Positions 1 through 64,000 of a DNA stretch of 64,000 nucleotides are shown one piece after another. Origin of the DNA: Notoacmeibacter marinus (GTDB taxonomy: Bacteria > Pseudomonadota > Alphaproteobacteria > Rhizobiales > Rhizobiaceae); NCBI RefSeq assembly GCF_002238045.1, contig NZ_NBYO01000001.1, positions 1,178,001-1,242,000 of the forward strand, written 5' to 3'. The notes beneath the pieces are model-generated. The model was not told the DNA's origin. It made no database searches and saw only the letters and a list, made by a program, of their open reading frames with translations. Every line of letters begins with the position of its first letter. Within the stretch, counting starts at the first letter, position 1. The translations under genes and the position numbers were made by a program.

Positions 1-112
1 GCTGAAATGTCGCAGCGCCGTGGTCGCTGTCGTCGCCATTGAAATAGTCGGCAGCGTCCGGCGCGCCGCCAATGCCGAAACTATCCATCACAATCAAGAA
101 TACTCGCGCCAT
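1..112 (-). CDS. deoB: Phosphopentomutase, N-terminal fragment (cut by window edge)
   Basis: The reading frame starts at the ATG at 112 and runs off the left edge, giving 37 residues. The N-terminus MARVFLIVMDSFGIGGAPDA matches the start of phosphopentomutase, including the metal-binding Asp (residue 10) of the DSFGIGG motif. The enzyme interconverts ribose 1-phosphate and ribose 5-phosphate in nucleoside salvage. The gene lies 13 bp downstream of the L,D-transpeptidase stop on the same strand, so the two may share a transcript. The call rests on the N-terminus only. Confidence 0.85.
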   Translation of the reverse strand, partial: MARVFLIVMDSFGIGGAPDAADYFNGDDSDHGAATFQ

Positions 113-125
113 GACACCCACTCGC

Positions 126-686
126 CTATCGCTGCACGATCAATGTGCGGCCACGTTTTAAATAGGGTAGAAGCCGCGCCATGTCGCGGGGCGCAAGCGC
201 GATGCATCCTTCCGTCGGGGGATAACCGCGTTCGGCGAGGTGGAAGAAGATGGCGCTGCCGCGATATCTGGCCCTGCTGCTGTAATTGTAGTCCAGAACG
301 ATGCAGCAATCGTAGAGCCGGTCGGCGCGGATCATCGTTTCGCACCGGGCCGGGAACGGCAGACGGACCGGCCGGTTATAGGCGGGATGAGCCGGCGCGT
401 CGCACCAGCCATCGGCAGGCCGGGTCGGCGAGAGTGGCAGCGGTCCCCCCTGTGTCCAGCCGCGATCGGCGCGCCGATAGCCAAACAGGATCTGGTGATG
501 GCCGAGCGGCGTTCCGCCATCGCCCTCGCGCTTGTGCGAGACGATGCCAGCCCTGCCCAGAGCACAGGGAAAAGAAAGAGAACCGAGGCGCAGACGGCCA
601 CGGTGCTCGCTGCCAGACATGCGGTTGACGACGAGCGGCGCGAGGCAGGATCGGGCCCCGGTGAATGGAACGTTAACGCGCTTCAT
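126..686 (-). CDS. L,D-transpeptidase (YkuD) family protein
   Basis: 186 residues. The C-terminal half carries the YkuD active-site signature: His149 in FFHLAERGYPP and Cys161 in EGCIAL, which form the catalytic pair of L,D-transpeptidases that make 3-3 peptidoglycan cross-links or attach proteins to peptidoglycan. The N-terminal block (FPCALGRAGI, REGDGGTPLG) is typical of the short stand-alone alphaproteobacterial members. No signal peptide or membrane segment is visible, so export is unclear. It is divergent from the cenR gene and upstream of deoB. The substrate and the reaction in vivo are inferred from the family. Confidence 0.85.
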   Translation of the reverse strand: MKRVNVPFTGARSCLAPLVVNRMSGSEHRGRLRLGSLSFPCALGRAGIVSHKREGDGGTPLGHHQILFGYRRADRGWTQGGPLPLSPTRPADGWCDAPAHPAYNRPVRLPFPARCETMIRADRLYDCCIVLDYNYSSRARYRGSAIFFHLAERGYPPTEGCIALAPRDMARLLPYLKRGRTLIVQR

Positions 687-698
687 GTTTCCATAGGG

Positions 699-727
699 CT
701 TGTGTCTTGCTGTATCCGCAGTATTTT
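699..727 (+). promoter_or_regulatory. Putative sigma70-type promoter of cenR
   Basis: CTTGTG (699-704) and TATTTT (722-727) are separated by 17 bp and lie about 25 bp before the cenR ATG. The -10 hexamer is only moderate. Inferred from spacing and position. Confidence 0.4.
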
Positions 728-751
728 TTACCCTTAATCTTCGAGGCGCCC

Positions 752-1435
752 ATGACCACGCGAACCATTCTCGTTGTCGATGACGACGATACCTTGCGGC
801 AGACGCTCGTCGAGCAACTCGGCCTTTATGACGAGTTCGAGGTCATCGAGGCCGACACCGCGACAGAGGGAATCAACACGGCGCGCACCAATGTGGTCGA
901 TCTGATCATCATGGATGTCAACCTGCCGGATCTGGACGGGCGCGAAGCGGTGAAGATGCTGCGCAAGAACGGGTTGCGGACGCCGATCATCATGCTGACG
1001 GCGCAGGACACCGATTCCGACACCATTCTGGGCCTGGAATCGGGCGCGAACGACTATATCACCAAGCCGTTTCGCTTCGCGGTTCTGCTGGCGCGAATCC
1101 GGGCACAGCTGCGCCAGTTCGACCAGTCGGAGGATGCCAGCTTCACCGTTGGTCCCTATACTTTCAAACCAAAGCAGAAGGCGCTGTTCGACCGCGCCGA
1201 CGGCAAGATCAAGCTGACCGAGAAAGAAGCGAACATTATCCGCTACCTCATTCGCGCCGATCAGCGCGTGGTCACCCGAGACACGCTGCTGGAAGAGGTC
1301 TGGGGCTACAATAGCGGCGTATCCACCCACACGCTGGAAACGCATGTCTATCGCCTGCGCCAGAAGATCGAGCGCGATCCGTCCAACTGCGAAATCATCG
1401 TGACGGAAGGGGGCGGCTACAAGCTGGTTCCCTGA
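752..1435 (+). CDS. cenR: OmpR-family response regulator, CenR/OtpR type
   Basis: 227 residues from the ATG at 752; an in-frame start at 707 would add a 15-residue tail lacking similarity. The receiver domain (about 1-120) has the acidic pocket (DDDD at 10-13), phospho-acceptor Asp55 in IIMDVNLPD, Thr82 and Lys104 (ITKPF). A winged-helix Trans_reg_C domain follows (about 130-227, ending THTLETHVYRLRQKIE). The sequence and the gene that follows fit CenR of Caulobacter and OtpR of Brucella, which control envelope integrity. No histidine kinase gene is adjacent; CenK is normally encoded elsewhere. The orthology is from memory of these sequences. Confidence 0.85.
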   Translation: MTTRTILVVDDDDTLRQTLVEQLGLYDEFEVIEADTATEGINTARTNVVDLIIMDVNLPDLDGREAVKMLRKNGLRTPIIMLTAQDTDSDTILGLESGANDYITKPFRFAVLLARIRAQLRQFDQSEDASFTVGPYTFKPKQKALFDRADGKIKLTEKEANIIRYLIRADQRVVTRDTLLEEVWGYNSGVSTHTLETHVYRLRQKIERDPSNCEIIVTEGGGYKLVP

Positions 1436-1489
1436 CATGGTGCCCCATGTTAGGACAGTCGGGCGAACCCTCCCCAACAGCGAATATTC

Positions 1490-1945
1490 ATGGCCCTTCG
1501 AGACGACATTGCCGCTCTGTCGCAGATTCCGCTGCTCTCCTCATTGAATAATGAGCAGCTGCGCATTCTGGCGTTCGCATCGGATACGGTCGATCTCGGG
1601 GATGGCCAGGAACTGTTCCGCGAAGGCGCCAATGCCGATAGCGCCTATGTGGTGCGATCCGGCACGATCGCACTGAAGGGGCGGTCGGATCGCCACGAGG
1701 AGCGGTTCGGGCGGGACGCGGTTCTCGGCGAACTTTCGCTCATCGCGACAACCACGCGACCCGGCACGGCCAAGGCGGTCGAGGGGCCGGCGAGCCTGCT
1801 GCGCCTCAACCGGACCACGTTGCGCCGGGTTCTCGAAGAATATCCCGATGTCGCCGCAACTATGCATGAAACGATCCGCCAGCGGCTTGCGCGCATGACC
1901 GGCCAGATCGGCGCTCTCGCCGGGCGCTTCGAGGGCGATGACTGA
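1490..1945 (+). CDS. Cyclic-nucleotide-binding domain protein
   Basis: 151 residues made of one cNMP-binding domain, with the glycine turns FREGANADSAYVV and RSGTIAL and the phosphate-binding-cassette-like GELSLI followed by an Arg-rich helix. There is no DNA-binding HTH, so it is not a CRP-type regulator. It starts 54 bp after cenR on the same strand. In Brucella the OtpR gene is likewise followed by a 'cAMP-dependent protein kinase regulatory subunit'-like gene, so linkage of a cNMP sensor to this regulator looks conserved. Whether it binds cAMP, c-di-GMP or nothing cannot be read from the sequence. Confidence 0.8.
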   Translation: MALRDDIAALSQIPLLSSLNNEQLRILAFASDTVDLGDGQELFREGANADSAYVVRSGTIALKGRSDRHEERFGRDAVLGELSLIATTTRPGTAKAVEGPASLLRLNRTTLRRVLEEYPDVAATMHETIRQRLARMTGQIGALAGRFEGDD

Positions 1946-1987
1946 CCATGACCTGCCTTGACCGCCTCGCCCGCAACGGGCAGATTG

Positions 1988-2010
1988 CCTTTACGTAAAA
2001 GTAAGGCAAC
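1988..2010. promoter_or_regulatory. AT-rich palindrome before the thioesterase start
   Basis: TTTACGTAAA (1990-1999) is a perfect 10-bp palindrome, followed by AGTAAGGCA, which mirrors the preceding TGCCTT. It lies directly upstream of the thioesterase ATG at 2015. It could be an operator for a TetR- or LiuR-like fatty-acid/branched-chain regulator, but no regulator gene lies nearby. Only the symmetry is seen. Confidence 0.3.
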
Positions 2011-2014
2011 TGCC

Positions 2015-2431
2015 ATGGACAGCGAAGCGAACGTCATTCTGGACTTTGCACGGGCCATATTCGACGCGCAGCCCTTCACGCAGTTCCTGACCGCCGAGTT
2101 GGTCAGCGCGAGCCGCGAGGCAGTGACCATCCGCCTGCCGATCCGACGGGAAATTCTCCAGCAGCACGGCTTCGTCCACGGCGGAGCGATCTCCTATCTC
2201 GCCGATAACGCGATTACCTTTGCCGGTGGGATCGCGCTCAATGGCGATGCGCTGACTTCGGAGTTCAAGGTCAATTATCTGCGCCCCGCAAAGGGGACGG
2301 CGCTGATCGCCCGCGCAGCCGTGCGTTCGTCCGGGCGACGTCAGGCCGTGTGCCAGTGCGATATCTTCGTCGAAGATGACGAGGACAAGCCGGTTGCGGT
2401 GGCGCAGGGCACGGTCGTGCCGGTCGGATAA
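2015..2431 (+). CDS. PaaI-family acyl-CoA thioesterase (hotdog fold)
   Basis: 138 residues from ATG 2015 (MDSEANVILDFAR). The hotdog core carries the PaaI/4HBT motif HGFVHGGAISYLADNAI at about residues 48-64, with the catalytic-type Gly-Gly and acidic Asp61, followed by the FKVNYLRPAKG strand. Such proteins hydrolyse short or aromatic acyl-CoAs. An upstream in-frame ATG at 1958 would add 19 residues running through the palindrome at 1990 and is less likely. The gene ends 7 bp from the 3' end of xth, which is convergent. Substrate unknown. Confidence 0.8.
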   Translation: MDSEANVILDFARAIFDAQPFTQFLTAELVSASREAVTIRLPIRREILQQHGFVHGGAISYLADNAITFAGGIALNGDALTSEFKVNYLRPAKGTALIARAAVRSSGRRQAVCQCDIFVEDDEDKPVAVAQGTVVPVG

Positions 2432-2437
2432 GGCCAA

Positions 2438-3244
2438 TCAGCTGAAATCGAACCGGGCGATGACCGGCACATGGTCGCTTGGCCGTTCCCATCCGCGAGC
2501 GTGGCGCAGAACGTCCATGCCGGTCAGATGCGGCACGAGCGAGGGGCTGCCCCAGATGTGATCGAGGCGGCGTCCCCGGTCGGATGCATTCCAGTCCCGC
2601 GCCCGATAGCTCCACCAGGTGTAAAGCTTATCTTCCGGCGGAATGGCGGTTCGCATCAGATCGGCCCAGCCATTGCCGACCCGCAGTTTCTCCAGCGTTT
2701 CGGTCTCGACCGGGGTGTGGCTGACCACTTTCAGAAGCTGCTTGTGGCTCCAGACATCGGTTTCCAGCGGCGCGATATTGAGATCGCCGACAAGGACGGC
2801 GGCGTCGGCGCGGTCGTCCTCGGCATGGACACCCTGCATCTCTTCCAGAAAGTCGAGCTTGTGGCGGAATTTCGGGTTGATGTCCGGATCGGGTTCGTCG
2901 CCGCCGGCGGGCACGTAGAAATTGTGCAGCAGGATCCGTTTGTTGCCGCCATCGACGATGACGGAGAGATGCCGGCAGTCGCCCTTGGCGCAATATTCGC
3001 GCTTTTCCACCAGTTGAAGCGGCCTGCGAGAAAGGGTCGCGACGCCGTGATAGCCCTTCTGGCCATTCACCTCGATCGCTTCGTAGCCCTTCTTGCGCAG
3101 GGCATCGAACGGAAATTTGTCATCCGGGCATTTGGTCTCCTGCAGGCACAGGACATCCGGCGCGTAGTCGTCCAGGAAGCTCTCCACCAGCGGCAGCCGA
3201 AGGCGGACCGAGTTGATGTTCCAAGTGGCGATGGATAGTGGCAT
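2438..3244 (-). CDS. xth: Exodeoxyribonuclease III
   Basis: 268 residues, full length for the ExoIII/AP-endonuclease family (EEP fold). Visible motifs are LQETKCPDD (metal-binding Glu36), the NFYVPAGG segment, GDLNIAP (catalytic Asp/Asn), DYRR-like GRRLDHIW and the C-terminal SDHVPV (catalytic His). It cleaves abasic sites and removes 3' blocks during base excision repair. It is transcribed leftward; the lolA transcript upstream appears to end in a hairpin at 3306-3331, so xth likely has its own promoter in 3245-3305. Confidence 0.92.
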   Translation of the reverse strand: MPLSIATWNINSVRLRLPLVESFLDDYAPDVLCLQETKCPDDKFPFDALRKKGYEAIEVNGQKGYHGVATLSRRPLQLVEKREYCAKGDCRHLSVIVDGGNKRILLHNFYVPAGGDEPDPDINPKFRHKLDFLEEMQGVHAEDDRADAAVLVGDLNIAPLETDVWSHKQLLKVVSHTPVETETLEKLRVGNGWADLMRTAIPPEDKLYTWWSYRARDWNASDRGRRLDHIWGSPSLVPHLTGMDVLRHARGWERPSDHVPVIARFDFS

Positions 3245-3305
3245 GGCGCTTTGCGATCCTCCTAGTGCGGGCGCAAAGTGACGATGCTCTAGCCATCATG
3301 CAACG

Positions 3306-3331
3306 AAAAAGGCCCGCTTTTCGCGAGCCTT
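3306..3331 (-). terminator. Rho-independent terminator downstream of lolA
   Basis: Read on the minus strand: a 7-bp stem GGCTCGC/GCGGGCC (one G-T pair) with loop GAAAA, followed by TTTTT. It lies 48 bp past the lolA stop. Confidence 0.7.
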
Positions 3332-3378
3332 TGCCGTTTATTCCAATGGTTTCGCTTGGAAGGGCGCAATCTACCTGT

Positions 3379-4026
3379 TCACCGCTTAGCGCTGCTGGCT
3401 GCCTCGTTACCAGCCTGCCAATTGTACTTGCTGTAGTCGATGCGGAACCGCGACGTGTCGACACGCGCCCCTTCCTGCACGTTGAAGAGCATGACCGTTG
3501 TGTCCTTGCCCTGATTGTCCGTCACCGTCCATTGGCGCAGCGCGTTCGTCTTCGGATCGAACATGATGGTGATCTTCGAATTGCCGAAGACACTCTTGTC
3601 GGCCATGACCACCGTGACCAGATCGGGCTCTTCCTTGATGCTCTGCACCTGTCGGCCGGACAGGTTGATCTTGTTGTTGAGCAGCAGTTTGAGCGGCGTC
3701 TTGGAGAGCGGATAGAGATCGAACGTGTCGAGCTTCTGGTTGTTGAGCAGCAGATTGCGCCCATCGGAAACGACACGGAATTTCGCTGGCGGCTCGTAGT
3801 CGAAGCGGATCTTGCCGGGCCTTGCGATCTGAAACGTGCCGGCGGTCTGTTCGCCGCGCGGGCCGAACTGGACGAACTCGCCCTTCATCGTCTTGACCGA
3901 AGCGAAGTGGTTGGCGATCTGCTGCGCGGTCTGGCTGGCCTCGGCCGAAACGCCTGCGCCAAGAGCGATGCCCGCGCCGAATAGCAGAATGGCCAGGCTC
4001 TTGAAGGGGCGCATGGTCTTGATCAT
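3379..4026 (-). CDS. lolA: Outer-membrane lipoprotein carrier protein LolA
   Basis: 215 residues from ATG 4026 (MIKTMRPFKSL). A signal peptide covers about residues 1-31, with a hydrophobic core LAILLFGAGIALGAG and cleavage near SAEA. The mature part has the LolA pattern QIANHFASVKTMKGEFVQ, GTFQIARPGKIRFDYEPP and the paired beta strands of the lipid-binding barrel. LolA carries lipoproteins across the periplasm from LolCDE to the outer membrane. It follows ftsK (stop 4137) by 110 bp on the same strand, a linkage common in proteobacteria. A longer frame to 4140 would put the signal peptide internally, so the shorter start is chosen. Confidence 0.88.
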   Translation of the reverse strand: MIKTMRPFKSLAILLFGAGIALGAGVSAEASQTAQQIANHFASVKTMKGEFVQFGPRGEQTAGTFQIARPGKIRFDYEPPAKFRVVSDGRNLLLNNQKLDTFDLYPLSKTPLKLLLNNKINLSGRQVQSIKEEPDLVTVVMADKSVFGNSKITIMFDPKTNALRQWTVTDNQGKDTTVMLFNVQEGARVDTSRFRIDYSKYNWQAGNEAASSAKR

Positions 4027-4136
4027 GGAAATCCTCGTGATTGGCGTCGTCCTCTTCTTCGGCGCACCGATAGCCGCATAGATGGGCAACAGGATGGCAC
4101 ATTTCGAGCGGGAAGCGGTCATTTTACAGGCCGCCA

Positions 4137-6800
4137 TCAATCGTCGAACTCGTCGCGCGGCACCAGAATTTCACGCTTGCCGGCATGGTCGGCGGGTCCG
4201 ATCACACCCTCTTCCTCCATCTTCTCGATGATTGTGGCGGCGCGGTTATAGCCAATCCCCAGTCGGCGCTGGATGTATGAGGTCGAGGCCTTGCCGTCGC
4301 GCAGCACAACCGCCACGGCCTGATCGTAGGGATCGTCGCTATCGCTTGCCGGACCGTCGCCGCCTGCCGCGCCCGGACCGCCTTCCTCGTCCTCATCGGC
4401 GTCTTCGGTCACGGAATCGAGATACTCCGGCACACCTTGCGTCTTCAGATGATTGACCACCGTCTCGACCTCCTCGTCGGAAACGAAGGGGCCGTGGACG
4501 CGCTGACTGCGCCCGCCGGCGGCCTGATAGAGCATATCGCCCATGCCGAGCAGCTGTTCGGCGCCCATTTCGCCCAGGATCGTCCGGCTGTCGATCTTGC
4601 TGGTCACTTGGAAGGAGATGCGCGTTGGGAAATTGGCCTTGATCGTGCCGGTGATGACATCGACCGAGGGTCGCTGCGTCGCCATGATGACGTGAATGCC
4701 CGCGGCGCGCGCCATCTGCGCCAGGCGCTGGACCGCGCCCTCGATCTCCTTGCCAGCGACCATCATAAGGTCGGCCATCTCGTCGATAATGACGACTATA
4801 AAGGGCATCGGATCGAGGTCCATCTCCTCATGCTCGTAGATCGCTTCGCCCGTTTCGCGGTCGAAGCCCGTCTGCACGGTACGGGTGATGGTTTCGCCCT
4901 TGGCCTTCGCTTCGCCGACGCGGCTGTTGAAGCCGTCAATGTTGCGAACGCCGACCTTGCTCATCTTGCGGTAGCGCTCTTCCATCTCGCGCACGGTCCA
5001 TTTGAGCGCGACGACGGCCTTCTTCGGATCGGTCACGACCGGCGACAGAAGGTGCGGGATGCCGTCATAGACCGACAGTTCCAGCATTTTCGGATCGATC
5101 ATGATGAGGCGGCACTGCTCCGGCGTCATTCGGTAGAGCAGCGACAGGATCATCGTGTTGATGGCGACCGACTTGCCCGAACCGGTGGTGCCGGCAACCA
5201 GCAGATGTGGCATCTTGGCGAGATCGGCAATGACGGCTTCGCCGCCGATCGTCTTGCCGAGGGAGAGGCCGAGCTTGCTCTTGGTCTGCTGAAAATCCTT
5301 GCTGGCGATGATTTCGCGCAGATAGACGGTTTCGCGATGATCGTTCGGCAGTTCGATGCCGATGGCGTTGCGGCCCGGCACGACCGCGACGCGGGCAGCG
5401 ATGGCGCTCATCGAGCGTGCGATATCTTCGGCAAGGCCGATCACGCGCGAGGATTTGACGCCGGGGGCTGGCTCCAGTTCGTAGAGCGTGACGACGGGGC
5501 CCGGCCGCACGGTCATGATCTCGCCCTTGACGCCAAAATCGTTGAGGACCGCTTCGAGCTGGCGGGCGTTGTCGGCGAGCTGTGCTTCGGTGACCCGTGC
5601 GACGCCGGACAGTTTCTTCGGCTCTGCCAGGAAGCGCTGCGAGGGAAGCTCGAACCGGCTGCCGTGCGCCGCCCTGCCAGTCTGGCGTTTGCGGGTGGGG
5701 GCTGCCGCAGCAGCCTTGGCCTTCTTCGGTTCTTCCTTGGAGTGGACCAGTTGCGGGCGGAACGGCACCACTCGATCGTCCGGCTCAAAATCGCCCAGCG
5801 TCGCGTCCTCGTCGCCGCCATCTTCATCGTTGTCCCAAGGCGTTTCGTCCTCGGCGAAGGTCGATTCGTCGTCACGTTCTTCCAGATAAGCGGCATCCTC
5901 ATCGTCGATCAGCAAACCTTCCGGCGGCATATCCGGCAGTGGCTGCTCCCGGGCGTCGTTCCAGTCGACGGCTGGCTGGCGCTCAGCAGGCCGATCGTTG
6001 GCCGGGCGCAGACGTGGCGGTTCGAGCCGTTCGCGGTTCGATTGTGCCATGCGACTACGCTTCGCACCTGCCCGGACACGGTAGAAGGTGTGCGTGACAG
6101 CGCCCATCATGGCGACCATGGCCCGGCGCCAAGCCGGTTCGTCGCGCGGCTCGTCCAAATCCCATGCGTCGTCGATCTCCGGTTCGTCGTCCAATTCGGG
6201 CAATCTCGGCTTCAATGCCGGAAGAAGCGACCAGACGGCGGCGCGGGTGAATAGCCATAGCGCGCTTGCGCTCGCAACCACGCCGAGCGCCGCTGCGATC
6301 AGCCCGTCGACTGGCCGTCCAAAAGCGAATGCCGGCAGGCGCAGCAACATGTCGCCGATAACGCCGCCATGGCCTGACGGAATGGGCCAGGCGCGGTGCA
6401 CCGGTACGCAGGCGAGCGCGAGAGCCGTCATGGCCACGCATCCGAGCCATGCGGCCATCCGCAGGGCCTTCCGGTCGACAGGGCGCGCTGCTGCGAGCAG
6501 GAAACCCCATGCGATGGCTGGCAGAAGCGCCACGATGGTGGCAAGTCCTAGAAATTGAACGGCGATATCGGCGAAGGCCGCCCCGGCGAACCCCATCGCG
6601 TTTTGTGGTGCGCGCTCGGTCGCCAGGCTGAACGACGGATCGTCGACATGCCAGGACGCCAGGGCGACAACCCCGAAGGTCACAAAGGCCAGAACCACAA
6701 CACCGAAAAGCCGTCCGACCGCATTGCGTAGAAAAGCCCGGATTGCGCTTTCTTCGTCATCTTCCATGTTGAAGGCGTAACGGTCGTGAATATCGCTCAT
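4137..6800 (-). CDS. ftsK: DNA translocase FtsK
   Basis: 887 residues from ATG 6800 (MSDIHDRY). The N-terminus has four hydrophobic segments (about 25-190) that anchor it at the septum. A long acidic, low-complexity linker follows (about 200-390). The RecA-like motor has Walker A GTTGSGKS near residue 537, Walker [13 protein letters not shown] and the [13 protein letters not shown] loop. The C-terminal gamma winged helix (about 810-885, [17 protein letters not shown]) reads KOPS sites and activates XerCD. It moves chromosome termini during division. A perfect CtrA box lies 73 bp upstream of the ATG, suggesting cell-cycle control. Confidence 0.95.
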
Positions 6801-6872
6801 CACTCGGAAATCCCATGGCGCGGCAAGCGGGCACAGCCTGCTCATTTTCTCGCACAGCCTAGGGCCGAAGGG

Positions 6873-6891
6873 TTAAACGCCTGTTAACCAT
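6873..6891. promoter_or_regulatory. CtrA box upstream of ftsK
   Basis: TTAA (6873-6876), 7 bp, then TTAACCAT (6884-6891): an exact match to the full CtrA consensus TTAA-N7-TTAACCAT. It lies in the gap between the ftsK start and the stop of the MFS gene, so ftsK is the only plausible target. Confidence 0.75.
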
Positions 6892-6902
6892 CCATGCGCC
6901 GT

Positions 6903-8333
6903 TCAGCCGATCCGAAGCAGGGTTCGTGGATCGGCGGCGGGATAAGGCGTTTTCAAGGCCACGGCAAAGCCGGTGGCCAGGAAGATCAGGATGACCGACA
7001 TGCCGAGTGCTGCCGATCCGCTTATCGCGGTTACGACGCCCACGAGCAAAGGAGCGAGGAAGCTCGTGGCACGACCCGACAGGGCGTAGAAGCCGAACCA
7101 GCGACCCGCTTCCTCTTCCGGCACGCTACGCGCCATCCATGCACGGGAAGAGGCCTGAACCGGGCCGAAGGTCAGCCCGATGATCAATCCGTAGAGAATG
7201 TAGGTTTTCTCGGCGGCGGTACCGAACAGCCCGCCGCTATCGGTCATTGGCAGGGTGACCAGGCCGAACAAGGTCGATCCCGGCTGGGTGGAGACTATGC
7301 CAACGGCGGCGACGAACAGCAGAAAGACCGATCCGATCACGAGCGCTTTCGAACCAACGCTCCTATCAAGGCGGGCAGCGAGGAAGCAGCCTGGAATCGC
7401 GGTCAAGTTGAGAATGATGCCAAAAATGCCGATCTCCATGATCGGCCATAGAAAAAGGCCCGCGGCATAGGTGCCGCCAAGCGCGATGAGCGCACTGATG
7501 CCATCCTGATAGATCATTCGCGCAATGAGGAAGCGCGCAATGCCAGGCTGGCTCTTTACCTCCGCCCATGTCGACTTCAATTCGGCCAGCCCGTCGCGAA
7601 TGGCGCGGCCAATCTTCAGCCGCTGGCGACGGACATCCGGGGTGAAGAGGAACATGGGCAGAACGAAGACCAGATACCAGAGCGCCGCCATCGGTCCGGT
7701 AATGCGCGCATCCTCGCCCTTCGCCGGATCCAGGCCGAAGAGCGGTTCGATGCCGATCAGCGTTCGCCCGGTCTCGGGGCTTGCCGCCAGAAAGGCGATC
7801 GTGGTGCCCAGAACGATCAGTCCGCCTGCGTAACCCAGTCCCCAGGCGGTGTTCGACACGCGGCCCGCCTGTTCGGCGGTGGCGATGCGCGGCAGCATGG
7901 AATCGTTGAAGACGATGGAGAATTCCGCAGCAACGGTGGCGATGGCGAAAGCTGCGACAACCCATACCAGCGATGCGCCGGGTGCGGCGAACCAGAGCGT
8001 CAGCAGCATCGTGACCTTGAGAAGGGCGAAGCCGGCGATCCACGGCTTCTTGCGTCCGTTCTGGTCGGCGATCGATCCGAGTATCGGGGACATGACAGCG
8101 ATGAAAAGGCCCGCCGCCGCAATGCCGAAAGCCCAGGCGGACTGGCCCGCCGCCTGATCGCTGGCAAGGCGGCTGACCACGTAAGGCCCAAAGATGAAGG
8201 TGGTGACCACCGTGAAGAAGGGCTGCGCCGCCCAGTCGAAGAACATCCAGCCCCAAAGGCCACGCCTGCTCACATGGCCGCCTGGCGTCGTTCCGTCACG
8301 GCTGCCGTTCACGGTCAATGCGCCGTCGCTCAT
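6903..8333 (-). CDS. MFS transporter, UMF1/Atg22-like family
   Basis: 476 residues from ATG 8333 (MSDGALTVNGSRDG). About 12 hydrophobic segments follow a short polar N-terminus. The opening WGWMFFDWAAQPFFTVVTTFIFGPY and SPILGSIADQNGRKK (the MFS loop 2-3 motif) match the UMF1 family related to yeast Atg22 vacuolar effluxers. An extended C-terminal half contains RAWMARSVPEEEAGRWFGFYALSGRATSF split over two helices. The substrate is unknown; Atg22 exports amino acids, so an amino-acid or small-molecule efflux role is only a guess. It is divergent from the AhpD-like gene, sharing a 112-bp intergenic region. Confidence 0.8.
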   Translation of the reverse strand: MSDGALTVNGSRDGTTPGGHVSRRGLWGWMFFDWAAQPFFTVVTTFIFGPYVVSRLASDQAAGQSAWAFGIAAAGLFIAVMSPILGSIADQNGRKKPWIAGFALLKVTMLLTLWFAAPGASLVWVVAAFAIATVAAEFSIVFNDSMLPRIATAEQAGRVSNTAWGLGYAGGLIVLGTTIAFLAASPETGRTLIGIEPLFGLDPAKGEDARITGPMAALWYLVFVLPMFLFTPDVRRQRLKIGRAIRDGLAELKSTWAEVKSQPGIARFLIARMIYQDGISALIALGGTYAAGLFLWPIMEIGIFGIILNLTAIPGCFLAARLDRSVGSKALVIGSVFLLFVAAVGIVSTQPGSTLFGLVTLPMTDSGGLFGTAAEKTYILYGLIIGLTFGPVQASSRAWMARSVPEEEAGRWFGFYALSGRATSFLAPLLVGVVTAISGSAALGMSVILIFLATGFAVALKTPYPAADPRTLLRIG

Positions 8334-8445
8334 CGCGGGTTCTCCTCCGGCGCTACGCCTTTCTTCCAAGACGTAGCCTCTGCCACGTCGCGGCGAGAGA
8401 TGGTAGGGGCATCGCCGAGGAAGATACCAGACAGGAGGAGACGTC

Positions 8446-9069
8446 ATGACCGAAACTAGGCAGGAAAAACCCATTCCGCCGGGACAATGGCGGAGCGATG
8501 GACTGCCACCGGTGATGGCCATCGATCTGCCGCCGCAGGAGCCGCTACCGGATGGCGTTGCGACCTATTTCGACAAATGCGAGGAGAAGCTGGGCCTCGT
8601 GCCCAATGTGCTGGTCGCGCACGCGTTCGACGCCGACCGGCTGAACGCCTTCGCCGCCTTCTATAACGGGCTGATGCTGGCGCCGTCGGGCCTGACCAAG
8701 GCGGAGCGCGAAATGATCGCCGTCGCCGTTTCGGCGATCAATCGCTGCCATTACTGCCTGACGGCCCATGGCGCTGCGCTGCGCCAGCTGACCGGCGATC
8801 CGGCGCTGGCCGAAACCATCGCCCAGAACTGGCGGGCCGCCGATCTGCCGGCGCGCCAGCAAGCCATGCTGACCTTCGCCGAGAAGCTGAGCGTAAGCCC
8901 GGCCGCGATGGAGGAAGCGGACCGGCAGGCGCTGCGCGATGCCGGCTTTTCCGAGCGCGACATTTTCGACATCGCCGCCGTGACCGGCTTCTACGCCATG
9001 AGCAATCGGCTTGCGAGCGCGACCGAAATGGCGCCGAACCCGGAGTATCACGCCATGGCGCGCGAGTAG
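8446..9069 (+). CDS. Peroxidase-related enzyme of the AhpD/carboxymuconolactone-decarboxylase fold
   Basis: 207 residues. The core has the AhpD redox motif: Glu89, Cys101-His-Tyr-Cys104 and His108 (RCHYCLTAHG), which in AhpD relays electrons to alkylhydroperoxide reductase. The C-terminal SERDIFDIAAVTGFYAMSNRLA is typical of the 'uncharacterised peroxidase-related' subgroup (TIGR01926). An SD (AGGAGG) precedes the ATG at good distance. No ahpC or lipoyl partner is nearby. Peroxidase activity is inferred from the family. Confidence 0.8.
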   Translation: MTETRQEKPIPPGQWRSDGLPPVMAIDLPPQEPLPDGVATYFDKCEEKLGLVPNVLVAHAFDADRLNAFAAFYNGLMLAPSGLTKAEREMIAVAVSAINRCHYCLTAHGAALRQLTGDPALAETIAQNWRAADLPARQQAMLTFAEKLSVSPAAMEEADRQALRDAGFSERDIFDIAAVTGFYAMSNRLASATEMAPNPEYHAMARE

Positions 9070-9075
9070 GCGCGC

Positions 9076-9729
9076 CTACGCCTCCAGCGTGTCGATGGCG
9101 TTCTGCGCCTTTTCCAGAAAGTCGGCGATGTGGCCGCCATCGACAAGGCAGTGATGGACCTCGACCGACACCGCGCAGGACCAGCGGCCGGCTCCGTCCT
9201 CGACGAACTTGCCCCAGACGACGCGCGGCACGCAGTCGAGCGGGCCCTCCATCGCGTTGGTCAGCGCGGTGAAATCGACCTTCGGCGTGCAGCTCATATA
9301 GAGCCAGCCATCGTCCGTTGCAGGATTGTCGAGACCGGCGCTCGAGGCCGCTTCGCCGATCCGCCGCGTGGCATCGGCGGCAAAGGCGGCGTAGTCGGCC
9401 GCCTGCGGCACGGCGCAGAAGGCGAAGCTGCCATCGGGACGCGCCACGGTGGGCGACACGCCGATGCTCTCATGCTCCACCGCGCCGAGCGGCTCGCCAT
9501 CGGTGCCGCCGCGCAGGCGCTGGCGAAAGGGCACCACCGCATTGCCGGCCTGGCAGAACGCATGGAGCATGACGATGAAGGGCCGGTGGCCGGCCGGTTT
9601 CAGCACGGTCATCAGACGGGTGAGGTCGAGCCGCGCCGTCAGCCCGTATTGCGGGCGCTCATAACCCGAATAGAGGCGGAACGGGCCAGCATGGTCCCAA
9701 TGGTCGATGTCGATCTTGGTGGTGCGCAT
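9076..9729 (-). CDS. Chloramphenicol acetyltransferase-like protein
   Basis: 217 residues from ATG 9729 (MRTTKIDIDHWDHAGPF). It matches type A CAT proteins over the full length: the N-terminal W-x-R/H-x-x-x-F block, the SPTVA-like strand ESIGVSPTVA and the active-site motif HHCLVDGGH with the catalytic His at about 193 and the structural Asp at 197. Such homologues are common on Hyphomicrobiales chromosomes and are not evidence of clinical resistance; the natural acyl acceptor is unknown. It ends 6 bp from the AhpD-like gene, which is convergent. Confidence 0.85.
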   Translation of the reverse strand: MRTTKIDIDHWDHAGPFRLYSGYERPQYGLTARLDLTRLMTVLKPAGHRPFIVMLHAFCQAGNAVVPFRQRLRGGTDGEPLGAVEHESIGVSPTVARPDGSFAFCAVPQAADYAAFAADATRRIGEAASSAGLDNPATDDGWLYMSCTPKVDFTALTNAMEGPLDCVPRVVWGKFVEDGAGRWSCAVSVEVHHCLVDGGHIADFLEKAQNAIDTLEA

Positions 9730-9792
9730 GAGACGCCTTTTGCGCCGAAGCGGCGCGCCGAGCAAGCCCGTTTTCGGCCGCGCCGGGTCCGG

Positions 9793-10179
9793 TCAGATGA
9801 GCCAGAGCACCGCCAGAACGATGAGGCTTGCCGCGGCGAAGAGCGCCGCCAGCCAGGCGAGGTGGCCGCGCGGGATGGGATCGGCGGCGTGGGTGTTGAG
9901 CCGGTCCAGCAGGCCGCAACTGTTGCGCCAGGCAAGGTAGAAGATCAGCACGCCGACGGCGATGAAGCCGGTGGCAGCGAGTTTGGCAAGCCATGTCGGC
10001 TCGGCGGCGCGAAAGATTGCCTGGCTGGCGAGGCCGATGCCGACCGCGGCAAGGCCGGTGCGCATCCAGCCGGCGAAGGTCCGCTCATTGGCGAGCACCG
10101 TCCGGTCCTCGGCCCAGTCCGTCCGCTCCTCCGCCCATTTGGTCTTGGCGTCCTTGTCGCCGGTGTCGTCGCTCGCCAT
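9793..10179 (-). CDS. DUF202 (YidH-like) membrane protein
   Basis: 128 residues from ATG 10179. A charged N-terminus (about 1-30, rich in WAEERTDWAEDRT) leads into the DUF202 signature LANERTFAGWMRTGLAAVGIG, followed by three membrane segments at about 40-60, 70-90 and 105-128. The role of DUF202 proteins is not settled. It sits 63 bp before the CAT-like gene start on the same strand. The longer frame to 10323 is not chosen because its first 48 codons lack similarity. Confidence 0.75.
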   Translation of the reverse strand: MASDDTGDKDAKTKWAEERTDWAEDRTVLANERTFAGWMRTGLAAVGIGLASQAIFRAAEPTWLAKLAATGFIAVGVLIFYLAWRNSCGLLDRLNTHAADPIPRGHLAWLAALFAAASLIVLAVLWLI

Positions 10180-10684
10180 CGCGCCAGTCTGCCCGCCCGC
10201 GCGGCAAAAGCAAAGCACGGAGCCCTTGATTTTTGGCAAGGCGCGCGCCGAGAGCGCCACGGGCAGGCGCGCCAGCGACGGGGAAGAAATGAGCGATGGA
10301 TGGCGGCCGAAAGAGCGCGTCATCTGATGGTGTTGGGTGCGACCTTCCGGCCGCCATCCGGGCGAATTGTGGCGTTCACCGCTGTGACGGGCGGCCTTCC
10401 CGGTGGCACATGCCGCCCGTGGCCAAACCCCGCCGCCGACCCCATCGCCCCGCAGGGCTCGAACGGTGCCGGCTGTCGCAAACCCGTAGCCGAAGGGGAT
10501 TGCTGCACCCCACCGCCGATGACCACGGATTCGCTATCGGCGCGCTACGCTCGCCCCGCCCCCACGACATCTCCGGTTCGCGATCCCGTCGCTCCTGGAA
10601 GGCAGTGGATAGGAGGATAAGGCAGGTTTAGGAGGGGTGGATAAGAATGTTTCGACCGCGCCGGCGGCGCGTCACCGTTTTGGC

Positions 10685-10715
10685 ATGGATCCTCGGGTCG
10701 GTGCCCGAGGATGAC
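10685..10715. repeat. Intergenic palindromic element, copy 1
   Basis: A perfect 9-bp inverted repeat ATCCTCGGG (10689-10697) / CCCGAGGAT (10704-10712), bordered by ATGG on the left and GAC on the right. The same borders occur in opposite orientation at 10808-10863, marking both as copies of one dispersed family. Confidence 0.65.
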
Positions 10716-10807
10716 GACCGTGTTTTGTGTTTCGTCTGTCCTGAACCGGTGTCGAATACAGAGCCGCATCGCGGCGCTGGAGAACCCGGCAATCCCATAG
10801 CAGCTTC

Positions 10808-10863
10808 GTCATCCTCGGACCATGTCGTCGGGCTCGATCCGATGATGGATCCGAGGATCCATG
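10808..10863. repeat. Intergenic palindromic element, copy 2 (inverted, longer)
   Basis: The ends GTCATCCTCGGA (10808-10819) and TCCGAGGATCCAT (10850-10862) are the flipped borders of the element at 10685. An inner CGTCGG/CCGATG stem is nested between them. The palindromic halves pair over 9 bp. Confidence 0.65.
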
Positions 10864-10941
10864 CCTGCACCATCAAATGTCATCGCGGCGGTCGGAGAAT
10901 GCGTGGACGGTAACGATGCGACCCTTTCCATCCCCCACCCC

Positions 10942-11015
10942 GGACCCATGGTCCGACCCTCCCCACAATGGGGGAGGGTGTGCGTCGCGCTTCCCTCTAC
11001 CCAACGGGGAGAGGG
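10942..11015. repeat. Cluster of three hairpins
   Basis: GGACC-CAT-GGTCC (10942-10954), ACCCTCCCC/GGGGAGGGT (10956-10964 / 10971-10979) and CCCTCT/AGAGGG (10993-10998 / 11010-11015) follow each other closely. They lack T-tracts and look like dispersed repeat DNA, not terminators. Confidence 0.55.
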
Positions 11016-11193
11016 ATAGGCAGGCACGGCGAGGCATCGTCGAGCCGATGCCGCACTTGGGTGAGGGGGCTGCCCTTAGCCCCTCATCCAACTACGCCAT
11101 CGATCCGCTTCGCGGATCGTGTCTGCGTACCTGGCTCGCGCCACGCGTCGCTCCCCGTCCTGCGGCCCCCCAAAGGGGCGAAGGAAAGCGCCT

Positions 11194-11514
11194 TCAATTC
11201 CGGCCCAGCATCAGCGTCGGGTCGAAACGTTCGTCCTTCTTCAGCGGGCGCGGCGAACGGCCCGTCACGCCATCCTCCCGCCAGCGCAGATCGGCCAGCG
11301 TCGCCTCCATCATCCGTTCCCACTCGGCTTCGCACGCGGCACGCTCCATCGCGTCCTGCCGTTCCATGCGCCGCGCGGCGCGGCGGTGATGTAGCAGCAG
11401 CCCCAGCAAACCGAGCGCGAAAGCCAGCGGCAGGATCAGCATCAAGGCCTTGATCGCGTCCGGTGCGGACTGGAACGTGTCGAGCAGATCGGCGCGGAAA
11501 TTGTAGTCGTCCAT
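11194..11514 (-). CDS. Small membrane protein of unknown function behind a structured leader
   Basis: 106 residues, ATG at 11514. A single hydrophobic segment spans about residues 22-42 (ALMLILPLAFALGLLGLLL), followed by a basic and then acidic amphipathic region (RRAARRMERQDAMERAACEAEWERMMEATLADL) likely to be a cytoplasmic coiled coil. I do not recognise the family. The SD AAGGGGAG lies 7 nt before the ATG but is locked in a 10-bp inverted repeat of the upstream leader, so translation is probably regulated. Confidence 0.75.
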   Translation of the reverse strand: MDDYNFRADLLDTFQSAPDAIKALMLILPLAFALGLLGLLLHHRRAARRMERQDAMERAACEAEWERMMEATLADLRWREDGVTGRSPRPLKKDERFDPTLMLGRN

Positions 11515-11736
11515 CGGTCAACTCCCCTTGAGAAAAGGAAATCGGCCACCAGGCTTTGGGCGCTGGTGACCGGGGAGTTGATAAACCGCGTGTACGGCCG
11601 CCCCGACCTTTAGGCTTTCGCCCTGAACATACGTCGAGGCCTCCCCGGCCATAGCTGGTCGAGAAGGATATCGGCCGGCGCGATACCGGCCAACACGCGG
11701 GGTTATCAAGCCCCAGACCGGAATATTTTCCGGCCC
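11515..11736 (-). promoter_or_regulatory. Structured RNA leader with a Shine-Dalgarno-sequestering switch (unidentified, riboswitch-like)
   Basis: Read on the minus strand. (a) A hairpin CCGGAA/TTCCGG (11733-11718). (b) A long P1 stem: GGGG (11714-11711) with CCCC (11575-11572), UUGAUAA (11709-11703) with UUAUCAA (11584-11578), CCGCGUGU (11700-11693) with ACACGCGG (11593-11586). (c) Inside P1, a branched domain: GGCCGG/CCGGCC (11691-11686/11678-11673), CUCGACC/GGUCGGG (11663-11657/11608-11602), GGCC/GGCC, and GGGC-GAAA-GCCU with a GNRA loop (11623-11612). (d) A platform: UCAACUCCCC (11581-11572) pairs perfectly with GGGGAGUUGA (11527-11518), which holds the SD, enclosing a 9-bp hairpin GGUCACCAG/CUGGUGGCC (11571-11563/11552-11544). 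Strand 11581-11572 is needed by both P1 and the SD stem, so the two folds exclude each other. I do not match it to any riboswitch class I know. Confidence 0.65.
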
Positions 11737-11742
11737 GTGATT

Positions 11743-11748
11743 CTTATA
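11743..11748 (-). promoter_or_regulatory. Possible -10 element for the leader transcript
   Basis: TATAAG on the minus strand would start transcription near 11736, just before the first leader hairpin. No good -35 is visible 17 bp upstream, so the assignment is weak. Confidence 0.3.
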
Positions 11749-11907
11749 GGGGAAGAGTTTGGGTGAGGGAAGGGCGGAGAGATCATAGGGAGCCGCCTTG
11801 GCCGTAACTGTCCATAATTACATGATATGGCAAAATTACTTGTAATAGGACAAATATTGTATCAAAAGAGATTGTTATAAATAATATTGATTGAACTTCA
11901 TGATAAA

Positions 11908-12804
11908 ATGAAACGTAAGAAAGAGAAAATTAACGGCGTATGTCGCCTTACAGGCGAGTTCGGCAGGTTTGTCGATTCGCATTTGCTGCCGAAGGCGCTT
12001 ACGAGAGCGGACGGCGTTGATCCTTACTTGATTCAGGCAGGCTATGGGCGAACGATGAAGCGGTTCAGTAGTTGGTATGATCGGAGATTAGTGACGTCAG
12101 CAGGCGAAAAGATTTTGGCCGAGTACGATAACTGGGCAATTCGTGAACTACGTAAGCAGAAGTTGGTATGGAGTGGCTGGGGACCGATGCAGTCCCTCAC
12201 TGACGTAAATTTCTTTGCTGCCGATCAATGGGGTACCCGGACGTTAAAGGGTACAGATTGGAAGTATCTTCGCCTGTTTTTCTTGAGTCTTTTATGGCGA
12301 GCGGCCGCTAGTAACCTGAAAGAATTCTCGGAGATTAGTCTCTCGGACAGCGACCTTGAAAGGCTGCGGAATATGATTGTTGACGGTAATCCCGAGCCTC
12401 TAGAATTTTTTCCGACAACCTTGACGCAGCTTTCTACGCTCGGTGTCAATCACAATCACGCGCCTATGGCCGAACAGAAAATTATGCCGAGTACGTCGTT
12501 AAACGGAACTACTTGGAAGATGCCGATATTTCGATTTTATATCGATGGGCTTATTATTCATTTTTCTCGTCTTGCGATTGAGGAAAATCAAAATTTTTTC
12601 CCAAAATTTCTAACCGTAGGATGTCAGGACGAATTGGTGGTAACTACGCTGCCTTATAAAGGATCGTTTCAAGCCCAGAACCTCATGGTGGTTCAAATGG
12701 AATCCACCATAGGGCGGGCGTTGCCTGAAGAGATCAGTCAATTAATCAGCGAGCCGGCAAGGCAGCATATGGAGTCTATTCTGGAATCTTTGGCTACAGA
12801 ATAG
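11908..12804 (+). CDS. AT-rich orphan protein with a C-x(n)-SHLLPK motif, unknown function
   Basis: 298 residues from ATG 11908; a TTG at 11887 would add seven. Neither start has a strong SD. Base composition is sharply lower in GC than all neighbours (one 60-base stretch at 12541-12600 has only 20 G/C), codon use differs, and the flanks from about 11806 are also AT-rich, all signs of horizontal transfer. The N-terminus GVCRLTGEFGRFVDSHLLPKALT resembles the degenerate zinc/HNH-like opening of a group of accessory 'hypothetical' proteins (C-x2-C/T ... SHxxPK), but only one Cys of the pair remains. The rest is mixed alpha/beta with no membrane segment. A nuclease or defence role is possible but unproven. 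Confidence 0.7.
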   Translation: MKRKKEKINGVCRLTGEFGRFVDSHLLPKALTRADGVDPYLIQAGYGRTMKRFSSWYDRRLVTSAGEKILAEYDNWAIRELRKQKLVWSGWGPMQSLTDVNFFAADQWGTRTLKGTDWKYLRLFFLSLLWRAAASNLKEFSEISLSDSDLERLRNMIVDGNPEPLEFFPTTLTQLSTLGVNHNHAPMAEQKIMPSTSLNGTTWKMPIFRFYIDGLIIHFSRLAIEENQNFFPKFLTVGCQDELVVTTLPYKGSFQAQNLMVVQMESTIGRALPEEISQLISEPARQHMESILESLATE

Positions 12805-12887
12805 AACGCTGCCGGCTAACAATATTGCAATTCTGACCCGACCGCTTGTTACCACAGCCGATGAAAAAGTTACGGGCCGCCTAACCC

Positions 12888-14708
<1,821 letters not shown>

Positions 14709-14926
14709 GGTGGCGCACTTTCTAAGAAGAACTGTCGGAGAAGGGAAAGCTGGCGCGCATATAGCGGCAAATGGTGCGTCGCGAAAGGGGTCGCGGGGGC
14801 AGGTTGCGGCCGTTTGGGTAGGCCGGCACGGCGGGCGCTGCTGCCTTGACTTTCAGGTTGGCGCTTGTTTGAAGCGCAAGGGGAGCTCTCCAGGCTATCG
14901 TTTCATCAAAAGAGCGGGACAGTGTC

Positions 14927-16207
14927 ATGCGCAGCGACAGTTCGTCTGCAGTTCCCACCAGCTATGCGCGCTATACTGGCTATCTGGTCTATTTCGTGAT
15001 CGCCGCGCTGCCTCTTTCATTTGCCCTCGCCCATATCCTGATGGAGCTGGCGAATTACCAGACCTATCGCGTACGGCGCGAATTCACCGGCTACAGCCAG
15101 GTGGTCCTGATCGCGCTTCTGCTATGGGGATGTCTGAAGAATCGGCAGGTCTTCGATTGGCGCATTCTCGGCTTGATGGCCGTGCCGATCTTGGTCTTGG
15201 CCGGTCATTTCCTAACAGGAACCGATGACGATATCGGGCGGGCGCTTTGGCGATGGGTTTTGATATGGCTTTTCGCGCTTGTCTTTTACGGTGCTGTGCG
15301 CAGCGGGACGATTGCGGTTGCGGCAAAAGGTGTTGTTTATGCCTTCGTTACCGGTTCGTTGCTCTACACGGTCTTCGCGCTAGTCCATCATTTCGGACTT
15401 GGGCATCTGGAAGACCTGAACAGCCAAAATTTACTTGGCTTCGGCAATGTTCGTGCATCAACGAGGCTCTTTGTACCTGCTATCATGTGTGCGATCGTGC
15501 CGGCCGCGCTTCCATCGCTGCCGATCCGACGTCGCGTCATGTTTCTCGCTGCCGCTCTCATCATCAGCCTGCTCAGCGGATATACCGGATCGCGCAGCAC
15601 GATCCTGGCTCTGATGTCGATCAGCGTGATGGCCTTTCTGCTTTCGCGAGGGTTCGGCTACTGGCGCATAGCCGTTACCACCACTGCCGTGGTTGGATTT
15701 GGCCTTGTGGCGGCAAGATTTTTGCCAAGCGTCGAGTATTTCGGCTTGGATATAACACGCAATCATGACAGCGGCCGGATGGAGATCTGGTCCGCAGTTT
15801 TCGAGTACGTGTTGCAATCGCCGTTCTTCGGATGGGGCGGCATCGGATTTCCCGATCCCGTCCCAGGTGGACCCAGCAATGCCCATAATATCGTTCTGCA
15901 GATCTTCTACGAGGTCGGGCTGGTCGGTCTGGTGTCCATGGCGATCCTGGCTGCGCTTTTTCTTCTCCGTGTTCTAAGAATCGTGCAAGACAAGGCCGCA
16001 TCGCCCTATGTGACAGCGACGGCGCTTGCGGCCTGCGCTATCATGGCCGATGCGCTGGTTTCGCCGGCCCTGTGGTTCCAATATTCCGCCTTTCTCTTCG
16101 TCGTGCTGGCTGTCATGATGCTGACGGCAAAACAGGAACCGCGCCCGGTCGGCAATGCTGTACCGCGGGGCGCCGAAGGACCCGCCGACAGCGAAGCGGC
16201 AGGGTAG
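14927..16207 (+). CDS. O-antigen ligase family protein (Wzy_C/WaaL-like)
   Basis: 426 residues with about 11-12 membrane segments. The large periplasmic loop typical of WaaL/Wzy lies between the [10 protein letters not shown] segment and [23 protein letters not shown]; the latter, with GIGFPD and [15 protein letters not shown], is the Wzy_C signature in which Arg and His residues contact undecaprenyl-linked glycan. It could join O-antigen to lipid A core or polymerise an exopolysaccharide. No other surface-polysaccharide gene is adjacent; a GT4 glycosyltransferase lies 30 kb away. The C-terminal 30 residues are polar and likely cytoplasmic. Confidence 0.8.
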
Positions 16208-16224
16208 AACGGTCGCGCCGAGCC

Positions 16225-17379
16225 CTATGGTTTCACGATTTCCCGTGCGCGGCGGTCGATCCCCTCCACCGCGTCCAGGGCCAGCGGTTCCGGCTCCCCC
16301 GCCAGCGCGTCCATCGCTGCTTCGACCCGTTCGGCCATATCGAGAAAGCCGATCCTGCCGGCGATGAACCCATCCAGCGCCGCTTCCTTGGCGCCGTTCA
16401 GCACGGCACCGGCCGCTTTACCTTCATCGAGCGCGCGGCGAGCGAGCGCAATGGATGGGAAACGTGTTTCATCGGGCGCTTCGAATTCGAGACGGGCGAG
16501 CTTTGCGAAGTCGAGACGTTCGACGGGCAGCGGGGCGCGCTCCGGCCAGGTCAGCGCATAGGCGATGGGAATGCGCATGTCGGGCGGACCGAGCTGCGCC
16601 AGAACGGAGCCATCGCGGTAGCGCACCATGGAATGGACGATGGATTGGGGGTGGACGATCACTTCGATCTGTTCGGGCGCCAGCTGAAACAGGTGCTGCG
16701 CCTCGATCATCTCCAAGGCCTTGTTGAACATCGATGCGCTGTCGATGGAAATTTTCAGCCCCATCGACCAGTTGGGATGTGCCGCTGCGGTCTTTGCCGT
16801 GACGGTAGCCATCTTCTCGCGTCTCCAGGTGCGGAACGGCCCGCCCGATGCGGTCAGTACGACGCTCTCGACGGCTTGGCGGTCATGACCGGCCAGAACC
16901 TGATAGATGGCATTGTGTTCCGAATCGACCGGCAGGAGCGTCGCGCCATGGGCTTCGCATTCGTTCAAGAAGAGGCGGCCGGCGCAAACGAGACATTCCT
17001 TGTTGGCCAAGGCAATGACGCCGCCATTGCGAACCGCCGCCAATGTCGGCGCCAGACCGGCAATGCCGACGATTGCGGCCATGGTGACGTCGACGGGCCG
17101 GCTAGCCGCCTCGATGACGGCGTTACGACCGGCGGCGACTTCGATATGGGTGCCAGAGAGCGCTTCCTTCAAATCGCGATAGCGGCTCTCATCCGCCGTG
17201 ACGGCGATGCGCGCTTTGTGCTTTCTGGCCTGCCTGGCGAGAAGCGCAATGTTGGATGCGCCGGTCAGTGCTTCGACAGTGAAAGCTCCGTCTTCCGTAT
17301 GACCCAGCACATCAAGCGTCGACACGCCGATGGAGCCCGTCGCGCCGAGAATGGAAACGGAGCGTGGCTCCTGCACCAT
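16225..17379 (-). CDS. dxr: 1-deoxy-D-xylulose 5-phosphate reductoisomerase
   Basis: 384 residues from ATG 17379 (MVQEPRSVSILGATG). It shows the NADPH-binding GATGSIG, the LANKECLVCAG segment, the catalytic loop SASGGPFR, the metal-site LPVDSEHNAIYQ, NWSMGLKISIDSASMFNK and VHPQSIVHSMVRY. It makes 2-C-methyl-D-erythritol 4-phosphate in the MEP isoprenoid pathway. It is a lone second dxr-type locus rather than the usual uppS-cdsA-dxr-rseP cluster, so it may be one of two copies or a relocated single copy. Its start overlaps the aldo/keto reductase stop (TGATG), indicating coupled translation. Confidence 0.93.
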   Translation of the reverse strand: MVQEPRSVSILGATGSIGVSTLDVLGHTEDGAFTVEALTGASNIALLARQARKHKARIAVTADESRYRDLKEALSGTHIEVAAGRNAVIEAASRPVDVTMAAIVGIAGLAPTLAAVRNGGVIALANKECLVCAGRLFLNECEAHGATLLPVDSEHNAIYQVLAGHDRQAVESVVLTASGGPFRTWRREKMATVTAKTAAAHPNWSMGLKISIDSASMFNKALEMIEAQHLFQLAPEQIEVIVHPQSIVHSMVRYRDGSVLAQLGPPDMRIPIAYALTWPERAPLPVERLDFAKLARLEFEAPDETRFPSIALARRALDEGKAAGAVLNGAKEAALDGFIAGRIGFLDMAERVEAAMDALAGEPEPLALDAVEGIDRRAREIVKP

Positions 17380-18374
17380 CAGCAATAATCCTCGACGCCC
17401 ATCGTCTGGTTCGGGGCGTAACGCGCGCCATGGGCAAAACCGGCGGGCAGGATGGTTTCGACGGCGGCGATCTGCTCCGTCGTCAGCGTAATGGCCGCAG
17501 CTTCGGCATTCTGTTCCAGATGAACCGGGCTGCGCGTGCCAGGAATGACGTGGATATGTGGCGCGCGGGCCAGAACCCAGGCATTGGCTAAAACCGGGGC
17601 CGGCAGGCCTATTTCGGCCGCCAGGACACGAAAAGCGGCGATCTTCTCTTCGTTGCGGGGGAAATTCTCGGCGCTGAAACGAGGATTGGCGCGGCGGAAA
17701 TCACTCGCAGCAAATTGTTCGGGGACGAGGGGCGTATCGCCGAACACACCGCGACCAAGCGATGAGAAGGCTACGAACGCGGTTCCCAAACGACCGCAAA
17801 GGTCGATCATGCCGAGTTCGGGAAGGCGTGTCCAAAGCGAATATTCGCTCTGAACGGCTCGAATCGGAAAAACGGATGCAGCGCGTTCGAGCGTGTAAGG
17901 GCCGCATTCGGAAAGACCGATCCCACCGATCATGCCTTCCTCGACCCAGCGTCCCATGGCTTCGATCGTCGGCTCGATCGGTGTTTCGGGGTTGCGCCGG
18001 TGAATGTAATAGAGCTCGACGTGATCGGTGTTCAGCCGTTTCAGCGATTTTTCCAACTCGCCGCGCAGATAGCCCGGATCGTTGTCGATCTGCCGGGGCG
18101 GACCGGCTACGATCGCACCTTTCGTCGCCAGGGCGATGCGCGCACGGGTCTCAGGGCGATCGGCGAAATATCGGCCGATGATGGATTCGCAGACCCCGTC
18201 GCCGCCATAGATGTTGGCGACATCCCAATGTGTGACGCCAACCTCCAGCGCCTTGTCCATCGTGGCGCGGCTCGTCTCTTCGTTCGTCGCGCCGTACATG
18301 CCGCCAAAGCTCATAGCGCCGAGACCGACCGAAAGCACGAGAGGGCCATCGGCTCCCAGCGTTCGATGTTCCAT
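17379..18374 (-). CDS. Aldo/keto reductase
   Basis: 331 residues with the (beta/alpha)8 AKR fold. The opening GADGPLVLSVGLGAMSFGGMYG, the catalytic Asp/Tyr in HWDVANIYGGDGVCE, the Lys of LATKG and the His of ELYYIHRRNPETP make up the AKR tetrad; NADPH-binding residues lie in IPGTRSPVHLEQNAEA. It is most like AKR13/YajO-type enzymes. The substrate is unknown. It is translationally coupled to dxr downstream, which might suggest a role near the MEP pathway, and is divergent from arsR, so it could also belong to the arsenic-responsive unit. Confidence 0.85.
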   Translation of the reverse strand: MEHRTLGADGPLVLSVGLGAMSFGGMYGATNEETSRATMDKALEVGVTHWDVANIYGGDGVCESIIGRYFADRPETRARIALATKGAIVAGPPRQIDNDPGYLRGELEKSLKRLNTDHVELYYIHRRNPETPIEPTIEAMGRWVEEGMIGGIGLSECGPYTLERAASVFPIRAVQSEYSLWTRLPELGMIDLCGRLGTAFVAFSSLGRGVFGDTPLVPEQFAASDFRRANPRFSAENFPRNEEKIAAFRVLAAEIGLPAPVLANAWVLARAPHIHVIPGTRSPVHLEQNAEAAAITLTTEQIAAVETILPAGFAHGARYAPNQTMGVEDYC

Positions 18375-18518
18375 GAGTCATATTCCTTTTCGGTTCGCCG
18401 GAAGGTTTAGCGGTGTTCCGGCAACGCGCAAGAGTGAAGATGTCTTCGTTGCGGCACTCCAACCCGAATAGTGAATCTACCGGCTCGACTTTCCAACTGT
18501 ATCTGTTAATCTCGATAT

Positions 18519-18869
18519 ATGGATATTGAAAAGGCCACCCTCGTGCTCACTGCGCTGTCTCAGTCTTCACGATTGGAGGCATTCCGTCTGCTCGTTCGTC
18601 ACGAGCCGCATGGACTGCCAGCAGGACAGATAGCCGATCATCTGGGAGTGCCACAGAATACGATGTCGTCCCATCTCTCTGTCCTGTCTCGTGCCGGACT
18701 GACAAAAAGTCAGCGTCGCAGCCGCTTGATCATCTATCGCGCCGACCTCGCGGCGCTGCGCGAGGTTTTGCTGTTCCTGGCCAAGGATTGCTGCGACGGA
18801 AAGCCGGAACTTTGCGGCCCTCTGATAACCAGTCTCGCATCATGCTCGCGACAATCGGAAGGAGTCTGA
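18519..18869 (+). CDS. ArsR-family transcriptional repressor
   Basis: 116 residues with a winged helix: LSQSSRLEAFRLLVRHEPHGLPAGQIADHLGVPQNTMSSHLSVL is split over the recognition helices at about 12-55. Cys residues near the C-terminus (DCCDGKPELCG and ASC) can form the As(III)/Sb(III) site of the dimerisation-domain sensing subtypes. It lies 2 bp before arsC with the SD of arsC inside its 3' end. The 145-bp gap to the divergent aldo/keto reductase probably carries its operator; TATC-N9-GATA near 18502 is a weak candidate. Confidence 0.85.
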   Translation: MDIEKATLVLTALSQSSRLEAFRLLVRHEPHGLPAGQIADHLGVPQNTMSSHLSVLSRAGLTKSQRRSRLIIYRADLAALREVLLFLAKDCCDGKPELCGPLITSLASCSRQSEGV

Positions 18870-18871
18870 GA

Positions 18872-19405
18872 ATGGCCGAACCCTATAATGTCCTGTTTCT
18901 GTGTACCCGCAATTCCGCCCGTTCGATCATGGCGGAATCCATTCTCAATCATCTTGGCGAAGGACGTTTTCGCGCGTTCTCGGCAGGCAGCCAGCCGGGA
19001 GACGAGGTTAATCCTCTCGCGGTCGAAACCTTGCGCAGTTTCGAATGCCCGGTTGGCGATGTCCGGTCGAAAAGCTGGGATGAATTCGCGACCGCTAACG
19101 CCCCGGAAATGGATTTCGTCTTCACGGTCTGTGACAATGCCGCTGGCGAAACTTGTCCCGCATGGCCGGGGCAACCCATCTCGGCGCAATGGCCGATCGA
19201 GGATCCGGCGGCTGTTGAAGGGGCGCATCTAGAGAAGCTCAAGGCGTTCAACTTGGCTTTTCGATATTTATGGAACCGTATCGAGCTTTTTGTCGCCCTG
19301 CCAATCGTATCGCTGGACCGGATCAGCCTTCGCGCCCGACTTGATCAGATCGGAGATGAAGAAGGCACAAGCCGGCCTATGGTCAATCCTGCCTTATCCG
19401 AGTGA
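18872..19405 (+). CDS. arsC: Arsenate reductase, low-molecular-weight phosphatase (thioredoxin-linked) type
   Basis: 177 residues from ATG 18872, with SD GGAAGGAG overlapping the arsR stop. The P-loop Cys11-TRNSA-Arg17 (CX5R) is the nucleophile motif, and Cys87 and Cys95 (VCDNAAGETC) form the thiol relay of thioredoxin-coupled ArsC. It reduces arsenate to arsenite. No arsB, acr3 or arsH exporter gene is present within this window, so arsenite efflux must be encoded elsewhere. The C-terminal 40 residues (after about 137) extend beyond the usual 140-residue core, as in several alphaproteobacterial homologues. Confidence 0.88.
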   Translation: MAEPYNVLFLCTRNSARSIMAESILNHLGEGRFRAFSAGSQPGDEVNPLAVETLRSFECPVGDVRSKSWDEFATANAPEMDFVFTVCDNAAGETCPAWPGQPISAQWPIEDPAAVEGAHLEKLKAFNLAFRYLWNRIELFVALPIVSLDRISLRARLDQIGDEEGTSRPMVNPALSE

Positions 19406-19427
19406 AAAGCCAGTTCTCGGCGAATGG

Positions 19428-19462
19428 CGGCCCGCTGTGCATGTCGCTTACCCAGCGGGCCG
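19428..19462. terminator. Perfect 10-bp hairpin between arsC and the DUF1127 gene
   Basis: CGGCCCGCTG (19428-19437) and CAGCGGGCCG (19453-19462) with a 15-nt loop lie between the 3' ends of two convergent genes. There is no T-tract, so termination is uncertain. Confidence 0.4.
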
Positions 19463-19505
19463 ATCCATACCAAACAGGCGCCCGTTCAGCACGGTTCTTC
19501 GAGCT

Positions 19506-19721
19506 TCAATGCAGGCGGAAATCGCCTGGCCAGTCCTGGCGGGTCTGGAAGTCGTTTTGCTGCGAAGAACCGCTATCGGACCCGCCTTCGTCGACCGGCC
19601 AGCCAATATCCTTTTTCTGCCAGTCAGGCATGGCGTCGATTGCTCTCAGAAGCCGTCTATGATCGCGACGGTTCCGAACGCCGATCAATTGCGTTTTTAC
19701 CCATTCAATGCCGTAAGCCAT
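19506..19721 (-). CDS. Small DUF1127-like protein
   Basis: 71 residues from ATG 19721. The segment WVKTQLIGVRNRRDHRRLLRAIDAMPDWQKKDIGWP is an Arg-rich helix followed by the 'L-D-x-LxDIG' end that defines DUF1127 proteins. The C-terminal tail is polar. Such small basic proteins in Hyphomicrobiales are controlled by the LysR regulator VtlR and have been tied to sRNA turnover and carbon or phosphate use. Here the gene is divergent from a VtlR-like regulator, sharing an 89-bp promoter region. Confidence 0.7.
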   Translation of the reverse strand: MAYGIEWVKTQLIGVRNRRDHRRLLRAIDAMPDWQKKDIGWPVDEGGSDSGSSQQNDFQTRQDWPGDFRLH

Positions 19722-19776
19722 TGTCCTGTCTCCGTGTCTTCCGTTGACTTGCGGAGAGGCTAGGAGCGCGCTATCG

Positions 19777-19799
19777 TTCAATCAAACGAATTGTATTGA
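19777..19799. promoter_or_regulatory. Putative LysR binding site between DUF1127 gene and LysR gene
   Basis: TCAAT (19778-19782) and ATTGA (19795-19799) form an interrupted palindrome with the internal CAAT...ATTG spacing of T-N11-A LysR boxes. It lies 12 bp before the LysR ATG. Confidence 0.45.
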
Positions 19800-19810
19800 G
19801 AGAGCCATCA

Positions 19811-20740
19811 ATGAAATTGAGCAATAACGACAATGCGCCGTTCGGTGCACCGATGCTGGACGCCGATGTGCTGCGCAGCTTTGTCGCGATTGTCGAGACA
19901 GGCAGCTTCGCCAAGGCCGCCGATGCGGTGGGACGCACGCCTTCGGCGATCTCCATGCAGATGAAGCGGCTGGAAGAACAGCTCGGCACCGCCGTGCTGG
20001 AACGGGGGCCGCGGCATGTGCGCCTGACGGCGACGGGAGAAACGCTGCTGCGCTATGCGCGACAGATGCTGGAGTTGAACCGCGCGGCGCTGGATACGAT
20101 TTTGCGGCCGGAAATGGCAGGCAAGCTCAGTCTGGGTCTGCCGGACGATTATGGTGAGACGGTTCTGCCGAACGTTCTGAAAAAGTTCGCCGAAAGCCAT
20201 CCGAGCGTGGTGGTCGATGTGATCATGAAGGAGAGCGCCGATCTGCGTCGGCTTTTCAAGGAGGGGCGGCTGGATCTTGCGGTCATCTCCTGTGACGAAC
20301 TCCAGGACAGTGAGCTGGAAGAAGAGGTTCTCATTCGCGAGCCGCTTGTCTGGATCGGGGCTTATGGCGGCACGGCGCATCTGCGCGATCCGTTGCCGGT
20401 TTCGATGTGGGAGGACCGGTGCATCTGGCGCAAGCGCGCGGTCGAGGCGCTGGAGAAGGGCGATCGCGACTATCGCGTGGCGTATCTTTGCGCCCATACG
20501 TCCGGCCAGCGCGCCGCCGTGAAGGCCGGCATGGCGATCGCGCCGGTCGCCCGCGCCTTTGCCGGCAGCGAGGTGCGGGTTCTCGGCGAAGAGGAAGGAC
20601 TGCCGCCCATGGGCGATTATTCGATCAATCTTCTGCTGCAGGACAATCCGACCTGCCAGGCCGAAGCCATGGCAGGCCATTTGCGAGTCTTCTTCGAACG
20701 CCTAGCGCGGCAACCGGGCATGGTCGTCGCGGCCGAATGA
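19811..20740 (+). CDS. LysR-family regulator, VtlR-like
   Basis: 309 residues from ATG 19811. The HTH is at about residues 16-75 (DADVLRSFVAIVETGSFAKAADAVGRTPSAISMQMKRLEEQ spread over it), followed by a long linker helix and a periplasmic-binding-like effector domain with LSLGLPDDYGETVLPNVL and LDLAVISCDE. N-terminal sequence and the divergent DUF1127 neighbour fit VtlR of Brucella and Agrobacterium, which activates abcR2 and DUF1127 genes. The orthology is my inference. A strong terminator follows at 20751. Confidence 0.8.
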   Translation: MKLSNNDNAPFGAPMLDADVLRSFVAIVETGSFAKAADAVGRTPSAISMQMKRLEEQLGTAVLERGPRHVRLTATGETLLRYARQMLELNRAALDTILRPEMAGKLSLGLPDDYGETVLPNVLKKFAESHPSVVVDVIMKESADLRRLFKEGRLDLAVISCDELQDSELEEEVLIREPLVWIGAYGGTAHLRDPLPVSMWEDRCIWRKRAVEALEKGDRDYRVAYLCAHTSGQRAAVKAGMAIAPVARAFAGSEVRVLGEEEGLPPMGDYSINLLLQDNPTCQAEAMAGHLRVFFERLARQPGMVVAAE

Positions 20741-20750
20741 CTCCGAACAT

Positions 20751-20783
20751 GGCCCGCCGATTAAAAACCGGCGGGCCTTTTCT
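20751..20783. terminator. Rho-independent terminator between LysR gene and phoD
   Basis: A 9-bp perfect stem GGCCCGCCG (20751-20759) / CGGCGGGCC (20769-20777), loop ATTAAAAAC, followed by TTTTCT on the plus strand. It separates two convergent genes. Confidence 0.85.
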
Positions 20784-20794
20784 GGTCGAGCGCT

Positions 20795-22369
20795 TCAGCT
20801 CTTTTTCGGATCGAGCATGGTCTTCCAGAGTTCGTTGTCGTCGCGATCCATCAGGCGGACCGTCATCTGCTCGGTGCTACCGTCAATATCGACGAGGCCG
20901 AAGAACTGCAGGCCGGCTGAGGGCGGCAGGTTGACCTGACCTTCCGGCGGCGCCTTGACGTATTTCACTTCCGGGCCGAACGTCATATCCAGCCCGTTCG
21001 GGCCAAAACTTCCGGCGTGAAGAGGGCCGGACACGAACTCCCAGAAGGGTTCGAAATCCTGGAAGGCCGCGCGTTCCGGATGGTACTCATGGGCTGCGGT
21101 ATAGTGCACGTCCGCCGTAAGCCAGACCGTGTTCGCAATGGCGTTGTCCTTGATGAATTTCAGCAGATCGGCGATCTCCATTTCGCGACCCTTGGGCAGG
21201 CCGTCATCGCCATTGGCAATCGCCTCGACATGTTTCGTGGTGTCGTTGATCTTGTCCCAGACCAGAAGGCCGATCGGCATATCGCAGGCGATGATTTTCC
21301 AGGTGGCGCGAGACTCGGTCAGCGCCTTCTTCAGCCAGGCGATCTGTTTTGCGCCGAGCAAGGTCGTATTCTCGCCGCCGCTTTCCTGAAGGCCTTCGCT
21401 ATTGCCGTCGCGGTAGGAGCGCAGATCCAGGAAGAAGATGTCGAGCGAGGGGCCGTAGTTGATCGTCCGGTAGACGCGGCCCGGCTCCGCCGGGGTGTAG
21501 GAGATCGGCGTCATTTCGTGGAAGGCGCGGCCAGCGCGTGCCGCCAGAAGGTGAATGTCCTTCACGCTGTAACGATCGTCGGCGGAAAGATCCTTGGCGT
21601 CGGACCAGTTGTTGACGACTTCGTGGTCGTCCCATTGGAAGAGGGTCGGCACGGCGGCGTTCATGGCCTGCACATGCTCGTCCAGCATGTTGTACTTCCA
21701 CTGGCCACGGAACTCGTCGAGCGTTTCGGCGACCTTGCGCTTCTCGTCGGTCAGAACGACGTTCTTCCAGACGCCGCCATCCGGCAGATCGACAGTATCG
21801 GTCATCGGGCCGTCGGCATAGATCGTATCGCCCGAATGGATGAAGAAGTCCGGCTCATGCTTCGCCATCGTGGCGTAGGTCTTCATGCCGGTTTCGTCGA
21901 TGCCCCAGCCCTGGCCGGCAGTGTCGCCCGACCAGACGAAGCGGATATCACGCTTTTGCGTCGGCGCGGTGCGGAACGAACCGGTGACCGGCTCCGATAC
22001 GCTGTTGATGTCCGACAGATCGGCTGCCCTCATCCGGTAGAAGACCGTCTGATCGGCCGGCAGGTCGTCGATCAGGCGTTTGACCGCGAAATCGCTCTGG
22101 GGCAGCGCATCGAGCGAGGCCATCGGGATCGGGTCCGCAAAGCTTTCGGTCGTCGCCGCTTCGAACATGATGCGGGCGGGGCGGTCGGTACGGGTCCAGA
22201 CCATGCCGGATGCGGGGCCGATATCGCCCGACTGGACGCCGTGGGTGAAGGACGGCGCCTGACCGGCGCGGAGATAGGATGGGAGAGCGAGACCAGAGGC
22301 GGCGAGAAGGCCGCCCGCGCCGGTCGTTGCGAGAAAATGGCGGCGGGTCAGGCGATGGGCGCGGTTCAT
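20795..22369 (-). CDS. phoD: Alkaline phosphatase D (PhoD) family, Tat-exported
   Basis: 524 residues from ATG 22369. The N-terminus has a twin-arginine signal (LTRRHFLATTGAGGLLAASG) with cleavage near residue 32. The PhoD_N domain (FTHGVQSGDIGPASGMVWTRTD) is followed by the metallophosphatase domain with FVWSGDTAGQGWGID, FFIHSGDTIYADGP, QWDDHEVVNNW and ADVHYTAAHEY carrying the Fe/Ca ligands. PhoD enzymes release phosphate from mono- and diesters in the periplasm. No Pho box that I can recognise lies in the 100 bp upstream. Confidence 0.9.
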   Translation of the reverse strand: MNRAHRLTRRHFLATTGAGGLLAASGLALPSYLRAGQAPSFTHGVQSGDIGPASGMVWTRTDRPARIMFEAATTESFADPIPMASLDALPQSDFAVKRLIDDLPADQTVFYRMRAADLSDINSVSEPVTGSFRTAPTQKRDIRFVWSGDTAGQGWGIDETGMKTYATMAKHEPDFFIHSGDTIYADGPMTDTVDLPDGGVWKNVVLTDEKRKVAETLDEFRGQWKYNMLDEHVQAMNAAVPTLFQWDDHEVVNNWSDAKDLSADDRYSVKDIHLLAARAGRAFHEMTPISYTPAEPGRVYRTINYGPSLDIFFLDLRSYRDGNSEGLQESGGENTTLLGAKQIAWLKKALTESRATWKIIACDMPIGLLVWDKINDTTKHVEAIANGDDGLPKGREMEIADLLKFIKDNAIANTVWLTADVHYTAAHEYHPERAAFQDFEPFWEFVSGPLHAGSFGPNGLDMTFGPEVKYVKAPPEGQVNLPPSAGLQFFGLVDIDGSTEQMTVRLMDRDDNELWKTMLDPKKS

Positions 22370-22471
22370 GAATGGCTCCTTTGGCGACACAACGCCGCAA
22401 GGATCGCCGAATCTCATGACAGAGCCATTGCGCCGGGATGACAGTTTGGAGACCGGCCCATCGCATTGTGC

Positions 22472-22630
22472 TTATTTCCGCAGGATCACCCAGAGCGCGT
22501 GGATGATGCCGGGCACGTAGCCAAACAGTGTCAGCAGGATGTTCAGCCAGAAGTGCAGGCCGATGCCAACCTGCAGAAACACGCCGAGCGGCGGCAGGAG
22601 AATGGCCAGAATAATGCGGATGATGTCCAT
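22472..22630 (-). CDS. YqaE/Pmp3-family membrane peptide
   Basis: 52 residues: MDIIRIILAILLPPLGVFLQ opens the first membrane helix, followed by GLHFWLNILLTLFGYVPGI and HALWVILRK. This is the complete Pmp3/stress-response proteolipid pattern (LLPPLGVFL...NxxLTLxGYxPGxxHA). Such two-helix peptides affect membrane potential and salt tolerance. An SD (AAGGACTC region) precedes the ATG. It lies upstream of phoD on the same strand, 102 bp away. Confidence 0.9.
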   Translation of the reverse strand: MDIIRIILAILLPPLGVFLQVGIGLHFWLNILLTLFGYVPGIIHALWVILRK

Positions 22631-22909
22631 TGGGGCAGAGTCCTTTCGATCGTCTGTCCTTTTGCAACGCCAGCGGTTAGGCTCGGTTGCCTGCCCGCGA
22701 TATTTTTCGCTCTAGCGCAGGCCGGGGAGGAGAGCCCGGCAGCACCTTTGAGACCGTTCCAGACCTCTCAACACATGGTCTAAGAACGGGGGAAAAGGCT
22801 GGTCTACTTCCGTCATGTTCGTTTAATGAGCATCGATGGAGTTTGTCGGGCGGCCGATGCATTTGGGAGAACGGCTAGTCGCAGCGGTCGTTACAAAGGG
22901 GAGGATTTC

Positions 22910-23173
22910 ATGAACGATCAATCATCGAAAGCGGATGCCTATTGGGCCGAAAATAAGCGGCTCATGGTTATTCTGCTCGTTATATGGGCTTTGGTGTCGT
23001 TCGGATTTGGCATCATCTTGCGTCCGTTGCTTGCCGGTATCGAAATCGGTGGAACCGACCTTGGGTTCTGGTTCGCCCAGCAGGGATCAATTCTGACATT
23101 CATCGCACTGATCTTCATCTATGCGTGGCGCATGAATGCGCTGGATCGCAAATACGATTTTGACGAGGAGTAA
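22910..23173 (+). CDS. DUF4212 small subunit of a sodium/solute symporter
   Basis: 87 residues from ATG 22910, chosen for the strong SD AAAGGGGAGG 5-6 nt upstream; an earlier ATG at 22826 would add an unrelated 28-residue tail. Two membrane segments (LMVILLVIWALVSFGFGI and ILTFIALIFIYAWRM) follow the WAENKRL motif of the family (TIGR03647). It is encoded 5 bp before the large symporter, the invariant arrangement for this two-part transporter. Confidence 0.88.
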   Translation: MNDQSSKADAYWAENKRLMVILLVIWALVSFGFGIILRPLLAGIEIGGTDLGFWFAQQGSILTFIALIFIYAWRMNALDRKYDFDEE

Positions 23174-23178
23174 GTTCG

Positions 23179-24942
23179 ATGAGCCAGTATGCACTCAATC
23201 TGATCTTCATCGGTGGATCCTTCCTCCTCTATGTCATTATTGCCTGGGTCTCCCGGGCCGGTTCGACATCCGAGTTCTATGCCGCGAACCGGGGCGTCCA
23301 TCCCGTGGTCAACGGCATGGCGACGGCCGCCGACTGGATGAGCGCGGCGTCGTTCATCTCCATGGCCGGCCTCATCGCGTTTACCGGCTACGGCAATTCC
23401 TCCTTCCTGATGGGCTGGACGGGCGGCTATGTGCTGCTGGCCATGCTGCTTGCGCCTTATCTGCGTAAGTTCGGCAAGTTCACCGTGCCGGAATTCATCG
23501 GCGACCGTTTCTATTCCAGGACGGCGCGTCTCGTTGCGGTGTTCTGCCTGATCGTCATTTCGCTCACCTATGTCATCGGACAGATGACGGGCGTCGGCGT
23601 CGCCTTCTCGCGCTTCCTCGAAGTCGACAATGCGACCGGCCTTTTCATCGGCGCGGCGATCGTCTTCTTCTACGCGGTGTTCGGCGGCATGAAGGGCATC
23701 ACCTACACGCAGGTGGCGCAGTATGTGGTGCTGATCTTCGCCTATACGGTTCCGGCGATCTTCATCTCGCTGCAGCTGACGGGCAACCCGTTGCCGCCGC
23801 TGGGTCTCTTCGGCGAGGTGTCGGACGGTACGCCGCTTCTGGTCAAACTCGACCAGGTGGTGACGGATCTGGGTTTTGCGGAATACACGTCGCTCAACTC
23901 GTCCATGTTCAACATGGTGCTGTTCACCCTGGCGCTGATGATCGGTACGGCAGGCCTGCCGCACGTCATCATCCGCTTCTTCACCGTGCCTCGGGTGCGC
24001 GATGCGCGCTATTCGGCCGGCTGGGCGCTGGTGTTCATCGCTCTTCTTTATCTGGTCGCTCCTGCGGTCGGCGCCATGGCCCGCCTCAATCTGATCGACA
24101 CCGTCTATCCGAACGGCACGCAGGCCGAAGCGCTCGAATATGAAGAGCGTCCGCAATGGATGAAAAACTGGGAAGTCACCGGTCTTCTGAAGTTCGAGGA
24201 CAAGAATGGCGACGGGCGGATCAATTATTACAACGACGCCAATGAAGAAGCGGCGGCTGCGCTCGCCGGTTCCCCGCAGGGCAATGAGCTCGACGTCAAC
24301 CGCGACATCCTGGTGCTTGCCAATCCGGAGATCGCGCAATTGCCGAGCTGGGTGATCGCGCTGGTTGCGGCGGGCGGTATTGCGGCGGCCCTTTCGACCG
24401 CCGCCGGTCTGCTGCTCGCCATCGCCTCGGCGGTCAGCCACGATCTGATCAAGGGCGCCATCAATCCGACCATTTCGGAGCGGGCGGAACTGATGTGGGC
24501 CCGGATTGCGATGGCGGTGACGATCGGCGTGGCGACCTATCTCGGCCTCAATCCGCCGGGATTCGCCGCTCAGACGGTGGCGCTCGCCTTCGGCCTTGCG
24601 GCTGCCTCCATCTTCCCTGTGTTGATGATGGGCATCTTCTCCAAGACGGTGAACCGGACCGGCGCGGTCGCCGGTATGCTGGCGGGCCTGTTCTTCACCG
24701 TCATCTACATCTTCATCTACAAGGGCTGGTTCTTCATTCCGGATACCAACCAGCTGGCCGATGTGCCGGAGAACTGGTTCTTCGGTGTCGCTCCGACCTC
24801 GGTCGGCGCTGTCGGTGCGCTGCTCAACTTCCTGGTGGCCATCGTGGTCTCCAAGATGACGGGCGATGTGCCCGCACACATCAAGGAGCTGGTGGAAAGC
24901 GTCCGTACCCCTCGTGGAGCGAGTGCGGCGACCGACCACTGA
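23179..24942 (+). CDS. Sodium:solute symporter large subunit (VC_2705/ActP-like)
   Basis: 587 residues, about 13 membrane segments of the LeuT/SSS fold. The N-terminal WVSRAGSTSEFYAANRGVHPV and AADWMSAASFISMAGLI match TIGR03648 symporters, relatives of ActP that take up acetate or other short carboxylates with Na+. A soluble loop at about residues 310-370 contains a near-complete EF-hand loop (Asp341, Asn343, Asp345, Gly346, Ile348), described separately. Operon with the DUF4212 subunit; ends at a strong terminator. Acetyl-CoA synthetase (acs) is encoded 11 kb away, consistent with acetate use, but the substrate is not proven. Confidence 0.88.
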   Translation: MSQYALNLIFIGGSFLLYVIIAWVSRAGSTSEFYAANRGVHPVVNGMATAADWMSAASFISMAGLIAFTGYGNSSFLMGWTGGYVLLAMLLAPYLRKFGKFTVPEFIGDRFYSRTARLVAVFCLIVISLTYVIGQMTGVGVAFSRFLEVDNATGLFIGAAIVFFYAVFGGMKGITYTQVAQYVVLIFAYTVPAIFISLQLTGNPLPPLGLFGEVSDGTPLLVKLDQVVTDLGFAEYTSLNSSMFNMVLFTLALMIGTAGLPHVIIRFFTVPRVRDARYSAGWALVFIALLYLVAPAVGAMARLNLIDTVYPNGTQAEALEYEERPQWMKNWEVTGLLKFEDKNGDGRINYYNDANEEAAAALAGSPQGNELDVNRDILVLANPEIAQLPSWVIALVAAGGIAAALSTAAGLLLAIASAVSHDLIKGAINPTISERAELMWARIAMAVTIGVATYLGLNPPGFAAQTVALAFGLAAASIFPVLMMGIFSKTVNRTGAVAGMLAGLFFTVIYIFIYKGWFFIPDTNQLADVPENWFFGVAPTSVGAVGALLNFLVAIVVSKMTGDVPAHIKELVESVRTPRGASAATDH

Positions 24943-24966
24943 CAGCGCAGAGTGCTGAACGAAACG

Positions 24967-25000
24967 AACCCCGCCCGGAGCGATCCGGGCGGGGTTTTCC
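24967..25000 (+). terminator. Rho-independent terminator after the symporter
   Basis: An 11-bp stem CCCCGCCCGGA (24969-24979) / TCCGGGCGGGG (24984-24994), tetraloop GCGA, then TTTTCC. Confidence 0.9.
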
Positions 25001-25074
25001 TTTGAAATCGGAAATTTCGCCCTCTTGCGCGGGCCGTGGAAAATCCCCACACTCCGATTCGTGTTCAACGAACG

Positions 25075-25161
25075 AAAGGAGGTGATCTGATGTCGAGTGT
25101 TTACCAGTTCCGTGATGTGGTCTCGGCGGATTGCCTTCGCGGGAAGCAACCTTCCCGCTGA
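25075..25161 (+). CDS. Very short ORF with a maximal Shine-Dalgarno sequence
   Basis: The ATG at 25090 opens 23 codons (MSSVYQFRDVVSADCLRGKQ plus PSR) ending in TGA at 25159. It is preceded by AAAGGAGGTGATC (25075-25087), which is complementary to the last 13 nt of 16S rRNA, with ideal spacing to the ATG. It is flanked by the symporter terminator upstream and a terminator at 25233 downstream, so it forms its own small transcription unit. The peptide has no recognisable family. It may be a leader peptide, a functional microprotein or part of an sRNA. Confidence 0.5.
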   Translation, partial: KGGDLMSSVYQFRDVVSADCLRGKQPSR

Positions 25162-25232
25162 CAGCGCATGACGTGCGGCTATCGCCGACTTCGATCGGCC
25201 GGCTGACGACCGCACCATGAACGGAAAACACG

Positions 25233-25262
25233 GGGCCCGTCTGAAAAGACGGGCCCTTTTCC
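25233..25262 (+). terminator. Rho-independent terminator of the short transcription unit
   Basis: A 10-bp perfect stem GGGCCCGTCT (25233-25242) / AGACGGGCCC (25247-25256), GAAA tetraloop, then TTTTCCC. Confidence 0.9.
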
Positions 25263-25425
25263 CTTCCGGTTGCCGCTTCTCCTGGACCATGGCCATCGTG
25301 CCGCCATGATCTGGGCGCTTTAGCAACGGACCCGCTCAAGCAAGGGACTGCAACGGGACAGGGCGGCATATGCGGCTTCGTGTTCAATGCGCCATCGCGT
25401 CCCACCGATTGGTGACCGACATTCC

Positions 25426-26613
25426 ATGACCCCTTCCGCGCCAACAGTGCGTGATACGCGGATCGACGTGATCCGCGCGCTGATCCTGCTATCGATCTTC
25501 ATCAATCACGTGCCACAGAATCCGCTGGAGTTTCTGACGCATAAGAATTTCGGTTTTTCGGACGCGGCCGAAGCTTTCGTGCTCATTTCGGGGCTTTCGG
25601 CGGGCATGGCCTATGGCTCGAAATTTCGGCCCGGAACGGCGCTCGCTGCGACGCTCAAGGCCTGGCGGCGCGCCGGCGTACTCTACATTGCGCAGCTTTG
25701 CACAACGCTCTTCACGCTGGCCAGTTTCGGCTTTTTCGCGGTGCTCTGGGCGCGGCCCGATCTGATGGAGAAGATTGCGATCGGCCCGGTGATGGAGCAT
25801 CCCGCGAAGGCATTCGCCGGTATCGTCCTGATGACCCATCAGCTCGGTTACAACAATATCCTGTCGATCTATGTCGTCATGCTGCTCATGCTGCCACCGA
25901 TGATCCTGATCGGCCGGCGCAGCATCAGCGCCATGCTGGGGCTCAGCTTCACGCTCTGGCTCGGATGCGGCCTGATGCGGATCGGCCCGCCCAACTGGCC
26001 GATGGAAGGAATCTGGTTTCTTAACCCGCTCTCATGGCAGTTCCTGTTCTTCATCGGTGTGGGGGCGATGCTGCATATCCGCGCCGGCGGCACCCTGCCG
26101 CGCCATCCGGCGCTGATCGGCCTTGCCGGCTTCTATCTGATCCTGTCGCTTCTGTGGGTCCGCATACCGCTCTGGGGCATCGACGTGTCGTTCGATCTGC
26201 CAAGGGTGCTGACCGGCTTCGACAAGACCTTTCTGTCGACCTTTCGCCTGCTCCACGTTTTGGCGGCGGCCTATCTGATCGTGACGCTTCCGCCGCTGTC
26301 GCGACTCTTTCGCCGGGACATCGACAATCCGCTGGCCGTCATGGGGCGCCACGCCTTGCCGGTCTTCATCGCCGGCACGATCCTGGCGATGATCCTGCAG
26401 CCGCTGCGGATGGTCGCCGAACCGGGGCCGCTTCCGGATGCGGTCCTCGTTATCGGTGGCTGCGGCCTTCTCTTCGCGCTGGCCTACTGGCTGGAATTCG
26501 TCGGGCGCCTGAAGCAAAGGACAGCCAGACCGGCATCGGAAAAGGGGCGTGGGGGCGATGGATCGCTGGTTGCCAGCCCGGATGTGCGGCGCATACCTGA
26601 CAGGGTCGCCTAG
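25426..26613 (+). CDS. opgC: OpgC-family membrane protein (glucan succinyltransferase-like)
   Basis: 395 residues from ATG 25426. About 10 membrane segments; the opening RDTRIDVIRALILLSIFINHVPQN and GFSDAAEAFVLISGLSAGMAYG are the OpgC signature of the acyltransferase-3-like superfamily. OpgC adds succinyl groups to periplasmic glucans; in Hyphomicrobiales this could decorate cyclic beta-glucans. No glucan synthase gene is near. The C-terminal 45 residues are cytoplasmic and basic. It is convergent with the nuclease gene, 14 bp apart. Confidence 0.8.
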   Translation: MTPSAPTVRDTRIDVIRALILLSIFINHVPQNPLEFLTHKNFGFSDAAEAFVLISGLSAGMAYGSKFRPGTALAATLKAWRRAGVLYIAQLCTTLFTLASFGFFAVLWARPDLMEKIAIGPVMEHPAKAFAGIVLMTHQLGYNNILSIYVVMLLMLPPMILIGRRSISAMLGLSFTLWLGCGLMRIGPPNWPMEGIWFLNPLSWQFLFFIGVGAMLHIRAGGTLPRHPALIGLAGFYLILSLLWVRIPLWGIDVSFDLPRVLTGFDKTFLSTFRLLHVLAAAYLIVTLPPLSRLFRRDIDNPLAVMGRHALPVFIAGTILAMILQPLRMVAEPGPLPDAVLVIGGCGLLFALAYWLEFVGRLKQRTARPASEKGRGGDGSLVASPDVRRIPDRVA

Positions 26614-26627
26614 CCGAAGCCTGGTCC

Positions 26628-27116
26628 CTATCGCTCCGTCGCGCCGACGACGATCCGGTCGATCACCTGCGCGGCCACGCCGCCGCCATCGCACCAGTCG
26701 ATGCGTTTGCCGCCGCGATAGGGCAGGGCATAGCGCTCGTCGATCATGGTGGTCGCCATATCCTTGGAGCCGTCGATGCGCACATCGGCCAGCACGCGAC
26801 CGAAATATTTGTCCGCCTCGACATTTTGAAGCGTAACCGGACCGGACCGCAGGAGCGTTTCGGCGCGACGAGTGGCGGCCATGCCGGCTACTTTTTCAGC
26901 CTTGCAGCCCGGCCGCCGTGTCTCTGGCGTATCGATCCCCTTCACGCGTACCGTATAGCGAAGGCGCATGCCGGGCCAAACCAGCGCATCGGCAACGAAA
27001 CTGTCCCCGTCGATCACGTTCACGACCGAAACGGCTACCGGGCCGGAGACAATATCTCCAGCCACGGCGCCGTTCGGAAGCGCCAGGGTGCACAGTATGA
27101 CAAGGGCGAATCGCAT
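26628..27116 (-). CDS. Secreted thermonuclease-like (SNase) protein
   Basis: 162 residues with a signal peptide (MRFALVILCTLALPNGAVAG). The SNase OB-fold motifs are present: VNVIDGDSFVAD (Ca-binding Asp), the catalytic Arg in YTVRVKGIDTPE, and KYFGRVLADVRIDG (Arg). The C-terminus ends LPYRGGKRIDWC, as in many alphaproteobacterial homologues. It probably cleaves nucleic acid in the periplasm, though activity of this subfamily is not established. Confidence 0.82.
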   Translation of the reverse strand: MRFALVILCTLALPNGAVAGDIVSGPVAVSVVNVIDGDSFVADALVWPGMRLRYTVRVKGIDTPETRRPGCKAEKVAGMAATRRAETLLRSGPVTLQNVEADKYFGRVLADVRIDGSKDMATTMIDERYALPYRGGKRIDWCDGGGVAAQVIDRIVVGATER

Positions 27117-27196
27117 GGTGCGATTCTAACTGTGGTTGCAGCGCCCGTGAATCCGAAAAGGGGTCTCCGGGCCGCTTACCGAACGGTATGCGCCGA

Positions 27197-27865
27197 TCAG
27201 AACTTGTAGGCGAGGCCGAAGCGAACCGTGTGCATGTCGAGATCGGTATCGATCTCGTTGCCTGCATCCACAGTGAAGGCTGCGTCCTCGAAATCGTAAT
27301 AGGCGTATTCCGCGCGCAGAACGAAGTTGGAGCCAAGCATGGTCTCCACGCCGCCGCCGACGGTGTAGCCGAGAAGGACCTTGCTCTCGCTGTTCACATT
27401 CGCTGCGAAGTCTTCGGTCTCGGTTTCCATGTGGCCCAGCGCCAGGCCACCGGTGCCGTAAACGAGGAAGCGGTCTGCTGCATAGCCGAAGCGCGCGCGG
27501 AGCGAACCGAACGCATCGATTTCCGCCCGGCAGTCGAACAATGCCGAGGGGCAATCTGTCTCGCCGTCAATATCGGCGAGGCTCGCCTCGATCTCGGCAC
27601 CGGCGACGAAAGAGTCGAACTGAAAACTATAGCCGGCATAGAGACCGCCAAAGACGCCGTCGGGGTCCACATCAAGGGTATCGCCGCCCGTCCGATAGGT
27701 CCAGTCGGTATCGGCCCAGCCGTAACCCAGTTGCAGGCCGGCATAGGGACCGGTCCAGCTGAAGCTTTCGGCTACCGGTAGCGGATCGTATACCACCACA
27801 TCAGCTGCCAGAGCCGCCGTTGCGGAAAATCCCAGCGCTGTTGCGAGAAGCGTGACTTTGAACAT
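27197..27865 (-). CDS. Omp25/Omp31-like outer-membrane beta-barrel protein
   Basis: 222 residues. A signal peptide with AALAAD cleavage near residue 21 is followed by the family opening FSWTGPYAGLQLGYGWAD, repeated GGLYAGYSFQ / FVAGAEIEASLADI strands, and the terminal VRFGLAYKF with the C-terminal Phe needed for BAM recognition. It forms an eight-stranded barrel with extracellular loops rich in Asp/Glu. In Brucella and relatives such proteins are major surface proteins. The gene appears monocistronic. Confidence 0.88.
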   Translation of the reverse strand: MFKVTLLATALGFSATAALAADVVVYDPLPVAESFSWTGPYAGLQLGYGWADTDWTYRTGGDTLDVDPDGVFGGLYAGYSFQFDSFVAGAEIEASLADIDGETDCPSALFDCRAEIDAFGSLRARFGYAADRFLVYGTGGLALGHMETETEDFAANVNSESKVLLGYTVGGGVETMLGSNFVLRAEYAYYDFEDAAFTVDAGNEIDTDLDMHTVRFGLAYKF

Positions 27866-28003
27866 GGGTGTGCCTCGTCAATTCATTCTTCGTTCCCGAC
27901 CCGCCATCCCGGCGAATCCCTGCATTGACAAGCATCTAGCGGACAATTTTCCTTTTTGCTGTAACATTGGCGCAACGCTTTGGATTTGCGTGGTGAAATT
28001 GCC

Positions 28004-28243
28004 TTAAAAATCGATGGCGAGGCCCTTTTTCTCCCAGTCGCCGTAGCGAACCGGCTCGCGGCCGCCACGCCCGTCGATCTCGCGCGGCATGGCATCTTCA
28101 AAGGCGTCGATCTTCTCGCGGCGTTCCTGGGCCTCTTTCAATGCGCGCTGGGCGGCGGGCGGCAGATCGTCGAAGCGCCGTTTCGGTTCCGCCCCATCGG
28201 CAACCTTGTCGCCGCGTCCTGCATTGTCGGTGTTGTTCGTCAT
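28004..28243 (-). CDS. DUF1674 protein (SdhAF4-like)
   Basis: 79 residues. The C-terminal [20 protein letters not shown] is the DUF1674 signature; its eukaryotic relative SDHAF4 protects flavinated SdhA before complex II assembly. The N-terminal half is charged and disordered. In Hyphomicrobiales this gene is usually beside htpX and rsmB, as here (htpX is divergent, 88 bp away). Confidence 0.88.
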
Positions 28244-28331
28244 GGCGGCCTCGATTGATCCTTTCAGTCCTGCCTCCCATATATGGCTTCAACCTACACT
28301 GTGCATCCCTCGACAAGGACGGGCCGGTTCG

Positions 28332-29261
28332 ATGAATTATGTGAAGACGGCAATGCTCATCGCCTTCATGACGGCGCTCTTCATGGGCGTCGGCTTTCTG
28401 ATCGGCGGACGCAGCGGCATGATGATCGCCTTCGGCGTGGCGGTCGTGATGAATGCCTTTTCCTACTGGAACGCCGACAAGCTTGTGCTGAAGATGCACG
28501 GCGCGCGGCAGGTCGATGCGCAAAGCGCGCCGGGCCTTTACCGCATGGTCGAGCGGCTTTCGCAGAATGCCGGCCTGCCCATGCCCAAGGTCTACATTAT
28601 GGAGAACGACCAGCCGAACGCGTTCGCCACGGGTCGCAACCCCGAAAATGCCGCCGTTGCCGCGACGACCGGTCTGCTGCGCCAGCTCGACGAGCGTGAA
28701 CTGGCGGGAGTCATGGCGCACGAGCTGGCCCATGTGCAAAACCGCGACACGCTGATCATGACCATCACGGCGACGCTCGCCGGCGCGATCTCCATGCTGG
28801 CCAATTTCGCCTTCTTCTTCGGCGGCAATCGCGGCAACAACCCGCTCGGCGTCATCGGACTGCTGGCCACCATGATTGTCGCGCCCCTGGCGGCGATGAT
28901 CGTGCAGATGGCCATTAGCCGGACCCGCGAATATGCCGCCGACCGGCGCGGTGCGGAAATCTCCGGCGATCCGCTGGCGCTGGCGAGCGCGCTGCAACGC
29001 ATTGCCGGCGGCGCCAAAGCGATCCCGAACATGGATGCGGAGCGCAATCCTGCGACGGCTCATATGTTCATCATCAATCCGCTGTCCGGCGAGCGGATGG
29101 ATAGTCTGTTCTCGACCCATCCGGCGACCGCGAACCGCATTGCCGCGCTCAAGGAGATAGCCGGAGACATGGGCGGGGGCGGTGGCTCTGCGCGCGTCAG
29201 CGTCCAGCCGGGCAGGGCGCGTGTGCCGACCGGCGCGGGCCGCCGCGGTCCTTGGGCGTGA
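28332..29261 (+). CDS. htpX: Membrane zinc metalloprotease HtpX
   Basis: 309 residues from ATG 28332 ([17 protein letters not shown]). Two N-terminal membrane segments are followed by the catalytic HExxH in [13 protein letters not shown] (about 135-147), two more hydrophobic segments, and the third zinc ligand Glu in [17 protein letters not shown]. It degrades misfolded membrane proteins with FtsH. The last codons overlap the rsmB start (GTGA), so the two are translationally coupled. Confidence 0.93.
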
Positions 29262-30634
29262 GTACCAAACCAGCACGCCGACCCAAACGGCACGGCAAGT
29301 CCAAGCCTTACGCCGAGCGGCCTATCGATCCGGATAAGCCAGGTCTCGACGTTCGTCTGGCGGCGGCGCGTCTTCTAGCGGCGGTCGTGGATAAAGCAAC
29401 GCCCCTCGATGCGCTTACCGACGATGAGAACGGTAATCCAGCCTATCTGGCGTTGGACGGGCGGGACAGGGCGCTCTGCCGCGCCATTCTGCTGACCGCG
29501 CTTCGCCATCGAGGCAGCCTGTCGGCCTTGATCGCCGAGATGCTCGATCGTCCCCTGCCGCCCAATGCGCGCGCGCTCGATCATCTGCTGCATGTCGGCG
29601 CTACACAGATCGTGCATCTGTCCGTGCCCGACAGCGCGGCAGTCGATCTTGCGGTCACCGCCGCCAATGCCGATCCGCGCCTGTCGCGTTTCGCCGCGTT
29701 GGTGAACGCCGTGCTGCGCGGCATCGTACGAATGCCGGCTGACAGGCGCGAGCGGATCATGGCCGCTGTGGCCAACGCGCCCGAATGGTTCGCCGATGCC
29801 CTAGAACGCGACTACGGCGCGGAAAAATCGAAGGCCATTCTGCAAGCCCACCGGTCGGAAGCATCGGTCGATCTGACCGTAAAGGACGACGCGACGGGCT
29901 GGGCGGAACGACTGGACGCCACGCTTCTGCCGAACGGCTCGCTGCGGCTGCCGCACAATACGCCGTCGATCATGACACTGCCGGGCTTCGAAGAAGGCGC
30001 ATGGTGGGTGCAGGACGCCGCCGCCACGCTACCGGCGCGCCTTCTTGGCGCGAAACCGGATATGCGCATCGCCGATCTCTGCGCCGCGCCCGGCGGCAAG
30101 ACGGCGCAGCTTGCCCGGACCGGTGCCGACGTCACGGCGGTGGACATCTCCACCTCCCGGCTGCGCCGGCTTGAAGGCAATCTCCGCCGGCTCGGTCTGA
30201 ATGCCCGAACGGTGCAGTCGGATCTGCGAAAGTGGCAGCCGGAAACGCCGTTCGATGCCGTCCTTCTCGACGCGCCTTGTTCGTCGACTGGCACGGCGCG
30301 CCGCCATCCCGATATCCCCTGGACCAAATCGGACGCTGTCGTGGAGAAGATGGCGGCGTTGCAGGCAAATCTTCTCGAACGGTGTATCGCGTTCGTCAGA
30401 CCCGGCGGGGTTGTCGTCTTCGCCAATTGTTCGCTCGATCGCCGCGAGGGCGAAGCGGTGGCGGCTGCCTTTGCCGATCACGAGCAGGTTGAACCGCTGC
30501 CGGTGACAGCCGACGAGATTTCGGGGTTCGAACAGGCCGTTACGGCGGAAGGTTGGATCCGGACAACGCCAGACGACTGGCCAAATCTTGGCGGTGTGGA
30601 CGGCTTCTTCGCCGCGCGTTTTCGCAGGCTGTGA
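29258..30634 (+). CDS. rsmB: 16S rRNA m5C967 methyltransferase RsmB
   Basis: 458 residues from the GTG at 29258, which overlaps the htpX stop. The NusB-like RNA-binding domain occupies about residues 30-160. The SAM-dependent domain shows [25 protein letters not shown], the catalytic-loop [17 protein letters not shown] and the second cysteine [12 protein letters not shown]. Both Cys needed for m5C formation are present. An earlier TTG at 29252 would add two residues. Confidence 0.92.
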
Positions 30635-30718
30635 AAGAGTTATCCACCGGTGACGCTTGGTGATAAGCCGCTGCCGGGCCTAGAACAACACGTCGATTTT
30701 TGAATTTCGAATGGGACA

Positions 30719-32407
30719 TTGGCCATAGTCGGGAATTTCGGATCGCTGTTTCGTCTGTTTGCAGACGTTGCAGGCCGGCAACTGGTCAGCCCGTTGCGGA
30801 CCGGACGGCTGGCGCGACTGCGCGCGCTTCGCCCCGTCTCCACGCCGCCGGCCCTTCTTTTCTCTCCGGCACGTCTGATGGCGGGCGATCCGGGGCGGGC
30901 ACGCGCCTATTATTCCGGCGAATGGCAATTGGCCGGCCATACGATCGCGGTCGGCGCTGACGGTCCGTTCGCGCGCGCGGATGTGCCGGATGCCTGGCAA
31001 CGGCAATTGGAGCGTTTTGTCTGGCTGGCCGATTTCCAGGCAGCCAATAGCGATCTTGCGGCGGCGCAGGCGCGGTTTCTGGTCGAGGATTATCTGGCGC
31101 GTCCGCTTTTCGCTACGCGCAATGGCCGCAATGTCGGCATCGCAGCGGAACGGGTGCTGCAATGGCTCATGAGCGCGCCGCTTCTGTTTCGTGGGGCGGA
31201 GTCGCGTTTTGCATCACAGCTCGGTCGCGGTTTTGTCCGCCATGCGCGGTGGTTGCGCCGGGCGGTCGCGCCTGCGCCGGAACCGCTCGACCGGCTGCGA
31301 GGTCGGGCAGCGCTTTTGGCGCTCGCGCTCTGCCTTTCGGACGGCCGCAAACGACTGGATCGGGCGCAGAAGACGTTTCTTGCGGAGCTGGATAGCCAAT
31401 TGCTGGCCGATGGCGGCCATGCCAGCCGCGATCCGTCCGCTCTACCGGTCATTCTGGACGACCTTCTCTTGCTTCGCCAGGCCTATGGGCATCTGGGACG
31501 GGCCCCGCCGAAACCGATCAACGAAGCCATCGAGCGCCTGTTCGTCCTGCTGCGCTTCTTCGATATGGGCGAAGGGCGGCTGGCGCGCTTCAATGGCGGA
31601 GGGTGGGTGAATCCCGACTGGGTCCAGGCGCTTCTGGCGGAAGACGCGACTGCGGGCCAACCCGCTGGTCTCGCCGCCGCCTCCCATTACCTTCGCCTCG
31701 CGGCTGGAGACTGTGTTCTTCTGGCCGATGTGGGCGGACCGCCGCGACTGGCGTTCTCCGGCCATGCGCATGCCGGTGCCCTGTCCTTCGAAATGTCCGC
31801 CGAGGGCGATCCTCTTGTCGTCAATTGCGGGGCGGCGCGCGATCCGGCATCGACCGTCTTCGGCCTGTCGCGGGTCTCGGCCGCGCATTCGACCCTGACG
31901 ATCGGGGACCGCTCTTCGGTGCAGTTCGCGAGGGCCGGCGGGCTGCTGGAATGGGCCGGCCGGCCCCTTATCGGACCTCTCAATGTCAGTATCGAGCGCG
32001 AGGGACCGCATCGCGCGATCATGACTCATGACGGCTACACGGCCCCTTTCGGAGTCATCCACGAACGCTCGCTCATTCTCGCCCCCGACGGCCGCTCGCT
32101 TGCCGGGATCGACCGGCTGACGTCGACAGGGCGGAGACCGGGTCTCCAAATCGATGCGCCGGTGACGCTTCGCTTTCACCTTCATCCGGCGGTCGAAGCC
32201 TGGCCGAGCCGGGACGGATCGCTCATCCTTGCCACGAATGGCGGCCGCCGCTGGCGCTTCGTGGTCGATGGCCATCATGCAGAACTGACCGACAGCCTCT
32301 ATCTCGGGCGGACCGGCGATCCCCTCGCCACCCGGCAGATTGAAATCGCGCTATCGGAGGTGACCGCGCCGTTGGCGGTAGAGTGGGGCTTCGTCTACGA
32401 AAACTGA
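30719..32407 (+). CDS. Heparinase II/III-like protein
   Basis: 562 residues; the best available start is TTG 30719 because a stop lies 18 bp upstream in frame and no ATG occurs before codon 54. An N-terminal alpha/alpha toroid (about 1-320) is followed by a beta-sandwich domain with LAFSGHAHAGALSFEMSAEGDPLVVNCG split over two strands, the heparinase II/III signature His of HAHAG. Family members are polysaccharide lyases, but in Hyphomicrobiales this gene between rsmB and purH is conserved and has no known substrate. No signal peptide is evident, so its location is uncertain. Confidence 0.8.
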   Translation: MAIVGNFGSLFRLFADVAGRQLVSPLRTGRLARLRALRPVSTPPALLFSPARLMAGDPGRARAYYSGEWQLAGHTIAVGADGPFARADVPDAWQRQLERFVWLADFQAANSDLAAAQARFLVEDYLARPLFATRNGRNVGIAAERVLQWLMSAPLLFRGAESRFASQLGRGFVRHARWLRRAVAPAPEPLDRLRGRAALLALALCLSDGRKRLDRAQKTFLAELDSQLLADGGHASRDPSALPVILDDLLLLRQAYGHLGRAPPKPINEAIERLFVLLRFFDMGEGRLARFNGGGWVNPDWVQALLAEDATAGQPAGLAAASHYLRLAAGDCVLLADVGGPPRLAFSGHAHAGALSFEMSAEGDPLVVNCGAARDPASTVFGLSRVSAAHSTLTIGDRSSVQFARAGGLLEWAGRPLIGPLNVSIEREGPHRAIMTHDGYTAPFGVIHERSLILAPDGRSLAGIDRLTSTGRRPGLQIDAPVTLRFHLHPAVEAWPSRDGSLILATNGGRRWRFVVDGHHAELTDSLYLGRTGDPLATRQIEIALSEVTAPLAVEWGFVYEN

Positions 32408-32547
32408 CAGGAGCCGCCTTTCGAAACCGGTGAAGGGCGCCCCCCATCTCGCCATCGGACAGACATCGTGCTAGGGGCGCGCCATCTCCACCCGTACGCC
32501 TTAGCGAGCCCTTTTCCGGCTTGCCATTCATCGACAGGATATGCCCC

Positions 32548-34164
32548 ATGGCCGTCGCCGCAAAAGCCATCACTCCGCCCGACCGCGTGACCATCCGCCG
32601 CGCACTGCTCTCGGTTTCCGACAAGACGGGGTTGATCGATCTGGCAAAGGCGCTGAGCGAAAGGGGCGTGGAACTGCTGTCGACCGGCGGCACCGCCAAA
32701 GCGATCCGCGAAGCCGGCCTTGCGGTCAAGGACGTCTCCGACGTGACCGGCTTTCCGGAGATCATGGACGGGCGCGTCAAGACATTGCATCCGAACGTTC
32801 ATGGCGGGTTGCTCGCCATCCGCGATGATGCCGACCACAGGGGCGCGATGGACGAGCACGGGATCGGCGCGATCGATTTGGCCATCATCAATCTCTACCC
32901 GTTCGAAGAGGTGCGCGCGGCCGGCGGTGAATACAGGCTGACGGTCGAGAATATCGATATTGGCGGGCCGGCCATGGTGCGCGCCTCGGCCAAGAATCAT
33001 GCCTATGTTTCCATCGTTGTGGACCCCTCCGACTACGCGCCGCTTCTGGCGCAGATGGCCGAGAATGACGGCGCGACGACCTACGCGTTCCGCCAGCGGC
33101 TGGCCGGCAAGGCGTTCGCGCGCACGGCGGCCTATGACGCGGCCATTTCCGGCTGGTTCGCCGAAACGCTGGAGGTGGACGCGCCGGACTATCGCGCCTT
33201 TGGCGGCAAGCTCGCAGCCGTCATGCGCTATGGCGAGAACCCGCATCAGAGTGCCGGCTTCTACGCCGACGGGACCGGCCGGCCCGGCGTCGCGACGGCA
33301 ACGCAGCTTCAGGGCAAGACGCTTTCCTACAACAATATCAACGACACCGACGCCGCATTCGAGCTCGTGGCCGAATTCGAGCCGGAGACGACCGCCGCCG
33401 TCGCCATCATCAAGCATGCCAATCCCTGCGGCGTCGCTGAGGGCGAGACGCTGGTGGACGCCTATCGCAAGGCGCTGCGCTGCGACCCGGTTTCGGCCTT
33501 CGGCGGAATCGTTGCGCTGAACCGGGCGCTCGATGCCGAAGTGGCAGAAGAAATCGTGAAGGTCTTCACCGAAGTCATCATCGCGCCGGATGCCAGCGAG
33601 GACGCCAAGGCCATCATCGCGGCGAAGAAGAATCTGCGCCTGCTGCTCACCGGCGGGCTGCCGGACGCCGCCGCCCGCGGCGCGATGGTCAAGAGCGTCG
33701 GCGGGGGGCTTCTGGTGCAGGACCGCGATTTCGGCCGGATCGACGATCTGGACCTGAAAGTGGTGACGAAGCGCGCGCCGAGCGAGCAGGAAATGGCCGA
33801 TCTCCGCTTCGCTTTCCGCGTCGCCAAGCATGTGAAGAGCAACGCTATCGTTTACGTCAAGGACGGCGCGACGGTGGGCGTGGGTGCCGGACAAATGAGC
33901 CGTGTCGACAGCGCCCGCATCGCTGCGCGCAAGAGCGCGGACGCCGCCGAGGCCGCCGGCCTGTCCGAACCGCTGTCGAAGGGCTCGGTCGTCGCCTCGG
34001 ACGCCTTCTTCCCCTTCGCGGACGGCCTGCTTTCGGCGGTGGAAGCCGGCGCGACGGCGGTCATCCAGCCGGGCGGTTCGATGCGTGACGATGAGGTGAT
34101 CGCGGCTGCGGACGAGAACGGCATCGCCATGGTGATGACCGGAATGCGCCACTTCCGGCACTGA
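32548..34164 (+). CDS. purH: Bifunctional AICAR transformylase / IMP cyclohydrolase
   Basis: 538 residues from ATG 32548. The N-terminal MGS-like IMP cyclohydrolase domain has [23 protein letters not shown] and [13 protein letters not shown]; the C-terminal AICARFT domain has [23 protein letters not shown] (catalytic Lys/His) and [10 protein letters not shown]. It performs the last two steps of purine synthesis. Gene order rsmB-heparinase-purH is typical for the order. Confidence 0.96.
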
Positions 34165-34210
34165 TCGCTTCGCGCGATCCGGCTGCGGCGAGCGGTTCGT
34201 CCCGAACCTG

Positions 34211-34555
34211 TCAGCGCCGGGGATCGCCTTTCGCTTTTTGCTCTTCCGACAGGGCGCTCCACCACTCCGCATAGGCGGTGTTCCACGGCGCTTTGCGCGT
34301 TTCGTCCGGCGCGCCATCGTCCCACCAAACGGGGCCGCGTTCGCCGAGACGGCGCTTGGCGGCGTCCACCCTGTTGCGGGCCGCCCGCTTCGTTTCATCG
34401 TCAGGCGCATCGCGAACCGCTCTGCGGGCGTCCATCAGATCGTCAACGGCCGCCTGCCGCTCCTCCTCCGAAAGGCGCGGATCGGATTTCCGCCAAAGCC
34501 GACCCTTCGCGACGAAATAGCGCCCGTCCGGCGTTTCGGGATAGTCGGTGCTCAA
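34211..34555 (-). CDS. Conserved hypothetical protein coupled to marR
   Basis: 114 residues using the TTG at 34555, which overlaps the marR stop (TTGA). Reading upstream in frame would enter marR coding sequence, so this start is favoured. The protein is charged, without membrane segments: [22 protein letters not shown], then an Arg/Glu/Asp-rich helical middle ([19 protein letters not shown]) and a Trp-rich end ([21 protein letters not shown]). I do not know its function. Coupling suggests co-expression with the regulator. Confidence 0.65.
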
Positions 34556-34995
34556 GACGGCCGCTGCGTCTTCTGCAGATTGGCGATGGTGTTGCGCATG
34601 AGTTCGATCAGCGCGGTCCGTTCCCACTGCGTCAGTCCCGCCAGAGCGGCTTCGTTGACAGCGCTCGCAGCTTTCGTTGCCGGCTCTTGAAGCGAGCGCG
34701 CCCGCTCGGTCAGCCAGTTCTGCTGGGCGCGGCCGTCTTTCGGATGCGGCTTTCTCTCAATCAGCCCGTCTCGCGCCATGCGCTTCAGCGTATTGGCCAT
34801 CGTCGCCTGTTCGACATCGAGCCGCCCGACCAGCTCGGCCTGGGTCAGCCCGTCATCCTCCCATAATTCCAGCAGCGTCATGAACTGCGCCGGCGCAAGG
34901 TTCAGCGGCGCGATCCTGCGCTGCAAGCCGATCGCGAAAAGGCGGGCCATGTGATTGGCCAGATAACCAGCCGAGAAATCCTTATCGAACATCAT
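34552..34995 (-). CDS. MarR-family transcriptional regulator
   Basis: 147 residues. The winged helix lies at about 30-100: LNLAPAQFMTLLELWEDDGLTQAELVGRLDVEQATMANTLKRM is split over helices 2-4, with the wing DGLIERKPHPKDGRAQ. The start codon region (ATGATGTTCGATAA) and its GGTGG ribosome site fall inside a 19-bp tandem repeat, so upstream copies offer additional, out-of-frame starts. It is divergent from a membrane protein gene across an AT-rich region holding a 20-bp near-palindrome, its likely operator. Confidence 0.85.
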   Translation of the reverse strand: MMFDKDFSAGYLANHMARLFAIGLQRRIAPLNLAPAQFMTLLELWEDDGLTQAELVGRLDVEQATMANTLKRMARDGLIERKPHPKDGRAQQNWLTERARSLQEPATKAASAVNEAALAGLTQWERTALIELMRNTIANLQKTQRPS

Positions 34996-35065
34996 CCACC
35001 TTATCGAACATCATCCACCTTATCGAACATCATCCACCTTATTGAACATCATCCACCTTATTGAA
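34982..35065. repeat. 19-bp tandem repeat over the marR ribosome binding site and start
   Basis: Four full copies of TTATCGAACATCATCCACC (34982-35000, 35001-35019, 35020-35038; the fourth at 35039-35057 has TTATTG) and a partial fifth (TTATTGAA, 35058-35065). Each copy on the minus strand reads GGTGGATGATGTTCGATAA, that is SD plus ATGATG start. The first three copies are identical, pointing to recent amplification. Confidence 0.95.
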
Positions 35066-35072
35066 TAGCTGA

Positions 35073-35092
35073 CTATCTATAATTATATATAG
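35073..35092. promoter_or_regulatory. Putative MarR operator
   Basis: CTATCTATAATTATATATAG is a 20-bp palindrome with one mismatched pair (perfect core TATAATTATA, 35078-35087). It lies between marR and the divergent membrane protein gene, the usual place for a MarR operator, and would cover promoter DNA of both. Confidence 0.55.
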
Positions 35093-35118
35093 CAAGGTAT
35101 ATAAATGGAGCGATTGCC

Positions 35119-35580
35119 ATGACTCGTCTTGTCCATCCCGTTGCCGGCGCTCTCGCCCTGCTGACAATTCTGTCATTCTGGCTGTCGACGGCCCTTGTCG
35201 AACTGTTTGGCACCATACCGATGATCGTGCTGGTGAAACAGGCCATACCATGGGGGTTCCTGTTACTCGTTCCCTCGCTGGCGATTGCCGGAGGCTCCGG
35301 CATGGCGCTCAACAGAGGGCGCACCGGTGGCCTCGGCATGGAGAAGAAGAGGCGTATGCCCTTCATCGCCGCCAACGGTATCCTGATTCTGGCGCCCGCC
35401 GCGTTCTTTCTGGCGTGGAAGGCCGGACAGGGGCAGTTGGATGCGGCTTTTTACGCGGTGCAGATCGTCGAATTGCTCGCGGGCGCGGTCAATGTCGTGC
35501 TGCTCGGTCTCAACATGCGGGACGGTCTGCGAATGACTGGCCGCATTGGCAACCGGCGCGCACGTCGCAAACCCGCCTGA
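35119..35580 (+). CDS. Four-helix membrane protein of unknown function
   Basis: 153 residues with four hydrophobic segments at about 8-30, 38-58, 82-100 and 110-130, and a basic C-terminus (RRARRKPA). A short loop KKRRMPFIAANG precedes helix 3. I do not recognise a characterised family. Divergence from marR across a shared operator suggests it is the regulator's target, perhaps an efflux or membrane-stress protein, but nothing in the sequence fixes a function. Confidence 0.7.
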   Translation: MTRLVHPVAGALALLTILSFWLSTALVELFGTIPMIVLVKQAIPWGFLLLVPSLAIAGGSGMALNRGRTGGLGMEKKRRMPFIAANGILILAPAAFFLAWKAGQGQLDAAFYAVQIVELLAGAVNVVLLGLNMRDGLRMTGRIGNRRARRKPA

Positions 35581-35604
35581 CGGGCCGTGACGGCAGGAAA
35601 GGCA

Positions 35605-35626
35605 AAGGCGGGCCTGAGCCCGCCTT
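35605..35626. terminator. Bidirectional terminator-like hairpin between the membrane protein gene and acs
   Basis: AAGGCGGGC (35605-35613) / GCCCGCCTT (35618-35626) with a CTGA loop lies between two convergent genes. T-tracts are poor on both sides. Confidence 0.6.
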
Positions 35627-35649
35627 CCGTCCGGTTTCGATTGGAAGGG

Positions 35650-37605
35650 TCAGCCCTTCTTGTTCTGCCGGTTGTCGATCAGATCGTCCACGACTTCCGG
35701 TTCGGCGAGCGTTGACGTGTCGCCCAGGCTGCCGAAATCGTCCTCGGCGATCTTGCGCAGGATGCGCCGCATGATCTTGCCGGAGCGGGTCTTCGGCAAG
35801 CCTGGCGCGAACTGGATCATGTCGGGCGATGCAATCGGGCCAATCTCTTCGCGGACGTGATTGCGCAATTCCTTGCGCAACTCCTCGGACGGCTCCTCGC
35901 CCGACATCAGCGTCACATAGCAATAGATGCCCTGACCCTTCACGTCGTGCGGATAGCCGACGACCGCGGCCTCGGAGACCTTCGGATGGGAGACAAGGGC
36001 GCTTTCGACCTCGGCGGTGCCCATGCGGTGGCCGGACACGTTGATGACGTCGTCGACGCGGCCTGTGATCCAGTAATAGCCGTCGGCGTCGCGGCGCGCG
36101 CCGTCGCCGGAGAAGTAATAGCCCTGATATTGCTGGAAATAGGTGTTGGCGAAGCGCTCGTGATCGCCATAGACGGTGCGCATCTGGCCCGGCCAGCTAT
36201 CGGCAATGGCGAGGACGCCCTCCGCCTCGGTCGTCTCGATCACCTTGCCGCTCTCCGCTTCCAGCATGACCGGGCGGACGCCGAAGAAGGGGTTGGTGGC
36301 GGAGCCGGGCTTGAGCGGTGTCGCGCCGGGTAGCGGCGTGATGAGGTGACCGCCCGTTTCGGTCTGCCACCATGTGTCGACGATGGGCGTCGTTCCCTTG
36401 CCGATCTTATGGAAATACCAGTCCCAGGCTTCCGGATTGATCGGCTCACCGACCGTGCCCAGTACTTTCAGCGTCGAAAGATCGTGGCCTTCGACGAAGC
36501 TGTCGCCTTTGCCCATCAGTGCGCGAATGGCGGTGGGTGCGGTGTAGAACTGGTTGACCTTGTGCTTGTCGATGACCTGCCAGAAGCGGGATGCATCCGG
36601 GTAGGTCGGTACGCCCTCGAACATCAGCGTCGTCGCGCCATTGGCGAGCGGGCCGTAAACGATATAGCTGTGGCCGGTGACCCATCCGATATCGGCGCCG
36701 CACCAGTAGATATCGCCGGGATGGTAATCGAAGACGATTTCCTGGGTCATCGACGTCCAGAGCAGATAGCCGCCGGAGGTGTGCACCACGCCCTTGGGCT
36801 TGCCGGTGGAGCCAGACGTGTAGAGGACGAAAAGCGGATCTTCGGCGTTCATCACTTCCGGTTCGCAATCGTTTGCGACCGCCTGCTCCATCTCGTGCAG
36901 CCAGAAATCGCGGCCATCCTGCATGGTCACATCGTCGCCGACGCGCTTGATTACGAGACATTTGACGTCGTCGCCGCATTTTGCGAGCGCCTTGTCCGCA
37001 TTGGTCTTGAGCGGCGTTTTGCGGCCGCCGCGCGGCGCGAAGTCGGCGGTGATGAGAAGCTTGGCGTCGCAATCGTTGATGCGGTCGGCCAGAGCGTCCG
37101 GCGAAAAGCCGGCGAAGACGATGGAGTGGATGGCGCCGATGCGGGCGCAGGCCAGCATAGCGAAGGCGGCCTGCGGGATCATTGGCAGATAGATAACGAC
37201 GCGGTCGCCCTTGCCGACGCCCATCTCCTTCAGGACATTGGCGAATTTGCAGACATGCGAATGAAGCTGCTGGTAGGTGATGTGCTGTGCGTCTTCGTCC
37301 GGGCTGTCCGGCTCCCAGATGATGGCCGTCTGGTTGCCCTTGTCCTTCAGATGACGGTCGATGCAATTAGCGGAAACGTTCAGTTCGCCGTCCTCGAACC
37401 ATTTGATCGAAATGTCGGGATAGTTGAAATTGACGTCCTTGATCTTCGTCGGCTCCTTGATCCAGTCGAGCCGCTGCATGTGCTCCTTCCAGAAACCATC
37501 CGGATCGTCGATCGAGCGCTTGTACATCTCCTCATACTGCTCGGCATTGACGAGGGCGCGCTCCTTCCATGCATCCTGAACCGGATGCACCTGTACGTCA
37601 CTCAT
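35650..37605 (-). CDS. acs: Acetate-CoA ligase (acetyl-CoA synthetase)
   Basis: 651 residues, full length. The ANL-family P-loop [18 protein letters not shown], the A5-like WWQTETGGH, the hinge region [15 protein letters not shown] and the C-terminal catalytic Lys in [12 protein letters not shown] (target of reversible acetylation) are all visible. It converts acetate, ATP and CoA to acetyl-CoA. Monocistronic, with a 309-bp region to the divergent usg gene in which a CtrA box lies on the usg side. Confidence 0.96.
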
Positions 37606-37848
37606 GATGTCCTCCCTCCAAAAATCTCCGCGGCCAAGCCGCTATCGTTCGCCGGGCGTCTTATCCGACGTCCCGTTTCGTCCATGCGACAAGTAACGCG
37701 TGGCGAGCCGCTCTCCAATTGGACATTCGGTGAGTATTGAGCGCGCCGGTCTCCGGCGCAATACCGGTTCGCGTGGACGAGAACAGGCTGTTAGCAGTCA
37801 TCTTCATAGAGCGGTAACAAACTGAAGAAAAACAATGATCCGGTTCCG

Positions 37849-37864
37849 TTAACATGCTGTTAAC
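37849..37864. promoter_or_regulatory. CtrA box upstream of usg
   Basis: TTAA (37849-37852), CATGCTG, TTAAC (37860-37864): a full TTAA-N7-TTAAC site inside the 17-bp palindrome GTTAACATGCTGTTAAC. It is 51 bp from the usg ATG and 244 bp from the acs ATG, so usg is the likelier target. The rest of 37606-37914 shows nothing else I can assign. Confidence 0.6.
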
Positions 37865-37914
37865 CTTGTTCCACCTTCAATTGTCCGGTGAAACAGGAAC
37901 AGGAGCGAGCCGAA

Positions 37915-38187
37915 ATGAGCGATCAGCGCGAAATGGAACTCATGCTCAAAGGTTACGGTCTCACCACGGCCGAGATCCTCTACCGTATGCCGGATCACCC
38001 CGATTTTCTGCAAACCTATCTGTGGCAGGACTACGATGTGGCGCCGCGCTTTCCGGCCATGAAGAAATTTCTCAATTTCTGGCAGGAAAAACTGGATGGC
38101 CCGCTGCATTCGATCCGCTATTGCCATCGCCGACTGATCCGCCCGGGCGAGTGGAAAAACGTGGCCGGGGAAATCCAGCTGCACTGA
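37915..38187 (+). CDS. Usg family protein
   Basis: 90 residues from ATG 37915. The segments LKGYGLTTAEILYRMPDHPDFLQTYLWQDYD and PRFPAMKKFLNFWQEKLDGPLHSIRYCHRRLIRPGEW (each described here in pieces of a single small domain) are the PF06233 Usg-like signature, named from a gene near trpF in Caulobacter-type operons. Function unknown; no membrane segment. A CtrA box lies just upstream, hinting at cell-cycle timing. Confidence 0.85.
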   Translation: MSDQREMELMLKGYGLTTAEILYRMPDHPDFLQTYLWQDYDVAPRFPAMKKFLNFWQEKLDGPLHSIRYCHRRLIRPGEWKNVAGEIQLH

Positions 38188-38403
38188 GCTGGCGTACCCG
38201 CGTCGAAAGGCGCCTGGCGATCGGCCCGCCCGGACCGAAATGCCGGCGTGCCGACCCCATAGGTCGACACGCCAGCGGCAGACCGGGACGAAAGAGCGAT
38301 CGAAACCGACGCGGGCACGATGGGGGTTTCCGCACCTGCGCCGGATCGCCCATCCGAGCGGGAAGCTTCTCCGGCCCGATCTGCGATACCGGATTGTCCG
38401 CGG

Positions 38404-39069
38404 TCAGTGCGCGGTCATCTCCTCGACGATCTGCTCGCCATTCAAGGACGACGGGTAATAAGTCGGCCAGTTGGTCAGCTCGCTCAGAAGAGCTTCGCGG
38501 TCGTCGCCCCAGTAGAGGTGATAATGACCGGCTTTGCCCGGCGCGATCTGGTGGTCGCTGAACTGAATGATCTCCGGGGCACTGTCATCGCCATCGACCT
38601 TCTTGAAGATAAAGCGGACGCCGCGATTGCCCTTTTCATAATTCAGGATTTCATAGCCATCCTCTTCGTAAAGGCCCGTGGCGGCTTCAGCGCCCTTATG
38701 GAAGGTGATGCGATCGCCATCGATGACGATACGGTCCACATCGGTTCTATAGCCGGTGGTGTAGTAGGCCTTGTATTCCTCGGCGGTCTTGTCGCCGGAC
38801 TCGGCCTTGTGCGCCCAGACCGGTTCGAGCGTGCCGTCTTCCAGATAGGGGTAGACCGACTGCCAGTCGCCCTGCCAGTCGGCAAGCGTTCGGCTCTTGA
38901 TCTGGCTGTCCTCAAAATAGCCTTTGTAGACCGACTTTTCCGCGGATTTCTCGCCGTGCGCGTGGCTGTTATGATTTGTGGTCTTCTCCGCTGCCTGAAG
39001 CGGCACTGGAAGAAGCACCATCGAACTTACGGCAAGGATGCCGGCAGATTTCGCTATGATAGACCGCAT
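38404..39069 (-). CDS. zinT: Periplasmic zinc-binding protein ZinT
   Basis: 221 residues from ATG 39069. A signal peptide (about 1-27, VLLPVPLQAAE) is followed by a His-rich stretch NHNSHAHG and the ZinT domain: YKGYFEDSQIKSRTLADWQGDWQSVYPYL in its opening, and the metal-site HYHLYWGDDR near the C-terminus. ZinT captures zinc in the periplasm for ZnuA and is made under zinc starvation. A perfect 16-bp palindrome resembling a Zur box lies 40 bp upstream. No znuABC or zur gene is in the window. Confidence 0.9.
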   Translation of the reverse strand: MRSIIAKSAGILAVSSMVLLPVPLQAAEKTTNHNSHAHGEKSAEKSVYKGYFEDSQIKSRTLADWQGDWQSVYPYLEDGTLEPVWAHKAESGDKTAEEYKAYYTTGYRTDVDRIVIDGDRITFHKGAEAATGLYEEDGYEILNYEKGNRGVRFIFKKVDGDDSAPEIIQFSDHQIAPGKAGHYHLYWGDDREALLSELTNWPTYYPSSLNGEQIVEEMTAH

Positions 39070-39108
39070 TGTTCGTGACCTCATCGGGGTTCAGAAGGGA
39101 TATTGCTA

Positions 39109-39124
39109 TTATGTTATAACATAA
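39109..39124. promoter_or_regulatory. Zur box upstream of zinT
   Basis: TTATGTTATAACATAA is a perfect 16-bp palindrome with the TGTTATAACA core that Zur binds in Alphaproteobacteria. It lies 40 bp upstream of the zinT ATG, positioned to block the promoter when zinc is plentiful. Confidence 0.75.
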
Positions 39125-39287
39125 CAGTTCTGAGTTATGCGGTATCGCGTTGCGTTGCAATCCCCTGGTATCGAACTTCCGGAAAGCGGGCCCCGATCGG
39201 GCTGCCTGTCAGGATCAGCAGCGAAGGAGGCGGCGGTCCACGCTTTGACAGTCGTGCCGATTGCTCGGCGCGAACCGGGCGAAGACC

Positions 39288-39965
39288 TCAGGCGGTGCCG
39301 TAGTCCCTTTCGCCGAAAATGGCCGAGCCGACGCGGATGTGGGTCGCGCCGAAACGTATTGCGGTTTCGTAATCGGCGCTCATGCCCATGGATAGCATGG
39401 AAACGCCGGCCTCGTTCGCCAGTTTTTCCAGAAGCGCGAAATGAGGGCCGGGATTTTCGTCGACCGGCGGAATGCACATCAGCCCGTCAATGGTCAGGCC
39501 GTGTTCGTCGCGGCAGCGGGCGACGAAGGCGACGGCCTCTTCCGGCGCGATGCCCGCCTTCTGCTCCTCCTTGCCGGTGTTGACCTGCACCAGAAGACGC
39601 GGGGCCTTGCCCTGCTTCTCGATTTCTTTGGCCAGTTCCTTCGCGATCTTCTCGCGATCGACCGTTTCGATCACATCGAACAGAGCGACGGCATCGGCCG
39701 CCTTGTTGCTTTGGAGCGGGCCGATCAGATGGAGTTCGATGTCCGGATAGTCTTCACGCAACGCCGGCCATTTGCCCTGCGCTTCCTGCACGCGGTTCTC
39801 GCCGAAGACGCGCTGACCGGCCTCCAGCACGGGGTGGATGGTCTCGGCGTCATGCGTTTTGGACACGGCGACGAGCGTGATGTCGGTGGCCGGACGGCCA
39901 GCCTCGCCGGCGACCGTCTTCATGGCCCGTTTTACCTCATCGAGCCGTTCGGCTGCCCTGCTCAT
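39288..39965 (-). CDS. yggS: YggS-family PLP homeostasis protein
   Basis: 225 residues, a lone alanine-racemase-like N-terminal barrel. The PLP Lys lies in ITLVAVSKTHDAE (about residue 35), with GENRVQEAQGKWPAL, HLIGPLQSNKA, VQVNTGKEEQKAGI and the phosphate-binding SMGMSADYETAIRFGATHIRVGSAIFG at the end. It controls PLP and amino-acid pools without a catalytic reaction known. Divergent from leuS (110 bp apart). Confidence 0.93.
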   Translation of the reverse strand: MSRAAERLDEVKRAMKTVAGEAGRPATDITLVAVSKTHDAETIHPVLEAGQRVFGENRVQEAQGKWPALREDYPDIELHLIGPLQSNKAADAVALFDVIETVDREKIAKELAKEIEKQGKAPRLLVQVNTGKEEQKAGIAPEEAVAFVARCRDEHGLTIDGLMCIPPVDENPGPHFALLEKLANEAGVSMLSMGMSADYETAIRFGATHIRVGSAIFGERDYGTA

Positions 39966-40075
39966 CGTTTCCGCTTCCCTCTCTGCAATGCTGCGACGGT
40001 TGACGCTTTTCGCAAAGCATGGTCAAGCATCCGCCGATCATCCGCCAGAACTGACAAGATAGAAAAGCTCCGACC

Positions 40076-42682
40076 ATGGCAACCGAGCGCTACAATTCCC
40101 GAACCGTCGAGCCGAAATGGCAGGCTGCCTGGGAGGACAAGAAGCTCTTCGAAACCGACAAGGACGATCCGCGCGAGCCCTATTACGTGCTCGAGATGTT
40201 TCCCTATCCGTCCGGGCGCATCCATATCGGCCATGTGCGCAATTACACGATGGGCGACGTGGTGGCGCGCTACAAGCGGGCGAAGGAGTTTGCCGTGCTG
40301 CACCCGATGGGTTGGGATGCGTTCGGCATGCCGGCGGAAAACGCGGCGATGGCCAACGAGACCCATCCGGGCGCCTGGACCTACGCCAATATCGATACGA
40401 TGCGCGGCCAGCTGAAGAGCATGGGCCTGTCGCTGGACTGGTCGCGCGAATTCGCCACCTGCGATGTCGACTACTACCACCGCCAGCAGATGCTGTTCCT
40501 CGACATGCTGGAAGCGGGCCTCGTCACCCGCAAGAAGAGCCGTGTGAACTGGGACCCCGTCGACATGACGGTGCTGGCCAATGAACAGGTGATCGACGGG
40601 CGCGGCTGGCGCTCCGGCGCCGAGGTGGAACAGCGCGAACTGGTGCAGTGGTTTTTCAAGATTTCCGATTTCTCGGACGATTTGCTGGCATCGCTCGATG
40701 AGTTGCCGAACTGGCCGGACAAGGTCCGCACCATGCAACGGAACTGGATCGGCAAGAGCGAGGGGCTGCAGATCCGCTGGGCGCTGACCGAGAGCGCGCC
40801 GGACGGGTTCGACGAGATCGAGGTCTATACGACACGGCCCGACACGCTCTATGGCGCGTCCTTCATGGCGATCGCGCCGGACCATTCGCTCAGCGCGAAG
40901 CTGGCCGAGGATAATGCCGACCTTGCCGCCTTCAACGCCGAGTGCAAGCGCATGGGCACGTCGGTCGCCGCGCTGGAAACGGCGGAGAAGAAGGGGTTCG
41001 ACACCGGGCTTTTCGTGCGCCACCCGCTCGACCCTGACTGGAAGGTGCCGGTCTATGTCGCCAATTTCGTCCTGACCGATTACGGCACGGGCGCGCTGTT
41101 CGGCTGCCCGGCGCACGATCAGCGCGACTTCGAATTCGCCACCAAATACGATCTGCCGATCGTACCGGTCGTCGCGCCGGGCGGCGAGGCGCCGGACATC
41201 TCCAAAAGCGCTTATGATGGCGACGGGGTGATGATCAATTCGCGCGATCTGAACGGTATGACGAGCGATGCGGCCTTCGAGGCGGTGGCCGACAGGCTCG
41301 GCGGCGAAATGCTGGACGGCCGCCCGGTTGCCGAGCGGCAAATCAAATACAAGCTGCGCGACTGGGGCGTGTCGCGCCAGCGCTATTGGGGCTGCCCGAT
41401 CCCGGTCGTCCATTGCGACAGCTGCGGCACGGTGCCGCTGACGAAGGCCGATCTGCCGGTCAAGCTGCCGGAGGACGTCTCGTTCGACAAGCCGGGCAAT
41501 CCGCTCGACCGTCACCCAACCTGGCGTGACGTGACCTGCCCGAAATGCGGCGGGCCGGCCCAGCGCGAAACCGACACAATGGACACATTCGTCGATTCGT
41601 CCTGGTATTTCGCGCGTTTCACCGCGCCGCATGCCGACACGCCAACCGAGCCGGATCTGGCCAATCGCTGGCTGCCGGTCGACCAGTATATCGGCGGCAT
41701 CGAACACGCGATCCTGCATCTGCTCTATTCGCGCTTCTTCACCCGCGCGATGAAGGCGACCGGCCATCTGGATCTGACCGAGCCGTTCAGGGGGCTCTTC
41801 ACCCAGGGCATGGTCGTTCACGAGACCTACAAGGCTGCGGACGGGCAATATGTCACGCCCGCCGAGGTGCGCGTCGAAGGCGAGGGCGAGCAGCGCCGCG
41901 CGGTTCTGGTCGCGTCGGGCGAGCCGGTCGAAATCGGCGGCATCGAGAAGATGAGCAAGTCGAAGAAGAACGTGGTGGACCCGGAGGAGATTCTGGCTTC
42001 CTACGGTGCGGATACGGCGCGGTTCTTCATGCTGTCGGACAGTCCGCCGGAGCGCGACGTGATCTGGACGGAAGGCGGCGTAGAGGGCGCGCATCGCTTC
42101 GTGCAGCGCGTCTGGCGGCTTTTGTCGGAAGCCGCACCGGTTTTGAGGGGCGCCGAGCCCAAGCCGGCGACGGAGGGTGAGGCGGCCGCCATCTCCAAGA
42201 TCGCGCACCGAACGGTGAAGGCGGTCGGCCAAGACATCGAGAAGCTGGCCTTCAACAAGGCTGTCGCGCGCTTCTATGAACTGGTGAACGCGCTGGCGGC
42301 GCCGCTTCAGAATGCGGCGACAAGCAACGATGCAGCGATGCATGGCGCATTGGCCGATGCGGCGGACAAGCTGGTCGCCATGCTCGCGCCGATGATGCCG
42401 CATCTGGCCGAGGAATGCTGGCAGATGCTCGGTCATGACGAGATGATCGCCGAGACCGCATGGCCCTCTTATGACGAAGCGCTGATCGAAGACGATACGA
42501 TAACATTGCCCGTCCAGGTGAACGGAAAAAAGCGCGCGGATGTCACAGTGGGCAAGAATGCGGACAGGGAAGAGGTCGAAGCCGCTGCACTTGCTCTCGA
42601 CGCGGTGGCGAAGATGCTGGATGGTGGCGCGCCGAAGAAGGTGATCGTGGTGCCGGGGAGAATCGTCAATGTGGTCGTATGA
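40076..42682 (+). CDS. leuS: Leucyl-tRNA synthetase
   Basis: 868 residues, full length for the class Ia enzyme. HIGH motif [13 protein letters not shown] (about 43-55), the CP1 editing domain (about 220-420, with TTRPDTLYG), a zinc-like CxxC region ([20 protein letters not shown]) and the KMSKS loop [16 protein letters not shown] (near 625). The anticodon-binding domain closes with the leucine-specific C-terminal module. The 3' end overlaps lptE by 14 bp. Confidence 0.97.
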
Positions 42683-43223
42683 TCGGGCCAGGGCCGCCCT
42701 TCGAACAATCCTTGGCGCTTTGGTTTTGTCGTTGCTGGCTGCCTGCACGGTGCAACCGCTTTATGGCACTGCTGGCGGGCCGACGGCGAACCGCCTTCCA
42801 ATCGAAGTGGCCGATATCGGCACCCGCGCAGGCTTCATGCTGCGAGACGAACTGGTTTTTCTGATCAATGGTGGTCGCAGCCAGCCGAACGCCGCGCCGT
42901 TCCGGCTGGAGGTCGATCTTCGCAAGAAGGTCCGGACGTCCAATACCGCGAAGATCGCCGACGGCGATATCAGCCGGACGTTTGCCGGCCAGGTCGAATT
43001 GCGTGGCACCTATACGCTGCTCAATATCGAAACCGGTGAGACCATTGCGACGGGCCAGCGCCGCGCCTTTGCACAATACGACCGTTCGACCCAGCTTTAC
43101 GCGCTGCGTTCCGCCGAAGAGGACGCCGAGGAAGACGCCGCGCGCGAACTGGCGCGGATCATCGTTCTGGCACTCAATGCGAAGCTGAAGAATTACGCGC
43201 CGCCGCAGGTGGTGGCGAAGTAG
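42669..43223 (+). CDS. lptE: LPS-assembly lipoprotein LptE
   Basis: 184 residues. Lipobox LSLLAAC with Cys26, followed by TVQPLYG, a hallmark of alphaproteobacterial LptE. The mature part has the mixed alpha/beta fold ([33 protein letters not shown]). LptE plugs the LptD barrel in the outer membrane. It overlaps leuS by 14 bp, the usual arrangement; the holA gene that normally follows is not here. Confidence 0.88.
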
Positions 43224-43289
43224 GTCAAACGAAAGAAGGCAGGCCGGCAGTATGACAACGGGCCGGCCGGCCAAACGGGGGGCAGTGTC

Positions 43290-43886
43290 TTGTCGCGCAA
43301 TCGTCTTGTCGTCGCCACGCTACTGTTCGGTCTCAGCCTTCTTGCCGGTGGCTGCGCCACAACGAATGTCTCGACCAGCTATTACGACATTTCGGGAACC
43401 AGCAGCAAAGAACTCGATCGGGAGATCAACCGAAAAGGGCCGACCACCCATCAGGGCAAGGCGATCGCCACGGCGGCCATAAGCATGAAGCCGCTGGCCT
43501 TCGACCTGGATCGCCGGGGTGGCCGATGCAGCATCCGCCGTGTAAAATTCGGCATCGACGCCAATATCACCCTACCGCGCTGGCGTGAAGAAGCGCTGAC
43601 CAAGGACAAGAATTTGCGGCGGAACTGGAAGGGCTTTGCCGCCTATGCCCGCGCTCATGAGGAGGCGCATGTCGAGATCGCAAAAGCGTTCGTGCGGCTT
43701 CTGGAAAAAGAGCTGCTGGCCATTCCGCCGCAGCCGACATGCGAGGCATTGAAAACCCGCTCCCGCAGGATCACGAAACGGCTCGGCCGTCTGCATGAAG
43801 AGGCGCAGAATGCCTTCGACGCCAGCGAGAAGACGCGCATCGCGCGAATCCTCGCCGATGCCAAGCAGACGAAAAAGAACAGTTGA
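43290..43886 (+). CDS. DUF922-type putative secreted Zn-dependent lipoprotein
   Basis: 198 residues from TTG 43290, which has a G-rich SD (GGGGGGCAG) just upstream; no in-frame ATG is available. Signal with lipobox LLAGGC (Cys22). The DUF922 core shows STSYYDISGTSSKELDREIN and the HExxH zinc motif in YARAHEEAHVEIAKAF (about residue 113-128). It is annotated in families as a predicted secreted Zn protease; activity is unproven. It sits 66 bp after lptE, where holA would be expected. Confidence 0.8.
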   Translation: MSRNRLVVATLLFGLSLLAGGCATTNVSTSYYDISGTSSKELDREINRKGPTTHQGKAIATAAISMKPLAFDLDRRGGRCSIRRVKFGIDANITLPRWREEALTKDKNLRRNWKGFAAYARAHEEAHVEIAKAFVRLLEKELLAIPPQPTCEALKTRSRRITKRLGRLHEEAQNAFDASEKTRIARILADAKQTKKNS

Positions 43887-43941
43887 GCGCCTTCGGTTTC
43901 CGACGACCTCGGCCCACGATGTACAAAGACAGGGGTCATGC

Positions 43942-44841
43942 TCAGACGAACCAGTAGAGGGCGAGCGGCAACGTCAGGACAGCCAGCACCGTCTGCGCCG
44001 TCGTCAGCCCGGCCATCAGCGTGCCGTCTCCCTTCATTTGCGTCGTCAGCACATAGGCCGTCGCGGCCGTCGGAATCGCGGTGAACGTCACCAGCACCAG
44101 CATTTCGGTCCGGCCGAGCCCGAGCAACGTGCCGATTGCGAAGGCCAGCGCCGGTACGGCCAGAAGCCGTGCCGCGCTATTGGCTAGAATGGCGACAGTT
44201 TCGCGGCGAGCGGTATCCGGCTTCAGCGCGGCGCCGACGCAGAGGAGGCCCAGCGGCAGGCTGGCCGCCCCCAGGAAATCGAGGATTTCACCGCTATAGG
44301 GCGGCGTTCCAATGTCGCTGACCGACAATGCGATGCCGATCAGGCACGCGAGAATCAGCGGATTGCGCACCAGTGGCCGGATCAGCTGGCGCAGTCCGAC
44401 GCTCCGCCCGCCAGCCAGAGCAAACACTGACAGGACATTGACGGTGGGCACGGCGATGGCCATGAGAACCGCCGCGCGGGCAACGGCGTCCGGACCGCCG
44501 AGACTGGCTGCGACCGCCAGGCCAAGATAGGTGTTGAAGCGGATCAATCCCTGCAATAGCGGGCCGTGACGGGCGGCGTTCCAACCACGCATGCGGGCGA
44601 TCAGCGCCGTGGCTGCGGTGACGATGAGAATCGTTGCAAGAACAGCGCCGCCGAGATTAAGAATCGCCGGATCGTCGAGCGGCGCCTTGGAGAGGTTCAG
44701 GACAAGCAGCGCCGGAAAGAGCAGGAAATAGTTGAGCTTTTCCGCCGCCGGCCAGAATGCCGGATCGGGAAATGCCGTCCGTCGCAGCAAAAAGCCGATC
44801 AGGATCAGGGCAAAAACGGGCCAGATGGCGGTAATGATCAA
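43942..44841 (-). CDS. AEC-family transporter (auxin efflux carrier-like)
   Basis: 299 residues from TTG 44841 (no ATG in the first 50 codons). Ten hydrophobic segments in two inverted halves, with the opening TAIWPVFALILIGFLLRRTAF and the helix-break RNPLILACLIGIALS typical of AEC carriers for malonate or other dicarboxylates. It ends YVLTTQMKGDGTLMAGLTTAQTVLAVLTLPLALYW in pieces over the last two helices. Substrate unknown. It follows the DUF2269 gene by 30 bp on the same strand. Confidence 0.82.
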   Translation of the reverse strand: MIITAIWPVFALILIGFLLRRTAFPDPAFWPAAEKLNYFLLFPALLVLNLSKAPLDDPAILNLGGAVLATILIVTAATALIARMRGWNAARHGPLLQGLIRFNTYLGLAVAASLGGPDAVARAAVLMAIAVPTVNVLSVFALAGGRSVGLRQLIRPLVRNPLILACLIGIALSVSDIGTPPYSGEILDFLGAASLPLGLLCVGAALKPDTARRETVAILANSAARLLAVPALAFAIGTLLGLGRTEMLVLVTFTAIPTAATAYVLTTQMKGDGTLMAGLTTAQTVLAVLTLPLALYWFV

Positions 44842-44871
44842 AGAACCGGGTCTCTTCTCAAATATCTCTCG

Positions 44872-45354
44872 TCAACCGGGCCAGATCGAAAGGGCCGGCC
44901 TGGTCAGCATCAGCCAGACAATGGCCAGAACCGCGAAGAAGGCTGGAAAGCCGAACGCGAACCAGGTTCTATAGAGACGATCATAGGCGATGGGCAATGG
45001 CGTGCTCTGCGCAGCGGCCTGCCGGGCGAGATCGCGCATTCTGATCTGCATCCAGACCACCGGCAGCCAAAACGCGCCGACGAGGAGGTAGAGGCCAAGC
45101 GACAGGACGATCCATCCTTCGGTCAGGCTCCAGCCCGCCGCACGAATAAGGAGGTAGCCGGTTACCGGCTGGGCGATGGCGGCCGTCGCGGTGAAGGCGG
45201 TATCGGCCAATACCACGATGCCGGCAACGTGGGCGATCAGGACGGGGTCGCGGCTGCGATGGGATATCACCATGAAGAAAGCGATGCCGGCGCCCGTTCC
45301 CAGAAGGACGGTAGCGCCGACGACATGCAGGAAAAGAAGCAACTGATAGGTCAT
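44872..45354 (-). CDS. DUF2269 family membrane protein
   Basis: 160 residues, four membrane segments. The opening LLLFLHVVGATVLLGTGAGIAFFM and the WIVLSLGLYLLVGAFWLPVVWMQIRMRDLA region match DUF2269 proteins of unknown role. Its ATG overlaps the stop of the SDR gene (ATGA), so it is co-translated with it. Confidence 0.8.
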   Translation of the reverse strand: MTYQLLLFLHVVGATVLLGTGAGIAFFMVISHRSRDPVLIAHVAGIVVLADTAFTATAAIAQPVTGYLLIRAAGWSLTEGWIVLSLGLYLLVGAFWLPVVWMQIRMRDLARQAAAQSTPLPIAYDRLYRTWFAFGFPAFFAVLAIVWLMLTRPALSIWPG

Positions 45355-46643
45355 CGGTCCTTCGCAATGGCGGCGACGAACAGCGCAAGGCTGATGGATG
45401 GCAGAACCTTGACGAAGGGGCCGAGCGGGTCGGCCCAGAGATCGGGCGTCGCAAGCGAACCGCCGGCCAGATAGGCGAGCGAAACGAGGACCATGCCGAG
45501 GCAGGCCGCACCAACCCAAGGCCGCCAGAGAATGGCGAAGCCGAGCCCGATGTCGGCGACCGAACCGGCAAGGACGGCGATTCGCGCAGGGCCTTGCGCC
45601 ATGCCGCTCTCGGTCAGAACCGCCGCCGCTGCATCGAGTTGCACAAGACCGATCGCGCCGGACAGGGCCCAGAAGAGCGAAAGAAGGCCGACACCGAGCG
45701 GAAACAGCAGATAGAGGCGGGCGAACCACCGCTCCTGAACCGTCGCCGGCATTGCGGCAAGCGTCTCGTCGAACGACCGACATGAGTGATCGCCGGCCTG
45801 TTGCCAGGGCTCTGGGTCGCCTTCGATGCCATCGGCCAAGGCCGCCAGCGCATTGGTGCGGAGAGGCGAACGCCAGCCGAGATGACCGAGCGCATCGGCG
45901 CCTTTCGCAAGAAGGGTGAGGAGAGGGCGGGGAACCGGCAGGGTCGCCAGCGGTTCGGGAAAGCCCAGCCAACGGCGCATCATGGCAATGGTGTCCGGTA
46001 GCGGACGGCCCCGCGGCTCCGTCAGATCGGCCAGCGTACCGGCGGGTATCCGACCCGTTGCCGCCTGGACCACGGCCTGCGCGACATCGTCGAGAAAAAC
46101 CGTCTGGATAGCGATCCGCGGGAAAAGATGAGGCGTGACCAGAGGCATCGCCGCCGCCGCGCGCAGCAGCGCCGTGCCACCATAGGCCTCGGGCCCGATG
46201 ACAAGCGCCGGGCGAAGGATCACCCAATCGGCCGACGATTGGCGGATCGCCGCATCGCCCCTGCCCTTGGTCGCGAAGAAATCGAGGCCGGCCGTCTCCG
46301 AAGCGCCGACGGCCGAGATGTGCACAAGGCGCACCGGCTTACCGTTCAGCGCCGAGACCAGACGCTCGACCGCCGTGATGTGGATGGCCTGCAGCGAATC
46401 GCGCGCGCCATCCTGAAGCGCACCTGAGGCATTGACCACGACGTCCATCTCCGCGGTCAGCCGGCGCCAATCGTCCACGGAGAGCTTCGTGATATCGCGT
46501 ATGATCCAGTCATCGTCAGGCGCGACCTTTTGCGCGGCTTCCGCATCGCGCCCCAGCCCGGTGACGCTGAAGCCGGCTTTCCTGAGGGCCCGAAGGCAGG
46601 CCGCTCCAATCAGTCCGTATCCGCCGAGAACGAGCGCTTTCAC
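45351..46643 (-). CDS. SDR-family NAD-dependent epimerase-like protein fused to a DoxX-like membrane domain
   Basis: 430 residues from GTG 46643. The N-terminal Rossmann domain (about 1-290) has GGYGLIG and the ALVIGPEAYGG loop of atypical SDRs; the usual YxxxK is replaced by FFATKGRGDAA. The C-terminal 130 residues (about 300-430) hold four membrane segments (LYLLFPLGVGLLSLFWALSG, IAVLAGSVADIGLGFAIL and others) of DoxX type. Its start overlaps the glycosyltransferase stop and its stop overlaps the DUF2269 start, forming a tightly coupled three-gene set. Confidence 0.82.
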   Translation of the reverse strand: MKALVLGGYGLIGAACLRALRKAGFSVTGLGRDAEAAQKVAPDDDWIIRDITKLSVDDWRRLTAEMDVVVNASGALQDGARDSLQAIHITAVERLVSALNGKPVRLVHISAVGASETAGLDFFATKGRGDAAIRQSSADWVILRPALVIGPEAYGGTALLRAAAAMPLVTPHLFPRIAIQTVFLDDVAQAVVQAATGRIPAGTLADLTEPRGRPLPDTIAMMRRWLGFPEPLATLPVPRPLLTLLAKGADALGHLGWRSPLRTNALAALADGIEGDPEPWQQAGDHSCRSFDETLAAMPATVQERWFARLYLLFPLGVGLLSLFWALSGAIGLVQLDAAAAVLTESGMAQGPARIAVLAGSVADIGLGFAILWRPWVGAACLGMVLVSLAYLAGGSLATPDLWADPLGPFVKVLPSISLALFVAAIAKDR

Positions 46644-47740
46644 GACGGGCGGTCTTTATCGTCGGCCCGCGCGAAGCTCTCCAATTCGGCGAGAAATCGT
46701 TCGCCCCTGAATTTGTCGATATCGTTCTCGGGAATTTGGGGCGGTTTGGCGACGATCCGCCCGATGGCCGTTCCAAGCGCCTCGGCATCCCTGTTCGGTA
46801 CGAGGAAGGTGCGCTGCTCGCCTTGCAGGATTTCCGACGGTCCGAAGGGGCAATCGGTGCTGACCACGGGTGTGCCAACGATCAGCGATTCGATCAGAAC
46901 GCCCGGCAGACCTTCCCGCTCGGACGACAGGACGAGCGCATCGGCGTTTCGGATCAACGGGTAGGGATTGTCCCGATAGGGAATGCAAATGACGGCCTCT
47001 TCCAGGCCAAGCTGCCTGATCCGCTCCCTGACCGGCTCCTTGATCTTGCCGAGAAGAACCAGCTTATGGTCCACACCACTCGCTCTATAGGCGTCGAGCA
47101 GGATGTCGTGACGCTTCTGATGAGCGCTTCGACCGACATGGATGATGTAGCTCTCATCGAGGATTTGGTCGTCGCTTTGCTCGGCGAGCGCACGGATCGC
47201 TTCGAAATCGAACGGATTGTAGATCGTTCGAATATATCGGTCGTCCCTTTTGAAGAGCTGACGGACGGCGGCCTCCATGGCTTTCGAAACGCAGAGCAGC
47301 CGTTTCTTCCCGTAAAGATGCTGCAGCTTTCTTCGCCGCGACAGAAGGCCAAGCCGCGGGCGGCCCAGATGTTCAGTGAAGTGGTCATTGGCCAACCGAA
47401 AGATGAAGCCGCATTCGGGCATGGCGGCGACGATCTTGTCGGCCGGCAGCAGGCAGGAGATCTTGATCGGGAAGCTTTCCGGGCCACCGAGTTCCGCCAT
47501 GGCCTTCCACAGGGCCTTGGCCTTTTTCCGGCGGTAGAACAGGCCGGGCTCGATGTCGGGCAGAACGATATGGCGCAGGAAATCGGGCGGCGGGAAGTTC
47601 TTCCGGTCCGTCAGCGTGATGGCGAAGGTCTCATAGCCGGCTTCATGAAGAATCCCGGCATAACGGGTGATTGCTCGCTCCGCCCCGCCGCCTGCGAAAT
47701 GCGGCAGGACGAAAAGCGCGCGCCGCGGCCTATCGGTCAT
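46640..47740 (-). CDS. GT4-family glycosyltransferase
   Basis: 366 residues from ATG 47740 (MTDRPRRALFVLPHFAGGG). GT-B fold: N-terminal HFAGGGAERAITRYAGIL, the IHVGRSAHQKRHDILLDAY inter-domain segment and the nucleotide-sugar motif SSEREGLPGVLIESLIVGTPVVSTD (EX7E-like, in pieces). It likely transfers a sugar to a surface glycan. It leads the coupled set with the SDR and DUF2269 genes. Confidence 0.85.
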   Translation of the reverse strand: MTDRPRRALFVLPHFAGGGAERAITRYAGILHEAGYETFAITLTDRKNFPPPDFLRHIVLPDIEPGLFYRRKKAKALWKAMAELGGPESFPIKISCLLPADKIVAAMPECGFIFRLANDHFTEHLGRPRLGLLSRRRKLQHLYGKKRLLCVSKAMEAAVRQLFKRDDRYIRTIYNPFDFEAIRALAEQSDDQILDESYIIHVGRSAHQKRHDILLDAYRASGVDHKLVLLGKIKEPVRERIRQLGLEEAVICIPYRDNPYPLIRNADALVLSSEREGLPGVLIESLIVGTPVVSTDCPFGPSEILQGEQRTFLVPNRDAEALGTAIGRIVAKPPQIPENDIDKFRGERFLAELESFARADDKDRPS

Positions 47741-47770
47741 GTCCGCAGGCAACCCGTCGTGCTCCAGCGA

Positions 47771-48424
47771 TCAAAGAATGCTCTGGCCGGTCTTCTTCCA
47801 GTCGGCGGTAAAGGCATCCAGGCCCTTATCGGTCAGCGGGTGCTTGACGAGCGCATGGAGCGTCGAGGGCGGGACGGTGGCGACATCGGCGCCGATCATC
47901 GCTGCTTCCTTGACATGGTTCACGGTGCGGATGGACGCCGCGAGAATCTCGGTCTCGAAATCGTAATTGTCGTAGATGGTGCGGATTTCGCCGATCAGTT
48001 CCATGCCGTCGATCGCCATGTCGTCGAGCCGGCCGATGAAGGGGCTGATGAAGCTCGCGCCGGCCTTGGCCGCCAGCAGCGCCTGATTGGCCGAGAAGCA
48101 GAGCGTGACATTGACCATTTGGCCGTTGTCGGTCAGCGCCTTACAGGTTCGCAGCCCGTCGAAGGTGAGCGGCACCTTGATGGCGATATTGTCGGCGATC
48201 TTCGCCAGAACGTCCGCTTCCTTCATCATGGTCTCGTGATCGAGCGCGGTCACTTCGGCGCTGACCGGACCCTTCACAATGTCGCAGATCTCTTTGGTGA
48301 CTTCCTTGATGTCGCGACCGGCCTTGGCGATCAGCGACGGGTTGGTGGTCACGCCGTCCAGCATGCCCAGATCGTTTAGTGTGCGAATTTCATCCACATC
48401 GGCGGTATCGACGAAAAATTTCAT
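47771..48424 (-). CDS. tal: Transaldolase (TalC/FSA-like)
   Basis: 217 residues, the short single-domain class. [28 protein letters not shown], the Schiff-base Lys in [12 protein letters not shown] and [14 protein letters not shown]-like [13 protein letters not shown] are all present. It acts in the non-oxidative pentose-phosphate pathway. Divergent from priA with a short gap. Confidence 0.92.
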
Positions 48425-48523
48425 GGTCTAGCGCTCCTTGGCGGCGTGACGAACCCGCTTCGTCCGGTTCGTTCGGGATTTGGCGTTTCCCATATCGCGG
48501 AAAGCGGCAAAGGTCACGAGGCT

Positions 48524-50737
48524 ATGGTGGGTGATTCGAAAAAGTCCGGCGGGATGACGACGGGGCAAGTGGTGCCGGTTCTGGTGCCGCTGCCGGTGCC
48601 GGGGCCTTACAGCTACGCCGTGCCGGAAGGTATGGACGTCACGCCTGGCGCGATCGTGCAGGTGCCGGTCGGCCCTCGCCAGGTGCCCGGTCTTGTCTGG
48701 GACGCCGATGATACTGCCGGCGCCGTCGATCCGGTGAAGCTGCGTCCGATCACGCAGGCGTTCGACTGCCCGCCCATCGATGCGACCATGCGGCGCTTCA
48801 TCGACTGGGTCGCGGCCTGGACACTGACGCCGCCCGGCCTCGTCGCCCGAATGGTGCTGCGCGTGCCGGCGGCGTTCGATCCAGAGCCTCGGGTTCCCGC
48901 GCTTCAGCCCATGCTGGAGACGAAGCCGGAGCGGCTGACGCCGGCGCGCCGGCGCGTCTTCGAACTGATCGAGGACAATCCCGGCGCCTGGACAAAGAGC
49001 GGTCTGGCTCATGCGGCGGGCGTTTCGACCTCCGTCATCGACGGGCTGGTCAAAGCGGGCACGTTCAAGCCGGTCATGCTGCCGCCGCCGGCGGTCGTGC
49101 CCGACCCCGACACGGGGCGCAAACGGCCGGAACTCTCCGGCGATCAGGCCGAGGCGGCGGAGACATTGCGCCACGCCGTCGGTACCGATTGCTATTCGGC
49201 CACGCTGATCGACGGCGTCACCGGCTCCGGCAAGACCGAGGTCTATTTCGAAGCCGTCGCCGCGGCGCTGGACAAGGGCAAGCAGGCGCTGATCCTGCTG
49301 CCGGAAATCGCGCTGACGGCGACATTTCTGGAGCGCTTTCACGACCGGTTCGGCGCGCGGCCCGCCGAATGGCACTCCGACATGGCGCCAAAAATGCGCG
49401 AAAAGGTCTGGCGTCAGGTTGCCGAGGGCCGTGTGCGGGTGGTGGCCGGAGCCCGCTCGGCGCTCTTCCTGCCGTTCCGGGATCTCGGTCTGATCGTGAT
49501 AGATGAGGAGCACGACCAAGCCTACAAGCAGGATGAGCGCGTCTTCTACAATGCGCGCGACATGGCGGTGGTCCGCGCCCATCTCGGCGATCTGCCGATT
49601 GTGCTGGCCTCGGCGACGCCCTCCATCGAAAGCCGCGTGAATGCCGAAGCGGGTCGCTATGGCGCAGTGCGACTCGCCAGCCGTTTTGGCGAGGCCGCGA
49701 TGCCAGATCTGCGCACCATCGATATGCGCAAACATCCGCCGGCGCGGGGCGGGTTCCTGTCGCCGGTTCTGCTTGAGGCGGTCGGTCGCGCCATCGAACG
49801 GGGCGAACAGGCGTTGCTCTTCCTCAACCGGCGGGGCTATGCGCCGCTGACGCTCTGCCGGGTCTGCGGGCACCGGTTCCAGTGCCCCAATTGCTCGGCC
49901 TGGCTGGTGGAACATCGCTTCCGCCAGCAAATGCAGTGCCACCATTGCGGCCATGCGGAGAAGGTGCCGGAAGCCTGCCCGCAATGCGGCACGCTCGACC
50001 ACTTGGCGGCTTGCGGGCCGGGCGTAGAGCGGCTGGTCGAAGAGGTGGTGCAGCACTTCCCCGATGCGCGGACGGTGATGCTCTCCTCCGACATGCCGGG
50101 CGGGGCCAAGCGGCTGCGGCTCGAACTCGACGCCATCGCCAAGGGCGAAGCTGATATCGTGATCGGCACGCAACTCGTCGCCAAGGGCCATCATTTTCCG
50201 AAAATGACGGTCGTCGGCGTGGTCGATGCCGATATCGGCCTCACCAATGGCGATCCGCGCGCGGCGGAGCGGACTTTCCAGCTTCTGCACCAGGTGACGG
50301 GCCGGGCAGGGCGCACGGGCGAGGCATCGCACGGTCTGATCCAGACCTACCAGCCGGAACACCCGGTGATGGCGGCGCTGGTTTCGGGCGACCGCGAACG
50401 CTTCTACGAGCGCGAGATCGGAGAGCGCCAGCGGGCTGGTCTGCCACCCTTCGGGCGGTTGGCGGCCCTCATCATATCCGGGGAAGACAAGGCGGAGACC
50501 GAAAAATATGCGCGTTCACTGCGCGCCGCCGCGCCCCGCTCCGACGATATCGACGTGCTCGGTCCGGCAGAAGCGCCGCTGGCGCTGATTCGGGGCCGCT
50601 ACCGTTATCGACTGCTGATCCATGGCGACCGCAAAAGCGACATTCAGGCCTATATCCGCTCTGTCCTTTCCGCCGGACCAAAGGCGCGGGGCAGTCTGCG
50701 GGTTCAGGTGGATGTCGATCCACAGAGCTTTCTTTGA
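48524..50737 (+). CDS. priA: Primosomal replication restart helicase PriA
   Basis: 737 residues from ATG 48524 (MVGDSKKSGG) with a moderate SD; a GTG at 48446 is the alternative and would start inside the tal promoter region. N-terminal 3'BD (VVPVLVPLPVPGPYSYAVP), a winged helix, helicase lobes with Walker A DGVTGSGKTE and DEEH box VIDEEHDQAYKQDE, and two zinc clusters (CRVCGHRFQCPNCS; CHHCGHAEKVPEACPQCG) make this a complete PriA. It restarts stalled forks. Confidence 0.95.
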   Translation: MVGDSKKSGGMTTGQVVPVLVPLPVPGPYSYAVPEGMDVTPGAIVQVPVGPRQVPGLVWDADDTAGAVDPVKLRPITQAFDCPPIDATMRRFIDWVAAWTLTPPGLVARMVLRVPAAFDPEPRVPALQPMLETKPERLTPARRRVFELIEDNPGAWTKSGLAHAAGVSTSVIDGLVKAGTFKPVMLPPPAVVPDPDTGRKRPELSGDQAEAAETLRHAVGTDCYSATLIDGVTGSGKTEVYFEAVAAALDKGKQALILLPEIALTATFLERFHDRFGARPAEWHSDMAPKMREKVWRQVAEGRVRVVAGARSALFLPFRDLGLIVIDEEHDQAYKQDERVFYNARDMAVVRAHLGDLPIVLASATPSIESRVNAEAGRYGAVRLASRFGEAAMPDLRTIDMRKHPPARGGFLSPVLLEAVGRAIERGEQALLFLNRRGYAPLTLCRVCGHRFQCPNCSAWLVEHRFRQQMQCHHCGHAEKVPEACPQCGTLDHLAACGPGVERLVEEVVQHFPDARTVMLSSDMPGGAKRLRLELDAIAKGEADIVIGTQLVAKGHHFPKMTVVGVVDADIGLTNGDPRAAERTFQLLHQVTGRAGRTGEASHGLIQTYQPEHPVMAALVSGDRERFYEREIGERQRAGLPPFGRLAALIISGEDKAETEKYARSLRAAAPRSDDIDVLGPAEAPLALIRGRYRYRLLIHGDRKSDIQAYIRSVLSAGPKARGSLRVQVDVDPQSFL

Positions 50738-50883
50738 TGGACCAAGGACCCGGCACACCCGTCCAGAACCATTGAGACGCTGCCTTAGTGAAGCCTGTTC
50801 TCGCCGGTGGCTCTTTGCTCATCGTTCTTTTGCCATAGCTCTATCCTATCCAACGTCCGACAATCATTCGTGGACCTTTCTTC

Positions 50884-51807
50884 ATGCGTCTTCTGCTCGC
50901 TTCCAGTATCGCTTTTCTTGCCGGCGGCGCGGTCGTCTATTCGGCGGTCGAAGGCCTGCCCATTTCGAACGACAGGGCTGCCGTCGTCGCGCCGGAGCAT
51001 GAAAGCGGCGCGGTATCGGGGGTCGAACTGGCCGAGGCGGTATCGACCGGCGCGGCCGAAGCCACCGAAAAACCGGCGACACCCACAACCATGCCGGAGT
51101 CCGAGCCCGTCGCCGCCCAGCCTCTGGATGAAGGTGGGGGCGCAGCCGACCCGGCAGGCGATCAGCCCGCAACGCTCAACTCCTTTGCGCCTGTCGACCG
51201 ACCGGCAGTCAAATTGCCGCCGCTTGGCCTTCCCGACCCGGACGAAGCACAGGCCGCCCTGCCGGACGAGCAAAAGATCGCCCTTGAGCCACCGCCGCGG
51301 GAAGCGCCGGAGCTCGGCACTGTGCGCTGGGTGCCCGCATCGCTCTATTGCGGCTTCGTCGAGACAGACCTGCCGGAGCCGGTTGAACTGGCATCGGCAG
51401 ACGGGGCCGGCGAGGTCGTGGCGGACGAACCGGCTGCGGATGCGGCGAATGTGGAAAAAGAGGCCGTGGCTGTGGAAAAGAAAGCGCCGGAAGATCTGCT
51501 CTTCGTCACCGAGCGCCACTATGATGGCCGCGCGGCGGTCGAGCGCGCCTATATGCGGATCGGCGGCTTGATGCGCGAACTGGCGCTGAAGAGCGTCGAG
51601 GAGAAGGACGATGGCGAATTGCGCCATTATGCGACTTTTGGCGGGGCACCGATCGACGTTCGCCTCGACATGCAGCGGATCATCACGGATGCCGACAGGA
51701 AGTTGAAGGCCTGGCACAAGCCGGACCGGCTTCTCTATCGCGGCGCCATGGCCGTCGGGCGGGGCGATACGATGCGCCAGGTCGGCTTTGTCGGCAGTTG
51801 CGGCTAG
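50884..51807 (+). CDS. Hypothetical secreted, Ala/Pro/Glu-rich protein
   Basis: 307 residues. N-terminal signal or anchor (MRLLLASSIAFLAGGAVVYS), then about 150 residues of low-complexity Ala/Glu/Pro sequence, then a folded C-terminal part with VTERHYDGRAAVERAYMRIGGL and RLDMQRIITDADRKLKAWHKPDRLLYRGA. I do not recognise a family. Probably periplasmic. Followed closely by another envelope gene (43 bp). Confidence 0.6.
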   Translation: MRLLLASSIAFLAGGAVVYSAVEGLPISNDRAAVVAPEHESGAVSGVELAEAVSTGAAEATEKPATPTTMPESEPVAAQPLDEGGGAADPAGDQPATLNSFAPVDRPAVKLPPLGLPDPDEAQAALPDEQKIALEPPPREAPELGTVRWVPASLYCGFVETDLPEPVELASADGAGEVVADEPAADAANVEKEAVAVEKKAPEDLLFVTERHYDGRAAVERAYMRIGGLMRELALKSVEEKDDGELRHYATFGGAPIDVRLDMQRIITDADRKLKAWHKPDRLLYRGAMAVGRGDTMRQVGFVGSCG

Positions 51808-51850
51808 TGCCGCCACAGTCGAACCGGATCGCGAGCGAAGGCTGAAGCAT

Positions 51851-52243
51851 ATGGAATTTGCACTCCCCGTACCTGCCGATCTCGGCGACTGGCTGGCTCT
51901 GTCCTCGGCCGTCGTCACCGCCGTTCTCGGCCTCTACATGATGGTAGTCCCGCGACGGGCGCTCGGCCTTCGGAACATGGACGCCGAATTCATCGGTCTG
52001 CCGGCTTCGGGCATTGCGCGGGCGCGGGCGGGCGGCTTCCATGTCGGCCTCGGCCTGGCGGCCATTCTGCTGTGGCAGCCGCTTCTCTTTCTGGCGCTCG
52101 GTGCGGCCTGGGTGTTCGCGGCGATTGGCCGGCTTCTGTCGGTTTTCATCGATTCGCCCGCGCGCGGGCGCAATGCGGTGCTTCTGATCCTTGAGGCCCT
52201 TTTGGCATTCGGCGCGGTGGCCGGTCCGCTCAGCCTGATCTGA
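51851..52243 (+). CDS. Small membrane protein, unknown function
   Basis: 130 residues from ATG 51851 (MEFALPVPADLGDW). Four hydrophobic segments at about 15-32, 55-75, 78-98 and 110-128. The pattern LYMMVVPRRALGLRNMDAEFIGLPASGIARAR in the first loop resembles the AGROH133/DUF4345-type membrane proteins, uncertain. An upstream ATG at 51788 would overlap the previous gene and add 21 polar residues. Confidence 0.65.
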   Translation: MEFALPVPADLGDWLALSSAVVTAVLGLYMMVVPRRALGLRNMDAEFIGLPASGIARARAGGFHVGLGLAAILLWQPLLFLALGAAWVFAAIGRLLSVFIDSPARGRNAVLLILEALLAFGAVAGPLSLI

Positions 52244-52304
52244 GCCTCCTCTCTCTGCGTCGAAAGTCGATCTCCATCGCCGCGCCAAGAGCGCCACAGG
52301 CGTG

Positions 52305-52333
52305 TTGCACGCTCAGAATGGCTCTGCTATAGC
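52305..52333 (+). promoter_or_regulatory. Promoter of the atp operon
   Basis: TTGCAC (52305-52310), 17-bp spacer, TATAGC (52328-52333), a good sigma70 match. Transcription would begin near 52340, giving a leader of about 130 nt to the atpH GTG. Confidence 0.65.
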
Positions 52334-52470
52334 GGCCACGAAATCGACGGGAGGATGCCTTTACCAGGCCAGTTTCCGTTGGCTATTTCCAGCGAGATTA
52401 AAGGTTTCGCCTCGGCTTTCCGTTTCGATGCCAGGCCTTTTATCTCGGTCGAACGAGAGATTGATCGCCC

Positions 52471-53031
52471 GTGTCGCAAACCACATCTCCCATTTCCGGT
52501 GTTGCTTCCCGCTATGCGTCTTCGCTTTTCGAACTGGCGCAGAATGAAGGCGCCGCCGATCAGGTGGAGAAGGATCTGGCGGGTCTTGGCGAACTGATTT
52601 CAGAATCGGACGATCTGTCCCGTCTGATCAAGTCGCCGGTCTTCGCAGCCGACGAGCAGGAAAAAGCCCTGCTCGCCATTGCCGAAAAGGGCGGCTTGGC
52701 GCCGCTCACCAAGAATTTCCTTCGTGTCGTGGCCGCCAATCGGCGTCTGTTCGTGCTGCCCGGCATGATCGAAGCCTATAAGGCCATCGCCGCGGACGCC
52801 CGTGGCGAGGTGACGGCGAAGGTTGTCGCCGCTCACGATCTGACCGAGGCCCAGCGGGCCGAACTGTCCGAGACCTTGAAGGGTGTCGCCGGCAAGGATG
52901 TGGCGATCGAACTATCGGTCGATCCGTCCCTTCTGGGCGGTCTTATCGTCCAGATTGGCAGCCGCCAGATCGATACATCACTGAAAACCAAACTGAATTC
53001 GATGAAGCTTGCACTGAAAGAGGTCGGCTGA
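52471..53031 (+). CDS. atpH: ATP synthase F1 delta subunit
   Basis: 186 residues from GTG 52471. [18 protein letters not shown] and the C-terminal [21 protein letters not shown] are the OSCP/delta signatures. Delta links the F1 head to the peripheral stalk. First gene of atpHAGDC; Fo genes are elsewhere, as in other Hyphomicrobiales. The stop shares one base with the atpA start (TGATG). Confidence 0.95.
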
Positions 53032-54560
53032 TGGATATCCGCGCGTCGGAAATCTCCGAAATCCTGAAAAACCAGATCAAGAATTTCGGCCAGGAGGCCG
53101 AGGTTTCCGAAGTCGGGCAGGTCCTGTCCGTAGGCGACGGTATCGCCCGCATCTATGGGCTGGACAATGTCCAGGCCGGTGAGATGGTGGAATTTGCCGG
53201 CGGTATTCGCGGCATGGCGCTGAACCTCGAAGCCGACAATGTCGGTGTCGTGCTGTTCGGCGACGACCGTCAGATCAAGGAAGGCGACACCGCCAAGCGG
53301 ACCGGCGACATCGTGTCCGTTCCAGTCGGCCCGGAGCTGCTCGGCCGCGTGGTCGATGCGCTCGGCAACCCGATCGACGGCAAGGGCCCGATCGGCGCTT
53401 CCCAGACCAAGCAGGTCGACGTCAAGGCGCCGGGCATCATTCCCCGCAAGTCGGTGCATGAGCCCATGGCGACCGGCCTCAAGGCCATCGATGCGCTCAT
53501 CCCGATCGGTCGCGGCCAGCGCGAGCTCGTCATTGGCGACCGCCAGACCGGCAAGACCGCCATTATTCTCGACACCTTCCTGAACCAGAAACCGGCCCAT
53601 GATGAGGACCGCGAAAGCGACAAGCTGTTCTGCGTCTACGTCGCTGTCGGCCAGAAGCGTTCGACCGTTGCCCAGTTCGTGAAGGTTCTGGAAGAGCGCG
53701 GCGCTCTGCCCTACTCCATCATCGTTGCCGCAACGGCCTCCGATCCGGCGCCGATGCAGTATCTGGCGCCGTTCACCGGCTGCACGATGGGCGAATATTT
53801 CCGCGATAACGGCCAGCATGCTCTGATCGGCTATGACGATCTGTCCAAGCAGGCCGTCTCCTACCGCCAGATGTCGCTTCTGCTGCGCCGCCCACCCGGC
53901 CGCGAAGCCTATCCGGGCGACGTTTTCTACCTGCATTCGCGCCTTCTGGAGCGCGCCGCCAAGCTGAACGAAGACAATGGCGCCGGTTCGCTGACCGCTC
54001 TGCCGGTCATCGAAACCCAGGGCGGCGACGTGTCGGCCTTCATTCCGACCAATGTGATCTCGATCACGGACGGTCAGATCTTCCTTGAGACCGATCTGTT
54101 CTTCCAGGGTATCCGCCCGGCCGTTAATGTCGGTCTGTCGGTGTCCCGTGTCGGCTCCGCCGCGCAGGTCAAGGCGATGAAGCAGGTCGCCGGCTCCATC
54201 AAGGGCGAGCTTGCGCAGTACCGCGAAATGGCGGCCTTTGCGCAGTTCGGCTCCGATCTCGATGCCGCGACGCAGCGACTGCTCAATCGTGGCGAACGCC
54301 TGACGGAGCTGCTCAAGCAGCCGCAGTTCAGCCCGCTCAAGACCGAAGAGCAGGTTGCCGTGATCTTCGCCGGCGTGAACGGCTATCTCGACAAGATTCC
54401 GGTCGACCAGGTGACGAAGTTCGAAGCGGGTCTGCTCACCCATATGCGCAATGACGGCAAGGACGTTCTAGACGCCATTGCCCGTGAAAGGGCGCTGACG
54501 GACGAGATCAAGGACAAGCTGAAGGCCGAAGTCGACGCTTTCGCCAAAGCCTTTGCCTGA
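53031..54560 (+). CDS. atpA: ATP synthase F1 alpha subunit
   Basis: 509 residues. Walker [10 protein letters not shown] near residue 170, the DDLSKQA segment and the alpha signature [24 protein letters not shown] in pieces. It binds non-catalytic nucleotide in the F1 hexamer and interacts with delta. Coupled to atpH. Confidence 0.98.
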
Positions 54561-54584
54561 TAGCGCTCCGGGAAGGACCATTCC

Positions 54585-55469
54585 ATGGCCAATCTGAAAG
54601 AGCTTCGCGTCCGGATCGCCTCGGTCAAGTCGACTGCAAAGATCACCAAGGCGATGCAGATGGTTGCCGCCGCCAAGCTGCGCCGTGCGCAGGAGGCGGC
54701 GGAGGCGGCGCGACCTTATTCCCAGCGCATGGGCAAGGTGCTCGCCAGTCTGGCCGGTGGCGGCGAGCCGGCGGATGCGCCGAAGCTGATGACCGGGACC
54801 GGCAGCGACGACGTGCATCTGCTCGTCGTCTGCACGGCGGAACGCGGCCTTTGCGGCGGTTTCAACTCTTCGATCGCTCGCCTTGCGCGCGATCATGCGC
54901 GCAGGCTTCTTGCAAACGGCAAGACGGTGAAGTTCATCTGCGTCGGCAAGAAGGGCTTCGATATTCTGCGCCGCGAGTTCAGCGACAAGATCATCGACCG
55001 CGTGGACCTGCGCAACGTCAAGCGCCTGGGTTTTGCCGATGCCGACGCCATCGGCAAGAAGGTGATCGGACTGTTTGAAGACGGCCAGTTCGACGTCTGC
55101 ACATTGTTCTATTCCGAGTTCGAGAACGTGGTGACGCAGGTGCCGACGGCACAGCAGATCATTCCGGCCAAGCCGGAAGCGCTGACCGATGGCGAGGCCG
55201 ATACCGGCTCCGACGTCCTCTATGAATACGAGCCGAGCGAAGCCGATATTCTGCGCTCCCTGATTCCGCGCAACATCTCGGTGCAGATTTTCCGCGGCCT
55301 TCTGGAAAACGCAGCGTCCGAACAGGGCGCGCGGATGAGCGCCATGGACAATGCGACACGCAACGCCAACGACATGATCGACCGCCTTACGCTGGACTAC
55401 AACCGCCAGCGCCAGGCCAAGATCACGACCGAACTGATCGAAATTATTGCGGGCGCCGAAGCGCTCTGA
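54585..55469 (+). CDS. atpG: ATP synthase F1 gamma subunit
   Basis: 294 residues. N-terminal helix [33 protein letters not shown] and the C-terminal [22 protein letters not shown] (rotor coiled coil) flank a Rossmann-like middle. It forms the central stalk. 24 bp after atpA. Confidence 0.97.
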
Positions 55470-55477
55470 CGATATAG

Positions 55478-56944
<1,467 letters not shown>

Positions 56945-57022
56945 GAACCGACAATACGCCCTGCCGCCGACATGGCGGCGGGGACTTCATCCTTCGAACA
57001 GAGCCGCCGGAGCGCAATTTCC

Positions 57023-57421
57023 ATGGCATTCACATTCGAGCTGGTTTCGCCGGAACGTCTTCTGGTTTCGCGTGAGGTCGATTCGGTGGTCGTGCCCGCC
57101 GCCGAGGGCGACATGACCGCCATGCCGAACCACGCACCGACCATGTCGGCCCTGCGCGCCGGAATGGTGACGGTCGAGACTGGTGGCGACAAGGAACAGT
57201 TTGTCGTGCTGGGCGGATTTGCCGATGTTCAGCCGGACAGCTGCACCATTCTGGCCGAGACTGCCGCGACGCCGGGCGATTTCGACCGCGATCTTCTGAC
57301 CTCCCGGATCGAAGAGGCGCAGACCCGTCTGAAAGAGACATCGGACGATGACGAGCGTAGCGAACTGGAAGAAGTTCTCGGCTCGCTGACCACGCTGAAC
57401 GAGCAGATCCTGCCGGCCTGA
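57023..57421 (+). CDS. atpC: ATP synthase F1 epsilon subunit
   Basis: 132 residues from ATG 57023. FTFELVSPERLLVSREVDSVVVPAAEGD opens the beta-sandwich in pieces; the C-terminal helical hairpin (ARLKETSDDDERSELEEVL-like) can inhibit ATPase activity. Last gene of the operon, followed by a terminator. Confidence 0.95.
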   Translation: MAFTFELVSPERLLVSREVDSVVVPAAEGDMTAMPNHAPTMSALRAGMVTVETGGDKEQFVVLGGFADVQPDSCTILAETAATPGDFDRDLLTSRIEEAQTRLKETSDDDERSELEEVLGSLTTLNEQILPA

Positions 57422-57453
57422 CCCGCAGAGACGGCCGTTGAACGTATTGAATG

Positions 57454-57483
57454 ACGGACCCTCAAAGGGTCCGTTTTCTTTTG
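57454..57483 (+). terminator. Terminator of the atp operon
   Basis: ACGGACCC (57454-57461) / GGGTCCGT (57467-57474), loop TCAAA, followed by TTTCTTTT. Confidence 0.88.
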
Positions 57484-57539
57484 GGCTGACCTCGGGCTTC
57501 GCCGCTCTACTTCTTTGTCCGCGGACAGGGAGCACGCCG

Positions 57540-58217
57540 ATGTCAGAGCCAATAGACGTTGCCGTCTTCGACATTATCGAGACGGTTTTTTCGCTGGAGC
57601 CGGTGCGTCGCGCCATCACGACATGCGGGCTGGACGGGCGCGATCTGGAAACCTGGTTCGCCTTCGGTCTGCGCGACGCCTTCGCGCTCGACGTCACGCA
57701 TCGGGCAAAACCCTTTCCCGATATTCTCGCGGACGCACTCGATGAGTTGCTGGCCGTTCGCCGCGTTGGCGCTAATCAGGCTGAAAGGGATGCGGTCCTA
57801 GGCGCATTCGCGCAAATGCCGGCGCAAACCGGTGCCGGCGAATGTTTCGATATGCTGCGCGATTCCGGTATCCGCATCGTGGCGCTTTCGAACGGCCCGG
57901 CGGAACGAACGAGATCCCTGCTCGAGAGCGCCGATCTGGACACCCATGTTTCGGACATTCTCAGTGTCGAGGCCGTGGGCCGCTTCAAGCCGCATGAAAG
58001 CGTTTATCGTCTGGCCTTCGAGGCGACCGGCGCTGCGCCTGCCGCCCATTGCATGATCGCTTGCCACGCTTGGGACCTGAATGGCGCCAAACGCGCCGGA
58101 ATGCAGACCGCTTTCGTTCAACGGGGCCAGCACTATCCGTCCGTTATGGAGCCCTCCGATATGGCTGGCGACGAATTGGTCGATGTCGCCAGGCTGATTG
58201 TCGAGCGGCAGGGGTAG
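57540..58217 (+). CDS. Haloacid dehalogenase-like hydrolase (HAD, type II-like)
   Basis: 225 residues from ATG 57540. The HAD motifs are the nucleophile Asp in AVFDIIETVF (the usual Gly after DxxG is Glu here), motif II Ser in IVALSNGPAERTR, the Lys in VGRFKPHESVY and the acidic motif IV in CHAWDLNGAKRAG. This resembles (S)-2-haloacid dehalogenases, though many such proteins act on phosphates. It ends 4 bp from rppH, which is convergent. Confidence 0.82.
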   Translation: MSEPIDVAVFDIIETVFSLEPVRRAITTCGLDGRDLETWFAFGLRDAFALDVTHRAKPFPDILADALDELLAVRRVGANQAERDAVLGAFAQMPAQTGAGECFDMLRDSGIRIVALSNGPAERTRSLLESADLDTHVSDILSVEAVGRFKPHESVYRLAFEATGAAPAAHCMIACHAWDLNGAKRAGMQTAFVQRGQHYPSVMEPSDMAGDELVDVARLIVERQG

Positions 58218-58221
58218 AACG

Positions 58222-58734
58222 CTAACCTGCCAGATGGTGGAACGCGGCGACGACCTCTTTATAAAGGGGCCGTTTGAACGGCACGATCAGCTCCGGCAGG
58301 TCATTCATCGGCTTCCACGCCCAGGCGTCGAACTCGGCTTCATGGCCGTCCGGCGGCGGGTCGATGGCAATCTCGTCTTCATCGCCCTCGAAACGGTAGG
58401 CGAACCAGCGCTGCTTCTGGCCCCGATATTTGCCCTTGAGCGCCTTGCCGATCAGATGGTCTGGCAGATCGTAGGTCAGCCAGTCCGGTGTCTCGGCAAG
58501 CAGTTTGACGGTGCGGATGCCGGTTTCCTCGTATAGCTCACGCCGCGCCGCGCCTTCCGCGTCCTCGCCCTTGTCGATGCCGCCCTGCGGCATCTGCCAC
58601 AAGCGGGCCGACCCCTGTTCTTCGGCATCGGGCTTCGGCTTGCGATGACCGGTCCAGACCAGTCCGTGCCGGTTCAGCACCATGATCCCGACGCATGGGC
58701 GGTAGGGGAGGTCTTCGGCTATTGGGTTCGCCAT
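58222..58734 (-). CDS. rppH: RNA pyrophosphohydrolase RppH
   Basis: 170 residues from ATG 58734. [22 protein letters not shown] and the Nudix box beginning [20 protein letters not shown] and ending LYEETGI are followed by the [12 protein letters not shown]-like [14 protein letters not shown] of RppH. It removes pyrophosphate from 5' mRNA ends to trigger decay. It lies 13 bp downstream of yibQ on the same strand. Confidence 0.93.
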
Positions 58735-58747
58735 GATGGTCTTTCGG

Positions 58748-60010
58748 TTAGCGATTGTCCTGGGCCAGCGCGCTGACCGGTACGAAGCGGATGCCACGGG
58801 CCTCGGCCGCATCCATCCAGCGCGCCAATTCGTCCACCGTAACGCGGAACGCCGAAGCGGTGGCAATGACAGGCCCGCCCTCTTTCGCTCTCGCTTCGAG
58901 CGCAGCGAGCGCGCGGCGGATCATTTCGGGCTTGCGAATGGCATCCACCGGATCGCCGGCCATGACGAAGGGAGCGCCTTCCCTGGCAGCCAGTCGGCCC
59001 GCTTGGGATGCGGGAGCCGTACCGTCGTCAACGAACATCAGCCCACGCCCGGCAATCTCTTTCATGACCGGCTGGAGCGCCGCATTTTCCGTCAAAAAGC
59101 GGCCGCCCATATAATTGATGATTCCGGCATAGTTGGTCATGCTGGCCAACGCCTTGCGCGTCAGAATCAGGGTTTCGTCCGGCTCGGCATCGGCCAGCAG
59201 CGTACCGGGGCCCGGATTGGTGCTGGGATAGCCAAAGGGCTCCATCGGCAGTTGCAACAGCAGTTCATGGCCGCCGGCCCGGGCGTCCTGCTGCCATCGC
59301 GACAGGCTGTTGCCGGTCGGCGCAAAGGCGAATGTAACCGGTCCCGGCAGGGTTCTGATGGCATGCTGGGTGCCCGTCTGCGAAAGGCCCAGCCCGCCCA
59401 TAATGAGCGCGATGGCCGGACCATCGATCGCTTCGGCCGGTCTGCGGTAGGCGTCGAAAGGGCGCTCGCCATCGGGCCCGATCTTCGGAAGGAGGCCCGC
59501 GGGCGACGGCTCCACCAAGGCGGGTTTGGGTTGACCCGACAGGCGCATGGGGGCGGACAACGAGGCGGCATCGCGTACGATGATTGCGCCGCCCGTTTCG
59601 GCAGGATTGGCGCCATCCGGCAGATCGGGAAGGGATGTTTCGTCGGGCGCGACGCGGATGATGGCAGGGCCGGAGCCATTGTCGATGCGTTGGCCCGGGG
59701 AACTCACGGTCGGCCCTGCCGGCCTGTCGCTGACGTCTGCTGCGGGAAGTGTCTCGGCGGGCGGGGTCTCAGCGCCAGCCGTGTCCATCTCGATCTCCGC
59801 ATCCGCCGTTGCCGGCAGTGATCGAAGCGGGTCGCGATGGCTGGCGGTCCAGATCGAACCGGCGAGTAGAAGGAGAGCCAGAAAAGCGGGCCCACCATGG
59901 CCGAACAGGCGGAAGCGCCGGGGCGATTTCGGTTTGGCCGGCGGTCGGTCGAGACCGAGCGGCCGGTCTATGGGGCGCGCTGTCGCATCTGTCTGATTCG
60001 GCGGGCTCAT
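58748..60010 (-). CDS. Divergent polysaccharide deacetylase family protein (YibQ/DUF610)
   Basis: 420 residues. A single N-terminal membrane segment (about 40-56, [12 protein letters not shown]), a Pro/Ala-rich linker to about 180, then the YibQ domain: [57 protein letters not shown] and YMGGRFLT in order. The typical metal triad of active deacetylases is only partly kept. It sits with ctpA and envC, as in most Hyphomicrobiales; an envelope role is likely. Confidence 0.85.
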
Positions 60011-60083
60011 GAGGGGCAGTCGAATCCGGACAACGGAAAGACGAAGCGGCGGACCTCTCGATCCGCCGCCGTGAACGGCCTAA

Positions 60084-61421
60084 TTACTTGGTTGAACCCG
60101 CATCCGCGCGGTCCTGCGATGGCGGAAAGGCCGAGTCCTTGTCTTCGCCGCGCATCAGGCGAAGCGCTGCCTGCAATTGCAGATCGTCTTCGGCTTCGCG
60201 TGGCACATAGGCAGAAGAGCCGGAGCCCTCTTCATCTTCCAGATCGCCCGTAATGTGACCACGGAGCGAGGATTCGCTGCGCTTCAGATCGGCCTCGCGG
60301 CCCTTCATATCGTCCGGCAGCGGCTGGGTGACGCGAATGTCAGGCGTGATGCCCTTGCCTTGGATCGATGCGTCGGACGGCAGATAATAGAGCGCGGTCG
60401 TCAGCTTCAGCGCGCCGTTCTCCGCCATGGGCAGGACTGTCTGAACGGAGCCCTTGCCGAAAGACCGGGTACCGAGCACGGTCGCGCGCCGCATATCCTG
60501 CAGGGCGCCGGCCACGATTTCGGAAGCGGAGGCCGAGCCGCCATTGATCAGCACGATTAGTGGCTTGCCTTCGGCCAGATCGCCGGGCGTCGCATCATAG
60601 CGCTTATATTCACGGTCGTCGCGACCCCGCGTTGAGAGGATCTTGCCGCGATCGAGGAATGCGTCGGACACGGCAATGGCCTGGGTCAGCACGCCGCCCG
60701 GATTGAGACGCAGATCGAGCACGTAGCCCTTCAGCTCGTCTTCCGGGATTTCCTTCTTGATCTTCTTGAACCCCTTCTCGAGGTCCGCAAAGGTCTTCTC
60801 CGTAAAGGACGTGATCTTGAGGTAGCCGACATCGCCTTCGGCGCGCACCTTGACGGCCTGCACCTTGATGATGTCGCGGATGACTTCGATTTCCATCGGG
60901 GCGGTGGCGCCCTCGCGCAGGATGGTCAGAAGGATCGGCTCGCCACGGGCGCCCCGCATCCTCTCGACGGCTTCCGAAAGGGTCAGGCCGCGCACTTCCT
61001 CGCCATCGATCTTGGCGATCAGGTCGCCAGCCAGAACGCCCGCTTCCATGGCGGGTGTACCATCCATCGGCGCGATGACCTTGACGAGGTCGTCTTCCAT
61101 GGTGACTTCGATGCCAAGGCCGCCGAACTCGCCGCGGGTCTGGACATTCATGTCAGAGGCTTCGTCCGGATCGAGATAGGCCGAATGCGGATCGAGGGAG
61201 GCGAGCATGCCCTTGATGGCGCTCTGGATCAGTTCCTTTTCGTCCGGCTCGGTCACATACTGACCGCGCACCCGTTCCAGCACATCACCGAAAATAGCAA
61301 GCTGCCGATAGGTCTCGCTGCTGGCGGCTCTGGCCTGAAGGTCCAGGCCATTGGTCACGACGGTCATGGCCGTTGCACCCATCAGGGCGCCTGCACAGAG
61401 CAGCGAGAGCTTACGAATCAT
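60084..61421 (-). CDS. ctpA: Carboxy-terminal processing protease (S41)
   Basis: 445 residues from ATG 61421. Signal peptide, an N-terminal helical part, a PDZ domain (about 95-170, GLGIEVTMEDDLVKVIAPMDGTPA), then the protease core with the catalytic Ser in NGGSASASEIVAGAL and Lys in RSFGKGSVQT. It trims periplasmic proteins and affects cell envelope stability. Its start overlaps the envC stop by 11 bp, so the two are coupled. Confidence 0.93.
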   Translation of the reverse strand: MIRKLSLLCAGALMGATAMTVVTNGLDLQARAASSETYRQLAIFGDVLERVRGQYVTEPDEKELIQSAIKGMLASLDPHSAYLDPDEASDMNVQTRGEFGGLGIEVTMEDDLVKVIAPMDGTPAMEAGVLAGDLIAKIDGEEVRGLTLSEAVERMRGARGEPILLTILREGATAPMEIEVIRDIIKVQAVKVRAEGDVGYLKITSFTEKTFADLEKGFKKIKKEIPEDELKGYVLDLRLNPGGVLTQAIAVSDAFLDRGKILSTRGRDDREYKRYDATPGDLAEGKPLIVLINGGSASASEIVAGALQDMRRATVLGTRSFGKGSVQTVLPMAENGALKLTTALYYLPSDASIQGKGITPDIRVTQPLPDDMKGREADLKRSESSLRGHITGDLEDEEGSGSSAYVPREAEDDLQLQAALRLMRGEDKDSAFPPSQDRADAGSTK

Positions 61422-62883
61422 TATTCGTCCTTCCAAAACTGCGTTCCGACCACCATGCGGCCGGGTTCACTGGCTTTTTATCTTTCCAGAACTCAACGTA
61501 AAGAGCCGGCTCCGAAAGCGCATCCTCCAGCGGAGCCAATGCCGCCAGTCGCGTTTCGCCCATCTCGCCGACCGGTTCTCCTGCGAGCACGGACTGGCCG
61601 CGCGTCACATTGATCGCGTGCATGCCGCCCATCACAATCGAATAGCCTTCACCCGCATCCAGAATGATCGTCTGGCCGAAACTCCGAAACCGCCCTGCAA
61701 ACAGCACCGTACCCCCTGCAGGAGCCGTTACGATGGAGCCTGATTGTGACCGAACGGTGTCGCCAAGCCGTTTCTCGCCCGTTTCATCGGTATCGCCATA
61801 GCGGCTATCGAACTGTCCGGCTACCGGAAGGATCAGCTGGCCTTTCCGGGCAGAGAAGGGCAGACTAGCCGAAAGTCTATGATCGACATCCTTTTCGTCG
61901 GGATCGCGAAGCCGGGCGAGGCGATCGGCGAGTTCCTGGGCGGCCTTTGCCTTGGCCATCGCCTCCTCGGTGCGCTTGCGTTCGGCCTCGAGCGCGGCGA
62001 TACGCGCGGCCTCGGCAGCCTCATCGGCGCGTCGCTGCGCCTCCGTGCGGGCCGCTTCCTCGGCTTGCTGGCGCTCCTCTTCCAGAGACTGGATCAGTTC
62101 GGCAAGGCTGGACGCCTCCTCGGCCAGTTTCGACGCGCGGTCCTGTTCGGCATCGATCTGCGCCTGGCTTTTCTGGCGGGCGGCATTCTTGGCATCGAGA
62201 AGAAGCGACAGGCGATCCCGTTCGGCCGCCTGCTCCTGCTTCGCCTGAGACAGTTCGTGCCTTTGATCGGTGATCCGTGCCGTCACGTTTCGCAGATCGG
62301 ACAGGTCGCGAAGCAGGGCAGTGTTCTCCTGACGCAGTTCGGGCACCACCGCGCCGAGCAGAATGGCGCTGCGGACAGCCGACAGCGCATCGTCCGGGGT
62401 AACGAGCAGAGCCGGCGGCGGATTGAGCCCCATGCGCTGCAGCGAGGCCAGCACTTCGGCGAGAAGGGCGCGCCGCGTGACCAGAGACGTTCTGATACCC
62501 GACTGGCGTTCGCGCAGTCCCGTCAGACGTGTTTCGATGTCGGCAATGTCTTCGGTCAGCTTGCGCTCGGCCTTGGCGGCGTCGATCAGCGCGGCGCCGA
62601 TGGCACGCGCATCATTGCCGAGCGCCGCGATTTCGGCGGCGAGCGTTGCTCGGCGGGCAGTGCTTTCGGCAAGCCGGCGGGCCAGCGATTCATACTCGCT
62701 GCGCTTGACGTCGCGGCGAAGTGCGATCTTCCGGGCCGTGGTGTAGTCGGGTTCGAACCCCTTTGCCTCGTTGCTGGCTGGCGCATTCTTTTCTTCGGCG
62801 GCCATGGGCGCGGTGATGCAGACCGCCGCCAGAATGGAGCCAGCCGACAGAACACGCAGAAAGAACGAGCGGCGCGCAATCAT
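61411..62883 (-). CDS. envC: EnvC-like murein hydrolase activator (degenerate LytM)
   Basis: 490 residues. Signal peptide (to about residue 28), a long coiled coil (about 40-330, rich in Ala/Glu/Arg/Gln) and a C-terminal LytM/M23 domain from about 360 (FDSRYGDTDETG to LYVEFWKD). The zinc ligands of active LytM enzymes are missing: the HxxxD region reads RLGDTVRSQSG and the last His of LHFE is Tyr. This is the hallmark of EnvC-type activators of amidases at the septum. A perfect CtrA box lies 25 bp upstream of the ATG. Confidence 0.9.
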   Translation of the reverse strand: MIARRSFFLRVLSAGSILAAVCITAPMAAEEKNAPASNEAKGFEPDYTTARKIALRRDVKRSEYESLARRLAESTARRATLAAEIAALGNDARAIGAALIDAAKAERKLTEDIADIETRLTGLRERQSGIRTSLVTRRALLAEVLASLQRMGLNPPPALLVTPDDALSAVRSAILLGAVVPELRQENTALLRDLSDLRNVTARITDQRHELSQAKQEQAAERDRLSLLLDAKNAARQKSQAQIDAEQDRASKLAEEASSLAELIQSLEEERQQAEEAARTEAQRRADEAAEAARIAALEAERKRTEEAMAKAKAAQELADRLARLRDPDEKDVDHRLSASLPFSARKGQLILPVAGQFDSRYGDTDETGEKRLGDTVRSQSGSIVTAPAGGTVLFAGRFRSFGQTIILDAGEGYSIVMGGMHAINVTRGQSVLAGEPVGEMGETRLAALAPLEDALSEPALYVEFWKDKKPVNPAAWWSERSFGRTNNDS

Positions 62884-62907
62884 GCCGCTACCCTATCGCT
62901 ACGGTCG

Positions 62908-62926
62908 TTAAGTTTCGCTTAACCAT
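62908..62926. promoter_or_regulatory. CtrA box upstream of envC-ctpA
   Basis: TTAA (62908-62911), GTTTCGC, TTAACCAT (62919-62926): an exact full CtrA consensus, 25 bp before the envC start. It is oriented as at ftsK. Confidence 0.75.
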
Positions 62927-63029
62927 ATCGGCGTCCCCTCCGATGAGCCGACCCTCTAGGCAATAACCGTGGAGACAATATGACGCTGGCATTGCGGCAG
63001 GCTTACCTGCCGCGCGCAGCAGAAACCGG

Positions 63030-63512
63030 TCAGGCCCGGTGATAGGGATGTCCGCTGAGAATGGTCGTCGCCCGATAGAGCTGTTCGGCCAGGAGAATGC
63101 GCACGATCTGGTGCGGAAACGTCGCTGTGCCGAACGACATGACGAGATCGGCATGCGCCCGGAGAGACCGGTCATGACCGTCCGGCCCACCAATCGCAAG
63201 GACCAGTAAGCCGTCGCCTTGGTCGCGGTGGCGCGCCAGCGCATCCGCAAATGTCGTGGAAGAAAGACTGCGACCGTCTTCGTCGAGCAGGATCAGTCGT
63301 GCGCCGCCGTCCAGGTAGGAAAGCAGCCTGTCCGCCTCCTCGCGCTTCCTTTGCGCGGGCGACGAGGCGCGGCTTTCGGCAGGTTCGATAATGCCACCGA
63401 ATTGCAGACCGAGCTGGCTGCCGGCGCGCCGGAAGCGATCGATGTAACGATCGCACAGATCGGCTTCGGGACCGGCCTTCATCCGGCCCACGGCATGGAT
63501 CACGATTCGCAT
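63030..63512 (-). CDS. rlmH: 23S rRNA pseudouridine-1915 N3-methyltransferase
   Basis: 160 residues of the SPOUT fold. RIVIHAVGRMKAGPEADL, LILLDEDGRSLSS, LAIGGPDGHDRSL and the C-terminal MSFGTATFPHQIVRILLAEQLYRATTILSGHPYHR in pieces make the trefoil knot and SAM site. It methylates pseudouridine 1915 in helix 69. It follows rsfS by 31 bp. Confidence 0.95.
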   Translation of the reverse strand: MRIVIHAVGRMKAGPEADLCDRYIDRFRRAGSQLGLQFGGIIEPAESRASSPAQRKREEADRLLSYLDGGARLILLDEDGRSLSSTTFADALARHRDQGDGLLVLAIGGPDGHDRSLRAHADLVMSFGTATFPHQIVRILLAEQLYRATTILSGHPYHRA

Positions 63513-63543
63513 ACGCCCGCCTTACAGGGCCGGCGCCGTCCGT

Positions 63544-64000
63544 TCAATGAACGGTGCCGTCCTCCAGGTCGGGCAACTGCCACATCTTCTCCAGATTGTA
63601 GAATTCCCGGACTTCCGGGCGGAAGATATGGATGATGATGTCACCCTGATCGATGAGGATCCAGTCAGCCGAACCATCGCCTTCGACGCGGGCAACGCCC
63701 AGACCATTATCCTTGAGCGCCTGTTTGAGGTGCTCGGCAATGGCAGCGACGTGACGGTGCGAACGCCCGGAAGCGATCACCATGAAGTCGCCAAGGCTGG
63801 ATTTGCCCTGAATGTCGATGGAGAGAATGTCCTCTGCCTTGGAATCGTCCAGGGATGTGAGGACCGTGTTCAGCGTCCGTTCGGCGTTGCTATGGGCCGG
63901 GTCGTTCGTGCGTCTCGGCTCCGCCTTGCGATCGGTCGATGTATTGGCCGCGAGGGCCTGTGCGTGCTGTGCCAGCGTCGTTCCTTTCTGTTGCTGCCGT
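63544..64000 (-). CDS. rsfS: Ribosome silencing factor RsfS, N-terminus beyond window
   Basis: The open frame reaches the right edge with no certain start: at least 151 residues are visible. The RsfS core reads LDDSKAEDILSIDIQGKSSLGDFMVIASGRSHRHV (in pieces) through DGSADWILIDQGDIIIHIFRPEVREFYNLEKMW. RsfS binds uL14 and blocks subunit joining in starved cells. The N-terminal 55 residues are a polar extension common in Hyphomicrobiales. Confidence 0.9.
   Translation of the reverse strand, partial: RQQQKGTTLAQHAQALAANTSTDRKAEPRRTNDPAHSNAERTLNTVLTSLDDSKAEDILSIDIQGKSSLGDFMVIASGRSHRHVAAIAEHLKQALKDNGLGVARVEGDGSADWILIDQGDIIIHIFRPEVREFYNLEKMWQLPDLEDGTVH

Follow-up and report, generated by a model that had tools for sequence, protein, structure and literature searches.

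Structure of the leader

The minus strand of Notoacmeibacter marinus carries a strongly structured leader in front of a gene for a 106-aa protein, and the question is what this leader does. In the 64,000-nt stretch of DNA that was analyzed (the window), an earlier note had interpreted it as a translational riboswitch, in which a ligand would free the Shine-Dalgarno (SD) sequence. The minus-strand segment 11581-11572 (UCAACUCCCC) is, as claimed, an exact 10-bp complement of 11527-11518 (GGGGAGUUGA), and the latter strand ends 3 bases 5' of the ATG at 11514. No pairing as good was obtained in 200 shuffles of the downstream stretch (p = 0.005). The fold of the 241-nt leader was predicted at -117.9 kcal/mol (z = -4.82; equalled by 0 of 200 shuffles). 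The GNRA-type hairpin (GGGC GAAA GCCU) was also found, within a core at 11630-11608 whose pattern has a single match in the window and is absent from all 100 shuffles. These results support mutually exclusive pairings in a structured leader, one of which covers the SD.

The proposal that 11714-11706 forms the base of a P1 stem was borne out in one half. UUGA (11709-11706) with UCAA (11581-11578) fits the pairing between the segments designated a1 and a' (Table 1), but GGGG (11714-11711) is better placed in a local hairpin with CCCC (11702-11699). This local hairpin (11714-11699) displays a1 in its loop. CUCCCC has a further partner, 11650-11641, which the earlier note had missed. Three folds of the leader were predicted within 7 kcal/mol of each other in a calculation without pseudoknots, namely those with the a1/b1 pairings (-117.9 kcal/mol), with the SD helix (-116.8 kcal/mol) and with the C4-type fold described below (-111.1 kcal/mol), the last being 6.8 kcal/mol above the optimum when no pseudoknot term is included. 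The SD stays in a small local hairpin in the C4-type fold, so that a free SD is not predicted outright. A scan for sigma-70-type promoters at the leader found nothing.

Table 1. Features of the leader and the downstream gene, in window coordinates.
Feature	Position	Strand	Basis and remarks
5' hairpin GGGCCGGAAAAUAUUCCGGUCU	11715..11736	-	predicted folds; perhaps near the transcript start
a1 hairpin GGGG-CUUGAUAA-CCCC	11699..11714	-	loop complementary to a' of the same RNA; 130/202 copies
b1 box CGCGUGU	11693..11699	-	complement of b' (ACACGCG); C11699 shared with a1 stem; own versus swapped comparison at family level
Pz 5' arm CUUCUCG	11660..11666	-	alternative partner of Px 5' strand; p = 0.085 in this copy
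Px 5' strand GGCCGGGGAG, outer stem	11641..11650	-	R1 match, covariation
Hairpin 1, internal loop AUGUUCA/AAAG, tetraloop GAAA	11600..11640	-	core motif 11630-11608; covariation
Hairpin 2 GGCCGU-ACAC-GCGGUU	11584..11599	-	b' = 11593-11587; covariation, predicted fold
a' segment UUAUCAA	11578..11584	-	complement of a1; first base shared with hairpin 2
Px 3' strand CUCCCCGGUC	11568..11577	-	followed by ACCA 11567-11564; shared by Px, SD helix and Ph, which exclude one another
Ph hairpin CGGUCACCAG/CUGGUGGCCG, then AUUUCCUUUU	11543..11572	-	terminator-like; genome copies versus shuffles
SD segment GGGGAGUUGA	11518..11527	-	complement of 11581-11572, p = 0.005
Gene for 106-aa protein	11194..11514	-	one hydrophobic stretch; N-terminal pattern YNF..DLLDTF.S..D.IKAL

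The RNA family and its distribution

A second copy of the element, 89% identical, lies upstream of a paralogous gene in the same genome. The core pattern ATGTYCARRGCNNNNGCYTAAAG was found in 113 viral-contig stretches and at least 115 genome-contig stretches. From 229 distinct core matches that were kept, 217 had enough flanking sequence and 202 had a Px-like helix in the expected place; family counts rest on these 202 copies (92 from viral contigs and 110 others), and a few core matches (L155, L161, L214) are probably due to chance. A covariance model, R1, was built from 34 copies (31 from genomes and 3 from viral contigs). The corresponding alignment, A1, holds 34 of the 37 copies listed; L143, L158 and L208, which were out of register, were left out.

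R1 matched 11564-11650 in the window with 92.4 bits and found just two copies in the window's genome (E up to 1). At E up to 0.1, it gave 100 places for 100 sources and 101 places for 99 sources, some sources being matched twice and some not at all. Counting the window's genome each time, matches were obtained in 18 of 61 relatives, in 39 of 289 sampled genomes of the class (E 0.001) and in 35 of 299 genomes of the phylum (E 0.0001), 21 of which were outside the class. Several copies per genome are frequent, with 8 in G017 and 5 in G002.

A search with Rfam 15 gave nothing at gathering level, either in the window or where the element lies in 16 further loci; the two Rfam matches in those 16 loci, a hammerhead and a tRNA, sit away from it. 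The absence of known riboswitch classes stated in the earlier note was confirmed, with none at Rfam thresholds and weak matches only to non-riboswitch families. Blastn of the window leader and two viral copies against an annotated phage collection returned nothing; a third viral copy matched two Caudoviricetes sp. records over 57 nt. In the literature covered, which includes a minority of subscription journals, we found no account of this RNA family. The leader is a member of an RNA family that occurs in phages and on alphaproteobacterial chromosomes and for which Rfam gave no match at gathering level in these loci. As a separate observation, a viral contig carrying the RNA also contains a type II hammerhead ribozyme (L101 8486-8550, 70.4 bits).

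Covariation and the C4-type fold

The 89-nt core consists of the outer stem Px, two hairpins, one of which has b' in its loop, and the unpaired a' before the Px 3' strand. In the 34-sequence alignment, 98.7% of cells were paired. Among 97 distinct sequences including those of phages, 97.2% were paired and 26 of 28 pairs had changed on both sides, in an alignment that leans towards structure because it was fitted to the model. This alignment held 738 double-change cells against 215.6 after shuffling (score 0.732 versus 0.204), and sliding the columns by 1-3 destroyed the signal (score at most 0.101). Core letters look invariant in part because the collection was selected with the core; the exact pattern occurs in just 5 of 52 model-found loci. 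RCCA 3' of Px is present in only 83 of 217 copies. Judged from covariation, the C4-type fold with Px and two hairpins extends across the family, and the RNA is real, conserved and of the C4 kind. The check for covariation among homologues that the earlier note had suggested was therefore strongly positive for this fold and modestly so for the SD helix.

The two copies with 89% identity in one genome, together with a 63-codon frame overlapping the leader, could also be explained by a DNA-level element, such as a recombination or attachment site, or by a coding sequence. This explanation is barely credible, since G-U pairs are tolerated at many helix positions and only one strand is compatible with the SD and the downstream boxes; a DNA-level repeat was rejected on these grounds. 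Conservation through the 63-codon frame, which the earlier note had raised as an objection, is not supported, because its TTG start is found at that place in 0 of 13 other copies and a stop falls within the first six codons in 8 of 13. The frame is open throughout in 4 of the 13, as GC-rich sequence permits.

Copy-specific complementary boxes

The a1 hairpin matched the a' of its own copy over at least 6 bases in 130 of 202 copies, compared to 18.2 with swapped a'. With a threshold of at least 7 nt, the 92 viral copies matched their own partners, versus swapped ones, 58 versus 4.0 times for a1, 52 versus 6.5 for b1, 40 versus 4.2 for a2 and 52 versus 5.7 for b2. The corresponding numbers for the 110 genome copies were 45 versus 4.6 (a1), 74 versus 7.2 (b1), 16 versus 2.9 (a2) and 13 versus 4.8 (b2), the b2 signal of these copies being weak (29 versus 17.1 at 6 nt). 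We further compared 50 held-out loci found by the model, which gave 25 versus 3.1 (a1), 38 versus 2.0 (b1), 10 versus 1.1 (a2) and 8 versus 1.5 (b2). These are 50 of the 58 loci listed, after removal of six of odd length (apparently cut at contig ends) and two already known; the set is free of R1 matches lacking a locus and of repeats of earlier loci, and most of its members were not preselected by the core pattern. Among the 13 copies with the core pattern in four genomes, 8 have a b' with a seven-base match to their own b1; comparisons with the b1 of another copy gave such a match in 2 of 32.

Two alignment-free tests were also applied. The first, on wide regions of 217 copies, placed the P1-type helix above the 95% level of swapped partners in 46 copies, Px in 23, the downstream helix in 18 and the upstream-downstream helix in 10. 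The second, on 202 copies, gave 58 for a1, 42 for b1, 26 for a2 and 44 for b2. The first test showed less and the second was intermediate because swapped partners are related and GC-rich, and the position-limited exact-run tests came after them.

In the viral copies with a b2 of at least 6 nt, an ATG follows within about 20 nt in 62 of 64, compared to 44% at random places in the same stretch. The window copy has UUGAUAA/UUAUCAA (a1/a') and CGCGUGU/ACACGCG (b1/b'), with a1 and b1 individually within chance; it has no separate a2 or b2 box, and only UUGA of the SD helix recalls a2. On these counts, the pairing of a1/b1 with a'/b' is copy-specific across the family, and in phage copies the SD of the following gene is accompanied by a2/b2 boxes. 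Copy-specific boxes on a C4-type fold are the anatomy of an antisense RNA with self-recognition.

These results bear on the translational riboswitch of the earlier note, in which a small molecule held in the hairpin 1 loop or in the junction closed by a1/b1 would free the SD. Hairpin 1 has a conserved internal loop, AUGUYCA/AAAG (in a set that was selected with it), at which a protein or ligand could still bind, and the exclusive pairings near the SD, with folds at the energies given above, are of the appropriate kind. However, the helix needed to close the pocket varies and is specific to each copy, no Rfam riboswitch class matches, and the downstream genes belong to no single pathway, comprising antirepressors and, by eye, genes for lipoprotein-, pilin- and membrane-type proteins. 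A ligand sensor is therefore unsupported, and we regard it as very unlikely.

Comparison with C4 and sRNA-Xcc1

According to the available part of PMC5320573, C4 RNA is cut by RNase P at a GG motif, its b' partly covers ribosome-binding sites and its a' determines specificity. The annotation of phage P1 gives the order a1, b1, C4, a2, b2, icd, and Rfam scored C4 there with 68.8 bits and c4-a1b1 with 51 bits. At the family level, our RNA has the same order, a1-b1-RNA-a2-b2(SD)-gene, as C4 of P1/P7 (RF01695; a1/b1 region RF03163, c4-a1b1). It also resembles C4 in its outer stem, in b' within the hairpin 2 loop, in the unpaired a' and, in viral contigs, in the antirepressor-type genes downstream. 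Phage copies thus share both the gene order and the neighbours of C4, which indicates a C4 layout and setting in phages. By analogy with C4, the GG in the Px 5' strand would be the predicted RNase P cut site, and GG at the start of Px with ACCA after Px would fit such processing.

The new family differs from C4 in a longer hairpin 1 with a conserved internal loop and in an a1 exposed in the loop of its own hairpin; chromosomal copies also have a terminator-like hairpin, and in them it is the Px 3' strand that pairs at the SD. The window has the C4 fold (outer stem, two hairpins, unpaired a'), while upstream a1/b1 boxes complementary to a'/b' are established at the family level. Downstream a2/b2 with b2 at the SD are present in viral copies and absent from the window, and in place of icd or an antirepressor the window has a gene without a family match at the cut-off. 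The C4 model (RF01695) scored the window with 18.7 and the paralogous copy L002 with 21.5 bits, below the cut-off of 45 bits, and R1 scored C4 of phage P1 with only 8.5 bits, scores too low to establish homology with C4 itself.

By sequence, sRNA-Xcc1 (RF02221) is nearer to the window family than C4 is. It has the same plan of about 89 nt with different hairpin 1 letters, and was described from integron cassettes and plasmids; the available part of PMC12444791 places it upstream of symE in Xanthomonas integron cassettes. Its model scored the window with 22.0 and the paralogous copy with 26.7 of the 53 bits required, and aligned full length and in register with the window and 6 of 13 further loci, always below the cut-off. 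Conversely, the best R1 matches in L339, L340 and L341 were the true sRNA-Xcc1 members (1498-1580, 1482-1572 and 1485-1569, respectively), in register, with E values of 0.00015, 0.0002 and 0.0013 (9,176 bases, filters off). L339, a Pseudomonas plasmid, has a1, b1 and an 11-nt b2 at the SD, with a BRO-family gene next, and L340 has all four boxes. The longest matches compared with shuffles gave upstream/downstream p values of 0.04/0.002 (L339), 0.03/0.05 (L340) and 0.15/0.49 (L341), no box of L341 being above chance. From these sequences sRNA-Xcc1 looks C4-type, a description of it for which we found no account in the literature covered.

The C4-like sRNAs of Acinetobacter baumannii, as far as the accessible text goes, are likewise multi-copy, chromosomal and apparently processed at GG (PMC5320573); they match the Rfam C4 model, whereas those of the window family do not. 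The prophage RNA isrK (RF01394), placed in Gifsy-1 in the available part of PMC12197685, has a model that matches phage P1 weakly (35.1 of 50 bits) and gave no match in the window.

The chromosomal form

Ph exceeded the 95% level of shuffles in 73 of 110 genome copies. It usually begins within the Px 3' strand, five bases in, and at least 6 T within the next 10 nt were found in 31 of 109, compared to a background of 1.4%. Viral copies had such hairpins in 27 of 92 and a T run in 1 of 87. In the window, a terminator scan with loops of up to 8 listed nothing at Ph. Pz, the alternative partner of the Px 5' strand, reached p ≤ 0.05 in 36 of 110 genome copies (5.5 expected), and a Pz-like ACGCCC/GGGCGU was seen by eye in phage P1. 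The SD helix reached p ≤ 0.05 in 29 of 110 genome copies; the comparison of own with swapped partners was modest (28 of 110 versus 15.6), and an extension of at least 4 was found in 15 of 91 versus 7.3. Viral copies remained at chance for both Pz (4 of 92) and the SD helix (5 of 92) at p ≤ 0.05. In chromosomal copies, that of the window included, Ph and the SD-pairing strand both overlap the outer stem. These findings support, less strongly than the fold and boxes, a chromosomal form in which Px, the SD helix and the terminator-like Ph may be mutually exclusive alternatives that compete for the strand CUCCCCGG.

A terminator-like hairpin in chromosomal copies would also suit a free trans-acting sRNA that ends at Ph and has its targets elsewhere, the gene having its own start and the overlap being incidental; sRNA-Xcc1 itself was reportedly termed trans-acting in the title of its 2011 paper. 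We consider this unlikely, since RNA and gene occur together in 19 of 23 homologues (see below) and the viral b2 boxes are closely followed by ATG.

A hairpin GCGGGGGCGYACCGC with a constant loop recurs behind the RNA in 12 of 58 loci (L260, L261, L266, L298-L300, L304, L316, L328, L331, L336 and L337), and is possibly a sub-type or a second element.

Downstream genes

Pfam analysis of 86 genes behind viral copies revealed ORF6N (13), P22_AR_N (10), pRha (9), Bro-N (9) and AntA (1), which may overlap; among the PHROG families listed, 16 of 25 are named anti-repressor. These genes were chosen by script (first ATG, otherwise GTG, with a frame of at least 50 codons behind an SD-like motif), and a few may be wrong frames. 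Several chromosomal copies sit upstream of small membrane proteins. A pilin-like protein (GRSMIEMLGVLAIIGVLSVGGIAGYSKAM, by eye) was observed behind the RNA in L167, L170, L201, L211, L213, L216 and L247, the first five of which come from one roe-deer reticulum assembly.

The window gene encodes, as the earlier note described, a small membrane protein; no family matches it at curated cut-offs. DUF5472 (Pfam) scored 14.2 of 25 bits, and no NCBIfam or PADLOC match was found for the 106-aa protein. The 31 aligned proteins of its family are small with one hydrophobic stretch, and have no Pfam or PADLOC match at E 0.01; one weak NCBIfam match was seen in another member. In relatives, the RNA lies directly upstream of the gene in 19 of 23 homologues (24 rows, with the partial, stop-containing G004 set aside). 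In two others, the RNA is replaced by a divergent gene for a 69-aa Cro/CI-type HTH protein (L317 545-754 and L318 461-670), which matches HTH_3 with E values of 7.5e-14 and 3.6e-16, respectively. In L319, the RNA is cut in the core and only its 3' half is left (22.4 bits); transposase-like sequence adjoins this remnant by eye. The remaining homologue had no RNA match in the 322 bases upstream, up to the contig end. Control by an RNA silencer thus seems able to stand in for control by a protein repressor and vice versa, which suggests that the 106-aa protein may be one that has to be kept off.

Divergent from the leader, the plus strand of the window (11887-12804) has a 305-aa open frame without a Pfam match; its GC content is 46.4%, compared to 62.4% for the window, and it may be an insertion beside the element.

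An alternative is an arrangement like a toxin-antitoxin system, in which the membrane protein would be harmful and the RNA would act as antitoxin in cis, perhaps also on other copies. The protein is small with a hydrophobic stretch, some genomes have several RNA copies, two homologues without the RNA have the divergent HTH gene, and sRNA-Xcc1 lies upstream of symE in the cassettes mentioned above. However, the 106-aa protein matches no known family and other RNA copies precede genes unlike toxins, and we give this reading somewhat less than an even chance.

Proposed mechanism and significance

We propose that the leader is probably a C4-type module, a1-b1-[C4-like RNA]-gene, which serves as a silencer with conditional release and not as a metabolite sensor. 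We infer processing, termination, control at the SD and the role of the protein as follows. The transcript would mostly stop at Ph or stay silent at the SD, and the membrane protein would thereby be made rarely. RNase P may process the leader at the 5' end of Px, as it does C4, and so free a small RNA. For such a mature RNA, the energies speak against an effect of its Px 3' strand on the SD in trans, because it would exchange its own fold of -45.8 for a duplex of -36.8. In the uncut leader, pairing of a1/b1 with a'/b' would allow each copy to recognize itself.

C4, sRNA-Xcc1 and the window family may constitute one large class of self-recognizing RNA silencers that would correspond, on the RNA side, to CI-type repressors. 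In phages they would hold down antirepressors. Bacteria would have added a terminator and would apply them to genes that are better left silent, among them those for small membrane proteins; copies of such genes could switch between an RNA silencer and a Cro/CI-type repressor. We put this forward tentatively and would not bet on it, the boxes of L341, which are within chance, having lowered its probability.

The findings describe a C4-type RNA with a distinct core that is widespread, often present in several copies, and placed before antirepressor-type genes in viral contigs. For sRNA-Xcc1, which plant-associated bacteria carry in multiple copies and which the accessible portions of the sources treat as a trans-acting sRNA, they offer a hypothesis at the level of mechanism. 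They also point to an uncharacterized family of membrane proteins that appears to be silenced, either by an RNA or by a protein repressor.
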